NCBI GenBank assembly: GCA_019634955.1
Contig: JAHCAK010000018.1
Location: forward strand, 1-64,000
Length of the DNA: 64,000 bases
DNA from: Burkholderiales bacterium
GTDB lineage: Bacteria > Pseudomonadota > Gammaproteobacteria > Burkholderiales > Usitatibacteraceae
Reading direction: 5' to 3'
Shown here: positions 1 through 64,000 of the stretch, one piece after another
Numbering within the stretch: position 1 is the stretch's first letter
How the letters are laid out: the number at the start of each line of letters is the position of its first letter
Notes under the pieces: generated by a model
The model's database searches: none
What the model saw: only the letters and a program-made list of their open reading frames with translations
Told to the model about the DNA's origin: nothing
Position numbers and translations under genes: made by a program

Positions 1-630
1 GACGCGCTTGGCCACGGCCTTCGCCATGTCCATCGCGGTCGTGCCGATGGTGTTGCCGATGCCGCGCGAGCCGGAGTGCAGCATGATCCAGACCGCCCCC
101 TCGACGTCGAGGCAGATCTCGATGAAGTGGTTGCCTCCACCGAGCGATCCGAGCTGGCCCCACAGGCGCTTCTGGTTGAAGCCGCCCATCGTCTCAAGGA
201 TGCGGAGCCTGGAATAGCGGCCCTCGAGATCCTGCATGCGGCGCTCGAGCTCCTGCGCGGCGAGCGAGCCCTTCGGCTCGACGACCCGGCGGTGGAAGCC
301 GAAGCCCACCGGCACGTCGCGCTCGATCTGCGCGCGGACCTTGTTGAGGCTTTCCGGCAGGTCACCGGCGACGAGATCGGTCTTCACCGCCAGCATTCCG
401 CAGCCGATGTCCACGCCTACCGCTGCCGGCACGATGGCCGCGCGGGTCGGGATCACCGTCCCGACGGTCGCCCCCTTGCCGAGGTGCACGTCGGGCATTA
501 CCGCCACCGGCCCGGCGAGGATCGGCAGCATCGTGACGTTGCGGATCTGCTCGATGGCATCCGCCTCGACCTCCATGTCGCCCGTCCACAGACGCGCGCC
601 CGGAAGCATTTCTTCGTATCGGTTCTTCAT
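1..630 (-). CDS. rtcB: RNA-splicing ligase RtcB, E. coli-type clade (partial, runs off left edge)
   Basis: This is the N-terminal 210 residues of an RtcB ligase, which joins RNA 2',3'-cyclic phosphate and 5'-OH ends using GTP and Mn2+. It begins MKNRYEEMLPGARLW. Visible family blocks are VMPDVHLGKG (about 44-53), VGVDIGCGM (about 70-78), LGSLGGGNHFIE (about 160) and MLHSGSRGIGN (about 180), which include the Asp, Cys and His metal ligands. The order and wording of these blocks follow E. coli RtcB more closely than the second RtcB at 7978-9411. The reading frame is open to base 1, so the C-terminal half with the guanylylated His lies outside the window. A promoter and a terminator-bearing leader precede it. 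Confidence 0.93.
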   Translation of the reverse strand, partial: MKNRYEEMLPGARLWTGDMEVEADAIEQIRNVTMLPILAGPVAVMPDVHLGKGATVGTVIPTRAAIVPAAVGVDIGCGMLAVKTDLVAGDLPESLNKVRAQIERDVPVGFGFHRRVVEPKGSLAAQELERRMQDLEGRYSRLRILETMGGFNQKRLWGQLGSLGGGNHFIEICLDVEGAVWIMLHSGSRGIGNTIGTTAMDMAKAVAKRV

Positions 631-705
631 GGTCGTTCCTTCGTCGGTCGGCACTGCAACGCCCCGGGCACGTGCCCCCGCCGCCAATTGCGGCGAGGGC
701 CAGCT

Positions 706-746
706 CGAAAACAAAAAGCCCGGAGCTCTGTCGAGTCTCCGGGCTT
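706..746 (-). terminator. Intrinsic terminator inside the leader upstream of rtcB
   Basis: A 10-bp perfect stem (716-725 with 737-746, 11-nt loop) is followed on the minus strand by TTTTTGTTTT. It lies between a strong promoter (939-967) and the rtcB start at 630. It therefore ends either a short independent RNA or acts as an attenuator of rtcB. Confidence 0.75.
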
Positions 747-772
747 CGTGGCAAACACGAATGGGGCGGGCG

Positions 773-895
773 CTATCCCGTCACCATGCTCCCGGAGACA
801 AAGCGATCCTGTGCGATGGCAAACACGCACGGCGGACGGCCATACGTGGGCGCCAGCGCCCGTGGTTCGTTCAGGTTGTCGTGTTGAAAGTGCAT
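773..895 (-). CDS. Possible 40-residue leader peptide
   Basis: This ATG-initiated frame lies wholly between the promoter at 939-967 and the terminator at 706-746. It would encode a 40-residue peptide beginning MHFQHDNLNEP and ending RFVSGSMVTG. A GGAG sits almost directly on the ATG, too close for a good ribosome binding site. I recognise no family. The alternative is that the roughly 225-nt transcript is a non-coding RNA or an RtcB leader. The 11-mer CGTGTTTGCCA occurs twice in this transcript, once inside the frame and once just after it. Confidence that it is translated is low. Confidence 0.25.
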   Translation of the reverse strand: MHFQHDNLNEPRALAPTYGRPPCVFAIAQDRFVSGSMVTG

Positions 896-938
896 CTCCG
901 GTTCCAAAATTTCAGTGTTGCGGTTGGTGAGGGCGCGA

Positions 939-967
939 ATAGTGACGAGATTCGCATGGTCTGTCAA
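939..967 (-). promoter_or_regulatory. Sigma-70 promoter for the rtcB leader
   Basis: A perfect TTGACA -35 (962-967) is separated by 17 bp from a CACTAT -10 (939-944), reading on the minus strand. The predicted start is near 932, giving about 225 nt to the terminator and about 300 nt to the rtcB ATG. The 631-1000 stretch holds nothing else that I can support. Confidence 0.7.
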
Positions 968-1000
968 GACGACTGATGTCCGTCGCCTACTGGTGTCACG

Positions 1001-2872
1001 CTATTTCTTCGGAACGTACGTCTTTGGATGTATCCCAACCTCTGTAAGAAAGGTCGAAGGCCGGGCTTTCCACACGTCCCCCCACGGCATCTTGCGTTCC
1101 AAAGGAAAGGTAAAAATGAGAATCCGACGAGATCGTGTTGCCGCGACAAATAGATTGCGACGCTCCTCCGCATACGCTGTTGCTTTGCCTCTTGACCGAA
1201 AGTCCGGGAATACGCCGTCGGCCATGCCCGCAACGAATACGACGTCGAATTCGAGGCCCTTGGAAGAGTGCACGGTAAGCAACGCAATCCCCTCCTGTTT
1301 CGGCTGCTGATTGGTTCCCAGAGTGAGGGCCATCAAGAATCCCGCAACTGTCTTCTGCAGCCCAGCCTCTGACCTGAGAAAGAGATCCCATTCCTTCCTC
1401 CATACCGCCGCGTCCTCCGCAATTGGAATTCTCTCCTCGTCCGGAAGCGCTCTCGCTTCGACCTCAAATACGGCCAGACCCGATAAGAGATCGAATGAGT
1501 CTCCCGACAACGAGCTCTCGGCCGCATTCAAGACCATTCTCGCCCGATGGCCAAGGTCCGCTTCAGAAAGTGCCGCAAAGATATCTCTAGTCGTCACCGT
1601 CGTAGCAAAATCAACCGATAGAGACACATCCCATGATTGAAGCAGTTTGCTCAAGTGAAGTCTGTCTTGGGGATTGCAGGTCACCTTCAACAGGAGCTCG
1701 AACTCCCTGAACGCCTCCGACTCGACTTCCAACGAAACAGCAACATTCTTGTAAAAAGGAAGCCCTTTCCGAGCTAGCTCTTCCGCCAACTGCAGTAGAA
1801 CGAATCGGGTTCTTCCAAGAACAGCGATGCGCCCGTAGTCAATCTTTCCCTCAACGTCAGGATGGCCATTCGCAACCAACCGCTGGACTATTCCCGCAAT
1901 CAGCTCGGCCTCAGCCAATTCGTTTTCCGCGTGGAAATATTTCAAAACACCTTCAATCGGAAGCTGTCCATCCACTGTGTAATTGCTGTCAAGCTTTCGC
2001 GCAAGAGAAACGATCGCTCTCGCCGATCTAAAATTCTCTGAGAGGGTGATGACTTGAGCACCAAAGTCGATACGAAACTGATCCATGTACTTTGGGTCGG
2101 AGGTATTGAAGCCATAAATGGATTGCCTCGGATCTCCAACGAGCATCAAATTCTTGTGACTCGGAGCACAAAGGGCGCTTAGAACTGCATACTGCGCCTC
2201 ATTTAGATCTTGGGCTTCGTCCACGCAGATGTATCGGTAAAGGCGCTGGTAAAACTGTGCAATTTTGGGGCGTGTCTCAAATAGCTCAAGCACCCTCAAG
2301 AGCACATCGTCGAAATCCATAGCACCGCACGATCGCAGCGCTGAGTCGTAGACCTCAACGAGATGACTCAGCGAAGGAGATCGTCTAGCCAAGCTGATTG
2401 GATGAGCTTTCGCCTCAGCGATGCCGTGAAGCCACGATTCAACCCGAATACTCTGCTCTTTCGAAGTACCAAGCTCACGCAGTTCCGACGCCAAAAGAGG
2501 ATCCTGCAAGGCTGCCTCTACAAGCAATTGCTTGCGGTCCGCAAATGAACTGAAAATGTTCGGCATAGCGGCAATGCCAACCGGCGACCCGCGATCCGAG
2601 AGGACCTGAATGCAGAAACTGTGGATAGTCCCGATATATGCCCGGGTCGTGGTTGCATCAACGTCCTTAAGCCGCTGACGCATTTCATTTGCAGCCTTGT
2701 TGGTAAACGTCAGAGCGAGGACATGGAAGTTCGCCTCGTCCTGACGCAGCAGACGCGCAATTCGCTCGGTGAGCACCCTGGTCTTGCCCGATCCGGGCCC
2801 TGCGAGAACGAGGAGCGGACCGTTCTGGTGTTCAACCACTAGTTGCTGAGCTCTGGAGAGTTGCACGCTCAT
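1001..2872 (-). CDS. gajB: UvrD/Rep-family helicase, Gabija GajB-like
   Basis: A 623-residue superfamily 1A DNA helicase. Walker A (AGPGSGKT) is at 24-31, DEAQD Walker B at 218-222, then motif III (VGDPRQSIYGF), motif V (TVHSSKGLEFD) and motif VI (RRNLFVAATRS). Its ATG overlaps the stop of the preceding OLD nuclease gene by 4 bases (ATGA), so the two are translationally coupled. A UvrD-like helicase coupled to an OLD/TOPRIM nuclease is the Gabija defence architecture, where GajB senses DNA ends and works with GajA to destroy phage DNA. It is longer than the 494-residue Bacillus GajB. Base composition is near 50% GC, far below the flanking genes, which suggests recent acquisition. A housekeeping Rep-like role is possible but less likely given the pairing. 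Confidence 0.8.
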   Translation of the reverse strand: MSVQLSRAQQLVVEHQNGPLLVLAGPGSGKTRVLTERIARLLRQDEANFHVLALTFTNKAANEMRQRLKDVDATTTRAYIGTIHSFCIQVLSDRGSPVGIAAMPNIFSSFADRKQLLVEAALQDPLLASELRELGTSKEQSIRVESWLHGIAEAKAHPISLARRSPSLSHLVEVYDSALRSCGAMDFDDVLLRVLELFETRPKIAQFYQRLYRYICVDEAQDLNEAQYAVLSALCAPSHKNLMLVGDPRQSIYGFNTSDPKYMDQFRIDFGAQVITLSENFRSARAIVSLARKLDSNYTVDGQLPIEGVLKYFHAENELAEAELIAGIVQRLVANGHPDVEGKIDYGRIAVLGRTRFVLLQLAEELARKGLPFYKNVAVSLEVESEAFREFELLLKVTCNPQDRLHLSKLLQSWDVSLSVDFATTVTTRDIFAALSEADLGHRARMVLNAAESSLSGDSFDLLSGLAVFEVEARALPDEERIPIAEDAAVWRKEWDLFLRSEAGLQKTVAGFLMALTLGTNQQPKQEGIALLTVHSSKGLEFDVVFVAGMADGVFPDFRSRGKATAYAEERRNLFVAATRSRRILIFTFPLERKMPWGDVWKARPSTFLTEVGIHPKTYVPKK

Positions 2873-4680
2873 TTCGCCGCGGTGCCCTTTGGAGGCAGAA
2901 CCTTGTCCAGCAGTTCGCGGATGGCAGGCGGCGTGCTCCTAGCGGGGTCGGGTATCGCAGATATCTCCGAGGCGATCGCCTTTGCGAACTTCGTCTTTGC
3001 CCCTGTCAGCAAATCGTACATTGCGCGCTTTTCTGCCCCTAGGGACTGGTAGTCTCTCACGATCTTGGTTTCATGAGGTTGGCCATGCATCGACTTCATC
3101 CAATTATCAAAATCGGCCGGATTCCCATTTACCTTGTCAATTGCAGCTCGAACTTCCTTGTCGTAGCCATTGGTAAGAAGGTAACTTTCAATGTCGTCCC
3201 CTGGTGGCAGTTGGACTAGCTTCTTAGCCTGATCAATCGCATTGATTCCTGCCTTCTTGAAAGCCTTGATTACATTTGCTAGGCCAGAGTCTCCGTCACA
3301 GAGGACAAAATACGGAATCTCCAGTTGCTCAAACGCCCTCAGATAGGGGAGAAAACTGCCACTGCCCCCTACACTAACGAAGGCGAATCCCAGATCGTTA
3401 ATTGTGGACGCCCAATAGGCTTCTGCCCAAATTGGCAAGGCGACATCCTCTGTTTCTCCCTCAATCAGAACGACCTTGCGCGCGAACAGTACATCCCCTC
3501 GTGAGATAACGACCGCTCGCTCAATGCGGCGAATATCGTCTTCAACTAGCGTCTTCAAATCCAAGCGCCTTACCTTGGTTGAAGTACCTTCCTTTGCGAA
3601 TCGACGTAATGAATCCAAGCGCGCGCGCGATACGAAATAGGGAGAGTGGGTACTAACGATGAGTTGCCCAGGTATGTCGCTTATCTTGTCGAACGCGGCT
3701 CTTTGAGCTTGCGGGTGCAAATGTGCCTCGGGCTCCTCAAGAGCAAGTAACGGATGTACCGCTTGTCCCTTCGCCGACGCAATGCGCCAAGCGGCAAATG
3801 CTCGAAAAACCAATAACGTTGCAAGGCTGCGGGTTCCCATGCCGTGCTTCGAGAGCGAGAACTTCTGGGCCCCTTCAGTAGCAAAATTGATCTCGATACC
3901 CTTTGCAATATCTCTAAGCCTCGGCGCAACTGCCGCCAGTTCAATGCTGCCGGCTGACGCCGAAACCATGTTGTCGATGGAATCGAGATGGGTCTTTACG
4001 TGCTTGAGGACATCACTTTTCTCCAAAATTTCTGCGTTCAAGCCCGCTAGCGCGGATTCAAATGCCGTAACGTCAGCATCCGAAATTCCGAGATCGGAGG
4101 TTAGTCGTCGCCAAAAGGACCCTTGCCGACGAAGGTCATCGTCAATGTCTCTCTTGGCGTCCATTAGATACAAGCCAACCGCTTCAAGTTGAGCCGCAGA
4201 AATGCCGCCAGCGCGTTGCTTTGCCTGGTCCATCTCCTCCACCTTGGCGGGCCAACTAGTCAGAAAATATCGGGCGGTTTCATACTCTGCTTTGACGACA
4301 TTCCAAGCCGCCTCTGTCCTAATGGCCAAGAAGTCATTGTCCTCGGCATCTTGCGAAATTGCCGGCCCCCATAAGGTCGTCCACGGACTGCCCTCGGGGA
4401 AACTATCTGCGATCAGACCGTCGGTGGAGACGGGGCGAAATAACAAATCAATTTGGCACTTCCGACTCTTCGGAGGGCTTGACTCCTCTTCACCAACGTA
4501 GATGTCCTCCTCCAGAATCGGCCGACGAGGCAATCCAATGGCCGCCGCAATTGCCTCTAAGAAGCTCGTCTTTCCCGAGTTGTTCTCGCCAATTAACAAA
4601 GTAAATGGCTGAACGTCGACTTCGACCAATTCTAGAGATCGATAATTACTTACCCGTACTTCTAGCAGTCGGATCCCCAT
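2869..4680 (-). CDS. gajA: OLD-family ATPase/TOPRIM nuclease, Gabija GajA-like
   Basis: A 603-residue protein with an N-terminal ABC-type ATPase (Walker A GENNSGKT at 31-38, LEEPEAH Walker B at about 315-320, switch STHSPY at about 343) and a C-terminal TOPRIM nuclease (IEGETE near 405-411, CDGD at 461-464). In Gabija, GajA is a nucleotide-sensing DNA-nicking nuclease that forms a supercomplex with GajB. I start it at the ATG at 4680 (MGIRLLEVRVSNYRS), which matches the usual OLD N-terminus. An in-frame ATG at 4761 would place the nrdB terminator hairpin inside the coding region. No clear promoter is visible in the short gap, so weak read-through from nrdB may contribute. Low GC marks it as part of the acquired cassette. 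Confidence 0.82.
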   Translation of the reverse strand: MGIRLLEVRVSNYRSLELVEVDVQPFTLLIGENNSGKTSFLEAIAAAIGLPRRPILEEDIYVGEEESSPPKSRKCQIDLLFRPVSTDGLIADSFPEGSPWTTLWGPAISQDAEDNDFLAIRTEAAWNVVKAEYETARYFLTSWPAKVEEMDQAKQRAGGISAAQLEAVGLYLMDAKRDIDDDLRRQGSFWRRLTSDLGISDADVTAFESALAGLNAEILEKSDVLKHVKTHLDSIDNMVSASAGSIELAAVAPRLRDIAKGIEINFATEGAQKFSLSKHGMGTRSLATLLVFRAFAAWRIASAKGQAVHPLLALEEPEAHLHPQAQRAAFDKISDIPGQLIVSTHSPYFVSRARLDSLRRFAKEGTSTKVRRLDLKTLVEDDIRRIERAVVISRGDVLFARKVVLIEGETEDVALPIWAEAYWASTINDLGFAFVSVGGSGSFLPYLRAFEQLEIPYFVLCDGDSGLANVIKAFKKAGINAIDQAKKLVQLPPGDDIESYLLTNGYDKEVRAAIDKVNGNPADFDNWMKSMHGQPHETKIVRDYQSLGAEKRAMYDLLTGAKTKFAKAIASEISAIPDPARSTPPAIRELLDKVLPPKGTAAK

Positions 4681-4727
4681 CTTCGCCCGATCAAATGTGT
4701 TACTCGAAACGTTATCCCAAAAAAATA

Positions 4728-4757
4728 AGGGGCGCCGATTTGGCGCCCCTATTTTTA
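4728..4757 (-). terminator. Terminator of nrdB
   Basis: A 9-bp stem (4728-4736 with 4742-4750, 5-nt loop) has T-rich tracts on both sides, so it could work on either strand. On the minus strand it follows the nrdB stop and is followed by TTATTTTTTT. It separates the core gene from the Gabija-like cassette. Confidence 0.8.
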
Positions 4758-4777
4758 ACACATGCTTTACTTGACCG

Positions 4778-5923
4778 CTAATCCCAGCTCAACGCCCCCC
4801 CCGTCTGATACTCGATCACCCGCGTCTCGAAGAAGTTCTTCTCCTTCTTGAGATCGATGAGCTCGCTCATCCAAGGGAACGGGTTGGTAGCCCCCGGGAA
4901 CATCTGGTCCAGTCCAATCTGCTGCGCCCTCCGGTTCGCGATGAACCGCAGGTACTCCTTGAACATTGAAGCGTTCAAGCCGAGAACACCCCGAGGCATC
5001 GTGTCCTCGGCATAGGCGTACTCCAGCTCCACCGCCTTGTGGAAGAGCTCCGTCAGCTCGCGCCGGAACTCCTGCGTCCACAGGTGCGGGTTCTCCAGCT
5101 TGATCGTGTTGATGAGGTCGATACCGAAGTTGCAGTGCATCGACTCGTCGCGAAGGATGTACTGGTACTGCTCCGCCGCCCCCGTCATCTTGTTCTGCCG
5201 GCCCAGCGAGAGGATCTGCACGAACCCCACGTAGAAGAAGAGCCCTTCCATCAGGCACGCGAACACGATGAGGCTCTTCAGCAGCTCCCGGTCCGCCTCC
5301 TCCGTCCCCGTCTTGAAGGACGGATCCGTCAAAGTCTCGATGAACGGGATCAGGAAGTCGTCCTTGTCCCGGATGCACTTCACTTCCTTGTACGCGGCGA
5401 AGATCTCGCTTTCGTCCAGGCCCAGCGACTCCGCGATGTACTGGTAGGCGTGGGTGTGGATCGCCTCCTCGAAGGCCTGGCGCAGCAGGTACTGGCGGCA
5501 TTCGGGGGCCGTGATGTGGCGGTAGGTGCCCAGCACGATGTTGTTGGCGGCGAGCGAATCGGCCGTGACGAAGAAGCCGAGGTTTCGCTTCACGATCAAC
5601 CGCTCGTCCTCGGTGAGCCCGTTCGGGTTCTTCCAGAGGGCGATGTCGCGGTTCATGTTCACTTCCTGCGGCATCCAGTGGTTGGCGCAGCCCGCGAGGT
5701 ACTTCTCCCATGCCCACTTGTACTTGAAGGGCACGAGCTGGTTCACGTCCGTCTTCGCGTTGATGACGCGCTTGTCCTCCGCCTTCACGCGCGTGAAGAG
5801 GCCGTTGGCGCCCATCTCCTGCTTTGGTGCAGGGGCGGCGGCGGCGGGTTGCGGGGTGGGCTTCACCATCTGCAGGCCCAGGGCGGGCGTGATGGCGGGC
5901 GTGTCGTCTTCGAAACTGAGCAT
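4778..5923 (-). CDS. nrdB: Class Ia ribonucleotide reductase, beta subunit
   Basis: A 381-residue radical-generating subunit that supplies the tyrosyl radical used by NrdA to reduce ribonucleotides. Di-iron ligands are visible: the Asp in TADSLAANN, Glu and His in [10 protein letters not shown], Glu in CLMEGLFF, and Glu and His in RDESMHC. The Tyr of IHTHAY is at the spacing of E. coli Y122. The first 40 residues are an Ala/Pro-rich extension. It is the second gene of an operon whose promoter carries NrdR-like boxes (6564-6611). Its partner nrdA lies 11 kb away at 16957-20985 rather than adjacent, which is unusual. A strong terminator follows at 4728-4757. Confidence 0.97.
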
Positions 5924-5989
5924 CGCTGTCCGGTCCTCTCGATCGCTGGCGCTGGGGGCGCCACTTTTTGTATGGGGCCGCCCCCCGGT

Positions 5990-6021
5990 CCGCCACCGGG
6001 GGGAGTAGGCCCCGGTGGCGG
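5990..6021. repeat. Hairpin between nrdB and the upstream small gene
   Basis: A 12-bp perfect inverted repeat (5990-6001 with 6010-6021, 8-nt loop) lies in the 199-bp gap between the 97-residue gene and nrdB. There is no T-run after it on either side, so it is more likely an RNA-processing or stability element than a terminator. Confidence 0.55.
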
Positions 6022-6097
6022 TGGGTGGCGGTTACAGCCTCACTTCATCTCGGTACTGCCACTGCGAACGGGGGATCGATCGCTCCCCCCATTCCGT

Positions 6098-6118
6098 CCT
6101 CCCCCCTGGGGAGAGGGG
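6098..6118. repeat. REP-like palindrome, copy 1
   Basis: A C-rich/G-rich imperfect palindrome (CCTCCCCCCTGGGGAGAGG core). It shares its core with copies at 6659-6702, 7941-7974 and 36183-36218. All lie just outside gene ends. Confidence 0.55.
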
Positions 6119-6122
6119 GAAC

Positions 6123-6416
6123 TCAGGCCGCTTTCAGGGCGGCGGGCAGGTTGCTCGCGCGCGCGGCGGTGGCGCGCCAGTGCAGGGCCTGCAGGTTGTC
6201 CGTGTCGGGGGCGACACCGGCGATGCGGGGCTCGATGGTGTCGAGCTCCCAGCCGAACGGCGACTTGCGGTTGCCGTAGTCGGACCAGCGCACCATGTTG
6301 CCGAGGCGGTCCTTGCGGAACTCCCAGGCGTGCGCGTGGTTGCCGACCGGCGAGGTGCGCGACCAGGCGGCGCGCTTCAGGTCCTCGAGGAGCGTCATGT
6401 GTTCGTGAACGGCCAT
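6123..6416 (-). CDS. Conserved-looking hypothetical protein, first gene of the nrdB operon
   Basis: A 97-residue soluble protein that I do not recognise. It starts MAVHEHMTLLEDLKRAAW and contains His-, Trp- and Asn-rich segments (GNHAHAWEFRKDRLG, RWSDYGNRKSPFGWELD), with no signal peptide or membrane segment. A GGAAAGGAG-type ribosome binding site precedes the ATG. It lies between the NrdR-like boxes at 6564-6611 and nrdB, on the same strand, so it should be co-regulated with the reductase. That position suggests a role linked to dNTP supply, but this is inference only. The N-terminal half has no Cys, which argues against a glutaredoxin-like function. Confidence 0.75.
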   Translation of the reverse strand: MAVHEHMTLLEDLKRAAWSRTSPVGNHAHAWEFRKDRLGNMVRWSDYGNRKSPFGWELDTIEPRIAGVAPDTDNLQALHWRATAARASNLPAALKAA

Positions 6417-6563
6417 GGCGTGACTCCTTTCCGGGGCTCACGGGTTTTAACCCGTTGATTTATTGTATGAATCCAGCCTTGCCCCCGGATGTCGCCGCGC
6501 CGGGGGAGGCGCCTGAACCGCGGTGAAGAATGCCTCAAGCCCGCCGGGGGAGTCAAGCGAAAA

Positions 6564-6611
6564 GCACTAGATCTAGCGCCAACGGCTGGGCAATAACCGT
6601 ACCGGTTGTGG
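6564..6611 (-). promoter_or_regulatory. Paired NrdR-like boxes upstream of the nrdB operon
   Basis: Box 1 (6564-6579, GCACTAGATCTAGCGC) matches the NrdR consensus ACACWATATATWGTGT at about 11-12 of 16 positions. Box 2 (6596-6611, ACCGTACCGGTTGTGG) is weaker. The boxes are 16 bp apart, 32 bp centre to centre, exactly as at nrdA (21155-21202). That spacing is characteristic of NrdR, the dATP/ATP-responsive repressor of reductase genes. Confidence 0.6.
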
Positions 6612-6626
6612 TAGCGGTGGGTAAGT

Positions 6627-6635
6627 TGTGGATAA
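6627..6635. promoter_or_regulatory. DnaA box upstream of the nrdB operon
   Basis: TGTGGATAA is a perfect complement of the DnaA box TTATCCACA. An identical 9-mer occurs in the nrdA promoter region (21100-21108). DnaA control of nrd genes is known in E. coli. Confidence 0.6.
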
Positions 6636-6658
6636 GGTGGGATAAGTCGGTTAGTGCA

Positions 6659-6702
6659 TCCTCACCCTCACCCCCGACCCCTCCCCCAAGGGGGAGGGGA
6701 GG
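6659..6702. repeat. REP-like palindrome, copy 2
   Basis: CCTCACCC-type sequence followed by a 10-bp perfect stem (6678-6687 with 6690-6699) and a 2-nt loop. It ends 3 bp from the stop of the CBS gene and may also serve as its 3' hairpin. Confidence 0.6.
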
Positions 6703-6704
6703 CC

Positions 6705-7172
6705 TCAGGCCGCCGCCTTCATCTCCTCGAACTGGGCGACTTCGCGGGCGCGCTCCGTCTTGATGATCCCGGAGAGGCTCGCGAACTCGGCGGCCAGGCC
6801 GTCGACCAAGTCGTCCAGCGAGAGGAAGCCGGAGATGCGATTTTCGTCGTCGGTCACCACCAGGCGGCGGATGCCGGCGCTGCGCATCATCTCCAGGGCC
6901 TCGTAGAGGTCGGCGGATTCGCCGATGGTCGCGACCACCGGGGTCATCACGTCGCCCACCGTGATCTCGCGCGGCGAAATGTCCATCGCCACCGCCTGCA
7001 CGACGATGTCGCGGTCGGTCACGAACCCGACCACGGTGGTGTCGTGCGGCTCGTCGCCGGTCACCAGCAGCGCGCCGACGTGGTACTTGTGCATCATCGC
7101 GGCGGCGTCCCGAAGGTCGCAGGATTCGGGCACGCCGACGATGGAACGCGTGAACACCCGATCGACTCTCAT
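6705..7172 (-). CDS. CBS-domain-pair protein
   Basis: A 155-residue protein made almost entirely of two CBS motifs (about 7-60 and 72-125), with the typical GFVTDRDIV and GFLSLDDLV strands ending each one. CBS pairs bind adenine nucleotides or similar ligands and usually sense energy state. The start is the ATG at 7172, with MRVDRVFT as the first residues. It is divergent from the phosphoribosyltransferase at 7305, and a TTGAC-N4-GTCAA palindrome lies between them. A second, related CBS protein is at 9843-10289. Stand-alone CBS pairs of this size include Hrp1 of the mycobacterial dormancy regulon. Confidence 0.88.
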   Translation of the reverse strand: MRVDRVFTRSIVGVPESCDLRDAAAMMHKYHVGALLVTGDEPHDTTVVGFVTDRDIVVQAVAMDISPREITVGDVMTPVVATIGESADLYEALEMMRSAGIRRLVVTDDENRISGFLSLDDLVDGLAAEFASLSGIIKTERAREVAQFEEMKAAA

Positions 7173-7257
7173 GGCGCTCTCCTCGGCGCCGCGGGCAACG
7201 GGCAGTGGCCCGTTCGCCGGGCGCGATTCCATGATGCGCCCCCTCCCCCGCGCGCCG

Positions 7258-7271
7258 TTGACCGGTGTCAA
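7258..7271. promoter_or_regulatory. FNR/DNR-type operator
   Basis: TTGACCGGTGTCAA is a perfect TTGAC-N4-GTCAA palindrome between divergent genes, centred about 93 bp from the CBS ATG and 41 bp from the phosphoribosyltransferase ATG. The same half-sites precede groEL (16172) and the HPF gene (16918). Confidence 0.65.
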
Positions 7272-7304
7272 CGACCGTTCCCGCCAGTGGCCGAGGATGG
7301 GCGG

Positions 7305-7931
7305 ATGGTTTTCGAGGATCGCACCGACGCCGCGCGCCAACTGGTAGCGGCCCTCGCCAGGTACCGTGGCAAGAACCCGCTGGTGCTCGCGATTCCGCGC
7401 GGGGCGGTGCCGATGGGCCGGCTCATCGCCGATGCGCTGGGCGGCGAGCTGGATGTCGTGCTGGTGAGGAAGCTCGGCGCGCCCGGCAACCCCGAGTTCG
7501 CCGTGGGCGCCGTGGACGAGGCCGGCTGGGAGTACATCGCCGACTACGCGGCGGAGATGGGCGCCTCCAAGACCTACCTCGCCGAGGAGGCCGACGCGCA
7601 GCTCGCCACCATGCGTGCGCGCCGCGCGGCCTACACGCCGGCGCGCGCGCCCACCGACCCCGCGGGCCGCATCGTGATCGTGGTGGATGACGGGCTCGCC
7701 ACCGGCGCCACGATGATGGCGGCGCTGCACTCGGTGCGCGCGCGGGGGCCGAAGCGGCTCGTGTGCGCGGTGCCGGTGGCAGCACCGGAGAGCCTCGAGA
7801 AGGTCCGCCCGCACGCGGATGAGGTGGTGTGCCTCGACACCCCGGCCGCGTTCCACGCCGTGGGGCAGTTCTACCGCACCTTCGGGCAGGTGGAGGATCG
7901 GGAGGTCGTGGCGGCGCTGGCGGGGAGGTAG
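7305..7931 (+). CDS. Phosphoribosyltransferase-domain protein
   Basis: A 208-residue type I phosphoribosyltransferase. The PRPP-binding loop VVDDGLATGATM is at about 125-136, and the N-terminal IPRGAVPMG segment is also family-typical. The natural substrate cannot be read from the sequence; stand-alone members of this group are usually annotated only by domain. I chose the ATG at 7305 because the family N-terminus (FEDRTDAARQLVAAL) begins just after it. It is divergent from the CBS gene and shares the FNR-type palindrome at 7258-7271. A relative, Rv0571c, belongs to the mycobacterial dormancy regulon. Confidence 0.85.
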   Translation: MVFEDRTDAARQLVAALARYRGKNPLVLAIPRGAVPMGRLIADALGGELDVVLVRKLGAPGNPEFAVGAVDEAGWEYIADYAAEMGASKTYLAEEADAQLATMRARRAAYTPARAPTDPAGRIVIVVDDGLATGATMMAALHSVRARGPKRLVCAVPVAAPESLEKVRPHADEVVCLDTPAAFHAVGQFYRTFGQVEDREVVAALAGR

Positions 7932-7940
7932 TGCGGGCAC

Positions 7941-7974
7941 CCTCACCCCCGGCCCCTCCCAAGGGAGAGGGGAG
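7941..7974. repeat. REP-like palindrome, copy 3
   Basis: CCTCACCCCCGGCCCCTCC followed by an AAGGGAGAGGGG arm. It lies between the convergent stops of the phosphoribosyltransferase (7931) and rtcB (7978). Same family as 6659-6702. Confidence 0.6.
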
Positions 7975-7977
7975 GGT

Positions 7978-9411
7978 CTAGCCCTTGATGCAGATCAGCG
8001 GGCGAAGCAGGGCGACGCGGCGGGCGAGGCCGGCACGCTCGGTGGCTTCGGCCACCACCTCGACATCCTTGTAGGCGCCCGGCGCTTCCTCGGCCACGCC
8101 GCGCATCGAGCGGGTGCGGATGATGATGCCGCGCTCGGCCAGTTCGTCAACGAGTTGCCGCCCATGCCAGCGCTTGAGAGCGGCGTTGCGGCTCATGGAG
8201 CGGCCGGCGCCATGGCTCGCGGAGCTGAAGGCGCGCGCCTCGCTCGTGGGGCTCGCGGCGAGGATGTAGGAGCCCGTGCCCATGCTCCCGCCGATCACCA
8301 CGGGCTGGCCCACGGCACGGTAGCGCGCGGGCAGGCTCGGGTGGCCGGGGCCGAAGGCGCGTGTCGCCCCTTTTCGGTGAACGAATAGCGTGCGGCGCCT
8401 GCCCTCGACCTCGTGCGTCTCCGGCTTGCAGGTGTTGTGCGAGACGTCGAAGAGCGTCTCCACGGCCGCGTCGCGGAAGAAGCGGCGGAAGACCTCGCGC
8501 GTCACGTGCGCGAGCATCTGCCGGTTGGCCAGCGCGCAGTTGGTGGCGGCGTTCATGGCGCCGAAGTACTGCTCGCCCTCGGGGGAGCGGATGGGCGCGC
8601 AGGCGAGCTCGCGGTCGGGAAGCGCGATGCCGAGGCGGGTCGCCGCTTGCGCGAGGCTCACGAGGTAGTCCGTGCCCACCTGGTGGCCCAGCCCGCGCGA
8701 GCCGCAGTGGATCGAGACCACCACCTGCCCTTCCGCCACGCCGAACGCGGCGGCGGCCTCGGCGTCGTGGATGCGCTCGACGCACTGCACCTCGAGGTAG
8801 TGGTTGCCGGAGCCGAGCGTGCCCATCTCGCCGCGCTGGCGGGATTTCGCGAGGCCGGATACGCACGACGGGTCCGCGTCCTTCGCGCAGCCGTGGTCTT
8901 CGACGAACTCGAGGTCGTCCTCCTCGCCGTAGCCCTCGGCCACGGCCCAGCGCGCGCCGCCCTTCAGCACGCGGTCGAGCTCGGGGATCGTGAGCTTCAC
9001 CGGCCCTTCCTCGCCCACGCCCGCCGGGATGTCGCGGAAGAGCGCGTCGGAGAGCTTGCCGGCCACGCGCAGGATGTCGCCCTTGGCGAGACCCGTGCGC
9101 AGGCAGCGAATGCCGCAGGAGATGTCGAAGCCCACGCCGCCCGCGCTGATGATGCCGCCCTGCTCCGGGTCGAAGGCCGCCACGCCGCCGATGGGGAAGC
9201 CGTAGCCCCAGTGCGCGTCCGGCATCGCCATCGCCGCGCCCACGAGGCCGGGCAGGCGCGCGACGTTGCCGATCTGCTCGAGCACCTTGTCGTCCATGGC
9301 GGCGACGAGCTCGCGCGTGCCGTAGAGGCGCGATTCGCGGCGGCCCTCGGCGGCGCTCGCGGGGTAGGTCCAGGTGCACGCGTCCAGTTCGCTCAGGCGG
9401 GAGAGGTCCAT
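7978..9411 (-). CDS. rtcB: RNA-splicing ligase RtcB, archease-associated clade
   Basis: A 477-residue full-length RtcB. Diagnostic blocks are GVGFDISCGIRCL with the metal-binding Cys, SGNHYLEVQ, IHCGSRGLGHQVGTDYL, DVSHNTCKPETHEV and SASHGAGRSMSR, whose His is the guanylylation site. The protein ends in the usual CIKG. It starts at the ATG at 9411 and follows an archease gene by 8 bp, so the activator and the enzyme are made together. It is distinct from the E. coli-type RtcB at the left edge. RtcB repairs broken tRNA and 16S rRNA after stress. The CBS-archease-rtcB order suggests one operon driven from upstream of 10289. Confidence 0.95.
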   Translation of the reverse strand: MDLSRLSELDACTWTYPASAAEGRRESRLYGTRELVAAMDDKVLEQIGNVARLPGLVGAAMAMPDAHWGYGFPIGGVAAFDPEQGGIISAGGVGFDISCGIRCLRTGLAKGDILRVAGKLSDALFRDIPAGVGEEGPVKLTIPELDRVLKGGARWAVAEGYGEEDDLEFVEDHGCAKDADPSCVSGLAKSRQRGEMGTLGSGNHYLEVQCVERIHDAEAAAAFGVAEGQVVVSIHCGSRGLGHQVGTDYLVSLAQAATRLGIALPDRELACAPIRSPEGEQYFGAMNAATNCALANRQMLAHVTREVFRRFFRDAAVETLFDVSHNTCKPETHEVEGRRRTLFVHRKGATRAFGPGHPSLPARYRAVGQPVVIGGSMGTGSYILAASPTSEARAFSSASHGAGRSMSRNAALKRWHGRQLVDELAERGIIIRTRSMRGVAEEAPGAYKDVEVVAEATERAGLARRVALLRPLICIKG

Positions 9412-9419
9412 CTCGGCTC

Positions 9420-9833
9420 CTACACGTCGACCACGCAGCGGGCGTCCCAGGTGCCGTTGTCGTTTCGCACCGAGAGCATCGTGAGGGTGGCGCCCTTGAC
9501 GCCGGTGCCGCGCTCGAGGCCCTCGCGCCACGGCTCGCCCTGCGCGGCGGCTTTCCAGTGTGCGCCGGATCGCGCGAGGGCGAAGCGGCCGAGGGCGAGC
9601 TTGCGGTCGGCGGCGTGGGAGAGGAGCCCGTTCAGGTACCTGACGAGCGCGATCTCGAGGTCGGCCTCCTCGAACTCGAAGGCGATGGCCTGAAGCGGCT
9701 GGACGGCGTCGGGGTCCGTCATCAGCGCGAACATGGCGTGCGCCGCCTCGCGGAAGGCCGATGCGGGGTCGGGCCCGCGGCCGAATACGCCGAAGTCGGC
9801 GCCGTGCTCGAAGGTGCCGCGGGTTTCCGACAC
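9420..9833 (-). CDS. Archease, RtcB activator
   Basis: A 137-residue archease. The N-terminal FEHGADFGVFG motif corresponds to the HTAD-type metal-binding signature, and the C-terminus ends in the family's conserved hydrophobic-Asp pattern (CVVDV). Archease speeds RtcB guanylylation and allows multiple turnover and wider NTP use. It lies 8 bp upstream of rtcB and 9 bp downstream of a CBS protein on the same strand, which supports a three-gene operon. Confidence 0.93.
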   Translation of the reverse strand: MSETRGTFEHGADFGVFGRGPDPASAFREAAHAMFALMTDPDAVQPLQAIAFEFEEADLEIALVRYLNGLLSHAADRKLALGRFALARSGAHWKAAAQGEPWREGLERGTGVKGATLTMLSVRNDNGTWDARCVVDV

Positions 9834-9842
9834 GCGCGCGGG

Positions 9843-10289
9843 CTAGTGGCGGCGCTTGGACTCGCGCGTCTGCTCGTTGCCGATGGCGTGGACGACGTCC
9901 TCCAGCTCCTCGGCCACGATCTCGAGCAGGTCGTCGATGGTGACGATGCCGGCGAGGTCGCCCTTCTCGGTCACCACCGGGAGGCGGCGCACTCCCCGGG
10001 CGCGCATGAGCTTGAGGGTGTCGAGCGTGTCGTCCGCCTCCTTCGCGACGACCAGCTTGTCGCCCATGATCTCGCCCACGGTGAGGGTGCGGTAGTCGAG
10101 GTCGGCGGCCATCACCTCCACGACCATGTCGCGGTCCGTGACGATGCCCACGGGCTTGCGCCCGTAGGTGTTCTGCGCGACCACGAGGCTGCCCACGTGG
10201 TGCTCGCGCATGAGCTTCGCGGCATCGGCGAGCGTCGTGTCCTTGGCCACGACCACCACCGTGCGGTTGCACACCTGGCCGGTTCTCAT
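9843..10289 (-). CDS. CBS-domain-pair protein, second copy
   Basis: A 148-residue protein with two CBS motifs, ending GIVTDRDMVVEV and GIVTIDDLLEIV, followed by a short basic tail (ESKRRH). The ATG at 10289 has an excellent GAGGAGG ribosome binding site. A longer in-frame reading to 10520 would only translate repeat DNA (10370-10580), so I reject it. It heads the operon with archease and rtcB. A degenerate FNR-type site lies 62 bp upstream. It resembles the CBS protein at 6705-7172 in plan but diverges in sequence. Confidence 0.88.
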   Translation of the reverse strand: MRTGQVCNRTVVVVAKDTTLADAAKLMREHHVGSLVVAQNTYGRKPVGIVTDRDMVVEVMAADLDYRTLTVGEIMGDKLVVAKEADDTLDTLKLMRARGVRRLPVVTEKGDLAGIVTIDDLLEIVAEELEDVVHAIGNEQTRESKRRH

Positions 10290-10350
10290 GTTCGCCTCCT
10301 CCTCGCGGGTGGCTACGGCTTCATTCTCCCCACCGCCATTTCGCCGCCCC

Positions 10351-10364
10351 TTGCGCCTCGTCAA
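10351..10364 (-). promoter_or_regulatory. Degenerate FNR/DNR-type site
   Basis: TTGCGCCTCGTCAA matches TTGA-N6-TCAA with one mismatch and is 62 bp upstream of the CBS ATG. It is included because the perfect versions occur at comparable distances before other genes of this block. Confidence 0.35.
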
Positions 10365-10369
10365 CCAGT

Positions 10370-10406
10370 AGACCGGTTCCGCAGACCGGTTCCGCGGAAC
10401 CGGTCT
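10370..10406. repeat. ACCGGT-type short repeat, locus 1
   Basis: Two direct copies of AGACCGGTTCCGC (10370-10382, 10383-10395) are followed by the inverted GGAACCGGTCT (10396-10406). The same unit occurs in tandem at 12576-12603. Confidence 0.7.
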
Positions 10407-10474
10407 AGTTGGGGGGGATTTGCCCGAGGTCAGAATGTCGCGCGGGGAATGTGACACGCTGGAATCGTAGTGAA

Positions 10475-10580
10475 GGGGGTTCGGAAAGTCCCCCCGGCTC
10501 GAGAGGTCCCTTCGGGGCATGGTGAGCGGGCCGGCCTCCCGATGAAGGGGAGGCCATCAGGGGGGACTAACCGAACCCCC
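10475..10580. repeat. Composite inverted repeat upstream of pncA
   Basis: The outer arms are GGGGGTTCGG (10475-10484) with 10571-10580, and AGTCCCCCC (10487-10495) with 10560-10568. They are separated by AA on each side and enclose an 8-bp stem (10533-10540 with 10548-10555). The 10290-10600 stretch contains only this, the ACCGGT repeat and the degenerate FNR-type site. Confidence 0.7.
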
Positions 10581-10600
10581 TCTCTTTTGCGGGGCGAGGC

Positions 10601-11215
10601 ATGGACGGCGGCAGGCTGCCGGGAGCATTGCGCAAGGGAGATGTCCTCGTGGTCGTGGACGTCCAGGTCGATTTCGTGTCCGGAAGCCTGGCCATCCCCG
10701 GCGCAAGTGCCGTGATCGCGCCCCTCAACGCCTGGATCGAAGCCTTCACCCGCCGCGGGCTGCCCATCGTGGCCACGCGCGACTGGCACCCTGCAGGCCA
10801 CCTGTCATTCCGGAAGCACGGCGGGCCGTGGCCGGAACATTGCGTCGCCGGCACGCCGGGCGCGGCCTTCGCGCCGGGGCTGCGGCTGCCCGCCGAGAGC
10901 TGGATCATCTCCAAGGCCACGCAGCCGGACCGCGACGCCTACTCGGGCTTCGAGGGCACCACGCTGGGCGACTGGCTTCGGCACCAGCACGCCACGCGCC
11001 TCTTCGTGGGCGGCCTCGCCACGGATTACTGCGTGCTGCACACCGTGCTCGATGCCTGCGAGCGCGGATTCGGGACCTTCGTGCTGGCGGATGCCGTCGC
11101 GGCCGTGAACGCGCGCTCCGGCGACGGCGACCGCGCGAGAGCCACGATGGAGCAGGCCGGCGCGGCCTTCGTGAAGCTCGCCGACATCCCCGCGGAGGCC
11201 GTCCCCCGTGGATGA
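10601..11215 (+). CDS. pncA: Nicotinamidase/pyrazinamidase
   Basis: A 204-residue isochorismatase-fold enzyme that hydrolyses nicotinamide to nicotinate. The catalytic triad is visible: Asp in VVDVQVDFV, Lys in IISKATQ, and Cys in GLATDYCVLHT. The metal-site motif ATRDWHPAGHLSF is also present. It overlaps the start of pncB by 8 bases on the same strand, so both steps of the nicotinamide-to-NaMN salvage branch are coupled. The family does not need the first dozen residues, so the start could be slightly further in. Confidence 0.95.
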   Translation: MDGGRLPGALRKGDVLVVVDVQVDFVSGSLAIPGASAVIAPLNAWIEAFTRRGLPIVATRDWHPAGHLSFRKHGGPWPEHCVAGTPGAAFAPGLRLPAESWIISKATQPDRDAYSGFEGTTLGDWLRHQHATRLFVGGLATDYCVLHTVLDACERGFGTFVLADAVAAVNARSGDGDRARATMEQAGAAFVKLADIPAEAVPRG

Positions 11216-12575
11216 CTCTCTGCTGCTCACCGCGCGCCCCGCCACGGGCCCCGGGGTCCTCCTCACGGATCTCTACGAGCTCACGATGCTGCAGGCCTAC
11301 TTCGACGAGGGCCTGGACGCGACGGCCACCTTCGAGCTCTTCATCCGCGCGCTGCCGAAGGGGCGGAACTTCCTCGTCGCGGCCGGGCTGGAGGAGGTGC
11401 TGGACTACCTCGCCACGCTTCACTTCACGGCGCCCGAGATGCGCTGGCTGCGCGCGACGAAGCGCTTCTCGAAGCCCTTCCTCGCCTCCCTCGAAGGCCT
11501 GCGCTTCACGGGCGACGTGGACGCGATGCCGGAGGGCACGGTGTTCTTCCCCGACGAGCCGGTGATCCGCATCTCGGCGCCGCTGCGGGAAGCCCAGCTC
11601 GTCGAAAGCCGCCTCATGAACATCGTCCACTACGAGACGCTGGTGGCGAGCAAGGCGGCGCGGTGCGTGCTGGCCGCCAACGGCCGCATGCTGGTCGACT
11701 TCGGCCTCAGGCGCTCCCATGGCGCGGAGGCGGCGCTCCTCTCCGCGCGCGCGAGCTACCTCGCCGGCTTCACGGGCACCGCGACCGTCGAGGCGGGCCG
11801 GCGCTGGGGCGTGCCGGTGTTCGGGACGATGGCGCACTCCTACGTGCAGGTGCACGGCGACGAGTCGGAGGCCTTCGAGCGCTTCGCCCTCGCCCACGGC
11901 GGCAACGCGACGCTCCTCATCGACACCTACGACACGGAGCGCGCCGCGCGGCGCATCGTCTCCCTCGCGCCGAAGCTGCAGGCGAAGGGGGTCGCGGTCA
12001 ACGGCGTGCGGCTGGACAGCGGCGACCTCGCCAACCATGCGCGGCGCGTGCGGGCGATCCTCGACGACGGGGGCCTCGATAGCGTCGCCATCTTCGCCAG
12101 CGGCAACCTCGACGAGCACCGGCTGGCGGAATTGGTCGCGAGCGGCGCGCCCATCGACGGCTTCGGGGTGGGCACGCGCATGAACACTTCCGCGGACGCG
12201 CCTTACTTCGACTGCGCCTACAAGCTGCAGGAATACGCGGGCGAGCCGCGGCGCAAGCGCTCCGAGGGCAAGGCCACCTGGCCGGGGCGCAAGCAGGTGT
12301 ATCGGCGCTACGACGCGGAGGGGCGCTTCGCGGGTGACACCCTCACGCTCGTGGACGAGCCGCAGGCGGGGGAAGCGCTCCTCCTGCCCGTGGTGCGCGG
12401 TGGCCTCCTCATCCGGCCGCGGGTGGCACTGGCGGAATCCCGCGCGCACGCCAACCGCCAGCTCTCGCGCCTTCCCCTGCGCCTCAAGTCCCTCGAGCCC
12501 GCCGACCCGCCCTACCCCGTCACCGTCACCGAGGGCCTCAAGCACCTCGCGGCGCAGATCGACGCGCGCAGCTAA
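11208..12575 (+). CDS. pncB: Nicotinate phosphoribosyltransferase
   Basis: A 455-residue enzyme that makes nicotinate mononucleotide from nicotinate and PRPP in NAD salvage. Family features include LLTDLYELTMLQAYF near the N-terminus, the FGLRRSHG phosphate-binding segment near 165, and the RLDSGDL and DGFGVGTRM motifs in the barrel. It starts inside the last codons of pncA. The pncA-pncB pair lies in the block of stress-type genes; NAD salvage genes are often grouped with such genes, but no operator is evident directly before pncA. Confidence 0.95.
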   Translation: MDDSLLLTARPATGPGVLLTDLYELTMLQAYFDEGLDATATFELFIRALPKGRNFLVAAGLEEVLDYLATLHFTAPEMRWLRATKRFSKPFLASLEGLRFTGDVDAMPEGTVFFPDEPVIRISAPLREAQLVESRLMNIVHYETLVASKAARCVLAANGRMLVDFGLRRSHGAEAALLSARASYLAGFTGTATVEAGRRWGVPVFGTMAHSYVQVHGDESEAFERFALAHGGNATLLIDTYDTERAARRIVSLAPKLQAKGVAVNGVRLDSGDLANHARRVRAILDDGGLDSVAIFASGNLDEHRLAELVASGAPIDGFGVGTRMNTSADAPYFDCAYKLQEYAGEPRRKRSEGKATWPGRKQVYRRYDAEGRFAGDTLTLVDEPQAGEALLLPVVRGGLLIRPRVALAESRAHANRQLSRLPLRLKSLEPADPPYPVTVTEGLKHLAAQIDARS

Positions 12576-12603
12576 GCGGAACCGGTCTACGGAACCGGTC
12601 TAC
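12576..12603. repeat. ACCGGT-type short repeat, locus 2
   Basis: Two tandem GGAACCGGTCTAC units lie between the convergent genes ending at 12575 and 12600. The stop codon of the minus-strand gene is formed by the repeat itself. Confidence 0.65.
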
Positions 12604-14189
12604 TTGGGAAGGCGGGAATGGAGAGCCGCGGCGGCGGCCGCGACGGCCGTGGCCGAATCGCTCGAGTCGACGATGACGGCCGTCTCCAGTTCCTCCGCCG
12701 AGAGGGGTTCCAGCGAGGCGAGCTGGTGGTCGAGCACGGCGAGCCCGGCCTCCGAGGCGTCCGTCCCCTGCCGATCCCGAGCGACGATCCGCTCTCGAAG
12801 CACCGCCTCCGGCGCCGCGCACGCGACCAGCACGAACGGCACGCCGAGGTCGCGCGCGAGATCCCGGAACATCGCCCGCCAGGTTGCGCGAAGGAACGCG
12901 GCATCCACGACCACAGGGTAGCCCGCCGCGATCACCTTGCGCACGAGCCCGCCGAGATGCGCGTAGGTCATCCGGTCCGCGCTCGCGGTGTAGAGCCCGC
13001 TGCCCACCGAGGAACCCGACCGCGCCCCCGCCTCCAGCCCGTGCAGGCGCTTGCGCTCCACGTCCGAGCGCAGGCGGATGGCCGAGAGCGCCTCCACGAG
13101 CCCCTGCGAGACCGTCGTCTTCCCGGACCCCGAGAGCCCGTGCATCGCGATGATCGCCGGGGCCCCGGGCCGGGAAAGCCGCTCCGCCAGCGCGAGATGC
13201 CCGCGGTACGCCGCCTCCGACCGCGCGCGATCCGCCTCCGCGATGCCCGCCTGCCGCGCCCGGATGCACGACACCTTCGCCCGCACCATCGCGCGGTACA
13301 CGAGGTAGAAGCGCAGCACGCGAAGCCCCGCGAAGTCGCCGGTGGCGTCGAGATACGCATCCACGAAGCGGCTCGCGAGCCGCCCGAGCCCGTGGTGCAC
13401 GAGGTCCATCACCGGGAAGGCGACCTCGTTCATCACGTCCACCCAGCGGAAGTCCTCGTTGAACTCGATCGCGTCGAAGGGCACGGGCCGGCCGTCCAGC
13501 AGCGCCACGTTGCCGAGGTGCAGGTCGCCGTGGCACTCGCGGACGAACCCGTCGTGCTTGCGGCGGGCGAACGTTTCCTCCAGCCGGTTGAACTCGCGAA
13601 GCGTCCACGAGGCGAGCGCCTGCCGCGCCGCGCGCGTCCCGGCGTCGTCGTCCAGCAGCTCCAGTTGCGCGAAGTTGTCCACCGCGTCCGCGAGGATCGT
13701 CCGTGGCGCGCCGAACGGCCCCTCGCCGTCGGTGCGCGCGATGCCCGCGTGGAAGGCGGCCACGGTGCGCGCGAAATCCTCGACGATGCGCTCCGTGAGC
13801 GCGCCCGACTTCGCGAGCCCGTCCAGCAGCGCCTCCTGCGGGAAGCGCCGCATGCGCACCGCGTACTCGAACGCCTCGCCCTCGCCGCCCATCGCCGGCG
13901 CGAGCGGCGTGCCCGTGATGGGCACCACACCGAGGTAGAGCTCCGGCGCCGTGCGCCGGTTGAGCCGAAGTTCCTCCTCGCAGAAGCGCCGGCGCGCGGC
14001 CAGCGTGGAGAAGTCGACGAAGCCGAGGCTCACCGGCTTCTTCACCTTGTAGGCGAAGTCGCCCGCGAGCAGCACCCAGGAGATGTGCGTCTCCAGCAGC
14101 TCGACCGGCCCCGCGGGATGCGGGTAGCAGGCGGGCAGCCGCAGCCGCTCGATGAAGCCCGTGGCAGGCGCTGCGCTGCCGTCGGGCAT
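12600..14189 (-). CDS. Phosphotransferase/P-loop kinase fusion protein
   Basis: A 529-residue two-domain protein. The N-terminal region (about 20-330) is an aminoglycoside-phosphotransferase-like kinase fold with ECHGDLHLGNV as the catalytic loop and FDAIEFNEDFRWVD as the metal-binding segment. The C-terminal region (about 345-520) is a zeta-toxin/gluconate-kinase-like P-loop domain with HGLSGSGKTTVS. Substrates are unknown. The same fusion occurs as Rv2004c in the mycobacterial DosR dormancy regulon, which fits its position here among CBS, HPF and phosphoribosyltransferase genes. It follows the GroEL gene and a small gene on the same strand with a 10-bp gap, so it is probably the third gene of that operon. 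Confidence 0.88.
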   Translation of the reverse strand: MPDGSAAPATGFIERLRLPACYPHPAGPVELLETHISWVLLAGDFAYKVKKPVSLGFVDFSTLAARRRFCEEELRLNRRTAPELYLGVVPITGTPLAPAMGGEGEAFEYAVRMRRFPQEALLDGLAKSGALTERIVEDFARTVAAFHAGIARTDGEGPFGAPRTILADAVDNFAQLELLDDDAGTRAARQALASWTLREFNRLEETFARRKHDGFVRECHGDLHLGNVALLDGRPVPFDAIEFNEDFRWVDVMNEVAFPVMDLVHHGLGRLASRFVDAYLDATGDFAGLRVLRFYLVYRAMVRAKVSCIRARQAGIAEADRARSEAAYRGHLALAERLSRPGAPAIIAMHGLSGSGKTTVSQGLVEALSAIRLRSDVERKRLHGLEAGARSGSSVGSGLYTASADRMTYAHLGGLVRKVIAAGYPVVVDAAFLRATWRAMFRDLARDLGVPFVLVACAAPEAVLRERIVARDRQGTDASEAGLAVLDHQLASLEPLSAEELETAVIVDSSDSATAVAAAAAALHSRLPK

Positions 14190-14199
14190 GGCCTCCTCC

Positions 14200-14504
14200 C
14201 TAGTGCTCCTCGAGATGCGGCACGCCGTCCTCGGCGGGCGCGCAGGTCTCGGGGTCTATCCAGTCCGCCACGCCCACCTCGGCTTCCATCTCGGCAAGCG
14301 ACTCGGGCGACTCGTAGTCCTCCTCGGCCGCGCGGTGGCCCTCGATGGCCTCGACGAGGTTGCGGTAAGGGCCGCTCTCGGGCCCGCCGGCAATGGGTTG
14401 CACCCAGAACCCGTCGGGGCGCTCGATGACGCGCATGTCCTCGAGCTCCGCGGCGATCCCGGGCGGGACCTTCGGGCGGCGAGGTTGCGTTTGGGTTCGG
14501 GTCT

Positions 14505-14508
<4 letters not shown>
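14200..14508 (-). CDS. Small acidic hypothetical protein coupled to groEL
   Basis: A 102-residue protein that I do not recognise. It starts at a GTG (14508) that overlaps the groEL stop as GTGA and has GGAGGG five bases upstream. The first 15 residues are basic and Pro-rich. The remainder is acidic, with a central [16 protein letters not shown] segment and a C-terminal [14 protein letters not shown] stretch. There are no membrane segments. Tight translational coupling to the divergent GroEL suggests a functional partner such as a substrate or adaptor, but that is inference. Confidence 0.78.
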
Positions 14509-16121
<1,613 letters not shown>

Positions 16122-16171
16122 CGTTGCTGCCTCCTCACGCCTCCACCGTACCTCGGGGGGGTGGGGGTTTG

Positions 16172-16185
16172 TTGACCCGCGTCAA
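16172..16185 (-). promoter_or_regulatory. FNR/DNR-type operator before groEL
   Basis: TTGACCCGCGTCAA is a perfect TTGAC-N4-GTCAA palindrome whose near edge is 51 bp upstream of the groEL ATG. That is a normal position for activation by an FNR-family protein. Confidence 0.65.
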
Positions 16186-16230
16186 CAACGAATCCGGAAT
16201 GGGGCGCGCAAGAGGAGGCGGGGTGGGAAA

Positions 16231-16274
16231 CACGGAGGGCACGGAGAACACGGAGATCCTCCGTGCCCTCCGTG
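16231..16274. repeat. CACGGAG-type inverted repeat
   Basis: A 16-bp perfect stem (16231-16246 with 16259-16274) is built from CACGGAGGGCACGGAG units, with a third partial unit in the loop. It lies just past the stop of the HPF gene (16294, minus strand) and could act as its 3' hairpin. Confidence 0.7.
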
Positions 16275-16293
16275 ATGAATCGCCCGTCAATCC

Positions 16294-16839
16294 CTAGAAG
16301 TGATGCTTCCCGGCGCTCACGCGCCTGGCCTGCGCGCCCCCGGAAGCCATCTCCGCGATGAACTGCACCGCGGTCCCCGGCTCCAGCCGCTCGAAGGCGG
16401 GGTGCACCACGTTGGCGCGGCTGAAGTAGTACTCGTCGCCCTCGGCCGTCTCGATGAAGCCGAAGCCCTCCTCGTGGGAGAGCCGGGCGACCTTGCCGTG
16501 CAGCAGGTCGTCGTGGGCCTTCACGTGCCCGCGAAGGGCGCGCGTGTCCTCCTCGAGGCGGCGCTCGACCGCGTCGAAGGCGTCACGAACGGCCACGTAC
16601 GGGTCCTCGTGGTGATGCAGGTTGGAGACGATCGGCCCGCGCCCCGGCAGCTCGACATCCACGCGGACGCCGAAATGGCGCCCCTGGTTCTGGTGCCGGT
16701 GTGCCTCCTCGATGGTGACGCGACAGCCCGTGATGTTGCGGTGGTACTGCTCCAGCTTCTCCGCCCGGGCGAGCACTCTTGCTTCCAGCGCTTCCGACCG
16801 ATCCATGTCGCGAAAGACGACTTGCACTTGCCTTTGCAT
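16294..16839 (-). CDS. Ribosome hibernation factor fused to a cold-shock domain
   Basis: A 181-residue fusion. Residues 1-105 are an HPF/RaiA domain (MQRQVQVVFRDMD start, CRVTIEEAHRH, basic helices), which binds the 30S decoding region and silences ribosomes. Residues about 115-181 form a cold-shock domain (HGKVARLSHEEGFGFIETAEG followed by EYYFSRANVV). The cold-shock part carries the aromatic RNA-binding strand GFGFI, although the second RNP strand has YYF in place of VFVH. The ATG at 16839 has a GGGAGG site; a start at 16884 would add an unrelated extension. An FNR-type palindrome is 79 bp upstream. HPF proteins are usual members of low-oxygen and dormancy regulons. Confidence 0.9.
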   Translation of the reverse strand: MQRQVQVVFRDMDRSEALEARVLARAEKLEQYHRNITGCRVTIEEAHRHQNQGRHFGVRVDVELPGRGPIVSNLHHHEDPYVAVRDAFDAVERRLEEDTRALRGHVKAHDDLLHGKVARLSHEEGFGFIETAEGDEYYFSRANVVHPAFERLEPGTAVQFIAEMASGGAQARRVSAGKHHF

Positions 16840-16917
16840 GGCATCCCTCCCGCTTGGTGATTGCGTGCCGCGGGATGCGGCCACAACTTCACGCTAACCC
16901 CCGGGGAGGGGGTGGCG

Positions 16918-16931
16918 TTGACCTTCGTCAA
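16918..16931 (-). promoter_or_regulatory. FNR/DNR-type operator before the HPF gene
   Basis: TTGACCTTCGTCAA is a perfect TTGAC-N4-GTCAA palindrome, 79 bp upstream of the HPF ATG and between that gene and the end of nrdA. Confidence 0.65.
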
Positions 16932-16956
16932 GGCGGAGAGGGGGAGGGAAAGCGCG

Positions 16957-19900
16957 CTACTGGCACGCCTCGCATTCGGGGTTGTCGATGGAGCAGAACT
17001 TGCCCGCCGCCTCCGCCGACCCCTCGCCCGCCCCCATGCCCGAGGCGCCGAGGCCGCCGTGGGCCGGCACGGCGTTCAACTCCCCACCCTTGCCCGTGGA
17101 CTTCTCGGCGCTGGTGGCGGCGAGCGTGCGCAGGTAGTAGGTGGTCTTGAGGCCCCGCAGCCAGGCGAGCTTGTAGGTCTCGTCGAGCTTCTTGCCCGAG
17201 GCGCCGGCCATGTAGATGTTGAGCGACTGCGCCTGGTCGATCCACTTCTGGCGGCGCGCGGCGGCCTCCACGATCCACTTGGGCTCCACTTCGAAGGCGG
17301 TGGCGTAGAGGCTGCGCAGCTCCTGCGGCACGCGGTCGATCTTGCCGATGGAGCCGTCGAAGTGCTTCAGGTCCGCGATCATCACGGTGTCCCACAGCCC
17401 GAGCTTCTTGAGATCGCGCACCAGGTGCTCGTTCACCACCGTGAACTCGCCCGAGAGGTTCGACTTCACGTAGAGGTTCTGGTAGTTGGGCTCGATGGAG
17501 GCCGAGACGCCGATGATGTTGGAGATCGTCGCCGTGGGGGCGATCGCCACGCAGTTGGAGTTCCTCATGCCGTGCCTGGCGATCCTCGCGCGAAGGCTCG
17601 CCCAGTCCATGGATTCGGAAGTGTCCACGTCCACGTAGCCGCCGCGCTGCTCGAGCAGCAGGCGAAGCGTGTCCTGCGGGAGGATCCCCTTGTCCCAGAG
17701 GGAGCCCGCGTAGGACGAGTAGCGGCCGCGCTCCTCGGCGAGCTCGGTGGAGGCCCAGTAGGCGTAGTAGCACACCGCCTCCATCGAGCGGTCGGCGAAC
17801 TCGATGGCGGCGTCCGAGGCGTAGGGCACGCGCAGGTCCTGCAGCGCGTCCTGGAAACCCATGATGCCCAGGCCCACGGGGCGGTGGCGGTAGTTGGAGT
17901 CGCGCGCCTTCTTCACCGCGTAGTAGTTGATGTCGATCACGTTGTCGAGCATGCGCATCGCGGTGTGGATGGTGCGCTTGAGCTTCCCGTGGTCGAGGGT
18001 CTTGCCGCCCTGCCCGTCGTCCTTCAGGTGGGCGACCAGGTTCACGCTGCCGAGGTTGCAGACGGCGATCTCGGAGGCGTTGGTGTTCAGGGTTATCTCA
18101 GTACAAAGATTGGACGAGTGCACCACGCCCACGTGCTGCTGCGGGCTGCGGACGTTGCAGGGGTCCTTGAAGGTGATCCACGGGTGGCCCGTCTCGAAGA
18201 GCATCGAGAGCATCTTGCGCCAGAGGGTGAGCGCCGGGATCTTGCGGAAGAGCTTGAGCTCCCCGCGCGCGGCCTTCTCCTCGTAGCGCACGTAGGCCTC
18301 CTCGAAGGCGCGGCCGAACTTGTCGTGCAGGTCCGGGCAGTCGCTGGGCGAGAAGAGCGTCCACTCGCCGCCCTCCATCACGCGCCTCATGAAGAGGTCC
18401 GGGATCCAGTTGGCCGTGTTCATGTCGTGCGTGCGGCGGCGGTCGTCGCCGGTGTTCTTGCGCAGCTCGAGGAACTCCTCGATGTCGAGGTGCCAGGTCT
18501 CGAGATAGCAGCAGACAGCGCCCTTGCGCTTGCCGCCGTTGTGGGCGAGGCCCGCCTCGGTCATGTAGGACTCGTCGGCTTCCACCTTGAGGTCGAAGAC
18601 GAAGGGCTTGGGCGTGATCTCGCGGATCTCCGTGACGCGCGAGAAGAGCTTGCCCTCCAACTCGAGCCAGTTCCGCTTCGTGATCGGCTTCGCGCCGACC
18701 AGGGAGGCGATCTCGGGGACGGCCGGAATGCGCAGGTCGTAGACCTTGGTCGTGCCGCTGAAAGTGGCCGTGGAACCGTCGGAGCGCGTGGCGGTGTGTC
18801 CGTTCTCGCGCTCGCGGCATTGGCCGGCGGTCGGCACGCCCATGCGCAGCAGCTGGTAACGCAGGCCGTCGATGAGGGGCTTCGAAGTGTTGGTGAAGTA
18901 GATCTCCTTGCCGCGAGAGACGCCGCCATCGGTCTCCAGCAGGCCGCGGATCATCGCGAGCGCGTGGGCCCTGGGCAGGTGCGTGAAGCGGCGCGCGATG
19001 CGCTTCTTCCCGGATTCGTCGTAGAGATCTTCATGGGTGAATGGCATGGTGGGCGCCCCGGCGCCGGCGATGCGGCCGGTCGTGCCGTCGCGAACCACGC
19101 CGCGGCCCGAGGCCCAGCGCACCTGGCCGTAGTTCTCGCCACGCGAAATCTCCCAATAGTGGATGTTGCGCTCGGCGAGGTAGGCCCGGGCGAAGGCGAG
19201 ATGGTCGTCCTTCAGCGGATTGCCCGAGACGCCCCACTCGAAGCCATCCTTTGACATGTGCCCGTCGCCCAGCAGGATGCCGTAGAAGCGCGCGTCGTCC
19301 TCGGTGAGGCCGGCGGCGTGGACGACCTCGGTCGGCACCACCTGCGCCACGTAGTCGCCTTCACGCAATTGCCCGGCTTCCACCCATTCCGCCTTCACCT
19401 TGCCCTTGGCGAGCCAGGCGAGCGTGCGGCTGTTCGCCTGCTCCATCGGCACGCCGCGGATGGCGTAGAACGGGTGGCCCGCGGTGACCAGGAGCGGGTC
19501 GATGGCGTGTTTCACCTTGACGGCGACCATCGCGTCCTTCGGATCCTGGTTGTAGGCGTAGCGGCGCTCCACCTCGCGGTACTGGCCACTCTTGCCGAGA
19601 ACGAGGTCGCCCTGCTTCACGTCCTTGATGGCCTTGAGGCCGTCGGCTGTGTACACGCCGGTATCGGGCGCGAAGCACTGGTTCACCGCAACGGCGGTGT
19701 CACTGACTACCTTAAGGAAAGGAATGATCCCCTGGCTCTTCCCGTTCGTCCCCTTGATGTAGGAACCGAGCGCGCGCACCTGCGTCCAGTCGTTGCCGAG
19801 CCCGCCCGCGAACTTCGAGAGCAGCGCGTTCTCCTTGATCGCCTCGTAGATGCCGTCCAGGTCGTCGGGGACGGTGGTGAGGTAGCACGACGAAAGCTGC

Positions 19901-20985
19901 GAGCGCTGCGTCCCCGAATTGAAGAGCGTGGGCGTCGACGACATGAAGTCGAACGTCGAGAGCACGTTGTAGAACTCGATCGCGCGCTCCTCGCGGTTCA
20001 CCTCGTTGATGGAAAGGCCCATCGCCACGCGCATGAAGAAGGCCTGCGGCAGCTCGATGTGGTGGTCGTGGATGTGCAGGAAGTAGCGGTCGTAGAGCGT
20101 CTGCAGCCCGAGGTAGTCGAACTTGAGGTCGCGCGCGGGGTCGAGCGCCTCGCCCAGGCGCCTGAGGTCGAAGGTGCCCAGCTTCTCGTCGAGGAGCTGC
20201 GCCTTGATGCCCTGCTGGATGAAGGCCGGGAAGTACTCGGCGTAGCGCGTGGCCATCTGCTCGTGCGCGACTTCCTCGCCCAGCACCTCGTGGCGGATCG
20301 TGTGCAGCAGCAGGCGCGCGGAGGCGTAGGTGTAGGCCGGGTCCTGCTCGATCAGCATGCGCGCAGCGAGGATGGCGCACTTGTGCACCTCCTCGAGCGG
20401 GACGCCGTCGTAGAGGTCGCGAAGCGTCGCGTCGATGATCTTCCTCGGCTCCACCGCATCGCCCAGCCCCTGGCAGGCGGAGGCGACCAGCGCCTCGAGC
20501 ATGCCGAGTTCGAGCGGCACCTTGGCGCCGTTCACCGTCACGTGCAGCCTGGGCTGGCGGGCCTCGGCGGCCTCCTGCGCGCGGGCGGCGCGCTCGCGGG
20601 CGCGCTCCTCGCGGTAGAGCACATAGGAGCGGGCGACCTGGTGCTCGCCGGCGCGCATGAGAGCGAGCTCGACCTGGTCCTGGATGTCCTCGATGTGGAA
20701 GGTGCCGCCGGAGGGGTGGCGGCGCACGAGCGCGCCCACCACGGCTTGCGTCACGGCCTGCACCTTCTCGCGCACGCCGGCGCTGGCGGCTGCGGTGCCG
20801 CCCGCGACGGCGAGGAAAGCCTTGGTCACGGCGACGGCGATCTTGTCCGGCTCGAAGCCCACGACCGCGCCGTTGCGGCGGATGACCTTGTAGTCCGCGT
20901 ATCGGTCCGGCGAGCCGGCGCCCTCCTCGCTCATCGACGGGTTGGGAAGGGGGGCCGAGGGATCGATATCGGAAGCCAGGCGCAT
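16957..20985 (-). CDS. nrdA: Class Ia ribonucleotide reductase, alpha subunit, interrupted by an intein
   Basis: 1342 codons: a 962-residue NrdA interrupted by a 380-residue intein (residues 437-816). Two ATP-cone-like regions occupy about 30-240, consistent with dATP feedback control. Catalytic features include the Cys in QLSSCYLTT, the Cys pair in SNLCTEI and IAVCNLGSVNL, the PTATISNIIG loop, and a C-terminal CEAC pair for thioredoxin recycling. I start at 20985, which has an AAGGAGAGG site; an in-frame ATG at 21192 would run through the operator region. NrdR-like boxes and a DnaA box lie upstream. The partner nrdB is 11 kb downstream with its own matching promoter. Without intein removal the enzyme could not fold normally, so splicing is essential to activity. 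Confidence 0.95.
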   Translation of the reverse strand: MRLASDIDPSAPLPNPSMSEEGAGSPDRYADYKVIRRNGAVVGFEPDKIAVAVTKAFLAVAGGTAAASAGVREKVQAVTQAVVGALVRRHPSGGTFHIEDIQDQVELALMRAGEHQVARSYVLYREERARERAARAQEAAEARQPRLHVTVNGAKVPLELGMLEALVASACQGLGDAVEPRKIIDATLRDLYDGVPLEEVHKCAILAARMLIEQDPAYTYASARLLLHTIRHEVLGEEVAHEQMATRYAEYFPAFIQQGIKAQLLDEKLGTFDLRRLGEALDPARDLKFDYLGLQTLYDRYFLHIHDHHIELPQAFFMRVAMGLSINEVNREERAIEFYNVLSTFDFMSSTPTLFNSGTQRSQLSSCYLTTVPDDLDGIYEAIKENALLSKFAGGLGNDWTQVRALGSYIKGTNGKSQGIIPFLKVVSDTAVAVNQCFAPDTGVYTADGLKAIKDVKQGDLVLGKSGQYREVERRYAYNQDPKDAMVAVKVKHAIDPLLVTAGHPFYAIRGVPMEQANSRTLAWLAKGKVKAEWVEAGQLREGDYVAQVVPTEVVHAAGLTEDDARFYGILLGDGHMSKDGFEWGVSGNPLKDDHLAFARAYLAERNIHYWEISRGENYGQVRWASGRGVVRDGTTGRIAGAGAPTMPFTHEDLYDESGKKRIARRFTHLPRAHALAMIRGLLETDGGVSRGKEIYFTNTSKPLIDGLRYQLLRMGVPTAGQCRERENGHTATRSDGSTATFSGTTKVYDLRIPAVPEIASLVGAKPITKRNWLELEGKLFSRVTEIREITPKPFVFDLKVEADESYMTEAGLAHNGGKRKGAVCCYLETWHLDIEEFLELRKNTGDDRRRTHDMNTANWIPDLFMRRVMEGGEWTLFSPSDCPDLHDKFGRAFEEAYVRYEEKAARGELKLFRKIPALTLWRKMLSMLFETGHPWITFKDPCNVRSPQQHVGVVHSSNLCTEITLNTNASEIAVCNLGSVNLVAHLKDDGQGGKTLDHGKLKRTIHTAMRMLDNVIDINYYAVKKARDSNYRHRPVGLGIMGFQDALQDLRVPYASDAAIEFADRSMEAVCYYAYWASTELAEERGRYSSYAGSLWDKGILPQDTLRLLLEQRGGYVDVDTSESMDWASLRARIARHGMRNSNCVAIAPTATISNIIGVSASIEPNYQNLYVKSNLSGEFTVVNEHLVRDLKKLGLWDTVMIADLKHFDGSIGKIDRVPQELRSLYATAFEVEPKWIVEAAARRQKWIDQAQSLNIYMAGASGKKLDETYKLAWLRGLKTTYYLRTLAATSAEKSTGKGGELNAVPAHGGLGASGMGAGEGSAEAAGKFCSIDNPECEACQ
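18538..19677 (-). other. Intein with LAGLIDADG-type endonuclease domain inside NrdA
   Basis: 380 residues. Block A begins with Cys1 (CFAPDTGVYT), block B holds VTAGHPFYA at 64-72, block F is PFVFDLKV at 358-365, and the terminal block is LAHN (377-380). Two LAGLIDADG-like helices are visible, FYGILLGDG (131-139) and IRGLLETDG (243-251), so the homing endonuclease may still be active. The flanks join as AVNQ and GGKRKGAVC, which is the intact NrdA sequence as I know it. The residue after the terminal Asn is therefore Gly, not the usual Cys, Ser or Thr. That would make splicing chemically unusual. Confidence 0.9.
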
Positions 20986-21099
20986 GGGTCCTCTCCTTGT
21001 GTACGGCTGTTCTTGGGGCGGGCGGGCCGCTGGGAGCGCCGCCGGCGATTCGGGTCTCGGGCAGGGCCCCGGGAGTTGCTCCCAAGGTCCTGTTTTCAT

Positions 21100-21108
21100 T
21101 GTGGATAA
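21100..21108. promoter_or_regulatory. DnaA box in the nrdA promoter region
   Basis: TGTGGATAA, the perfect complement of TTATCCACA, is 115 bp upstream of the nrdA ATG. A second 8-of-9 match in the other orientation lies at 21128-21136. The nrdB promoter region contains the same perfect 9-mer. Confidence 0.6.
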
Positions 21109-21154
21109 CGCGATGTTTTCCCCGCGGATATCCACAAGTTGTTCGATGCCTTGC

Positions 21155-21202
21155 CCACAACATCTAGTACCGGCGAGCAAGAGTGGCCACAAAGTCTAGT
21201 AA
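21155..21202 (-). promoter_or_regulatory. Paired NrdR-like boxes upstream of nrdA
   Basis: CCACAACATCTAGTAC (21155-21170) and CCACAAAGTCTAGTAA (21187-21202) agree with each other at 12 of 16 positions and are 16 bp apart. The first matches the NrdR consensus at 12 positions. The remainder of the 20986-21427 stretch holds the DnaA boxes, a GGCGC-AA-GCGCC hairpin (21215-21226) and the palindrome at 21377. Confidence 0.65.
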
Positions 21203-21376
21203 AGGAAAAACACAGGCGCAAGCGCCCGCAGAAACATTTTTTTCGTAAGGGAAATCAGGCCCTTGGGCGGGATTGCTGCGTAACGATTGAGCAACATCCC
21301 CGCAACGCGAGCATCCACGCGGGTTTCACGACATCGGGCCTTTCGCAAGCCCTACCGACAGATGGGACAGACCCCG

Positions 21377-21426
21377 GGGACGTACCCCGGGGACGTACCC
21401 GCGGGTACGTCCCCGGGGTACGTCCC
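21377..21426. repeat. 50-bp perfect palindrome at the 3' end of the SDR gene
   Basis: Two 24-bp arms (21377-21400 and 21403-21426) flank a 2-bp centre. Each arm itself contains two copies of GGGACGTACCC-like units. It begins one base beyond the SDR stop codon, so it could form the end of that transcript. No T-run follows. Confidence 0.85.
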
Positions 21427-21427
21427 G

Positions 21428-22258
21428 CTAGAGGCGGACGAGGGTGGGGACGCGGTCGGCGAGGATGTCTTCGAGGCGGGATTTGACGCCGGACCTCGAG
21501 TTCGCGTGGGTCAGCACGTAGAAGCGCTTCTCGTCGATGGCCGTGAAGAGGGCCTTCGCGGCATCGCGGGGCTCGATGCCCTGCGAGACGGCCTGGTGCA
21601 CGGCGCCGACCATCTTCTGCGCCACGGGGTCGAGCGCCTCGGGCCGGGTGACCTCGCCCGCGGTGCGGTTGCGCTCGGAGAGCGCGATGCGCGTCCTCAC
21701 CCAGCCCGGGCAGAGGACGCTCGCGCCGATCTTAGCGCCGCGCACGGTGAGATCGTGGTGCAGCCCCTCCATCACCGTCACCACCGCGTGCTTGCTCGCG
21801 TTGTAGGCCGCCATGGAGGGCAGCGACAGGAGCCCCGCCATCGAGGCCGTGGCCGACACGTGGCCCGGCTCGCCGGAAGCGAGCATGCGCGGCAGGAAGG
21901 CTCGCAGCGCGTTCGTGACGCCGTACAGGTTCACGCCCATGACCCACTCCCAGTCGCCGGGCGTGGTCTCCCACACGGGCTTGGCGCACGCGACCCCCGC
22001 ATTCGCCACGAGCAGCCGCACGCCGCCGAAGCGCGAGAACGCGAAAGCGGCGAGCGCGTCGACTTCCGCCGCCTTCGAGACATCGGTGCGAAGCCCTTCG
22101 ATCTCGGCGCCGGCCGCACGCAGCGCCGCCACGGTCGCCTCCAGCCGAAGCGCGTCGATGTCCGCCAGCACGAGCCGCATGCCGCGCGCGGCCGCCTCCT
22201 CAGCGATCGCCCGGCCGATGCCCTCGGCCGCGCCCGTGATCACCGCCGTGCCGGTCAT
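21428..22258 (-). CDS. Short-chain dehydrogenase/reductase
   Basis: A 276-residue classical SDR. The NAD(P)-binding motif is TGAAEGIG (8-15), NAG is at about 86-88, and the catalytic Ser, Tyr and Lys are found in SATASMAG and YNASK. An Asp at the end of the second strand (LADID) favours NAD over NADP. The substrate is not evident. It lies 4 bp after a phosphotransferase gene and an acyl-CoA dehydrogenase gene on the same strand, a combination often seen in fatty-acid or xenobiotic acyl-CoA degradation. Confidence 0.9.
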   Translation of the reverse strand: MTGTAVITGAAEGIGRAIAEEAAARGMRLVLADIDALRLEATVAALRAAGAEIEGLRTDVSKAAEVDALAAFAFSRFGGVRLLVANAGVACAKPVWETTPGDWEWVMGVNLYGVTNALRAFLPRMLASGEPGHVSATASMAGLLSLPSMAAYNASKHAVVTVMEGLHHDLTVRGAKIGASVLCPGWVRTRIALSERNRTAGEVTRPEALDPVAQKMVGAVHQAVSQGIEPRDAAKALFTAIDEKRFYVLTHANSRSGVKSRLEDILADRVPTLVRL

Positions 22259-22262
22259 GGGG

Positions 22263-23330
22263 TCAGACCCCGCAAAGGCGACGGCAGCGGCCGTCGAGGT
22301 AATCGACCAGCGGCCCGAACCGCGCGAACTGCGGGTCCTTCGTGGCGCCCTCGCGGTAGCGCCGCCAGATCTGCTGCACGATCACCGCGAGGCGGAAGAG
22401 CCCGAAGGCGAGGTAGAAATCGAAGTTCGCCACCGGCAGCCCCGTGCGCGCCGCGTAGTACGCCACGACCTCGCTGCGGGTGAGCATGCCCGGCGCGTTG
22501 GTGGGCTGGCGGCGCGTGGCGCGGAAGTACTCGTCGTCGCCCGCCTCCACCCAGTAGGCGAGCGAGTTGCCGAGGTCCATGAGCGGGTCGCCGAGCGTGG
22601 CCATCTCCCAGTCCAGCACGCCGATCACGCGCAGCGGGTCCGCGGGGTCGAGCACCACGTTGTCGAAGCGGAAGTCGCCGTGGATCACGCGGATGGCGAC
22701 CTCGCCCGCGGGGCGGTTTGCGGCGAGCCAGCCCATCACCGCCTCGAAATCGCTCACGTCGCTGGTGCGCGCGTCGCGGAAGCGCCGGCTCCAGCCTTCC
22801 ACCTGCCGCTGCACGTAGCCCTCGCCCTTGCCGATCGCGAGCAGCTCCGGCGTGAGGGGGATCGCGTGCAGCTCCACCAGCTTGTCGATCACGCCCTCGC
22901 ACAGCCGCCGCGTGGTGGCCGCGTCGAACCCCAGCCCCGCGGGCAGGTCCTGCCGCGGGATGATTCCCGCGATCCGCTCCATCACGAAGAAGTCGCAGCC
23001 CATCACCACCGGGTCGTCGCACACGAGGAGCACCTCGGGCACCACGGGATACGCGGGCCGCACGAGCCGCATCACGCGCGCCTCGCGCAGCATGTCGTGC
23101 GCCGTCTTCGCCTTGTGGCCGAACGGCGGGCGGCGCAGCACGAGGTCCCGGCCCGGGTAGCGCAGCAGGTAGGTGAGGTTCGAGGCGCCGCGAGCGAACT
23201 GGCCCGCCTCGGGCGGCCCGGCGAGCCCGGGAATGCGCTTCCTGAGGTAGCGGTCGACCCGCGCGAGGTCGAGCTCCTCGCCCGCGCGCACCGGCCCCGC
23301 CTGGTCGACGACCTCCGCGGCTTCGATCAT
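22263..23330 (-). CDS. ACAD10/11-like phosphotransferase family protein
   Basis: A 355-residue kinase-fold protein with the aminoglycoside-phosphotransferase catalytic loop [11 protein letters not shown] (about 210-220) and the metal motif [13 protein letters not shown]. In eukaryotic ACAD10/ACAD11 this domain is fused to an acyl-CoA dehydrogenase and phosphorylates 4-hydroxy-acyl-CoA. Here the equivalent dehydrogenase is the adjacent upstream gene, overlapping by 4 bases (ATGA). That pairing supports a role in degrading 4-hydroxy acids. The SDR follows 4 bp later. Confidence 0.88.
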
Positions 23331-24565
23331 GCGGCGGCTTCCCCTTCGCGAAGCGCCCGCTGCCGGCGCAACTCGAGCTTGGCAACGAGCCCGCGGTGCA
23401 CCTCGTCCGGCCCGTCGGCGATGCGCAGGATGCGCGCGTAGCCCATGAGCGCGGTGAGCGGGAAGTCGTCGGAAACGCCCGCGCCGCCGTGCACCTGGAT
23501 CGCCGCGTCGATCACCTTCTGCGCCATGTTGGGCGCCACCACCTTGATCTGCGAGATCTCGCTCATCGCGCCCTTGGCGCCCACGGTGTCCATCATCCAT
23601 GCCGCCTTGAGCGTGAGGAGCCGCGCCTGCTCGATCGCCATGCGGGCGTTGGCGATCACGTCGGCGTTGCCGCCCAGCGCGGAAAGGGGCTTGCCGAAGG
23701 CGACGCGGCTGTCCGCCCGCGCGCACAGGAGGGAGAGCGCCCGCTCCGCCGCGCCGATCACGCGCATGCAGTGGTGGATGCGCCCGGGGCCCAGGCGCCC
23801 CTGCGCGATCTCGAAGCCGCGGCCGATGCCGGCGATGACGTTCGATGCCGGCACGCGCACCTTGTCGAAGGTGACCTCGCCGTGGCCCGAGGGCTCGTCG
23901 TAGACGCCGAACGAGGGGACCATCCGCTCGATCCGCACGCCCGGCGTGTCCAGCGGCACCAGCACCATCGAGTGCCGGCGGTGCTTGTCCGCGGCCGGGT
24001 CCGAGAGCCCCATGAAGATCGCCACGCGGCAGTGCGGGTGGCCGAGGCCGCTGCTCCACCACTTGCGGCCGTTGAGCACCACCTCGTTGCCCTCGAGGAC
24101 GGCGGTCGCGCGCATGTTGGTCGCGTCGCTCGAGGCCACCTCCGGCTCCGTCATGCAGAAGGCCGAGCGGATCTCGCCCGCCAGCAGCGGCCGCAGCCAG
24201 CGCTCCTTCTGCTCCTCCGACCCGTAGAGCGCCAGCACCTCCATGTTGCCGGTGTCTGGCGCGTTGCAGTTGAAGACTTCGGGCGCGATGAGCGAGTGGC
24301 CGGTGAGCTCGGCGACCGGCGCGTAGTCCGCGTTCGAGAGCCCCGCGCCCAGGCCCGCGTGCGGCAGGAAGAGGTTCCAGAGCCCCTCGCGCCGCGCGCG
24401 CTCCTTGAGGGATTCCATGATGGCGGGCTGCTTCCAGCGCCGCCAGTCGGCGCCTCCCACCAGCTCGTCGGCGTAGCCGGGCTCGGCGGGCAGCACGTGG
24501 TCGCGCATGAAGGCCCGCATGCGCGCGATGAAATCGGCGGCCTTGGGGGAGGGAGCGAAGTCCAT
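23327..24565 (-). CDS. Acyl-CoA dehydrogenase
   Basis: A 412-residue FAD enzyme that oxidises an acyl-CoA to the 2-enoyl form and passes electrons to ETF. The family blocks are present: [17 protein letters not shown] near 140, [12 protein letters not shown] near 170, and [15 protein letters not shown] near 365. It overlaps the phosphotransferase gene by 4 bases, matching the bacterial split version of ACAD11. The chain-length preference cannot be read from the sequence. Confidence 0.93.
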
Positions 24566-24577
24566 GGAGGTGTCCGT

Positions 24578-25165
24578 TCAGGCGCCGATCGCGGCGCGGT
24601 AGCGTGGCCAGTCGAAGTGGGCGCCGGGGTCGGTCTTCCTGCCCGGCGCGATGTCGGAATGCCCGGCGAGGTCCAGCACGCCGTAGCGGTCGAAGAGCGC
24701 GCGCGTGAGTTCCGCGAGCGACTCGTACTGCGCGTCCGCGTAGGGCCAGTAGTCGGTCCCCTCCAGCTCGATGCCGATGGAGAAGTCGTTGCAGCGCTCG
24801 CGGCCCTTCCACGCCGACTTCCCGGCGTGCCAGGCGCGCAGCTCGCAGGGCACGTACTGGATCACCTCGCCCTCGCGCCGCACGAGGAAGTGCGCGGAGA
24901 CGCGCACGCCCGCGAGCCCCGCGAAGTACGGGTGCGCGCCCGGGTGCAGGCGGTCGAGGAAGAGGTCCGTGATCCACTCGCCGCCGAATTCCCCCGGCGG
25001 CAGCGAGATGCCGTGGATCACCACGAGCGAGATCGCCGCGTCTTCCGGCCTCGCATCGCAATTGGGCGAGGGAATCCAGCTCGCCCCCGCGCACATCCCG
25101 CCGATGTCCACGAGGAAGCGCGGGGCGGGCGCCGCCGCGCCGGGCTCGGTCCCGAACGGGTTCAC
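24578..25165 (-). CDS. ampD: 1,6-anhydro-N-acetylmuramyl-L-alanine amidase AmpD
   Basis: A 195-residue cytoplasmic amidase that cleaves the stem peptide from anhydro-muropeptides during cell-wall recycling. The zinc ligands are in VVIHGISLP, LAGHSDIAPGRKTDPG (His and Asp). There is no signal peptide, as expected for AmpD. It is slightly longer than E. coli AmpD at the N-terminus (an Ala/Pro-rich segment of about 15 residues). It overlaps the GNAT gene by 4 bases at the end of the pilSR operon, a usual betaproteobacterial arrangement. Confidence 0.94.
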   Translation of the reverse strand: MNPFGTEPGAAAPAPRFLVDIGGMCAGASWIPSPNCDARPEDAAISLVVIHGISLPPGEFGGEWITDLFLDRLHPGAHPYFAGLAGVRVSAHFLVRREGEVIQYVPCELRAWHAGKSAWKGRERCNDFSIGIELEGTDYWPYADAQYESLAELTRALFDRYGVLDLAGHSDIAPGRKTDPGAHFDWPRYRAAIGA

Positions 25166-25683
25166 GGCAGCACGTGGTAGAAGATCGTCGTGCCGTGGCG
25201 CGCGCCGTCGGGCTCGATGGTGAAGCCCGGGATCTCGCCCGCGCGCGTGTAGCCCATGCTCTCGTAGAGGCGCTCGCCGGCATCGCCCGTGCGCGTGTCG
25301 AGGATGAGCAGGCGCCGGCCGCGGAAGGCGGCCTCGACGTGCGCGGCCGAGAGCAGCGCCCGGCCCAGCCCGTGGCCGCGGTGGGTGCCGCGCACGATGA
25401 GCTTGCGGATCTCGGCGCGGTGGTGGCCGTTCTGGCGGTCGGCGAGCAGCAACTGCACCGTGCCCACCACCTCGCCGCCATCCTCCGCCACGAGGAGCAC
25501 CAGCTTCTCGTGGATCATGCCCTGCATCACCTCGCGCCAGTAGAGCACGGCGTCCGCCTGCGACATCGGCATCCAGAAGCCGAGCGAGGCGCCGGTGTTC
25601 ACGGCGTCCAGCAGGAGCTGGGAGAGCTGCGGGAGGATTTCGGCGAACCGGTCCAGGTTCACCGTCCGGATCCTTGCGGTCAT
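25162..25683 (-). CDS. GNAT family N-acetyltransferase
   Basis: A 173-residue single GNAT domain. The acetyl-CoA-binding segment RGTHRGHGLGRALL is near 105-118, preceded by VGTVQLLLADRQNGHHRAEIRKLIV. The substrate is unknown. I start at 25683, where the ATG overlaps the stop of the tautomerase-like gene by 4 bases; it is in turn coupled to ampD. Confidence 0.88.
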   Translation of the reverse strand: MTARIRTVNLDRFAEILPQLSQLLLDAVNTGASLGFWMPMSQADAVLYWREVMQGMIHEKLVLLVAEDGGEVVGTVQLLLADRQNGHHRAEIRKLIVRGTHRGHGLGRALLSAAHVEAAFRGRRLLILDTRTGDAGERLYESMGYTRAGEIPGFTIEPDGARHGTTIFYHVLP

Positions 25684-26045
25684 TTCACGACCTTTCCGCC
25701 GAAGGCGATGCGCCCCTTCGCCGCCGGCTGAAGCAGAACGTGGACGTTCTCCGCGGGGCGCCCGGCCAGGCCCGCCACCACCTGCGTCACCTGCGCCACC
25801 AGGCGGTCGAGCGCCTCGCCCTCGGGCGGCGCCGAGGCGGTCATCGTCACGAAGACGGGGCTCGCGCGGCCGTCTCCCTCGCCGCTCTCCGCGTAGGCCT
25901 CGGGCGCGAGCGAGCGCAGCCGCACCCACGCCTTCCCGGGGGCCGCGCCCAGCGCGTTGCCGAGCGCATCCGCGAGCCGCGATGCGAGGCCCGGCGCCAC
26001 CGCCTCCCCCGCGCGCCGCACGATCTCGATGTCGAAGATGGGCAT
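25680..26045 (-). CDS. Tautomerase-superfamily-like protein (tandem repeat form)
   Basis: A 121-residue protein starting MPIFDIEIV, with Pro at position 2 as in the catalytic tautomerases. It seems to consist of two related halves: LADALGNALGAAPGKAWVRL near 25-44 and the segment ending GRIAFGGKVV at the C-terminus, both resembling 4-oxalocrotonate tautomerase units. Function is unassigned. It lies 13 bp after pilR and overlaps the GNAT gene. Confidence 0.65.
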   Translation of the reverse strand: MPIFDIEIVRRAGEAVAPGLASRLADALGNALGAAPGKAWVRLRSLAPEAYAESGEGDGRASPVFVTMTASAPPEGEALDRLVAQVTQVVAGLAGRPAENVHVLLQPAAKGRIAFGGKVVK

Positions 26046-26058
26046 GGCCGGCCGCGCC

Positions 26059-27428
26059 TCAGTCGATCCCCAGCCGGTCGAGGCGATAGCGCAGGCTGCG
26101 GAAGGTGATGCCGAGGAGCTTGGCCGCCGCCGTCTTGTTGAAGCGCGTCGCCTCCAGCGCCTTCATGATCGCCTCGCGCTCCACCTGGTCGAGGAAGTCG
26201 TGCAGCGGCAGCCCGCGCGTGCCGAGCGCGCCGTCGGTGGCCGCGACCTTCTCGCGGGGCGTGGCCTGCGTGAGGTAGAGGTCGCCCTCGCGAATGGTGT
26301 TGTCGCTGCACAGGGCGAGCGCGCGCTCGAGGATGTTCTCCAGCTCGCGGACGTTGCCGGGGAAGTCGTAGCGCCTGAGCGCGAGGAGCGCGTCCTCGGC
26401 CACCACGGGCGGCGGGACGCCGTTCTGCCGCGCCAGGCGCTCGACCACCTGCGAGACCATGGGCGGGATGTCCTCCGGGATCTCGCGCAGGCTGGGCATC
26501 TTCATCTCGATCACGTTGAGGCGGTAGAAGAGGTCCTGGCGGAACTCGCCCGCCTCCACCTGCTCGGCGAGCGAGCGGTGCGTGGCCGAGATGATGCGGA
26601 TGTCGATCCCCTCCTCCTCGGTGTCGCCGAGGCGGCGGAACTTCTTCTCCTGGATCACGCGCAGCAGCTTCACCTGCATCGCGAGCGGGAGATCGCCCAC
26701 CTCGTCCAGGAAGAGCGTGCCCTTCTGCGCGGCGTGGAGGTAGCCCTGGCGGTCCGTTTCCGCGCCCGTGAAGGCGCCTTTCCGGTAGCCGAAGAACTCG
26801 CTCTCCATGAGGTTCTCGGGGATCGCGCCGCAATTGACCGCGACGAAGGGGGCATCCGCGCGCGAGGAGCCGGCGTGGATCATGCGCGCGGCGACTTCCT
26901 TGCCGCTGCCGGACTCGCCGGTGATGTAGACCGGCGCCTGCGAGCGCGCCAGCCGCCCGATCATCTCGCGGGCGCGCTGGATGGGCGCCGATTCGCCGAT
27001 GAGCCGCGGCACGCCGTTGTTCGCCGACTCGCCCGAGGCCGCGCGCCGCGAATGCGGGTGCCGCGGGAGCTTCAGCGCGCTCATCACCAGCGGGCGCAGC
27101 TGGTCGAGCTTGATGGGCTTGGCGAGGTAGTCGAAGGCGCCGGCCTTGAGCGCCGCCACCGCGTTCTCGGTGGAGCCGTAGGCCGTGATCACGGCCACCG
27201 GCGTGTTGCCGTAGTGCTCCGCGATGTGGCGCAGCACCTCCAGCCCCTCGCCGTCGGGCAGGCGCATGTCGGTGAGCGCGAGGTCGTAGGCGCGGCGCTC
27301 CAGCGCCTCCCTCGCCTCCGCGACGCTCGCGGCGCTGTCGGCGTCGATGCCCATGCGCGAGAGCGTGACCACGAGCAGCTCGCGGATGTCGGCCTCGTCG
27401 TCGACGATCAGGACCGCCTTGTTGGCCA

Positions 27429-27429
<1 letters not shown>
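26059..27429 (-). CDS. pilR: Sigma-54-dependent response regulator PilR
   Basis: A 456-residue NtrC-family activator. The receiver domain (1-120) carries DDE and the phosphoacceptor Asp in LTDMRLPDGEG. The AAA+ domain has GESGSGKE (Walker A), the sigma-54-contacting GAFTGA loop and FLDEVGD (Walker B). The C-terminal Fis-type helix-turn-helix ends near RFNKTAAAKLLGITFRSL. It starts at the ATG that overlaps the PilS stop by one base. In related bacteria PilSR controls type IV pilin transcription with RpoN. Confidence 0.95.
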
Positions 27430-29056
<1,627 letters not shown>

Positions 29057-29060
<4 letters not shown>

Positions 29061-29281
29061 CTCGGCTGCTTGCAGCTCGCGGGGTCGCGGCAGGTGAACT
29101 TGCCGCCATCTTCCTTCGCCTCGCTCCGCGGCATGTTCACGCCGCAGAGCGAGCAGGCGACCATGTCCTCCACGTCCTTCGGCTCGGCCTTCGTCTCCCC
29201 GCCCACCTGGGAGCGGAAGAAGCCGCGGAAGAGCAGGTAGATGGCGAAGCCGATCGCGAGGAGGAGGAGGATGCGGGCCAC
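29057..29281 (-). CDS. PP0621 family protein
   Basis: A 74-residue protein with an N-terminal membrane helix (LLLLAIGFAIYLLF) and a C-terminal region with four Cys (CSLCG near 42-46; CRDPASCK at the end), probably a small zinc ribbon. It overlaps pilS by 4 bases. The PP0621-pilS-pilR order is standard in Betaproteobacteria and Pseudomonas. Function is unknown. Confidence 0.88.
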
Positions 29282-29320
29282 GGCGGGGACTTTCCGGTGA
29301 ATTCCTGCCTCCAGTTTAGC

Positions 29321-30937
29321 TCAGGCGAGCGGCGCCTCCACCTCGAAGACCACGCCGCGGCCCTCCGGCAGGTTCATCGCGCGCGCCGAGCCGCCGTGGA
29401 ACTCGGCCACCAGCCGCACCACCGTGAGGCCGAGGCCGAGGTGGCCGCCGCGGCCGGCCCCCTCGTCCCGGCCCGAGACCATCGCGTCGAAGAGACGCGG
29501 TAGCATCGCCGGCGGGATGGGCGGGCCTTCGTTGGAGACCGAGAGGCGCGCCCGGCGGCCGTCGGTGGCGAGCACCACGCGCACGGGCTTGTCCGCCGGG
29601 GCGAAGTCGAGCGCGTTCTCCACCAGCTTGTCGAGGAGCTGCGCGAAGGCGTCGGGCACGCCGGTCATCGCCACCGGCGCCGGCGGCACGACGCACTCGA
29701 ACGCGCGCCCCGGGTAGGCGCCGCGGTAGCCTTCCACGCAGCCGCGCACCACGGCGGCGAGGTCGAAGGGCTCGCGCTCGGCGCTCTCCAGCATCTTCTC
29801 CAGCCGCGTGCCCTCGGAGAGCCGCGAGATGAGGCGCGAGAGCCGCTCCACGCCCTCGCCCGCCCGGTCGAGGTAGACGCGCGCCTCGCCCCCGGGCGAC
29901 TGGCTGCGCAGGTTGTCGAGGGAGGAGCGCACCACGGCCACGGGCGTGCGCAGCTCGTGGGAGAGCCGCGAGGCCATCTGCTCGAGGTAGGCGTTGTAGT
30001 CGCGAAGCCGCCCCAGCACGCCGGCGATGGTGCGCTCGAGGTCGCCGATCTCGTCCTTCGCGCCGGTGAGCGTGATGTCGCCGCGGATGCGGCCCTGCGC
30101 GTCGATGGCGGCCTCGGCCTCGGCGTGCAGGCGGCGGATGCGCGTGGCGAGCCGGCTCGCGAAGAAGAGGAGGATCGCGAAGGCCGCGAGGCACACCGCG
30201 AGCGTGACCGCGATGAGGTTTTCCAGCGCCGACTGCCGCAGCAGCAGGATGGACGCCGTGGTCTCCTCCACCACCACGGCGCCGACGATGTCGTCGCCGA
30301 CGAAGATCGGCTGCGCCGCGGAGAGGATGGCCACCTCGCGGTCGCGCGTGCCGCGCCAGTGGGTGGAAGCCACGCCGATGAGCGCGCGGTCGACCTGCGA
30401 GCGCACGGGCTTGGACTCGTCGCCGGCGGGCACTTCCGGCGAGCTGACGATGAGCGACACCACGGGCTTCAGCCACGACATGATCGTCGCGCGGGGCGGC
30501 TCGCCCTTGGCGGGCGGCGGCTCGCGCAGCGACCCGGAGAGCCCGCGCACGCGCGAGCGCGTGTCCACGACCCAGGCGCGCGAGGCGCGCCGGCCCATGA
30601 TGTCGAGGAAGCGCTCGATTTCCTCGGACGGCATGTAGGCGGTGCCGAGGCTCGCGGCGGCCACCGGGTCCGCAGCGGCGAAGAGGCCCACGATGCGGCG
30701 GCGCTCCTCGTCCTCGGGGTCGCCGGGCTCGCCGCCGGCGGGCGGGAAGAGCGCGGGCCGGTCGGAGAGCGCCGAGGCCACGGCACGGGCGGTGACGGCG
30801 AGGTCCTGCTCCTGGGCGCCGCGCAGGAAGGCTTCCATCCGGCTGATGAACTGCGCGGCGAGCGCGGGGATCGCCAGCAGCACGAGGGCGGAAAGGAGCA
30901 GGCGGAAGCGGATGCCGTGGACGAAGGCCGCGCGCAT
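29321..30937 (-). CDS. pdsS: Sensor kinase of the proteobacterial dedicated sortase system
   Basis: A 538-residue histidine kinase. A transmembrane helix at about 10-28 and another at about 255-275 enclose a large periplasmic sensor region. A HAMP-like segment follows, then the phosphoacceptor box SHELRTPVAVVRSSL and a C-terminal ATPase domain with VENALDF and GGHLGLGLTVV. Position in a cluster with response regulator, LpxR-like protein, VIT/vWA sortase target and class GN sortase identifies it with the PdsS kinases. It is shorter than many family members. It is the last gene of the minus-strand half of the cluster. Confidence 0.82.
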   Translation of the reverse strand: MRAAFVHGIRFRLLLSALVLLAIPALAAQFISRMEAFLRGAQEQDLAVTARAVASALSDRPALFPPAGGEPGDPEDEERRRIVGLFAAADPVAAASLGTAYMPSEEIERFLDIMGRRASRAWVVDTRSRVRGLSGSLREPPPAKGEPPRATIMSWLKPVVSLIVSSPEVPAGDESKPVRSQVDRALIGVASTHWRGTRDREVAILSAAQPIFVGDDIVGAVVVEETTASILLLRQSALENLIAVTLAVCLAAFAILLFFASRLATRIRRLHAEAEAAIDAQGRIRGDITLTGAKDEIGDLERTIAGVLGRLRDYNAYLEQMASRLSHELRTPVAVVRSSLDNLRSQSPGGEARVYLDRAGEGVERLSRLISRLSEGTRLEKMLESAEREPFDLAAVVRGCVEGYRGAYPGRAFECVVPPAPVAMTGVPDAFAQLLDKLVENALDFAPADKPVRVVLATDGRRARLSVSNEGPPIPPAMLPRLFDAMVSGRDEGAGRGGHLGLGLTVVRLVAEFHGGSARAMNLPEGRGVVFEVEAPLA

Positions 30938-30946
30938 GGCGCCGGG

Positions 30947-31864
30947 TCAGTCGAAGGCGATGGAGAACGAGAGAGAGCCGAAGCGGTGGGGCGCGCGCTG
31001 CCCCGTGAACTCCCGCGAATCCTGCGCGAGGCCGAGCGTGATGGCGCCCCAGGGCTGCGACCAGCTCAAGCCTGCGGCCACGCGGTGCACGCGCCGCTCT
31101 CGTCCCGGCTGCGCGAGGGGATCGTCGTCGCGGCGCTCGAGGAGGCGGTTGCGCGCCACGGCGCGGATGCTCGCGCCGGCGAAGAAGCCGAAGCCCCTGC
31201 TCGCACCCGGAAGCACGGGCGTGGCGGCGAAGCGCAGCAGCGGGCTCGCGGCCTGCGCGGGGCCGCCCGTGCGCCACTCGACGCCGGCGTGGCCGAAGGC
31301 GACGAGCGTGCCGGCAACGCCCCCGCCGTGCACGACCAGCGCGCCCGGGATCGCCTCCAGCGGCAGGCGCTGCGACCACGCCGCGGCGAGCTGCAGGTCG
31401 GCGCGGTTGTCCTTCTGCGTCGCCCAGTCCGTCTCGGGGGCGGGGGCCAGGCGGTGGATGAGGTCCTGCGCCTCCTCGCCCAGCGCGGCGGGGCCGGCCA
31501 CGCCCGCTTCCAGCGCCCAGGTGGCGAGCGTATCGGGGCCGATGTCGTGGCGCGCGGCGGTGAGGAGCAGGCGCGCCGCGTTGGGGCGGTCGGGCAGGAG
31601 GAGCGACTGGCGGCCGTCGCCGGTGTAGACCTCGTGGAGGATCCCGAGGTCGACCCGCTGCTCGCCGGTGCCCACGGGCCGCAGGAAGGCCGCGAAGGGC
31701 GAATCCGCCGCGAGCGGCGCCGAACGGGAGATGCGCACGCCGCTCGTGTACCAGCGGTCGGAGTGGAAGACGTCGTTGTCGACCTGCGCGTGCCAGAGGA
31801 CGGGCGACGCGGCGGCGGCTGGCATCGCCGCGAGTGACGCAAGCACGGCGAACGCGGCCCTCAC
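30947..31864 (-). CDS. LpxR-like (DUF2219) outer-membrane lipid A deacylase family protein
   Basis: A 305-residue predicted outer-membrane barrel with signal peptide (VLASLAAMPAAAA). The mature N-terminus has the LpxR signature NDVFHSDRWYTSGVR, and the last residue is preceded by alternating aromatic strands ending SLSFSIAFD. LpxR removes the 3'-acyloxyacyl group of lipid A. The GTG start at 31864 overlaps the response-regulator stop as GTGA. In Salmonella LpxR the key residues include Asn, Asp, Thr or Ser, His and Glu; NDVF, YTSG and LHEVYTG are candidates here. Its place between the two regulators suggests it responds to the same envelope signal. Confidence 0.8.
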   Translation of the reverse strand: MRAAFAVLASLAAMPAAAASPVLWHAQVDNDVFHSDRWYTSGVRISRSAPLAADSPFAAFLRPVGTGEQRVDLGILHEVYTGDGRQSLLLPDRPNAARLLLTAARHDIGPDTLATWALEAGVAGPAALGEEAQDLIHRLAPAPETDWATQKDNRADLQLAAAWSQRLPLEAIPGALVVHGGGVAGTLVAFGHAGVEWRTGGPAQAASPLLRFAATPVLPGASRGFGFFAGASIRAVARNRLLERRDDDPLAQPGRERRVHRVAAGLSWSQPWGAITLGLAQDSREFTGQRAPHRFGSLSFSIAFD

Positions 31865-32556
31865 GCCTTCTCCGTCCAGCGGTAGCCCATGCCGTAGACG
31901 GTCTCGATGGCGTCGAAGGCGGCGTCGACGGCGAGGAACTTCTTGCGGATGCGCTTCACGTGCGAGGTGATGGTGCCGTCGTCGACCACCATCTCGGCGT
32001 CGCGCATGAGCGTGTCGCGGTCCTTCACGTGGCCGGGGTGGCGGGCGAGCGAGCGCACCATCCAGAATTCCGTCACGGTGAGGTCGACGGGCAGGCCCTT
32101 CCACACGGCCGTCATGCGGGCGGCGTCGAGCTCCAGCGGCCCGCGCACGAGGCGCTCGTCGTCGCGGGCGGGTTCGCGCGCGGCTTCCACGCGGCGGAAA
32201 AGCGCGGCGATGCGCGCAAGCAGGTGCGGCAGGCTCGCGTCCTTGGTGAGGTAGTCGTCGGCGCCGAGGCGCAGGCCCGAGACGATGTCGAAGTCCGAGT
32301 CGCGGGCCGAGAGGAAGATGATGGGGAGCGTGGCCGACGTCGCGCGCAGCTCGCGGCATAGCGCGAAGCCGCCGTCGATCTCGGCGCCCAGCCCGATGTC
32401 GATGATGGCGAGGTCCGGCAGCCGCGTGGCGAGCGAGCGCATGGCCTGCGGCCTGTCGGCGAACGCCTGCACCTCGTAGCCGGCGCGCGCGAGCGCATCG
32501 GCGTAGTTCTGGCGGATGGTGGCGTCGTCCTCGACGAGCGCGATCCGTTTCGGCAT
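31861..32556 (-). CDS. pdsR: Response regulator of the dedicated sortase system
   Basis: A 231-residue OmpR-like regulator. The receiver domain has EDD and the phosphoacceptor Asp in AIIDIGLG, plus the switch Lys in DYLTKDAS. A winged-helix DNA-binding domain follows, ending in the family-typical TITSHVKRIRKKF and ETVYGMGYRW. It is the first gene of the minus-strand operon, divergent from the sortase target gene. The 180-bp shared promoter region contains a nested palindrome (32570-32619). Confidence 0.88.
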   Translation of the reverse strand: MPKRIALVEDDATIRQNYADALARAGYEVQAFADRPQAMRSLATRLPDLAIIDIGLGAEIDGGFALCRELRATSATLPIIFLSARDSDFDIVSGLRLGADDYLTKDASLPHLLARIAALFRRVEAAREPARDDERLVRGPLELDAARMTAVWKGLPVDLTVTEFWMVRSLARHPGHVKDRDTLMRDAEMVVDDGTITSHVKRIRKKFLAVDAAFDAIETVYGMGYRWTEKA

Positions 32557-32569
32557 GCCCGGATTATAG

Positions 32570-32619
32570 GGGACGGGTTTCGGGGACGGTTCTTCAGAAC
32601 CGTCCCCAATACCCGTCCC
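32570..32619. repeat. Nested palindrome in the sortase-cluster promoter region
   Basis: An inner 12-bp perfect stem (32582-32593 with 32596-32607, 2-nt loop) is enclosed by a 9-bp outer stem (32570-32578 with 32611-32619). It is built from GGGACGG units and resembles the palindrome at 21377-21426. It could be a regulator site or a dispersed element. Confidence 0.75.
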
Positions 32620-32736
32620 GCCATCTTTTTGACACCTTTGTTCGCCGCCCTTCCCGCTTTCGCCAAGGGCGGCGCCCCCGCGCCCGCGCGAAATGGCCTG
32701 GCCGAATGGGTCGGCGCGAGAACAAGGGGAAAGAAG

Positions 32737-34833
32737 ATGGACGGCAAGGCGGGCGGGTACCGGGGCGGCGTCGAGTCGGCGCTGGCCGACTTCATCGAGT
32801 TGCTGGGCAAGGCGATCCTGTCGGGCATCGCGGCGAGCGTGCTGCTGGGGCTCGTGGCCCTCGGGCTCGCGAGCACGGCGCAGGCGCAGACGCAGACGCG
32901 CCCCAACGACGCGAAGACGGGCACCCTGCTCTTCCGGTTGGGCGCCGACGGCGCCTTCGCCCCCGCCCCCAAGGTCGAGACCGACGTCGTCATCCACGTG
33001 ACCGGCATGGTCGCCCGCACGCGCGTGGCGCAGACCTTCGTGAACCCCGGAACGGACTTCGTCGAAGGCTTGTACGTCTTCCCGCTCCCGGAGAACGCCG
33101 CCCTCGACCGCCTGTGGCTGCGTATCGGCTCGCGCGTGATCGAGGGCCAGGTGAAGGAGAAGGCCGAGGCCGCGCGCGTCTACGTGCAGGCGAAGCGCGA
33201 GGGGAAGAAGGCCGCGCTGGTCGAGCAGCAACGCCCCAACCTCTTCACCAACGCGGTGGCCAACATCGGCCCCGGCGAGACCGTGCGCGTGCTGATCGAG
33301 TACCAGCAGGCGCTTCGCCACGAGGACGGCGAGTACCGCCTGCGCTTCCCGCTGGCCGTCACGCCGCGCTACCAGCCCGCCGCCGACGGCGCGCAGGACG
33401 CCGTCATGAAGGTGTCGCACCCCGCCTACGCCCCCACGGGCGGCGGCGTGAACCCCGTGGCGATCGGCGTCGTGATCGACTCCGGCGTGCCGCTCGCGAA
33501 GGTGGAGAGCTCGTACCACGAGGCGGTGGTCGAGAAGGAATCGGGCACGCGCACCATCCTCACCCTGCGCAAGGAGCAGGAGGAGGCCGACCGCGACTTC
33601 GAGCTGGTGTTCGCCCCGCAGCCGGGCAGCACGCCGCAGGCCGCCGCCTTCACCGAGTCGCGGGGCGGCAAGGACTACACGCTCCTGATGGTGATGCCGC
33701 CGGCGCCCGCCGCGAACGCCGCCGCGCCCCTGCCGCGCGAGACGGTGTTCGTGATCGACACCTCCGGCTCGATGCAGGGCACCTCGATGGCGCAGGCGAA
33801 GGAGGCGCTGCTCACGGGCCTTGCCACCCTCACCGCGCAGGACCGCTTCAACGTCGTGGAATTCAATTCCGCCACGCGCCCGATGTGGCCCTCGGCGCTG
33901 CCCGCCACCGCCGCGAATCTCGAGCACGCGCGCGCCTGGGTCGCCCGGCTTCGCGCCGACGGCGGCACCGAGATGGCCGGGGCGCTGGCCTTCGCGCTCG
34001 ACGGCCGCGACACGCCCGGCTACCTGCGCCAGGTGATCTTCATGACCGACGGGGCCGTGGGCAACGAGGACCAGCTCTTCGGTCTCATCGCCGACCGCCT
34101 CGGCGCCACGCGTCTCTTCACGGTGGGCATCGGCTCCGCTCCCAACAGCCATTTCATGACCAAGGCGGCGCTCTTCGGCCGCGGCACCTTCACCTACATC
34201 GGCGACCTGCGCGAAGTGCAGGACAAGATGGCGCGGCTCTTCGCGAAGATCGGCTCGCCGGTGCTCAAGGACGTCACGGTCCGCTGGCCCGACGGCACGC
34301 CCGTGGAGACCTTCCCGGCGCGCGTGCCCGACCTCTACCTGGGCGAGCCGATCGTCGTGGCCGCCGCCCACGCCACCGCGCGGGGGACGATCGTCGTCTC
34401 CGGCATGCGCGGCAACGAACCCTGGAGCGTGGCGCTCACGCCGTCGCCGAGTGGCGAGCCCAACGGCGTGGGCGCCCTCTGGGCCAGGGCGAAGATCGCT
34501 TCCCTCATGGACGAGCTGCGCCTCGGCGCCGAGGAGGCGAAGATCCGCCCGGCCGTGCTGGAGGTGGCGCTGGAGCACCACCTCGTGTCGCGCTACACGA
34601 GCCTCGTCGCCGTCGACGTGACACCCACGGCGCCCGCGGGCGAGAAGCGCACGGCGCTCGTGAAGACCGCCGCGCCGGCCGGTTCCGTCGCGGGCGAGCT
34701 GCCGCAGACCGACACGACCTCGACGCTGCAGATCCTGCTGGGACTCCTTGCGCTGGCAGCAGCCGGGGGAGTCGCCCTGATCGGGCGGCTCTTCCCGGCA
34801 GGAGGGGCGCCGGGGGTGGAGGGCACGCGATGA
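32737..34833 (+). CDS. Sortase target protein with VIT and von Willebrand A domains
   Basis: A 698-residue surface protein. It has an N-terminal export segment (about 28-52, ending STAQAQ), a VIT domain (about 60-190), a vWA domain with the MIDAS DTSGSMQG (about 345-352), and a C-terminal sorting signal LPQTDT followed by a hydrophobic helix and a short tail. This is the single dedicated substrate type of the proteobacterial class GN sortase. The ATG at 32737 is preceded by AAGGGGAAAG; an upstream in-frame ATG at 32629 lies in the promoter region. The next gene is the sortase, overlapping by 4 bases. Confidence 0.92.
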   Translation: MDGKAGGYRGGVESALADFIELLGKAILSGIAASVLLGLVALGLASTAQAQTQTRPNDAKTGTLLFRLGADGAFAPAPKVETDVVIHVTGMVARTRVAQTFVNPGTDFVEGLYVFPLPENAALDRLWLRIGSRVIEGQVKEKAEAARVYVQAKREGKKAALVEQQRPNLFTNAVANIGPGETVRVLIEYQQALRHEDGEYRLRFPLAVTPRYQPAADGAQDAVMKVSHPAYAPTGGGVNPVAIGVVIDSGVPLAKVESSYHEAVVEKESGTRTILTLRKEQEEADRDFELVFAPQPGSTPQAAAFTESRGGKDYTLLMVMPPAPAANAAAPLPRETVFVIDTSGSMQGTSMAQAKEALLTGLATLTAQDRFNVVEFNSATRPMWPSALPATAANLEHARAWVARLRADGGTEMAGALAFALDGRDTPGYLRQVIFMTDGAVGNEDQLFGLIADRLGATRLFTVGIGSAPNSHFMTKAALFGRGTFTYIGDLREVQDKMARLFAKIGSPVLKDVTVRWPDGTPVETFPARVPDLYLGEPIVVAAAHATARGTIVVSGMRGNEPWSVALTPSPSGEPNGVGALWARAKIASLMDELRLGAEEAKIRPAVLEVALEHHLVSRYTSLVAVDVTPTAPAGEKRTALVKTAAPAGSVAGELPQTDTTSTLQILLGLLALAAAGGVALIGRLFPAGGAPGVEGTR

Positions 34834-35495
34834 GCACCTTCTTCGTGAACGGTTCCGCGCGCTTCGCGGTGCGCGGGCGGTCGTACCCGGCGGAAGCTTT
34901 CGAGGAAGCCTCCGCTCCCTCCCCGCGCCGGCGCCGCTGGCCCGTCGTGGCGGTGGTGGGGCTCCTCCTCGCGCTGGCCGCGTGGCAACTGGGAGGCGCG
35001 GCGTGGATCCACGCGAAGGCCGCGATCGCGCAACGCCTCATCGCGTCGTCCTGGGAAGGCACGAAGCGGGACGGCGCACGGCGGCCGTGGCCGTGGGCCG
35101 ACACGCGACCCGTGGCGCGGCTTACGGTGCCCTCGCGCGGCGTCTCGCTCTACGTGCTGGAGGGCACGAGCGGGCGCTCGCTCGCCTTCGGCCCCGGCCA
35201 CGTCGGCGGCACGGCCCTGCCCGGCTCCGCGGGCAACAGCGTGATCGTCGCCCACCGCGACACGCATTTCGCCTTCCTGCGCGACCTGCACGAGGACGAG
35301 GAGATCGACGTGGAAGACGCGCGCGGCCGCGTGACCCGGTACCGCGTGCGCGAGGTGGCGGTCGTGGACAAGCACGAGACGCGCGTGCTCGACCCCGCGG
35401 ACTCCCCGCAGCTCACGCTCATCACCTGCTGGCCCTTCGACGCCATCCGGCCCGGCACCTCCGAACGCTTCGTCGTGATCGCCGACCGCGCGTGA
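34830..35495 (+). CDS. Class GN (marine proteobacterial type) sortase
   Basis: A 221-residue membrane-anchored transpeptidase. One transmembrane helix lies at about 40-58. The catalytic residues are visible as His in VIVAHRDTHF, Cys in LITCWPF and Arg in GTSERFVV. It cleaves the LPQTD signal of the adjacent target protein. It starts within the stop of that gene (ATGA). Its own stop codon lies inside the left arm of the large palindrome 35488-35610. Confidence 0.93.
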   Translation: MSTFFVNGSARFAVRGRSYPAEAFEEASAPSPRRRRWPVVAVVGLLLALAAWQLGGAAWIHAKAAIAQRLIASSWEGTKRDGARRPWPWADTRPVARLTVPSRGVSLYVLEGTSGRSLAFGPGHVGGTALPGSAGNSVIVAHRDTHFAFLRDLHEDEEIDVEDARGRVTRYRVREVAVVDKHETRVLDPADSPQLTLITCWPFDAIRPGTSERFVVIADRA

Positions 35496-35610
35496 CAATA
35501 GGGTTGCGGCGGCATGACGATGGGAAGGCGGATGCCTTTCTTCGCGGAGTCGAAGAAAGGCATCCGCCTTCCCATCGCCCATGCTGCACCGCAACCCTAT
35601 TGTCACGCGC
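35488..35610. repeat. 123-bp composite palindrome overlapping the sortase stop codon
   Basis: Outer arms are 22 bp and perfect (35488-35509 with 35589-35610). Inner arms are 27 bp and perfect (35518-35544 with 35551-35577) around a 6-nt loop. The two stems are separated by unequal internal loops of 8 and 11 nt. It fills the gap between the sortase and hemerythrin genes. Confidence 0.9.
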
Positions 35611-35631
35611 GGCGGCGTAGACTCCGCGCCC

Positions 35632-36171
35632 ATGAACCTGTTCGACACCCCCGCGGGATTCGACGATCCCATCGGCATGTGGCTCGGTTGCCACCGCCGC
35701 ATCGAAAAGCAGCTCACCACACTCTCGAAGCTCCCCGCCCACCTGGCCGGCAAGGGCGTGGACGCCGAGGCGACGAACGCCGCCCAGGCGATCCTCAGGT
35801 ACTTCGAGAAATCCGCGCCCCACCACCACGGGGACGAGGACGACGACCTCTTTCCGCTGCTCGAGAAGCGCATCACGGACGCGGGCGAGCTGGCCCGCTT
35901 CCGCGAGCTGCGCGCGAGGCTGGAGGAGGACCACGCGAAGATGGCGGCCGTCTGGGCACGGCTGAGGAAGCCCCTGCACGGCATCGCCGAGGGCCTGCCC
36001 AAGTCGCTCGACCCGGCCGAGGTGGCGGCCTTCCGCGACATCTACGCCACCCACATCCCGGCGGAGGATGGCGCGATCCCGGACCTCGCGAGGCGTTACC
36101 TCTCCGCGGCCGACCTCGAGGCCCTCGGGCGCTCGATGGCCTCGCGCCGCGGCGTGGCGTTTCCGGCGTAG
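35632..36171 (+). CDS. Hemerythrin-like domain protein
   Basis: A 179-residue four-helix protein with hemerythrin-type ligands: His in GCHRRIEKQL (about 20), the HHHGDEDDDLFP segment (about 64-75), EEDHAKM and HIPAEDG. Such proteins bind di-iron and may sense or store oxygen or NO. The ATG at 35632 lies just outside the palindrome. It precedes the nitronate monooxygenase and NnrS genes, which fits a nitrogen-oxide theme. Confidence 0.82.
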   Translation: MNLFDTPAGFDDPIGMWLGCHRRIEKQLTTLSKLPAHLAGKGVDAEATNAAQAILRYFEKSAPHHHGDEDDDLFPLLEKRITDAGELARFRELRARLEEDHAKMAAVWARLRKPLHGIAEGLPKSLDPAEVAAFRDIYATHIPAEDGAIPDLARRYLSAADLEALGRSMASRRGVAFPA

Positions 36172-36182
36172 ATGGCGTGGCT

Positions 36183-36218
36183 CCCCTCTCCCTCGGGGAG
36201 AGGGGTCGGGGGTGAGGG
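36183..36218. repeat. REP-like palindrome, copy 4
   Basis: CCCCTCTCCCTCGGGGAGAGG followed by TCGGGGGTGAGGG, the inverse orientation of the 6659 and 7941 copies. It lies between two convergent gene ends. Confidence 0.65.
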
Positions 36219-36221
36219 CAA

Positions 36222-37391
36222 TCAGGCCGGGTTCGGCGCGGGCTTCGCGAGCAGGTAGTCGAGCAGCTCGCGAACGGGCCGGATGCGGTCGCCGAAGGGC
36301 AGCCGCCCGCCGCCGCGGAAGAAGAGCCCGCGGTCGAGGTTGCCCTCGAGCGCCGCGGCCAGGTGCAGGTCGATGCAGAACTGGCCGAACTTCGCCAGGC
36401 CGTCGCGCAGCCCGCACGCCTGCAGGCAGTCGAAGGCGAGCGTGCACTGCGTGCGCGGCTTGCGGCGGCGCTCCATGACGGGAATCTTCTCGAGGTACTT
36501 CGCGAGCCACGGCGTCTTCACCGCCCGCGCGGGCAGCCCCGCCACGCTCACGAACTCCACGATGTCCTCGGGCTTCGCCTCCGCCAGCACCTTCTTGAAG
36601 GTGGGGTGGGCGTCGCCTTCCTCGGTGACCGCGAACGCGGTGCCCAGCTGCACGGCGGCGGCACCCAGGCCCAGCAGCTCGCGCACGCGCTGCGGCGTGG
36701 CGATGCCGCCCGCGACGATGAGCGGGATCTTCTCGGCGGCGAGCCCCAGCTCGCGGAAGAGCCTGAAGGTCGCCTCGAGCACGACCTCGAAGTCGAAGCG
36801 CTTGTCGTGCAGGTCCTCGACCCTGGCGGCGCCGAGGTGCCCGCCCGCGTGGCCGGGATGCTCGATCACGATCGCGTCCGGCAGGCGGTTCTTGCGCATC
36901 CACTTCTTCAGCACGATGCCGATGCCGCGCGCGTCCGAGAGGATCGGCACGAGCGCCACGCCCGGATGCTCCGCGGTGAGCTCGGGGAGATCCAGCGGCA
37001 GCCCCGCGCCGACCACGACCGCCTGCGCGCCGCTTTCGCAGGACTGGCGCACGTAGGTGGAGTACTCGGTGACGGCGCGCATCACGTTCACCGCGACGAT
37101 GCCGTTGCCGCCGGCGATCGCGAGCGCGGCCTTCACCTCGCGGTCCAGCGCCACGCGGTTGGCCTCGTCGATGGCGGCCTTGTCGCGCGACTTGCCGGTG
37201 GCTTCCATGAGGTCGGGGTGGTGCCGGCGCAGGTCCACGGCGGAGAGCGTGCCCACCGCGCCCTCGCGCGCGACGGAGCCGGCGAGGCGGTGGGCGGAGA
37301 CGCCCACGCCCATGCCGCCCTGCACGACGGGCAGCGCGCTGCGGCCGCGAATGGTGAGGGGCGGGAGATCGGTGTTCACGGAATCGGGCAT
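36222..37391 (-). CDS. Nitronate monooxygenase family protein
   Basis: A 389-residue FMN-dependent TIM-barrel enzyme. Key segments are PVVQGGMGVGVS at the N-terminus, IEHPGHAGGHLG near 170, the phosphate-binding VAGGIATPQRV, and AVQLGTAFAVT. The C-terminal extension with several Cys (CTLAFDCLQACG) is unlike short NMOs and resembles the longer 2-nitropropane dioxygenase-like group. A TTGA-N6-TCAA site lies 34 bp upstream of the ATG at 37391, suggesting control by an FNR/DNR-type regulator together with the neighbouring nnrS. Confidence 0.88.
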   Translation of the reverse strand: MPDSVNTDLPPLTIRGRSALPVVQGGMGVGVSAHRLAGSVAREGAVGTLSAVDLRRHHPDLMEATGKSRDKAAIDEANRVALDREVKAALAIAGGNGIVAVNVMRAVTEYSTYVRQSCESGAQAVVVGAGLPLDLPELTAEHPGVALVPILSDARGIGIVLKKWMRKNRLPDAIVIEHPGHAGGHLGAARVEDLHDKRFDFEVVLEATFRLFRELGLAAEKIPLIVAGGIATPQRVRELLGLGAAAVQLGTAFAVTEEGDAHPTFKKVLAEAKPEDIVEFVSVAGLPARAVKTPWLAKYLEKIPVMERRRKPRTQCTLAFDCLQACGLRDGLAKFGQFCIDLHLAAALEGNLDRGLFFRGGGRLPFGDRIRPVRELLDYLLAKPAPNPA

Positions 37392-37424
37392 CGCGCGATC
37401 ATCCTTGCGGGATTCGGCCGGGTC

Positions 37425-37438
37425 TTGACCAGGATCAA
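37425..37438 (-). promoter_or_regulatory. FNR/DNR-type operator before the nitronate monooxygenase gene
   Basis: TTGACCAGGATCAA matches TTGA-N6-TCAA with an ATCAA half-site. It is centred about 41 bp upstream of the start codon. Confidence 0.65.
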
Positions 37439-37453
37439 ACTCCCGCGTGCCGG

Positions 37454-38710
37454 TCAGCCTTCGCGGCCGTCGGAGCGGGGGGAAAGGTATATGGGCACGA
37501 ACCGGGCGGCCCACCCGGCGACGATCGCGATCCACGCGAGCGCGGCGAGGCCCAGCAGCGCCGAGCGGGCGCCGGCGGGCAGCACCGCGAGATCGGCCAG
37601 CGCGCGCGCGACACCCACGGCAACGAGCGCGAGGAAGCCGTACCAGGTGACGGCGTCGGCCTCGAGCGCGCGGCCCGAGTGGCCGAGCGAGACGCGCGAG
37701 ACCATGCCGAAGGTCATGGCCGCGAGGTAGCTCACGGCGAGGAGATGCAGCGGCCCGCGCCCGAAGATGCCCGGGTGCCCGGCCAGGGAAGCGAGGCTCG
37801 CCACGGCCGAGAACGCCAGCGCCGCCGCGAGCATCACCAGCGAGACATGCAGCATCGCCAGCAGCCTCGCGCGGAAGCTCTGCGTGAGCCCCCACTTCCA
37901 CGCGAGCCACCCCACCCACGCCGCCATGGGCGCATCGGCCACCCAGGTCCACTGGCCCAGCGACGCGCTCTCGAGCAGGTAGTGCGTGGCGCACGCCGCG
38001 CCGAGGAACGGGATCGAGAATGCCGGGCGGTAGAGCGCGTAGCCGGTGAGCACGCGGCTGGAGAAGAACGGGATCATGCGGTGGTTCACCACCAGGAACA
38101 CCGGCAGCAGGACGAGCCACAGGCCGCCGTCGCGCGCGAACGCGAGCCAGTCGGCGCGCAGGGTCGCGATGGCGAGCAGGAAGGCCGCCGTGCCGATGGC
38201 CCCGGTCCACAACAGCACCACGATCGCGACCCCCTGCGGATCGCGGCCCTCGGCCGTGAACACGATGCGCGTGAGCGCCGCCGTGCCGATGACCCAGCCC
38301 GCGAGGTGCAGCACGCCGCCGGCGACGGCCATCTCGCGCGAGGCGAGCACGCCCGCGTAGAAGACGAGGATGCCGGCGATCATCGGCAGCCCCGCGGCGA
38401 GCCACTCCCGGCGCGTCGGCCGCACGCCCGTCCAGTTGGGGACGGCCGTGAGCGCGAAACCGAAGATGAACCACGGGAAGAGCCCGTACACCATGAGCCA
38501 GGCGTGCGCCCAGGCGGGCGGCATCGACCATTGCGGCGCCGGCCACAGGCCGAGCGTGCGCCCGCCGATGTCCCAGCCCATCAGGAGCATCGAGGCCACG
38601 AGCTGAAGCGCGCCGGGCAGGAAGAACACGCGGTGCGGCGCGCAGGTCCACACCGCCCACGCGGACCTGCGGGCGGCCGGGCCTGACTGTGCCTTTGAAA
38701 TGGGAATCAT
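37454..38710 (-). CDS. nnrS: NnrS family membrane protein
   Basis: A 418-residue heme- and copper-associated membrane protein with about 12 transmembrane helices. His residues at the family positions include WAHAWLMVYG, LHLAGWV, VVNHRMIPFF and LHLLAVSYL. NnrS proteins lessen nitrosative stress and are usually induced by NO-responsive regulators. A 16-bp perfect palindrome containing TTGA-N6-TCAA is centred about 45 bp upstream of the start. Confidence 0.92.
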   Translation of the reverse strand: MIPISKAQSGPAARRSAWAVWTCAPHRVFFLPGALQLVASMLLMGWDIGGRTLGLWPAPQWSMPPAWAHAWLMVYGLFPWFIFGFALTAVPNWTGVRPTRREWLAAGLPMIAGILVFYAGVLASREMAVAGGVLHLAGWVIGTAALTRIVFTAEGRDPQGVAIVVLLWTGAIGTAAFLLAIATLRADWLAFARDGGLWLVLLPVFLVVNHRMIPFFSSRVLTGYALYRPAFSIPFLGAACATHYLLESASLGQWTWVADAPMAAWVGWLAWKWGLTQSFRARLLAMLHVSLVMLAAALAFSAVASLASLAGHPGIFGRGPLHLLAVSYLAAMTFGMVSRVSLGHSGRALEADAVTWYGFLALVAVGVARALADLAVLPAGARSALLGLAALAWIAIVAGWAARFVPIYLSPRSDGREG

Positions 38711-38747
38711 CCTGCCCCCATTATCCCCCCACGGGTACCGCCGCGGC

Positions 38748-38763
38748 CTTGAACCGGTTCAAG
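38748..38763 (-). promoter_or_regulatory. FNR/DNR-type operator before nnrS
   Basis: CTTGAACCGGTTCAAG is a perfect 16-bp palindrome with TTGA-N6-TCAA half-sites, 38 bp upstream of the nnrS start. NnrS genes are classical NO-regulon members. Confidence 0.6.
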
Positions 38764-38825
38764 AAAACTTCGAGAGACGGGGTCGCGCCGCCGAGTGCCG
38801 CCAACGGCGAATGACCGGGTTGGCC

Positions 38826-39014
38826 GGGGGAGGACGAGAAGGCGGCGAAGTCCTTCGGCCCGCAAGCGTGACCACCGGACGGGTGCCCAAAAACCCGGGG
38901 GCGGTCAACACACGACCACCCCCGGGTTTTTACCCGTCAAGAGATGGGGCCGCCGCGCTGCCCCATCCCGGTGGTCGCGGTCCCAAGGACTTCGCCGCCT
39001 TCTCGTCCTCCCCC
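38826..39014. repeat. 189-bp composite inverted repeat A
   Basis: Outer arms are 30 bp and perfect (38826-38855 with 38985-39014). Inside are a 9-bp stem (38870-38878 with 38968-38976), a 13-bp hairpin (38889-38901 with 38919-38931), and a 7-bp hairpin (38943-38949 with 38961-38967). The 38711-39324 stretch has no gene; it holds this element, element B, and between them a GCGCCGGCGCACTCGG direct repeat. Confidence 0.9.
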
Positions 39015-39115
39015 GTCCCTCCGGGATGCACCGTGGCGCATTTGGCGGCGCGGCGCCGGCGCACTCGGTGATGCAGCGCCGGCGCACTCGGGGACGGTGC
39101 CACGGGCACGGGCAA

Positions 39116-39306
39116 GCGGTCGCAGGTCGCGTCGAGCGGATTCCTTGGCAGGCGACCGCCGCGGTCGAGGCAGCGCGAGCGGCCTCGACTGTAGATGGGT
39201 CGAAAGTCGAGGGTGCTCGTGTGTTGAGCGCCCTCGACTTTCGGGGCACCCATCCGGCGGTCACGCTTGCCTGCCCAGGAATCCGCTCGACGCGACCTGC
39301 GACCGC
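39116..39306. repeat. 191-bp composite inverted repeat B
   Basis: Outer arms are 30 bp and perfect (39116-39145 with 39277-39306). A central 13-bp stem (39201-39213 with 39231-39243) carries the GTCGAGGG/CCCTCGAC core. It lies 101 bp from element A and ends 18 bp before the last gene of the sulfur operon. The sequences of A and B differ, but their plan is the same. Confidence 0.9.
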
Positions 39307-39324
39307 TCGCGGCTGCGCCGTGAC

Positions 39325-39501
39325 CTACCTGTAGTAGACGACGGCGTCGGCGTCGGCGATGGCGTCGAGGACGGCGTCCCAGGGCTCGGCGCAGGGAGCG
39401 AGGCGGACATCGGCGCCCTGCTCGCGCAGGTCGCCGGCCAGTTCGGCCACGGCCGCGGGGGCGGCGGGCGCGTCGTGCAGCATGAGGATCTTCCGGGCCA
39501 T
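39325..39501 (-). CDS. Small DsrE/DsrH-like hypothetical protein
   Basis: A 58-residue protein starting MARKILMLHDAP and ending DADAVVYYR, with the alternating strand-helix pattern of a small DsrE-fold protein. It is too short for a full domain. It lies 2 bp after a DsrE-like gene at the end of the sulfur-relay operon. It could be a truncated remnant next to repeat element B, or a small subunit. I do not recognise a specific family. Confidence 0.6.
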   Translation of the reverse strand: MARKILMLHDAPAAPAAVAELAGDLREQGADVRLAPCAEPWDAVLDAIADADAVVYYR

Positions 39502-39503
39502 GG

Positions 39504-39755
39504 TCAGATCACGTAGACGGCATCGGCGGCGAGGACGGCCCCGGCGAGCTGGCGTCGGCCGGCTTCGCCCTCGGCGACCACCTCGAGCGGGACTTCCGCG
39601 AACTCGAGCAGCTCGCGCTGCTCGGCCACGGCGGGCGTGTCGGGGAGCGTGCCGACGACGGCCACGCGCACGGGGTCGGAGAGCAGGGTGAGACCCGCGG
39701 CCACGCGCAGGGCCTCGGCCTGGTTGTGCTTCGCGACGACGAGCAGGTTCCTCAT
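39504..39755 (-). CDS. DsrE-like small protein
   Basis: An 83-residue alpha/beta protein starting MRNLLVVAKHNQAEALRVA, similar in plan to DsrE-fold sulfur-carrier proteins, though I see no conserved Cys. It overlaps the preceding gene by 4 bases. Members of this fold commonly accompany TusA and YeeE/YedE genes. The exact role is not assignable. Confidence 0.65.
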   Translation of the reverse strand: MRNLLVVAKHNQAEALRVAAGLTLLSDPVRVAVVGTLPDTPAVAEQRELLEFAEVPLEVVAEGEAGRRQLAGAVLAADAVYVI

Positions 39756-40060
39756 CGCGCCCCCGGCAGCACGAGCAGGCGATCGCACTCGCGCGCGAGC
39801 TCGGCGTTCTGGAACTGCGTGCCCATGTTCGCGCCGTCGGGCGCGGGCCCGCCGCCGAAGTGCGACCAGCTGTGCTCGCACACGTCGAGGCGGATCGCGC
39901 CCGCGCGGGCGAGCTCGCCCAGGCGCGGGGATGCGGCGAGCCGCACGGCCGAGTCGGTGAGGAAGCAGCGGCAGGCCCAGCCGCGGGCGGCGGCGGCGGC
40001 CGCGAGCCCCTCGAGCTGCGGGCCGGCCGAGTCGTGCGAGGCGACGATTCCGAGGCGCAT
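39752..40060 (-). CDS. DsrE-like protein
   Basis: A 102-residue protein starting MRLGIVASHDSAGPQLEGLA. It has Cys residues in the first third (WACRCFLTD) and LDVCEHSW near the middle, and a late FQNAELARECDRLLVL segment. The fold looks like DsrE/DsrF, and the Cys near 30 or 65 could carry persulfide sulfur. It is 10 bp after tusA and overlaps the next gene by 4 bases. Confidence 0.7.
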   Translation of the reverse strand: MRLGIVASHDSAGPQLEGLAAAAAARGWACRCFLTDSAVRLAASPRLGELARAGAIRLDVCEHSWSHFGGGPAPDGANMGTQFQNAELARECDRLLVLPGAR

Positions 40061-40070
40061 CGGCTCCACC

Positions 40071-40325
40071 CTAGCCCTTGCGGATGGTCCAGCGCATCGC
40101 CTTCCCGGCGTCCTGCACCTGGGAGACGATGTCGTTGCCCTCCGTCGCGCACATGGCGCTGATCGACTCCCCCGAGGAGGGATTGTCGAAGACGAGGTCG
40201 AGCGTGTCGCCGGAGGCGAGCTTCTCGAGCGCCTTCTTCGTGTAGATCTGCGGGTGCGGGCACACGTAGCCCTGCACGTCCAGCTGGTACTTGCCGTCGG
40301 AGACCTTCTCGAACTTCGCTGCCAT
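40071..40325 (-). CDS. tusA: TusA-family sulfur carrier protein
   Basis: An 84-residue protein with the YVCPHPQIYTKKAL motif, the CPxP signature of TusA, whose first Cys carries persulfide sulfur. The remainder follows the TusA fold (LDLVFDNPSSGESI, GNDIVSQVQ). It is 41 bp downstream of the YeeE/YedE transporter gene. A second TusA-like protein starts the operon. Together they suggest transport of a reduced sulfur compound followed by sulfur relay. Confidence 0.9.
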   Translation of the reverse strand: MAAKFEKVSDGKYQLDVQGYVCPHPQIYTKKALEKLASGDTLDLVFDNPSSGESISAMCATEGNDIVSQVQDAGKAMRWTIRKG

Positions 40326-40366
40326 GGACTGCCTTTCGTCTGCGGTTGTGACAAGGATGGGGCGGA

Positions 40367-41818
40367 TCAGAACCCGAGCGGGGCTTCCTTCGCCATCTTG
40401 CGCTCGATCCACCAGTTGAAGAACTTGACGCCGACCCACCCGCCCGCGGTCATGCCCGCGAGGAAGATCCAGCCCGAGGGGTCGCCGTTGGTGACCGTCG
40501 CGAAGAACGCGCCGATGTTGCAGCCCATGCCGATGCGCGAGCCGATGCCCATGAGGATGCCGCCGGCGATGGCCCAGGTGGCGATCTCGAGCGTGGGCAT
40601 CTTCAGCTTGAACTCGTTGGCGAGGAAGGCCATGAACATCGAGCCGCCGATCACCGAGAAGCTCATCCACAGCACGGGGTTCGCGAGCGGCGACGGGATG
40701 CCGTTCTCCATCCCGAAGAAGATGTTGTCGTCGAGGTTCACGCCGAGCTTCGCGAGCACCCAGGCCGCGCCCTGCGCCTCCTGCGTGGTCACGTAGAAGT
40801 AGCCGGGGTCGAACACCGTCTCCTGCAGGCTCAGGCCCTCGGTGATGCCCATCGCGGTGAGGAGCTCCCCGGCGTTGGAGATGCCGAACTTCTGCTGCAG
40901 CGTCTGCATCACCCACATCTGCAGGCCGGCGGCCACGCCCAGCACGAGGCCGGCGATGGCGGTGCGCTTCGAGGCCGTGACCATGCTCCACCAGCCGCGC
41001 ACCTCGGCGCCGGCGGTGGGCGCCGTCAGCTTGTTCTTGCGCAGCCAGCCCTTGCGGTACCAGATGGCGTAGATCGCGACGAGCAGCACGAGCGCCGGCA
41101 GCACCGCGTTCACGAGCGAGTTGCCGATGAACGCCTTGGCCGCGGGGCTGGAGAAGCCGAGCGCGTCGCCCACGACCACCGACTTGAGGTTCCACACGTA
41201 GCCGGCGAGGAACTGGTCGTACCAGCCGGCCGTCACGCTGAGCTCGGCGGGCATGTTCTTGGCCGCGGCCGATGCCGTCCACGAGGCGGGCACGACCGCA
41301 TCCAGCACACCGCCGATGTCGACGAAGAGGGCCTGCGCGAAGCTGAGCGAAAGCACCACGAGCAGCGCGGAGACGCTTCCCTCGCCCGTCTTGTAGAGCG
41401 AGCCCGTGGCGCAGCCGCCGGTGAAGACCATGCCGAAGCCGAAGATCGCGCCGCCCACGAGCGAGTACAGGCCGATGGGGCTCGCGTGGAATGTGCTCTT
41501 GCCGGCGACCGTCACCGCGGCCGACACGAGGCTGAAGAGGACGACCGCGATCATGATGCCCACCGCCATGCGCGGCACGCCGACCGCGAAGAGGTCGCGG
41601 ACGGCCGAGGCCATGCAGAAGCGCCCGTACTGCAGGCTCGCGCCGTAGATGAAGCCGAACCACAGGTAGGCCGAGAAGTAGAGGTAGCGCGCGTCGGTGA
41701 TGATCGTCCCGGCCGAGACCAGGACGAAGAACCCCACCACCGCCGCCGCCCGCAGCGCGTTGGCCCGGCTGGTCGCCGCGCCCACCCCCTCGGTCGTGCA
41801 TGCCACGCTTTCCGTCAT
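40367..41818 (-). CDS. YeeE/YedE family sulfur transporter
   Basis: A 483-residue membrane protein with two repeats of the YeeE/YedE domain and about 11-13 helices. The channel Cys motifs are visible as QYGRFCMASAV, TGGCATGSLYK and GMGCNIGAFF, which in characterised members conduct thiosulfate by transient hydrogen bonds to Cys. It overlaps the upstream TusA-like gene by 4 bases. The likely substrate is thiosulfate or a related sulfur (or selenium) anion. Confidence 0.93.
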   Translation of the reverse strand: MTESVACTTEGVGAATSRANALRAAAVVGFFVLVSAGTIITDARYLYFSAYLWFGFIYGASLQYGRFCMASAVRDLFAVGVPRMAVGIMIAVVLFSLVSAAVTVAGKSTFHASPIGLYSLVGGAIFGFGMVFTGGCATGSLYKTGEGSVSALLVVLSLSFAQALFVDIGGVLDAVVPASWTASAAAKNMPAELSVTAGWYDQFLAGYVWNLKSVVVGDALGFSSPAAKAFIGNSLVNAVLPALVLLVAIYAIWYRKGWLRKNKLTAPTAGAEVRGWWSMVTASKRTAIAGLVLGVAAGLQMWVMQTLQQKFGISNAGELLTAMGITEGLSLQETVFDPGYFYVTTQEAQGAAWVLAKLGVNLDDNIFFGMENGIPSPLANPVLWMSFSVIGGSMFMAFLANEFKLKMPTLEIATWAIAGGILMGIGSRIGMGCNIGAFFATVTNGDPSGWIFLAGMTAGGWVGVKFFNWWIERKMAKEAPLGF

Positions 41819-42213
41819 TGCCCCTTCTCCCCTTCGTCCGCGCCGAGCTTGCGCGCGTAGATCTTCCAGAAACCGTCCAGGTGCAGCGTGCCCAGGTGCA
41901 CGCAGCCGTGCCCCGCCAGCATGAACGGGATGGTCTCGACCGAGCTCAGGTTGTCCGAGACGATCTCGACCACGGTGCCGGGCCGGGCCGCGTCGAGCGC
42001 GCGCTTCGTGACGAGGTTGGTGCGCAGGCAGGTGGCGCCCATGAGGTCGACGCTCGCGTCGGCCACCATCGCCCCGTGCCCCGGCACTTCCACCCACCGC
42101 GACGCCGCGTCCGGCGCGGCATCCGCCGGGCCCTTGCGCAGGGCGGGGAAGATCCAGCCAATCGGATCGATCAACCAGTACACCGCCTTGCCTCGTTCGC
42201 TGTCGTTGGCCAT
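41815..42213 (-). CDS. TusA-like sulfurtransferase domain protein
   Basis: A 132-residue protein. A short N-terminal segment (MANDSERGKAVYWLIDPIGW) precedes a TusA-like domain with GATCLRTNLVTKRAL, where a single Cys replaces the CPxP pair. The C-terminus has AGHGCVHLGTLHL. It is the first gene of the minus-strand sulfur operon and is divergent from the rhodanese-lipoprotein gene across a 261-bp gap. Confidence 0.8.
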   Translation of the reverse strand: MANDSERGKAVYWLIDPIGWIFPALRKGPADAAPDAASRWVEVPGHGAMVADASVDLMGATCLRTNLVTKRALDAARPGTVVEIVSDNLSSVETIPFMLAGHGCVHLGTLHLDGFWKIYARKLGADEGEKGQ

Positions 42214-42291
42214 GGGATAGCAAGTAGCATGCCGCGATGCCAGCCCCTTGATTTCACAGCGGGAGCGCGCCGAGCGCGGTCGTGCGGCGCT

Positions 42292-42339
42292 TTGCAATTT
42301 GAGAGCGCCGCTCCAGTGCCGGGTGGAATGTGCAATGCA
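42292..42339 (+). promoter_or_regulatory. Sigma-54 promoter for the rhodanese/cytochrome cluster
   Basis: TGGAATGTGCAATGCA (42324-42339) has GG and GC 10 bp apart, the -24/-12 spacing of RpoN promoters. TTGCAATTTGAGAGC (42292-42306) lies 33 bp upstream of the GG. The same two elements recur at 45214-45259. A hairpin (CCCAAGG, 42358-42364 with 42374-42380) lies early in the leader. Confidence 0.6.
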
Positions 42340-42474
42340 ACGCGCCGGCCCGCAAGGCCCAAGGTCTTGTTTTCCTTGGGGGATGAGGAGCGGCACGCAA
42401 TGTGCTTGAGTTTGGCCCCGGCGGGCCTCGCCCGCGACAAACCAAACGGCCAAGCGAAGACTGCGGAGGAGAAC

Positions 42475-43968
42475 ATGAGCACACGGCAACTGGGCAACGA
42501 CCTGCAGCACCTGCTGAACCCGCGCGCCGCGGCTGCCGCGGCCGTGTGCCTCGCGCTCGCCGCCTGCGGCGGCGGGGGCGGCCGCGAGGACACCTCCTCC
42601 GGCAACGTGGTGAAGATCGTCGTGAACTCGCCGCAGGAGATCGCGCAGACTTCCGCGGACGACTACAACGCCAACGTGAACGGCCTCATCACGGCGGCCA
42701 CGCTCAAGAGCTGGATCTCGAACTGGGCGGGCAACCGCCCCGCGGGCATCACCGGCAAGCTCATCATCTTCCAGGCCACGACGGGCCCGGCGGGCGCGGA
42801 GTACATCAAGCCCAACGGCTCCAGCGTGTTCACCTACCTGTCGCCCTCCTCGGAGTGGATCCAGACGCGCACCAACGGCGTGATCGAGACGCAGAGCATG
42901 GTGCCGGACGGGCCGACCATGGACGCGCTCATCCGCAAGTACAACATCGACCCCGTGAACGACATGATCGTCTGCGCCATGGGCACGGGCAGCAACCCCA
43001 ACGCGATGGCGCAGGGCCGCTGCTGGTACGCGCTGCGCTACTGGGGCGTGGACAAGAAGAACGTGGCGGTGCTCAACGGCGGCAACCAGTGGATCAACGG
43101 CAACGGCCTCGCGGCGGCCGACTTCACGGCCACGCCCAGCACGGCGCCCAACACGGGCACGGCGAGCGTGCGCGACATCCCGGTGGACAACATGGCGCTT
43201 CAGGCCACCTTCGAGGACGTGATGAACGTGCTGCCGGAGACCGACACCAACGCGAAGGGCGACGGCGTCCTCATCTGGGACGCGCGTTCGATCGGCCAGT
43301 TCAGCGCCGGCGAGCGCCTCGAGCCGGGCGACTCCGGTTACGCGGCGTGCGGCGCCGCCAACTGCGCGGCCCCGGCCAACTACGACTACATGCGCACGTT
43401 CCAGAACGGCGGCTCGCGCCAGGGCCACCCGCGCGGCACGCTGCAGCTGCAGTACACGAACCTCCTCGACTCGACGAAGGGGTTCTCGTACAAGCCGAAG
43501 TCCGTCCTGATGAACTACCTCACGGGCGGCGCGGACGCGGGCGGCTTCCGCTTCGTGGACGCCACCTACGCCGGCGTGGGCGACGGCAACGGCTACCAGA
43601 ACGGCGACGTGATCTACGCCTACTGCGAGACCACCTTCCGCGCCATGATCACCGGGTTTGCATCCGCCGGGATCCTGGGGCTGCCGGTGCGCTTCTACGA
43701 CGGCGCGATGGTGGAGTGGAACTCGCTCTCCCACATCCAGGACAACACGGGCAAGTACATCCTCCCGGCCAACTCGCCGTGGCGCACGGACGTGAAGAGC
43801 TTCTTCCGGCCGGCGACCTCCGCCTCCCTCGTCGCGACGCGCAACATCACCAACGCCTTCGCGGTGCACGCCAACAAGATCATCCTCGAGGACAAGAGCT
43901 ACAAGCGCGGCGGCACGGGAACCGGGCCCACGGATGACGGCCCCGGCGGAGGCAACCCCTGCGGCTGA
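42475..43968 (+). CDS. Rhodanese-like lipoprotein
   Basis: A 497-residue exported lipoprotein. The signal peptide ends in the lipobox LAAC with Cys 31, followed by a Gly-rich linker. Two rhodanese-like domains follow. The first (about 60-260) includes YWGVDKKNVAVLNGGNQW. The second carries LIWDARSIGQFSAGE (about 268) and the active loop YCETTFRA with Cys 384. An excellent GGAGGAG site precedes the ATG at 42475. A rhodanese lipoprotein beside multiheme cytochromes and a porin is the plan of ExtH in Geobacter, which participates with its porin in selenite handling. It is the first gene after the sigma-54 promoter at 42324-42339. Confidence 0.88.
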   Translation: MSTRQLGNDLQHLLNPRAAAAAAVCLALAACGGGGGREDTSSGNVVKIVVNSPQEIAQTSADDYNANVNGLITAATLKSWISNWAGNRPAGITGKLIIFQATTGPAGAEYIKPNGSSVFTYLSPSSEWIQTRTNGVIETQSMVPDGPTMDALIRKYNIDPVNDMIVCAMGTGSNPNAMAQGRCWYALRYWGVDKKNVAVLNGGNQWINGNGLAAADFTATPSTAPNTGTASVRDIPVDNMALQATFEDVMNVLPETDTNAKGDGVLIWDARSIGQFSAGERLEPGDSGYAACGAANCAAPANYDYMRTFQNGGSRQGHPRGTLQLQYTNLLDSTKGFSYKPKSVLMNYLTGGADAGGFRFVDATYAGVGDGNGYQNGDVIYAYCETTFRAMITGFASAGILGLPVRFYDGAMVEWNSLSHIQDNTGKYILPANSPWRTDVKSFFRPATSASLVATRNITNAFAVHANKIILEDKSYKRGGTGTGPTDDGPGGGNPCG

Positions 43969-45224
43969 CGCTTCGCACGGCCGGCGGGGCGGCGCTCGTC
44001 GTCCTCGCCGGCCTCGCCCTCTGGGCGGGCTGGCGCCACTTCGAGGCGCAGCGCGCGAGCGAGGCCGTCGACGCCTTCCTCGCGCGCCACTGGTCGCACC
44101 CCATCGCCCCCCAGGGCGATCCCCCGAAAGAATTCACGCCGGTCGAGGCGAGCCTCGCGCCCGAGGACTGCGGCGCGTGCCACGCGACGCAGCTCGCCGA
44201 CTGGAAGACGAGCCTGCACAGCCGCGCCGTCGGCCCCGGCATCCTCTGGCAGCTGCGCACCATGGACCAGGGGCACGGCAACGACTGCCTGCGCTGCCAC
44301 GCCCCGCTCGCGGAGCAGAAGGCGCTCATGGCGCTCGAACGCGGGTGGCCCAACGCGCCCGCCGCGCCGCCGCCCGGCTGGGTGCCCGCCGACCTGCACC
44401 TGCGCGGCCTCGCCTGCGCCGCCTGCCACGTCCGCCGCCACGAGCGGTTCGGCCCGCCGGCCCGGCCGGGCGCGCCGGCGATCGAGGGCCGCAAGCCCCA
44501 CGGCGGCTTCGTCGCCGAGGCCGCCTTCTCCGACAGCCGCTTCTGCTCGACCTGCCACCAGTTCGCGCCCGACGGCCGCCGCGTCAACGGCAAGCTGCTG
44601 GAGAACACCTACGAGGAGTGGCGCGCGAGCCGCCACGCGCGTGAGGGCCGCGCCTGCCAGGCCTGCCACATGCCGGAGCGCCGCCACCTCTGGCGAGGCA
44701 TCCACGACCCGGAGATGGTGAAGCGTGCCCTGGGCCGCGAGGTCACGGCCGCGCGCCTGGACGCGGGGCGCGCCCGCGTCACGGTGCGGCTCGCCAACCG
44801 CGGCGCCGGGCACCACCTGCCGACCTACGTGGTGCCCAAGATCATGGCCAGCGTGTACCTGCGCGGGCCGGGCACCCACATGCTCGTGGGCCAGCACGTC
44901 GTGGGCCGAACGCTCAACGTGGCGCTGGACCGCGAGATCGCCGACACCCGCCTCGCGCCGGACGCCACGCACGAGTTCGCCTTCGACATCGCCGTGGGGC
45001 CGGGCCGCTGGCGCGCGGTGCTGCGCACCGAGGTCGCCCCGGGCGAGCACTACGAACGCATGTTCGCCGACATGCGCCGGCGCAACCCCGGGCTGGACGA
45101 GGCCACGCGCGCGCAGCTGGACGAGGCGCTGGGCAAGGCGGTCGCGGCGCGCTTCTTCCTCGACGAGCTCGAGGTGGCCATTCCGGAGGCGCCGGCGGAT
45201 GCGCCGGCGAGGGTTGCAAATTGA
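43965..45224 (+). CDS. Membrane-anchored pentaheme c-type cytochrome, apparent CTG start
   Basis: About 419 residues with an N-terminal anchor (TLRTAGGAALVVLAGLALWAGW) and five CxxCH motifs at 69, 108, 151, 194 and 231, followed by a Cys-free C-terminal beta-rich domain (about 245-410). The frame is open back to a TGA at 43935, but no ATG, GTG or TTG occurs before 44262, which lies after the first heme. The best start is CTG at 43965, overlapping the upstream stop as CTGA; a second CTG at 43959 has GGAGG six bases before it. An ATG start at 44262 would lose the export signal. A sequencing error near 43960 is the alternative explanation. Confidence 0.82.
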   Translation: MTLRTAGGAALVVLAGLALWAGWRHFEAQRASEAVDAFLARHWSHPIAPQGDPPKEFTPVEASLAPEDCGACHATQLADWKTSLHSRAVGPGILWQLRTMDQGHGNDCLRCHAPLAEQKALMALERGWPNAPAAPPPGWVPADLHLRGLACAACHVRRHERFGPPARPGAPAIEGRKPHGGFVAEAAFSDSRFCSTCHQFAPDGRRVNGKLLENTYEEWRASRHAREGRACQACHMPERRHLWRGIHDPEMVKRALGREVTAARLDAGRARVTVRLANRGAGHHLPTYVVPKIMASVYLRGPGTHMLVGQHVVGRTLNVALDREIADTRLAPDATHEFAFDIAVGPGRWRAVLRTEVAPGEHYERMFADMRRRNPGLDEATRAQLDEALGKAVAARFFLDELEVAIPEAPADAPARVAN

Positions 45225-45259
45225 AAGCCCCCCGCGCGCCGAAGGGTTAATGCAATGCG
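45214..45259 (+). promoter_or_regulatory. Second matching sigma-54 promoter
   Basis: GGGTTAATGCAATGCG (45244-45259) again has GG and GC 10 bp apart and shares TGCAATGC with the first site. TTGCAAATTGAAAGC (45214-45228) lies 31 bp upstream of the GG and overlaps the stop codon of the pentaheme gene. Confidence 0.58.
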
Positions 45260-45362
45260 GCGCGGCGGTGAGCGGCCGGCAAGTCCCTGTTTTTCAACGG
45301 TCCGGGCGATGGCACGCATCCTGCTGTTCACGCGCCATCGCGTGCGCAATGCGGGGGTCGCC

Positions 45363-45614
45363 ATGAATCGTCTTGCGGGATTGCTGGTCGCGGCCTTCCT
45401 TCTGCCAGTGGCGCACGCCCAGGCGCCCGCGAAGGCGGAGGCCGACGGGGCGAAGCCCGCGGCCGCCGAAGACGCCGCGCAGCCGAAGAAGCGGCGGCTC
45501 AAGTTCAAGAGCGACAAGGCGTGCACCTGCTCGAGCGCCCTTGGCGAGGCCGACATCGAAGTCGCCGAGAAGAAGGCGGCGCAGGACCCACAACCCAGGA
45601 GGAACGAGAAATGA
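45363..45614 (+). CDS. Small secreted Ala/Lys-rich protein
   Basis: An 83-residue protein with a signal peptide (MNRLAGLLVAAFLLPVAHAQ) and a hydrophilic mature part containing one Cys pair, CTC, near 60. I do not recognise a family. It overlaps the triheme cytochrome gene by 4 bases and follows the second sigma-54 promoter. A start at 45309 would add a basic segment before the signal peptide, so I prefer 45363. It may be a periplasmic accessory of the electron-transfer cluster. Confidence 0.7.
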   Translation: MNRLAGLLVAAFLLPVAHAQAPAKAEADGAKPAAAEDAAQPKKRRLKFKSDKACTCSSALGEADIEVAEKKAAQDPQPRRNEK

Positions 45615-46114
45615 AGCAACGCACCCCGCTCATCGACAAGCTGCGCGCGCTGGCCCGCGGCACCCTGCGCACCGCCGCCGGCACGGTCGCGGTCGTCACC
45701 GCCGCGCTCCTCTGGTCGCTCGCCGCCTCGGGCCCGGAGCGCGCCGACGGCGCGGGCGAACCGCGCGCCGAAGCCCGCGGGTGGGGCGCGGAGGCGATCG
45801 CGGACGTGCGCGACGCGATGCGCGCGGTCTCCCCCATCGCCGAGGCCAACGCCTGCGGCATGGGCGCCTCCTCCTGCTTCAAGTGCCACAACGGCCAGCG
45901 CGCCGCCGCGCCCAGCCAGGAGAAGTGGCACACCGACCACAAGAGCGTCGACAACTCCTGCGTCGGCTGCCACAAGGGCAACCCCCGGCTCATCAAGAAG
46001 GAGCTCGCCCACTCGCAGATGGTGAAGGACCCGCGCCCCAACCCCGCCGAGATGTGCGCGAGCTGCCACAAGACGGGCAACGCGGCGGACCTCGTGAAGG
46101 CCTACAAGAAGTGA
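45611..46114 (+). CDS. Triheme c-type cytochrome
   Basis: A 167-residue protein with an N-terminal membrane anchor or signal (TVAVVTAALLWSLAAS), followed by three CxxCH motifs at 89, 117 and 149 (CFKCH, CVGCH, CASCH). His residues between them (WHTDHKS, LAHSQM) are likely distal ligands. An AGGAGG site precedes the ATG at 45611, which overlaps the upstream stop. It is probably a periplasmic electron carrier between the pentaheme protein and the outer membrane. The heme pattern does not match NapB or class III cytochromes closely. Confidence 0.9.
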   Translation: MKQRTPLIDKLRALARGTLRTAAGTVAVVTAALLWSLAASGPERADGAGEPRAEARGWGAEAIADVRDAMRAVSPIAEANACGMGASSCFKCHNGQRAAAPSQEKWHTDHKSVDNSCVGCHKGNPRLIKKELAHSQMVKDPRPNPAEMCASCHKTGNAADLVKAYKK

Positions 46115-46133
46115 TCCCAAGGAGGGGAAACAC

Positions 46134-47327
46134 ATGAAGCGTGCCACCAGGATTCCGACCCGCAGGACGACCACCACGAAGCGGCTGGCGGGCGCGGTCG
46201 CCGCAGCGCTCCTCGCCTTCGCCGGCAGCGCCGCGGCGGGGCCCACGATCACGTTCGGCAAGGAGGGCAGCCTCACCTTCAACTACTCCTTCCAGGGGTG
46301 GGCGCAGGACCGCGGCTACACCTCGTCCACGGACTCGGGCCGGCAGACGGACTTCTTCCTGCGCAGGAACCGCCTCACCTTCTCGGGCCAGTACAACGAC
46401 CTCGTGGGCTTCTACGCCAACGTCGACGCGCCCTCCGACAGCCGCGGCGGCGACGACGACAAGAGCATCTTCTTCCGCGACGCCTACATCACGGTGGACC
46501 ACAGCGACGAGCTGCGCTTCATCGTCGGGCGCTTCAAGAACGCGTTCACGCGCGAGAACCTGGAAGCCTGCTTCGACCCGCTCACCATGGACCGCGCCGA
46601 GGTGATGAGCTACACGCCGTGGGGCGGGAGCCGCGACACCGGCATCGCGATGTGGGGCAACCTCGCCGACGGCCGCTTCCAGTACAAGGTGATGGCCTCC
46701 GACGGGCGCGAGGGCGCCGAGGTCGCGAAGGACTCGCCGCGGCTCACCGGGCGCGTGCACGTGAGCCTGCTCGACCCGGAATTCGACTTCGGCTACCGCG
46801 GCACCTACCTCGGCACCCGGCGCGTGCTCACCATCGGCGCGGCCTACGACTACCAGAAGAGCGTCGCCTACCGCGACTTCGTCGGCAAGTCGGACACGGT
46901 CGACTACAAGGCGTGGACGGCCGACGTCTTCTTCGAGCAGCCGACCTCGGCGGGCACCGTCACGGCCTCGGCCGCGGTGATGCGCTACGACACCGGCAAG
47001 GCCCACTTCGGCCTCTCGCCCGACCCGAACCTGCCGGCCACCACCGACCTCGAGGGCTGGTACGTGAAGGCGGGCTACCTCCTGCCGGGCAAGGTCGGCC
47101 CGGGCCGCGTGCAGGTCTTCGGCCGCCACGAGCGAAGCGAGTACAACCTGCCGTCGGGCTACCGCGACCAGAAGTGGGACGGCATCGGCGTCCACTACCT
47201 CATCGACGGGCAACTCCTCAAGGTGAGCTTCGAGGCGGCGCAGGTGAAGTTCGACGTGCAGAACCCCACCAATCCCTCGCAGCGCGACTACAAGCAGTAC
47301 ACGCTGGGCCTGCAGTTCATCTTCTGA
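46134..47327 (+). CDS. Outer-membrane porin
   Basis: A 397-residue beta-barrel protein with signal peptide (about 1-36, ending GSAAA) and a C-terminal Phe (TLGLQFIF) as required for Bam insertion. Alternating aromatic strands and an RRNRLTFSGQYND segment resemble phosphate-selective porin O/P-type barrels. It lies 19 bp after the triheme cytochrome. Its position matches ExtI, the porin for selenite uptake in Geobacter, in a cluster with a rhodanese lipoprotein and cytochromes. It could also be a simple anion porin. Confidence 0.85.
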   Translation: MKRATRIPTRRTTTTKRLAGAVAAALLAFAGSAAAGPTITFGKEGSLTFNYSFQGWAQDRGYTSSTDSGRQTDFFLRRNRLTFSGQYNDLVGFYANVDAPSDSRGGDDDKSIFFRDAYITVDHSDELRFIVGRFKNAFTRENLEACFDPLTMDRAEVMSYTPWGGSRDTGIAMWGNLADGRFQYKVMASDGREGAEVAKDSPRLTGRVHVSLLDPEFDFGYRGTYLGTRRVLTIGAAYDYQKSVAYRDFVGKSDTVDYKAWTADVFFEQPTSAGTVTASAAVMRYDTGKAHFGLSPDPNLPATTDLEGWYVKAGYLLPGKVGPGRVQVFGRHERSEYNLPSGYRDQKWDGIGVHYLIDGQLLKVSFEAAQVKFDVQNPTNPSQRDYKQYTLGLQFIF

Positions 47328-47342
47328 GGCGCCCCCGCGGGG

Positions 47343-47356
47343 CTGACCGGGATCAA
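47343..47356 (+). promoter_or_regulatory. Degenerate FNR/DNR-type site before the sensor kinase
   Basis: CTGACCGGGATCAA has one mismatch to TTGA-N6-TCAA and is centred about 61 bp upstream of the kinase ATG. A 14-bp perfect palindrome, TGCTTCCGGAAGCA, follows at 47383-47396. Confidence 0.35.
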
Positions 47357-47409
47357 CCGACCCGGCCGGCCCCGTGGCAACATGCTTCCGGAAGCACACC
47401 GGAGGAGCG

Positions 47410-48870
47410 ATGGGAGGCGCGGACTTCGCCGCCGATTCCCGGCAGGCAGTCGCCGAAAACCCGCAAGGCACCGGCACCGCGCGCAAGGCGCTGCGGGCCG
47501 TGCCCCTGCTCGCGCTCGGCGCGGCAGCGACCTTGGCGCTGGTCGCCTGGCTCGCGCCCGCGGGCCTCGCCTGGGCGGTGGCCGCCGTGCTCGCCGCGCT
47601 CCTCGGCGCCGCCGCCTTCGCCCTGCGCGCCTACGGCCGCGGCATGGCAGCCGTCCACTCGGCCCTGCGCCACGCGAACGAAGGCTCGCTCGAGCCGCTC
47701 GCGCTCCCGCCGGCTTCCGCCGCGCTCCTCGCGCCCGTCGCCGACGAGTACAACGTGCTCGCGCGCAACCTCGGCTCGCTCTTCGGCGAGATGGAGCAGG
47801 CGCAGCTCGCCATCATCGCCGAGAGGAACCGCCACGAGGCGATCCTGCAGGGCCTGCCGGGCGCGCTGCTCGTGGTCGACGGCGACTTCAACGTGACGCT
47901 CTCCAACCGGCAGGCCGAGGCGCTCTTCGCCGTGCCGGCGGCCGCGCTCGAGGGCGCCAACGTCTTCGACCTGCTTCACCCCGACGAGATGGGGCGGGAG
48001 GTGCTGCGCGAGGCCTTCCTGTACGAGCAGCCGCTCGCCAACAAGGTGCTCGCGCTGCGCGTGGGCGAGGACGCCCGGCAGGTCTCGCTCAACGTCACCT
48101 TCTTCGGCAAGGCGCCGCACACGGCGCAGGCGAGCGCGGCGATCATCCTGCAGGACATCACCGACTGGAAGCGCCTGGAGGACCGCGCGAGCCTCTCGGA
48201 GAAGCTGGGGGCCATGGGCCAGCTCGCCGCGGGCGTGGCCCACGAGCTCAACACGCCGCTCGGCACCATCCTCGGCTACGCGCAGCTCCTGAACGAGGGT
48301 CGGGCGAGCGAGGAGAAGCGCGCCGAGTACGCGCGCGAGATCCACGCCGAGACCAAGCGCTGCGCGCGCATCGTCGACAACCTCCTCGCCTACGCGCGCC
48401 GCGACGTCTGCGGCACCGAGACCTGCGAGGTGAACGAGCTGGTGCGCGAGGCGGTGGAAGCCGTCACGAACTGCCAGGGCCGGCGCCTGTGCGTCGCGAT
48501 CGAGGCCGACACGAAGGGCGAGCTGGTGGTGCGCGGCGGCTCCGGGCAGCTCGACATCGTGCTGGTCAACCTGCTGGTGAACGCCGCGCAGGCGGCCACC
48601 GCGAGCGCCTCGCCCCGCGTGCGGGTGAGCACGGCCGCCGAGGCCGGGCACGCGGTGATCACCGTCGAGGACAACGGCCCCGGCGTGGCCCCGGAGGTGC
48701 GCCCGCGCCTCTTCGAGCCCTTCTTCACGACCAAGGGCGAGTCGGCCGGCACCGGCCTGGGGCTTCCCATCAGCCAGTCGATCGTCAACCGCGTCGGCGG
48801 CACGATCCACTGCGACCCCGACTACCGCGGCGGCGCGCGCTTCGTCGTGACGCTGCCGCTGGCCGCGTAG
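47410..48870 (+). CDS. PAS-domain sensor histidine kinase
   Basis: A 486-residue kinase. Two transmembrane helices near 35-80 are joined by a very short loop, so there is little periplasmic sensor. A PAS domain (about 145-250) precedes the phosphoacceptor box AHELNTPLGTILGYAQLL and an ATPase domain (NLLVNAAQAA, DNGPGV, GTGLGLPIS). It contains several Cys between the two regions (RRDVCGTETCEV, TNCQGRRLC) that could sense redox or metal. The ATG at 47410 has a GGAGGAG site. It pairs with the sigma-54 activator 2 bp downstream and probably controls the rhodanese/cytochrome cluster. Confidence 0.92.
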   Translation: MGGADFAADSRQAVAENPQGTGTARKALRAVPLLALGAAATLALVAWLAPAGLAWAVAAVLAALLGAAAFALRAYGRGMAAVHSALRHANEGSLEPLALPPASAALLAPVADEYNVLARNLGSLFGEMEQAQLAIIAERNRHEAILQGLPGALLVVDGDFNVTLSNRQAEALFAVPAAALEGANVFDLLHPDEMGREVLREAFLYEQPLANKVLALRVGEDARQVSLNVTFFGKAPHTAQASAAIILQDITDWKRLEDRASLSEKLGAMGQLAAGVAHELNTPLGTILGYAQLLNEGRASEEKRAEYAREIHAETKRCARIVDNLLAYARRDVCGTETCEVNELVREAVEAVTNCQGRRLCVAIEADTKGELVVRGGSGQLDIVLVNLLVNAAQAATASASPRVRVSTAAEAGHAVITVEDNGPGVAPEVRPRLFEPFFTTKGESAGTGLGLPISQSIVNRVGGTIHCDPDYRGGARFVVTLPLAA

Positions 48871-48872
48871 CG

Positions 48873-50270
48873 ATGGAAGCCGCGACCGCCCCCAGCCCGT
48901 CCGCGGCCGAGGAGTCCGGCATGGCCGTGATCCTCGTGGTCGAGGACGACGCGGCCATGCGGCGCATGGTCCAGGAGGTGCTCTCGGCCGCGCCGGCGAA
49001 GGTGGTGGCGGTGGAAAGCTCGCAGGCGGCGCTGGAATACCTCGAGCGCGAGGCGGTGGCGGTGGTGCTCACCGACCTGCGCATGCCGCGCGTGAGCGGG
49101 CTGGAGGTGCTGCGCTTCGCCCGCGCGAGGAGCGCGCTCACGCAGGTGATCCTGCTCACCGGGCACGCGACGGTGGAGGCCGCCGTCGAGGCCCTCAAGG
49201 GCGGCGCCTACGACTTCCTGAAGAAGCCCTTCGAGCCCGAGGACCTGCGCCGCATCGTCGACCGCGCGCTCGAGTACTGGCGGCTCAACTGCGAGAACCT
49301 CAGGCTGCGCGAGACCAACCGCGCCTACGCGGACATGGACGGGCTGGTGGGCAAGAACCCGGCGATCGAGCAGGTGCGGCGCATGGTGCGCGCCTGCGCG
49401 GCCTACGACTGCTGCGTGCTGGTCACCGGGGAGTCCGGCACCGGCAAGGAGGTCGTCGCCCACCAGGTGCACCTGTCGAGCGGGCGGCGGGACGGCCGCT
49501 TCGTCGCGGTCAACTGCGCCGCCATCCCCGAGAACGTGATCGAGAGCGAGCTCTTCGGCTACCAGCGCGGGGCCTTCACCGGCGCCGACCGCGCGAAGCC
49601 CGGCCTTTTCGAGGCCGCCGACCGCGGCACGCTCTTCCTCGACGAGATCAACAACGCCTCGCCCGCCTTCCAGGCGAAGCTCCTGCGCGTGCTGCAGGAC
49701 GGCACCTTCTACCGGCTGGGCGACACCGAGCCGCGCCGCGCCGACGTGCGCCTGATCGCCGCCACCAACCGGCCCCTGCCCGCCCTCGTGGAGAGCGGCG
49801 CCTTCCGCATGGACCTCTACTACCGCCTGCGGATCGTGGAGATCGTGATGCCGCCGCTGCGCGAGCGGCGAAGCGACATCGCGCTGCTGGCCAACTACTT
49901 CCTCGCGCGCCACGCGGCCCGGCTGGGCAAGCCGGTGAAGGGGCTCACCACACGGGCGCTCGGCGCGCTCATGCGCCACGATTGGCCGGGCAACGCGCGC
50001 GAGCTGGAGAACACGATCCAGTCGATGATCATCCTCACGGAAACCGACATGCTCGACGTGGACGTGCTGCCGCCGGGGCTCGCCGCCGAGCAGCCGGCGC
50101 CGGGGCGCGCGATGGAAGTGATCGAGCCGCAGAGCCTCGAGGAGATCGAGGCCTACTTCATCGCCAAGACGCTGCGCGAGACCAAGGGCAACCGCGCGAC
50201 GGCCGCGGAGATCCTGGGCATCGACAAGTCCACGCTGTGGAGGAAGATCAAGCGCTACGGCCTCGAGTGA
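48873..50270 (+). CDS. Sigma-54-dependent response regulator
   Basis: A 465-residue NtrC-family regulator. The receiver domain has EDD and the phosphoacceptor Asp in LTDLRMPR. The AAA+ domain has GESGTGKE, the GAFTGA loop and LDEINN. The C-terminus is a Fis-type helix-turn-helix (NRATAAEILGIDKSTLWRKIK). It starts 2 bp after the kinase. The only two RpoN-type promoters I found in the window lie upstream of the cytochrome cluster, and this regulator is their obvious activator. Confidence 0.94.
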   Translation: MEAATAPSPSAAEESGMAVILVVEDDAAMRRMVQEVLSAAPAKVVAVESSQAALEYLEREAVAVVLTDLRMPRVSGLEVLRFARARSALTQVILLTGHATVEAAVEALKGGAYDFLKKPFEPEDLRRIVDRALEYWRLNCENLRLRETNRAYADMDGLVGKNPAIEQVRRMVRACAAYDCCVLVTGESGTGKEVVAHQVHLSSGRRDGRFVAVNCAAIPENVIESELFGYQRGAFTGADRAKPGLFEAADRGTLFLDEINNASPAFQAKLLRVLQDGTFYRLGDTEPRRADVRLIAATNRPLPALVESGAFRMDLYYRLRIVEIVMPPLRERRSDIALLANYFLARHAARLGKPVKGLTTRALGALMRHDWPGNARELENTIQSMIILTETDMLDVDVLPPGLAAEQPAPGRAMEVIEPQSLEEIEAYFIAKTLRETKGNRATAAEILGIDKSTLWRKIKRYGLE

Positions 50271-50316
50271 GGGCGCACCCTCCCCAGAAGGGGAAGTGGC
50301 GGATCCGTGCAGGGAA

Positions 50317-50393
50317 TGGTCGGGGTGAGAGGATTCGAACCTCCGGCCTCTACGTCCCGAACGTAGCGCTCTACCAGGCTAAGCTACACCCCG
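50317..50393 (-). tRNA. tRNA-Pro (CGG)
   Basis: 77 nt on the minus strand. The acceptor CGGGGTG pairs with CACCCCG, the anticodon stem CTACG/CGTAG encloses TTCGGGA, giving anticodon CGG, and the T arm reads GGTTCGAATCC. The terminal CCA is encoded. It sits near proB and proS, though not in one operon. Confidence 0.97.
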
Positions 50394-50438
50394 AGGCCGA
50401 AACGGGCGCCAGATGCGCCCGTCGGATGCCCGGCCGGG

Positions 50439-51428
50439 CTAGTACTTCCGCTCGACCGAAAACTGCGCCAATTGTAGCAGACTGTCCTTGAACGCGGAAC
50501 CGGGAAGCGCGTCCAGGCGGGCGGTGGCGATGGCCGCCTCCTTGCGGGCGCAGTCGCGTGCGTAGTCGAGCGCCCCCGTGCGGTTGATCGCGGCCACCAC
50601 GGCGCCGAGGTCGGCCTTGCCGCCCTCCTCGATGGCGTGGCGCACGATCGCCTTCTCGGCCGGCGTGCCGACCGCCATGGCGCGGATGAGCGGCAGCGTG
50701 GGCTTGCCCTCGGCGAGGTCGTCGCCCAGGTTCTTGCCGGTCTCGGCGAGGTCGCCGGAGTAGTCGAGGACGTCGTCGATCACCTGGAAGGCGGTGCCGA
50801 GGTGGATGCCGAACTCGGCCAGCGCCTGCTCCATGGCGGGGGGGGCCCCGGCGAGAATGGCGCCCACCTGCGTGGCCGCCTCGAAGAGCTTGGCCGTCTT
50901 GTAGCGGATGACCCGCAGGTAGCTCTCCTCGTCGGTGTCCGGGTCCTTCACGTTCAGGAGCTGGAGCACCTCGCCTTCGGCGATGACGTTGGTCGCGTTC
51001 GAGATCACCTGCATCACGCGCAGGTTGCCCTCGGCCACCATCATCTGGAAGGCGCGGGAATGCAGGAAGTCGCCCACCAGGACGGCGGCGGCGTTGCCGA
51101 ACTCGGCGTTGGCCGTGCGCCGGCCGCGGCGCAGGCTGGATTCGTCCACGACGTCGTCGTGCAGCAGGGTCGCCGTGTGGATGAACTCGATGACGGCGGC
51201 CAGCTCGTGGCGCGACGGGCCGTTCGCCCCGAGGGCCCCGGCCGTGAGCAGCAGCAGCGCCGGCCGCAGGCGCTTGCCCCCGGCGGCGATGATGTAGTCG
51301 GCGATGGTGCGGACCAGGACGACCTCGGAATCGAGCCGGCGGCGGATGACCTCGTCCAGGGCGGCGAGGTCGGCGGCGATGGGGGCCCGGATCGATTCCA
51401 GGGAGACGGGTTCGAGGCGCTGGTTCAC
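50439..51428 (-). CDS. ispB: Octaprenyl diphosphate synthase
   Basis: A 329-residue trans-prenyltransferase that makes the ubiquinone side chain. Both Asp-rich motifs are present: LLHDDVVDES (about 85-95) and VIDDVLDYS (about 210-218), along with GGKRLRPALLLL. I use the GTG at 51428 (VNQRLEPVSLESI). No clear ribosome binding site precedes it, and longer reading to 51542 would run through the rplU promoter. It is divergent from rplU, the standard betaproteobacterial arrangement. Confidence 0.94.
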   Translation of the reverse strand: MNQRLEPVSLESIRAPIAADLAALDEVIRRRLDSEVVLVRTIADYIIAAGGKRLRPALLLLTAGALGANGPSRHELAAVIEFIHTATLLHDDVVDESSLRRGRRTANAEFGNAAAVLVGDFLHSRAFQMMVAEGNLRVMQVISNATNVIAEGEVLQLLNVKDPDTDEESYLRVIRYKTAKLFEAATQVGAILAGAPPAMEQALAEFGIHLGTAFQVIDDVLDYSGDLAETGKNLGDDLAEGKPTLPLIRAMAVGTPAEKAIVRHAIEEGGKADLGAVVAAINRTGALDYARDCARKEAAIATARLDALPGSAFKDSLLQLAQFSVERKY

Positions 51429-51477
51429 GGGGGGGCGTTGGGCGGGGCGGCCCGGAAAGGGGCCTTCAGACAAGTCT

Positions 51478-51506
51478 TTGACGATGCTGGAGATTTCGCG
51501 TATTAT
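51478..51506 (+). promoter_or_regulatory. Sigma-70 promoter of rplU-rpmA
   Basis: TTGACG (51478-51483) and TATTAT (51501-51506) are 17 bp apart. The predicted start is near 51513, giving about a 50-nt leader. Confidence 0.8.
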
Positions 51507-51562
51507 AGCGGGTTCGCGGTGCAAAAGGCCGCGAATTATCAAACCAAAACAGGAGTATCAAC

Positions 51563-51874
51563 ATGTACGCGGTCATCAAGGCCGGTGGCAAGCAGTATCG
51601 CGTCGCCCCCGGCGAGAACATCAAGATCGAGCAGGTGCAGGCCGACGTCGGCGCCACCATCGTGCTCGACCAGGTGCTGATGGTGGCGGATGGCGAGGCC
51701 GTGAAGGTCGGCACGCCCACCGTCGCCGGGGCGAAGGTCTCCGCCACCGTGGTCGCCCACGGCCGGGGCCCGAAGATCCGCATCTTCAAGATGCGCCGCC
51801 GCAAGCACTACCAGAAGACGCAGGGCCACCGGCAGAACTACACGGAAATCCGTGTGGACGCCATCAACGAGTAA
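51563..51874 (+). CDS. rplU: 50S ribosomal protein L21
   Basis: A 103-residue L21 starting [14 protein letters not shown], with the family-typical [16 protein letters not shown] segment near 80-95 that binds 23S rRNA. An AGGAG site precedes the ATG. It is followed 12 bp later by rpmA. Confidence 0.98.
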
Positions 51875-51886
51875 CGGGATCCGGAC

Positions 51887-52150
51887 ATGGCACACAAGAA
51901 AGCAGGCGGGTCTTCCCGCAACGGGCGCGATTCCGAGTCGAAGCGCCTGGGCATCAAGGCCTTCGGCGGCGAGCTCGTCAACGCGGGCTCCATCATCGTC
52001 CGCCAGCGCGGCACGAAGTTCCACCCGGGCCAGCACGTCGGCATCGGCAAGGACCACACCCTCTTCGCGATGGTCGACGGCAAGGTGAAGTTCGCCCTGC
52101 ACGGCCCGAAGCAGAAGAACACCGTGAGCATCGAGCCGGCGCAGGCCTAA
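51887..52150 (+). CDS. rpmA: 50S ribosomal protein L27
   Basis: An 87-residue L27 starting [19 protein letters not shown], whose N-terminal tail reaches the peptidyl transferase centre. The [17 protein letters not shown] block is conserved. No cleaved N-terminal extension is present. A strong terminator follows. Confidence 0.98.
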
Positions 52151-54980
<2,830 letters not shown>

Positions 54981-55042
54981 CCGGGGGTTCTCGACGCGGG
55001 GGGCATATACTTCCGGGCACAAATCGAACCCAGGGAGCAGCC

Positions 55043-55630
55043 ATGAACCTCGTCGAGCGCGCCAAGTCGATCATCCTCACCCCCGCGGCCGAGTGGGACA
55101 AGATCGCGGGCGAAACCCACACCGTCCAGGGCCTCTACACGAACTGGGTCATGATCCTCGCGGCCATCCCGGCCATCGCGGGCTTCATCGGCCTGTCGAT
55201 CGTGGGCGGCGGGATGTTCGGGATGTCGTTCCGCGTGGGCATCATGGCCGGCCTGTCGCACGCCATCGCGACCTATCTCCTGTCGCTCGGCAGCGTGTAC
55301 GTGTTCGCGCTCATCATCGACGCGCTGGCGCCCAGCTTCGACGGCGAGAAGAACTTCCTGCAGGCCTTCAAGGTGGCGGCCTTCGCGCCCACGGCCTCGT
55401 GGCTGGCCGGCATCTTCAGCATCCTGCCGGCGCTCTCGATCCTCGGGCTCCTGGGGCTCTACAGCCTGTACCTGCTCTACGTGGGCCTGCCGCGGCTCAT
55501 GAAGACGCCGCCGGAGAAGGCGATGGTCTACACCGTCGTGGTGATCATCGCCGGCATCGTGCTGTCGGTCGTCGTCGGCATGGTCGCGGCCTTCGCGCTG
55601 CCGGGCCGGATGGGGATGGGGATGTTCTGA
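55043..55630 (+). CDS. Yip1 family membrane protein
   Basis: A 195-residue protein with about five membrane helices and the Yip1-like N-terminus ERAKSIILTPAAEWDKIAGE. The C-terminus ends in a Met/Gly-rich tail (GRMGMGMF). Function is unknown. A GGGAG site precedes the ATG. It converges with rppH; the stop codons are separated by 1 base. Confidence 0.85.
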   Translation: MNLVERAKSIILTPAAEWDKIAGETHTVQGLYTNWVMILAAIPAIAGFIGLSIVGGGMFGMSFRVGIMAGLSHAIATYLLSLGSVYVFALIIDALAPSFDGEKNFLQAFKVAAFAPTASWLAGIFSILPALSILGLLGLYSLYLLYVGLPRLMKTPPEKAMVYTVVVIIAGIVLSVVVGMVAAFALPGRMGMGMF

Positions 55631-55631
55631 C

Positions 55632-56186
55632 TCAGTCCGAAAGCCCCGCCGCGGGCCGCGGCCGGGGCTTGCGCCGCCGGCCGTAGGGCGAGAGCCCCAC
55701 CGGCCGGCGCCGGTCGACGTCGAGGAAGTTGGCGAGCTGCTCGAGCGCCATGCGGTAGACGTCGCGCTTGAAGTCGATCACCGTTTCGAGCGGGACCCAG
55801 TACTCGTGCCAGCGCCACGCGTCGAACTCCGGGTGGCCGCTCGCGCGCAGCGACACGTCCGTGTCGCGGCCGACGAGGCGCAGCAGGAACCAGATCTGCT
55901 TCTGGCCCTTGTAGGTGCCGCGCCACTCGCGCTTCACCCAGTGGCTGGGGACGTGGTAATGCAGCCAGTCCCGCGTCCGGCCGAGGATCTCCACGTGCTC
56001 GGGCTTGAGGCCCGTTTCCTCCTCGAGCTCGCGGTACATCGCTTGCTCGGGGGATTCCCCCGGCTTGATGCCGCCCTGGGGGAACTGCCAGGCGTGCTCC
56101 TTGATCCGCTTGCCCCAGAAGACCTGGTTCCTGTGATTGACGAGCACGATGGCGACGTTCGGGCGGTATCCGTCCCGATCGATCAT
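55632..56186 (-). CDS. rppH: RNA pyrophosphohydrolase
   Basis: A 184-residue Nudix enzyme that removes 5' pyrophosphate from RNA and starts mRNA decay. The Nudix box is [20 protein letters not shown] followed by TG. RppH-specific segments include [21 protein letters not shown] and WQFPQGG. The C-terminal tail is basic and Pro-rich. It is divergent from proS across 157 bp. Confidence 0.96.
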
Positions 56187-56343
56187 GGCAGTCACCATCC
56201 GATTCGTTGAGTTGCGGCCATTTTTCCACAGTTTGCGAGTGCCCGCCAGCGGCCGGGACCGCCCCGCCCGGTGTAGAATGCCGGCTCGCAAGCCGATGAT
56301 TTGATTCCGAAAACCGTTCGACCAACCCCCGCCCGGAGAGTTC

Positions 56344-58059
56344 ATGCGCGCCAGCCAGTTCTTCCTCGCCACCCTCAAGGAAGCCCCCCAGGAGGCCGAG
56401 CTTCCCAGCCACAAGCTGATGCTGCGCGGCGGCCTCATCCGCAAGCTCGGCAGCGGCCTGTACTCGTGGCTGCCGCTGGGGATGCGTGTCCTGCACAAGG
56501 TGGAGCGGGTGATCCGCGAGGAGATGGACGCCGCCGGTGCCCTGGAGATCATCATGCCGCCCGTGCAGCCGGCCGAGCTCTGGCAGGAGACGGGGCGCTG
56601 GGAGCTCTACGGCCCGATGATGCTGCGCATCAAGGACCGCGCCGAGCGCGAGTTCTGCTACGCCCCCACGGCCGAGGAGGTCGTCACCGACATCGCACGC
56701 AAGGAGCTGCGGAGCTACCGGCAGCTGCCGGTGAACTTCTACCAGATCCAGACCAAGTTCCGCGACGAGATCCGCCCGCGCTTCGGTGTGCTGCGCGCGC
56801 GCGAGTTCTCGATGAAGGATGCCTACTCCTTCGACGCCGACGAGGCCGGCATGCTCGCCTCCTACCGGAAGATGTACGACGCCTACGTGCGCATCTTCAC
56901 GCGGCTGGGCCTGAAGTTCCGCCCCGTGAACGCCGACACCGGCGAGATCGGGGGAGTGGCCTCGCACGAGTTCCAGGTGCTGGCCGACTCCGGCGAGGAC
57001 CTCATCGCCTACTCCGACGCCTCGGACTACGCCGCCAACGTCGAGCAGGCGGAGGCGCTCGCCCCGGCCGCGCCGCGCGCCGCCCCCGCGCAACCCATGA
57101 AGAAGGACCCGACGCCCGGGACCTCCACCTGCGAGGCGGTGGCCAGGCTCTGGAACGAGCCGCTCTCGCGCACCGTGAAGGCGATCCTGCTCTACGCCAA
57201 CCACCGCGTGCACATGCTCCTCATCCGCGGCGACCACTCCCTGAACGAGGTGAAGGTCGGCAAGGTGCAGGGCCTCAAGGGGTGGCGCTGGGCGAGCGAC
57301 GAGGAGATCCTGCACGCGGCCGACGGCCCCGCGGGCTACCTCGGCCCGGTGGGGCTCGACCGCGCGAAGATCTCCGTCATCGCCGACCGGACGGTCGCCG
57401 CGATGGCGGATTTCATCTGCGGCGCCAACGAGCGCGACTTCCACCTGCGCGGCGTGAACTGGGGGCGCGACTGCCCCGAGCCCGACCTCGTCGCGGACAT
57501 CCGCAACGTCGTGGAAGGCGACCCCTCGCCCGACGGCAAGGGCAGGCTCGCGATCGTGCGCGGCATCGAGGTGGGCCACGTGTTCGCCCTGGGCCGCAAG
57601 TACTCCGAGGCCATGGGCGCCACCTTCGCGGCCGAGGACGGCACGCAGAAGCCCTTCGAGATGGGCTGCTACGGCATCGGCGTGACGCGCATCGTCGGCG
57701 CCGCCATCGAGCAGAACCACGACGAGAAGGGCATCATCTGGCCCGACCCGATGGCGCCCTTCACCGTGGCGGTGATTCCCATGGGCGCGCAGAAGAGCGA
57801 GGCCGTGCGCGAGGCGGCCGAGAAGGTGTACGCGGAGCTCGCCGCGGCCGGCGTCGAGGCCCTGCTCGACGACCGTGGCGAGCGCCCGGGCGTGATGCTC
57901 GCCGACCAGGAGCTGGTCGGCATCCCGCACCGCGTCGTGATCGGCGAGCGCGGGCTGAAGGAAGGCGTGGTGGAGTACCAGCACCGCCGCGACGCCGAGG
58001 CGACGAAGGTCCCCCTGGCCGGGGTCGTCGCGCACGTGCGGGGGCGCATCGCGCGATGA
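56344..58059 (+). CDS. proS: Prolyl-tRNA synthetase
   Basis: A 571-residue bacterial-type ProRS with class II motifs (motif 2 [20 protein letters not shown], near 138-157) and an insertion editing domain (about 225-405) that removes mischarged Ala-tRNA(Pro). The C-terminal anticodon-binding domain runs from about 470 on. A TAGAAT -10-like sequence occurs at 56274-56279. It overlaps the GNAT gene by 4 bases. Confidence 0.98.
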
Positions 58060-58595
58060 CGGCGCTCCCGGGCGCGGCCGCCCTCGCCTCCGGCGCAACG
58101 CTGGAGGCCGGGCGCCTGCGCCTGAGGATGTTCCACGAGGGCGACCTCGACGGCCTCGCCGCCCTGTACGGCGACGCCGAGACCATGCGCCACATCGGCG
58201 ACGGCCGCGTGCTCTCGCGCGAGGAGACCTGGCGCGCCATCGCCGGCATGCTCGGCCACTGGGCGCTGCGCGGCTACGGCATGTGGGCGCTGGAGCTCGA
58301 GGCCACGGGCGAGCTGGTCGGGCGCGTGGGCTTCATCGACCCGCCGGGCTGGCCCGGCTTCGAGCTGGGGTGGCTCGTGGCGCGGCCGCACTGGGGCAAG
58401 GGCTACGCCACCGAGGCCGCCCGGGTGGCGCTAGGCCACGCGGTGGTCGCCCTCCGGCGCGACCGCGTGATCAGCCTGATCCGCCCCGGCAACCGGGCCT
58501 CCGCCCGCGTCGCGGCGAAGATCGGCATGCGCCAGGAGTCGGCGATCGAGTTCCTCGGCGGGCCGGTCGAGGTGCATGCGTACGCTGCTCGCTAG
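58056..58595 (+). CDS. GNAT family N-acetyltransferase (RimJ/RimL-like)
   Basis: A 179-residue acetyltransferase with the RimJ/RimL pattern: [37 protein letters not shown] (acetyl-CoA loop) and [13 protein letters not shown]. Its start overlaps the proS stop (ATGA), and its last 20 bases overlap the next gene. The substrate is unknown. Confidence 0.9.
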
Positions 58596-59163
58596 GGGCG
58601 CGGCGGCGCTCCTCGCAGCCGCGCCGCTCTGGGCGCTGGCCGGCGCGCAGCAATACGAGGAGCTCTCGGCGTCCGTGCGCGCGAGCCTCGCCCGCGCGGT
58701 GACCGACCGCGACTCGGTGCGCAGCGAGGATCCCGAGACCGTTGCCTGGGTGCGCGCGATGCACCCCCGCGTGGCGGGGCGCATGCGCGACGACGACGCC
58801 GCCCGCGAGCTCCTCGCGCTCGTCCACTACGAGGCCCGCCGCGCGGGGCTGGAGCCACGGCTCGTGCTCGCGGTGATCGACGTGGAGAGCGGCTTCCGCA
58901 AGTACGCGGTGTCCTCCGCAGGCGCCCGCGGATACATGCAGGTGATGCCGTTCTGGGTGCGCGAGATCGGCATGCCCGGGCAGAGCCTCTTCCACCCGCG
59001 CACCAACCTGCGCTACGGCTGCGTGATCCTGCGCCACTACCTCGACATCGAGCGAGGCAACCTCGTGAACGCGCTCGGACGCTACAACGGCAGCCTCGGC
59101 AAGCCGGGCTACCCCGAGCGCGTGCTGGGCGCCCTGCGCAGCCGCTGGACGCCCGGCGCCTAG
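58576..59163 (+). CDS. Lytic transglycosylase (SLT domain)
   Basis: A 195-residue periplasmic lytic transglycosylase with signal peptide ([20 protein letters not shown]). The catalytic Glu is in VIDVESGFRKYA, followed by SSAGARGYMQVMP and the late NALGRYNGSLG segment, as in the Slt-type catalytic domain. It cleaves peptidoglycan glycan strands with formation of anhydro-muropeptides, the substrates later processed by AmpD. Confidence 0.92.
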   Translation: MRTLLARGAAALLAAAPLWALAGAQQYEELSASVRASLARAVTDRDSVRSEDPETVAWVRAMHPRVAGRMRDDDAARELLALVHYEARRAGLEPRLVLAVIDVESGFRKYAVSSAGARGYMQVMPFWVREIGMPGQSLFHPRTNLRYGCVILRHYLDIERGNLVNALGRYNGSLGKPGYPERVLGALRSRWTPGA

Positions 59164-59627
59164 CCCTTCGGCTTCGCGGCGCCGGAGATTGCCTGCTCGA
59201 GCGACTGCCGCGTCACCGTGCCGGTGCGCTCCCAGGCGCGCTTGCCGTCGGGGCCGTAGATGAACGTGGTGGGCAGGCCCTTGGCGCGCCCGAACTGCTT
59301 CTCCGTGGCGTCGTCCTCCAGCACCAGCGGGTAGTCGTGGCCGAACTTCGCGGCGAACCGCTTCGTCTTGTCGGCGTCGTCGACGTCGAGCGCGATGCCG
59401 AGGACGACCGCGCGCTGCGCGTTGGCGCGCCGGAAGTCGGCGATCTCCGGGATCTCCTTGATGCACGGCGTGCACCAGGTGGCCCAGAAATTCACCACCA
59501 CCCACTTGCCGCGGTAGTCCGCGAGCCGGTGGCGCTTGCCGTCGGTGTCGGTCACGTCGAACGCCAGCGCCGGCGAGGCGACGGCCAGCGCCGCGGCAAT
59601 AACAAATGCTCTCGTTTGCAAACGCAT
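59160..59627 (-). CDS. TlpA-like thioredoxin-fold protein
   Basis: A 155-residue exported thiol-disulfide oxidoreductase. A signal peptide (LAVASPALA) is followed by DVTDTDGKRHRLADYRGKW and the active site FWATWCTPCIKEIPE. The cis-Pro is in LPTTFIYGP. Members act in cytochrome c maturation or periplasmic reduction; several c-type cytochromes are encoded in this window. It converges with the lytic transglycosylase, and the stop codons overlap. Confidence 0.92.
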   Translation of the reverse strand: MRLQTRAFVIAAALAVASPALAFDVTDTDGKRHRLADYRGKWVVVNFWATWCTPCIKEIPEIADFRRANAQRAVVLGIALDVDDADKTKRFAAKFGHDYPLVLEDDATEKQFGRAKGLPTTFIYGPDGKRAWERTGTVTRQSLEQAISGAAKPKG

Positions 59628-59713
59628 GGGGGTCGTCTATCCTGAAGCGCGGCGCCGGCGGGCCCGGGGAGGGGCGCGCCAATATCCTCGAAAAATCAAA
59701 GCCTAACATAACA

Positions 59714-61294
59714 ATGGCACTCGAACTGCGCGTACCCACGGAGCGGGTCGCCCCGCCGAAGGACCTGGAGATCCGGCCGAAGCAGGCGCGGGCCTGGGTC
59801 GAATCTCTGCCCCTGAGCCACAGCATGGAGTCGGGGCGCAAGATCCTCGCGAACCTGTGCGCCATCAACCGCGCCAAGGTCGAGTTCGACGACCGGCTGC
59901 AGCTCTACGAGTGCTTCCGGCCCATCGCCCACGTGATCTTCGACGAGCTGGACGCCGTCTACGGCAAGGCGCTGCTGCCGCTGCCGGCCAAGGCGCGCGA
60001 GGCGCTCGGCCTCGCCCGCGAGCTCGCCATGGAGTTCGGCTACGGCTACAAGACGCTCATCCTCGAGAAGACGGGCAAGCTCCTCGCCTTCGGCGCGAAG
60101 AAGCAGATGCCCTTCCTCGTGCACCGCGCGATGGAGAGCCTCGTGCAGCTGCTGCGCGCGAGCTACCGCTCGTACACGCCGATCCCGGCCGGGACCTGGC
60201 GCGAGATCCACCTGCTGTACCTGCACGCGGAGAAGGAGGGCTTCCTCAACGAGCCCGCCGAGCCGGAGTCGAAGGCCTCGATCGCCGACCTCTATGCCGA
60301 GAACCTGCTGGTGGCGCTCACCGACCCCTATCGCCTCGTGCCGGGAGATCTCGACCGCATCACGCAGCTGATCCGCACGCAGCGCGGCGCGTGGACGCTC
60401 GGGCAGGCGCGGCCGCAGACCCGGCCGGGCGGGCATTTCCTCGTGCCCTGCGACCAGGACAAGCCCCCGAAACCGCTGTTGTCGGCCAACGACGACCCGG
60501 GCGGCCCCAACTGGCGGCTCCTCGACGCGAACCCCATCGTGGAGAAGCTGCGCGCGCGCCGCCAGGCGGTGGAGACCGGCAACGTCTCGGCCACGACCAG
60601 CAAGGCCATGGGCCCGGAGATGGTCGCGCTCCTCACGAAGCTCGTGGCGCTGTGGGGCGACCCTCCCAAGCGCACCTCGCGCCGCGACCCCATGGACACC
60701 TCCGTGGCGATCTGCGCCGGCATGCGCGCCATCACGCACTTCGTCTCGATCGAGCCGCGGATCGACCCCGCGAAGGAGAAGCAGGCCATCGAGAGCGGCA
60801 TCACGATCCCGCTCGTCTTCGTGCCCGACGACGAGGTCTCCAAGGGCATGAGCGTGAGCGAGTGGGACGTGGTTAACCAGAGCGCCGGCGGCCTCAAGGT
60901 CCGGCGCATCGGCACCCACGCGACGGCGATCACCGTGGGCGAGGTGCTGGGGATCAAGTTCATGGGCAAGCCCACCTGGACCGTGGGCGTGGTGCGCTGG
61001 CTCACGATGCTGGACGAGGGCGGCATGGAGTTCGGCATCCAGTTCCTCGCCCCGGCGGCGCGCTGCGTGGCGGTGCAGCCGACCATCTCCGCGGGGGGCC
61101 AGGTGCGCCCCGGGCTGCTCCTCTCGGAAGGCGAGAGCTTCGAGGAGGCCGACACGCTCCTCACGGGGCCCGCGACCTACAGCGACCTTCGCGAGTTCGA
61201 GATCGAGGACGAGGGCTTCGTCTCGCGCGTGCGCGCGACGAGCCTGATCGAGCGCACCGGGCGCTTCGACCTCTTCCACTTCGCGGCCTCCTGA
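59714..61294 (+). CDS. Large protein with C-terminal PilZ-like domain
   Basis: A 526-residue cytoplasmic protein. The N-terminal 350 residues are mostly helical and unrecognised. The C-terminal region (about 380-490) resembles a PilZ fold: VVNQSAGGLKVRR, GEVLGIKFMGKPTWTVGVVRWL and GIQFLAPAARCVAV. Canonical RxxxR c-di-GMP ligands are not obvious at its start, so ligand binding is uncertain. The ATG at 59714 is chosen over 59606 because the longer start would enter the upstream promoter region of the divergent TlpA gene. Confidence 0.72.
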   Translation: MALELRVPTERVAPPKDLEIRPKQARAWVESLPLSHSMESGRKILANLCAINRAKVEFDDRLQLYECFRPIAHVIFDELDAVYGKALLPLPAKAREALGLARELAMEFGYGYKTLILEKTGKLLAFGAKKQMPFLVHRAMESLVQLLRASYRSYTPIPAGTWREIHLLYLHAEKEGFLNEPAEPESKASIADLYAENLLVALTDPYRLVPGDLDRITQLIRTQRGAWTLGQARPQTRPGGHFLVPCDQDKPPKPLLSANDDPGGPNWRLLDANPIVEKLRARRQAVETGNVSATTSKAMGPEMVALLTKLVALWGDPPKRTSRRDPMDTSVAICAGMRAITHFVSIEPRIDPAKEKQAIESGITIPLVFVPDDEVSKGMSVSEWDVVNQSAGGLKVRRIGTHATAITVGEVLGIKFMGKPTWTVGVVRWLTMLDEGGMEFGIQFLAPAARCVAVQPTISAGGQVRPGLLLSEGESFEEADTLLTGPATYSDLREFEIEDEGFVSRVRATSLIERTGRFDLFHFAAS

Positions 61295-63332
<2,038 letters not shown>

Positions 63333-63408
63333 CCCTTCGAATCGCGGGGAGCGGCGGCAAGGTGAGGGACCGCGACCCGGCCTCATGCCCAAAGCTCCCG
63401 CCGTGCAT

Positions 63409-63686
63409 GCGGCCTCGTCCGATCGGCCGCGACTCGTGCATCGCCGCCCTTCTCCGCATCGGGGAAGGCCTCTCGCGGCCCCTCACCTCGCCGCCGCGTC
63501 GTAGGGATGCGCCGTGGCTTCGCGGCCATCGCAACACGACAGGGCGTCTCCGCGGAAACTCGCGGCGCCGGTCGCTTCGTCGCCAGGACGCCGCTGCCCG
63601 ACGTGGGCGGGTGGGGCTTGAGAGGGCCGTCACCGCCGTGGAGAAGAGCGGCGATGCACGAGTCGCGGCCGATCGGACGAGGCCGC
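63409..63686. repeat. 39-bp perfect inverted repeat pair
   Basis: Arms 63409-63447 and 63648-63686 are perfect inverse copies, separated by 200 bp. They lie in the 63333-63751 stretch between two convergent genes. I see no supported gene in that stretch. Confidence 0.9.
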
Positions 63687-63735
63687 AGGGACAGTCCGAA
63701 GCTTGGCCTCGGGGCCCGGGTCAAGCCCCACCCGC
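63607..63735. repeat. Interleaved 15-bp inverted repeat
   Basis: Arms 63607-63621 and 63721-63735 are perfect inverse copies (GCGGGTGGGGCTTGA). They enclose the right arm of the 39-bp repeat, so the two pairs are interleaved and cannot be a simple nested hairpin. Confidence 0.8.
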
Positions 63736-63751
63736 TCCCGTCGGGCTGCGC

Positions 63752-64000
63752 CTAGGCGACGAAGCGCGCGCGATCGGCCTGCACGGAGAGGAAGACCTCG
63801 CGCAGGAAGGCGATGAGGCAGGCGGTGAGCGCGGCGATGGAGACGACGAACATCACCGCGACGGGCCGGGCGAGGTCGAGCTCGACGAACGCGCCGAGGA
63901 AGGCCGTGCCGATGAGCAGGCACACGACCAGCGCGGAGAGCACGGCGAAGGCCATGGCCCAGAGGACGAGCTTGATGCGCTTGGCGAGCACCGCGAGCTC
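63752..64000 (-). CDS. DUF2721 family membrane protein (partial, runs off right edge)
   Basis: The C-terminal 82 residues of a small membrane protein. Two hydrophobic helices (AFAVLSALVVCLLIGTAFLG and AVMFVVSIAALTACLIAFL) are followed by REVFLSVQADRARFVA, in keeping with DUF2721. The frame is open through base 64000, so the GTG at 63991 is probably internal and the N-terminus lies outside the window. Confidence 0.75.
   Translation of the reverse strand, partial: ELAVLAKRIKLVLWAMAFAVLSALVVCLLIGTAFLGAFVELDLARPVAVMFVVSIAALTACLIAFLREVFLSVQADRARFVA

Follow-up and report, generated by a model that had tools for sequence, protein, structure and literature searches.

In Geobacter sulfurreducens, the extHIJKL(MNOPQS) cluster encodes a rhodanese-like protein (ExtH), a porin (ExtI), a five-haem cytochrome and a small protein, as described in PMC5877670 and PMC6148476. 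In the former, ExtI is linked to selenite and tellurite reduction and Fur control is reported (PMC5877670), and in the latter the extHIJKL cluster is examined in metal reduction and a LysR-family gene is described as adjoining most such clusters in Geobacter (PMC6148476). Sigma-54 control of electron-transfer genes is also known from this organism, and the consensus TTGGCACGGTTTTTGCT that is given in the main text on its RpoN regulon resembles the boxes described below; the ext genes GSU2936, GSU2939 and GSU2940 are absent from that main text (PMC2725144). Literature searches listed no account of sigma-54 control for an ExtI-type porin-cytochrome cluster.

The window, by which the whole 64-kb stretch of DNA under analysis is meant, contains a gene cluster (Table 1) that shares with the Geobacter ext cluster the rhodanese-like protein, the ExtI porin, the five-haem cytochrome and the small protein, but it has another gene order and additionally encodes TusA and YedE proteins, a sensor kinase and an NtrC-type regulator. 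As the matches of the ExtH-like and ExtKL-like proteins stay below the cut-offs of the respective models, the cluster is to be regarded as a relative of extHIJKL and not as a member. With its YedE-type and TusA-type neighbours, the best guess is that the cluster has to do with compounds of sulphur, selenium or tellurium. An earlier note on this DNA had reported a sigma-54 activator gene in the cluster, and the domains of the regulator bear this out.

Table 1. Genes and predicted control elements of the cluster, by position in the window
Feature	Position	Strand	Remarks
Second TusA-domain protein	40071..40331	-	PF01206
YedE/YeeE-type sulphur or selenium transporter	40367..41818	-	PF04143; YedE and TsuA models of NCBIfam score below cut-off
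TusA-domain protein	41818..42213	-	PF01206; GTG at 42183 a more likely start than the nominal one
Third likely sigma-54 box, ahead of tusA-yedE	42219..42233	-	GGCATGCTACTTGCT; same box type ahead of tusA in 18/18 loci
Predicted activator site A of unit 1	42292..42306	+	TTGCAATTTGAGAGC; imperfect 13-bp dyad TTGCAATTTGAGA; kept in 5 unit-1 copies
Box 1 of the earlier note, rejected as promoter	42324..42339	+	9 of 13; one genus only; overlaps half-site B
Predicted half-site B of unit 1 (TGCAAT)	42331..42336	+	Position kept in 22/22 copies
IHF-like core of unit 1	42360..42370	+	CAAGGTCTTGT; YAA-N4-NTGW-like word, 32 bp before -24 GG
Likely sigma-54 -24/-12 box of unit 1	42392..42406	+	GGCACGCAATGTGCT; 10 of 13 consensus positions; start expected near 42417
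Unit 1: ExtH-like rhodanese-type protein	42475..43968	+	NF040901, 101.9 bits (cut-off 200)
Unit 1: c-type cytochrome, 5 CXXCH, ExtKL-like	43959..45224	+	NF040886, 42.3 bits (cut-off 250); start uncertain (CTG?)
Predicted activator site A of unit 2	45214..45228	+	TTGCAAATTGAAAGC; contains stop codon (45222-45224) of upstream cytochrome gene
Box 2 of the earlier note, rejected as promoter	45244..45259	+	5 of 13
Predicted half-site B of unit 2 (TGCAAT)	45251..45256	+	Position kept in aligned copies
IHF-like core of unit 2	45280..45290	+	CAAGTCCCTGT; YAA-N4-NTGW-like word in aligned copies
Likely sigma-54 -24/-12 box of unit 2	45311..45325	+	GGCACGCATCCTGCT; 11 of 13, top score of the window; start expected near 45336
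Unit 2: small protein, place like ExtJ	45363..45614	+	No family match
Unit 2: c-type cytochrome, 3 CXXCH	45611..46114	+	
Unit 2: ExtI-family porin	46134..47327	+	NF040900, 337.1 bits (cut-off 150, exceeded)
Sensor histidine kinase with PAS domain	47374..48870	+	Nominal start
NtrC-family response regulator	48921..50270	+	Receiver, sigma-54 AAA+, Fis-type HTH

Unit 1 and unit 2 are each preceded by a block of shared sequence. The earlier note had pointed out these two matching blocks, and they are present where it had placed them, with the GG of the boxes that it took for promoters 33 and 31 bp past the element starts. The blocks begin with site A, TTGCAAWTTGARAGC, and TGCAATGC follows both copies of it (from 42331 and 45251). 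If up to two mismatches are allowed, site A occurs in the whole 3.86-Mb genome only at 42292 and 45214 (one match in the backward control), and its 14-mer with up to one mismatch finds the same two places (none in the backward control), while in the 64-kb window alone a count of three at up to three mismatches is not unusual, being reached by 18 of 100 shuffles. Self-complementarity of site A amounts to 8-10 of 13 positions across the copies, the random mean being 3.0. Site B has only TTGCA in common with site A, which is no more than background TTGCA words have, and half-site is the better name for it. The reading of site B as a second complete dyad was rejected, since a quarter of the background TTGCA words reach its median score. 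NtrC-type enhancers are expected to consist of repeated dyads about 60-150 bp upstream, and here a dyad at a conserved spacing was found in site A, and a TTGCA half-site only in site B.

When the regions ahead of unit 1 and unit 2 are aligned, the similarity extends further downstream, through a T-rich stretch and up to GGCACGCA, and about 65 bp downstream of each shared block there is a better -24/-12 box. Scoring was done with the sigma-54 consensus YTGGCACG-N4-TTGCW (13 positions), which is also found in PMC2725144. The exact motif GGCAYG-N5-TGCW occurs in the 64 kb only at 42392(+), 45311(+) and 42233(-), and as 0.84 such boxes are expected in the window and 4 of 100 shuffles reach three, this is mildly unusual by number. 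The box count by itself is modest evidence, and the strong evidence is conservation, together with position. Three features of sigma-54 promoters were found for these boxes, namely a match to the consensus with GG-N10-GC, a fixed place in relatives, and a gene for the sigma factor in the same genome (rpoN; TIGR02395, 473.9 bits, above cut-off), and the promoters are likely to lie here.

The control regions were compared with those of 17 ExtH-like loci (L011-L027) from Thiobacillus, Gallionella and Hydrogenophilus and from proteobacterial records without further classification, almost all of them metagenome assemblies, that were found by exact peptide patterns, a search that reaches close relatives only. 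All 17 loci contain the ExtH-like protein, both cytochromes, the porin, the kinase, the regulator, tusA and yedE, with tusA-yedE divergent in four (L011, L012, L013, L027) and the kinase-regulator pair inverted in L027. In the 61 genomes searched, the ExtH-like protein is present in four of the eight genomes of the window's own genus (its own included), with one weak match elsewhere. The alignment comprises 22 copies from 17 loci including the window, that is, unit 1 of the window, L011, L012, L013 and L027, and unit 2 of the window, L011-L018 and L020-L027; it does not include unit 2 of L019 or unit 1 of L014-L026. Such an alignment with relatives had been called for by the earlier note, and the shared elements are kept in every copy, always in the order TTGCA, TGCAA, IHF-like core, GGCAYG-N5-TGCT. 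The spacing from TTGCA to TGCAA is 37-39 bp (48 in both copies of L027), and from the start of site A to the box it is 97-100 bp (108-109 in L027). In both control regions of L027, A and B are thus some 10 bases further apart, which corresponds to one helix turn and suggests, from this one genome, that A and B have to lie on one face of the DNA. In L019, the unit-2 region has TTGCA 97 bp upstream of GGCACATAACATGC. In the 13 Thiobacillus-type loci (L014-L026), the 350 bp that precede the gene of the ExtH-like protein gave no activator site.

The core between half-site B and the box is a YAA-N4-NTGW-like word 31-32 bp before the -24 GG in 22/22 copies, by a pattern that was loosened after the alignment had been viewed. 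It is named IHF-like after the IHF consensus, which is of the YAA-N4-TTGATW type. The IHF-type site that the earlier note saw in the shared element is plausible as such, but its place would be this core (Table 1). The IHF-alpha model has two matches in the genome, both below cut-off and one with an internal stop.

An independent sample came from the ExtI porin model, whose cut-off is exceeded in nine of 369 genomes of the class, the window's own included, the other eight being listed as same class and not as same order. Upstream of unit 2, all eight extra genomes have TTGCA 98-101 bp before a -24 GG, and the -12 GC is intact in seven of them (GT in L094), although the strict GGCAYG-N5-TGC box is found in only three (L090, L091, L095). 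Unit-1 boxes with TTGCA 98-100 bp upstream are clear in four extra genomes (L088, L089, L090, L094) and unclear or absent in L092, L093 and L095, with L091 left out. Ahead of tusA, boxes with TTGCA 109-111 bp upstream are clear in five (L089, L090, L092, L093, L094), no box was found there in L095, and L088 and L091 were left out.

This third box, of the type GGCAYG-N5-TGC[TA] ahead of tusA, changes the count of promoter boxes. The earlier note had predicted two transcription units under one regulator; sigma-54 control by the NtrC-type regulator of the cluster is indeed the likely reading, but there are three boxes and not two. Counted from the GG of the tusA box, the 17 relatives have TTGCA or TTGCG at about -108 to -113 and again at about -69 to -74. 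The window has the counterparts of these words at -102 and -64, and they are the words of unit 1 itself, read from the opposite strand, so that the third box (42233, minus) seems to use the first block of unit 1 jointly. As congeners have a separate pair at tusA, a shared enhancer pair is peculiar, among the genomes compared, to that of the window, which is an assembly of 90 contigs.

The exact pattern of site A plus box was found in one of 369 class genomes (its own) and in three of 399 order genomes (its own, G002 and G572, the latter with contig number and coordinates equal to those of locus L021; the class and order samples overlap partly). As this pattern missed the eight class-sample genomes with the diverged version, the zeros stand for its specificity and not for absence of the layout. 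A loose pattern (TTGCA, 91-108 bp, GGCAYG-N5-TGCW) gave 54 matches in 18 genomes, 40 of them at the cluster and 14 elsewhere, with five in the backward control. Further regulon members were also sought by site A alone, and these were rejected: across 18 genomes there are five off-cluster matches with one mismatch (L029, L047-L050), and in the 170 bp around them the GGCAYG-N5-TGC box is missing.

In the whole genome of the window, the loose pattern occurs at four places, which are the three boxes of the cluster and one ahead of the glutamine synthetase gene (glnA), a classical target of NtrC and sigma-54. This glnA promoter has TTGCAC 109 bp and TGCACC/TTGCAC 78 bp before the GG. The glnA-type sigma-54 promoters and those of the cluster have in common paired sites about 60-110 bp before GGCAYG-N5-TGCT and a linked or dedicated NtrC-family activator; they differ in the word, which in the cluster is TTGCA-N3-TGAAA instead of the NtrC-like TTGCAC...GGTGC, and the sites of the cluster are local and bound to it, with one pair apparently common to two divergent promoters in the window genome. 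The earlier note had called the activator site unusually close, but the start of site A lies 97-109 bp before the conserved -24 GG, and with TTGCAC at 109 bp ahead of glnA such distances are ordinary for sigma-54 enhancers.

The regulator itself is best conserved where it would contact DNA. Over the 17 related loci, its HTH is 81-100% identical to that of the window, with 86-100% in the last 22 residues, whereas identity is 46-79% in the receiver and 60-91% in the AAA+ domain; two other regulators have an HTH identity of 30-32%. This conservation fits a fixed DNA site, although it does not prove the binding itself.

Three other explanations of the shared blocks have to be weighed against control by this regulator. 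In the earlier note, the GG-N10-GC boxes at 42324 and 45244 were the sigma-54 promoters and TTGCAAWTTGARAGC was a very close activator or IHF site. Both boxes do have the GG-N10-GC, the first has 9 of 13 consensus positions, and L020 has an 11-of-13 box 26 bp past site A, near that location; but the second box has only 5 of 13, GG-N10-GC is at chance level in the window (1645 found, 1723 expected), the boxes are kept in 8 of 22 copies, all from the window's genus, and a better box lies downstream of them in every copy. This makes it very improbable that they are the promoters. As all four elements of the longer layout are present in 22/22 copies, the shared block, which spans about -125 to -80, is likely an ordinary activator site of the upstream type.

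The sigma-54 boxes could also be right and the TTGCA sites be used by another activator such as NtrC, as the sites that precede glnA in the same genome, called NtrC-like after the NtrC consensus, likewise have TTGCA as their outer part. The cluster sites, however, lack the GGTGC part that is present ahead of glnA, the HTH is the best-kept part of the cluster's regulator, and kinase and regulator genes accompany the cluster in 17/17 ExtH loci and in seven of the eight extra ExtI genomes, as expected for a cognate activator (in L091, they were not matched in the 10.5 kb read, where only the second cytochrome and the porin were matched), so that another activator is unlikely. Least probable of all is that the similarity does not serve regulation and is a remnant of a duplication or an effect of coding constraint where the cytochrome gene ends: the stop codon of that gene does lie inside site A of unit 2, but at the unit-1 copy of the window no gene ends (tusA is divergent), and the layout persists, non-coding parts included, where the regulators are only about 59-64% identical. 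It is thus very likely that the shared blocks are enhancer-type activator sites from which the cluster's own regulator and the sigma-54 boxes drive unit 1, unit 2 and tusA-yedE.

For such a control, the phosphorylated NtrC-family regulator (48921-50270) would bind the TTGCA dyad of site A (about -125) and also the TGCAA half-site B (about -86), and a bend of the DNA at the intervening core, probably by IHF, would let it meet the sigma-54 polymerase that waits at GGCACG-N5-TGCT (42392, 45311). The box at 42392 would start unit 1 with the ExtH-like protein and its cytochrome, and the box at 45311 would start unit 2 with the small protein, the cytochrome and the ExtI porin, and probably also the kinase and the regulator, which would then be autoregulated. 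The box at 42233(-) would start the divergent tusA-yedE, in the window genome by means of unit 1's sites from the other side. The signal may be an oxyanion of sulphur, selenium or tellurium, or else a cue from the redox state.

The regulatory layout is real and conserved, and it was misplaced by the earlier note; the mechanism that it points to would itself be a well-known one. Whether it amounts to a new NtrC-family two-component system is an evenly balanced judgement; the regulon of such a system would be closed and confined to the cluster, with two to three sigma-54 promoters that serve an ExtI-type porin-cytochrome conduit and its sulphur/selenium transporter. The system would occur in Thiobacillus, in related betaproteobacteria and in additional orders of the class, where it would stand in for the LysR/Fur control reported for Geobacter, and would in the window genome serve two divergent promoters from one enhancer pair. 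For ExtI-type porin-cytochrome clusters outside Geobacter, the analysis gives a precise regulatory map with the grouping of the genes, their probable regulator and its predicted sites, and the linked sensor kinase offers a handle on the cue of these conduits, be it selenite, tellurite, sulphur compounds or the redox state.

In the related locus L027 the genes of the sensor kinase and the NtrC-type regulator are inverted and located beyond yedE rather than behind the porin gene, and despite this move the layout is retained at both unit promoters, with the spacing between the putative activator sites A and B about 10 bp longer at each of them. In another related locus, L020, a second sigma-54-like box sits within the activator region of unit 2, and its GG is missing in the close relatives L021 and L025.

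When the own genome was scanned with the loose pattern (TTGCA, 91-108 bp, then GGCAYG-N5-TGCW), the sole match off the cluster was at the glutamine synthetase locus, upstream of which NtrC-like TTGCAC...GGTGC words are found together with GGCATGGATCCTGCT. The window also encodes a second two-component pair, PilS/PilR-like as judged by eye, the regulator of which has a different HTH (32% identity to that of the cluster regulator).

Coordinates of the features discussed
Feature	Location	Strand	Remark
Kinase and regulator genes of L027	3315-6028	-	
Glutamine synthetase locus (L126), gene with upstream region	G000:C24:31500-34500		
Second kinase and NtrC-family response regulator	26059-29060	-	
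tusA start region	42181-42213	-	
Unit-1 cytochrome 5' region, start-codon question	43938-44262		
Second sigma-54-like box GGCACGTATTGTGCA	L020 12877		11/13 consensus

The frame of the unit-1 cytochrome, inspected in 43938-44262, has no ATG, GTG or TTG before 44262, a position already beyond the first haem motif, and the gene may start at a CTG at 43959 or 43965, both overlapping the 3' end of the ExtH-like gene. For tusA, the GTG at 42183, also present in L011, is more likely the start codon than the ATG at 42213, which lies upstream of the transcription start predicted from the 42233 box.
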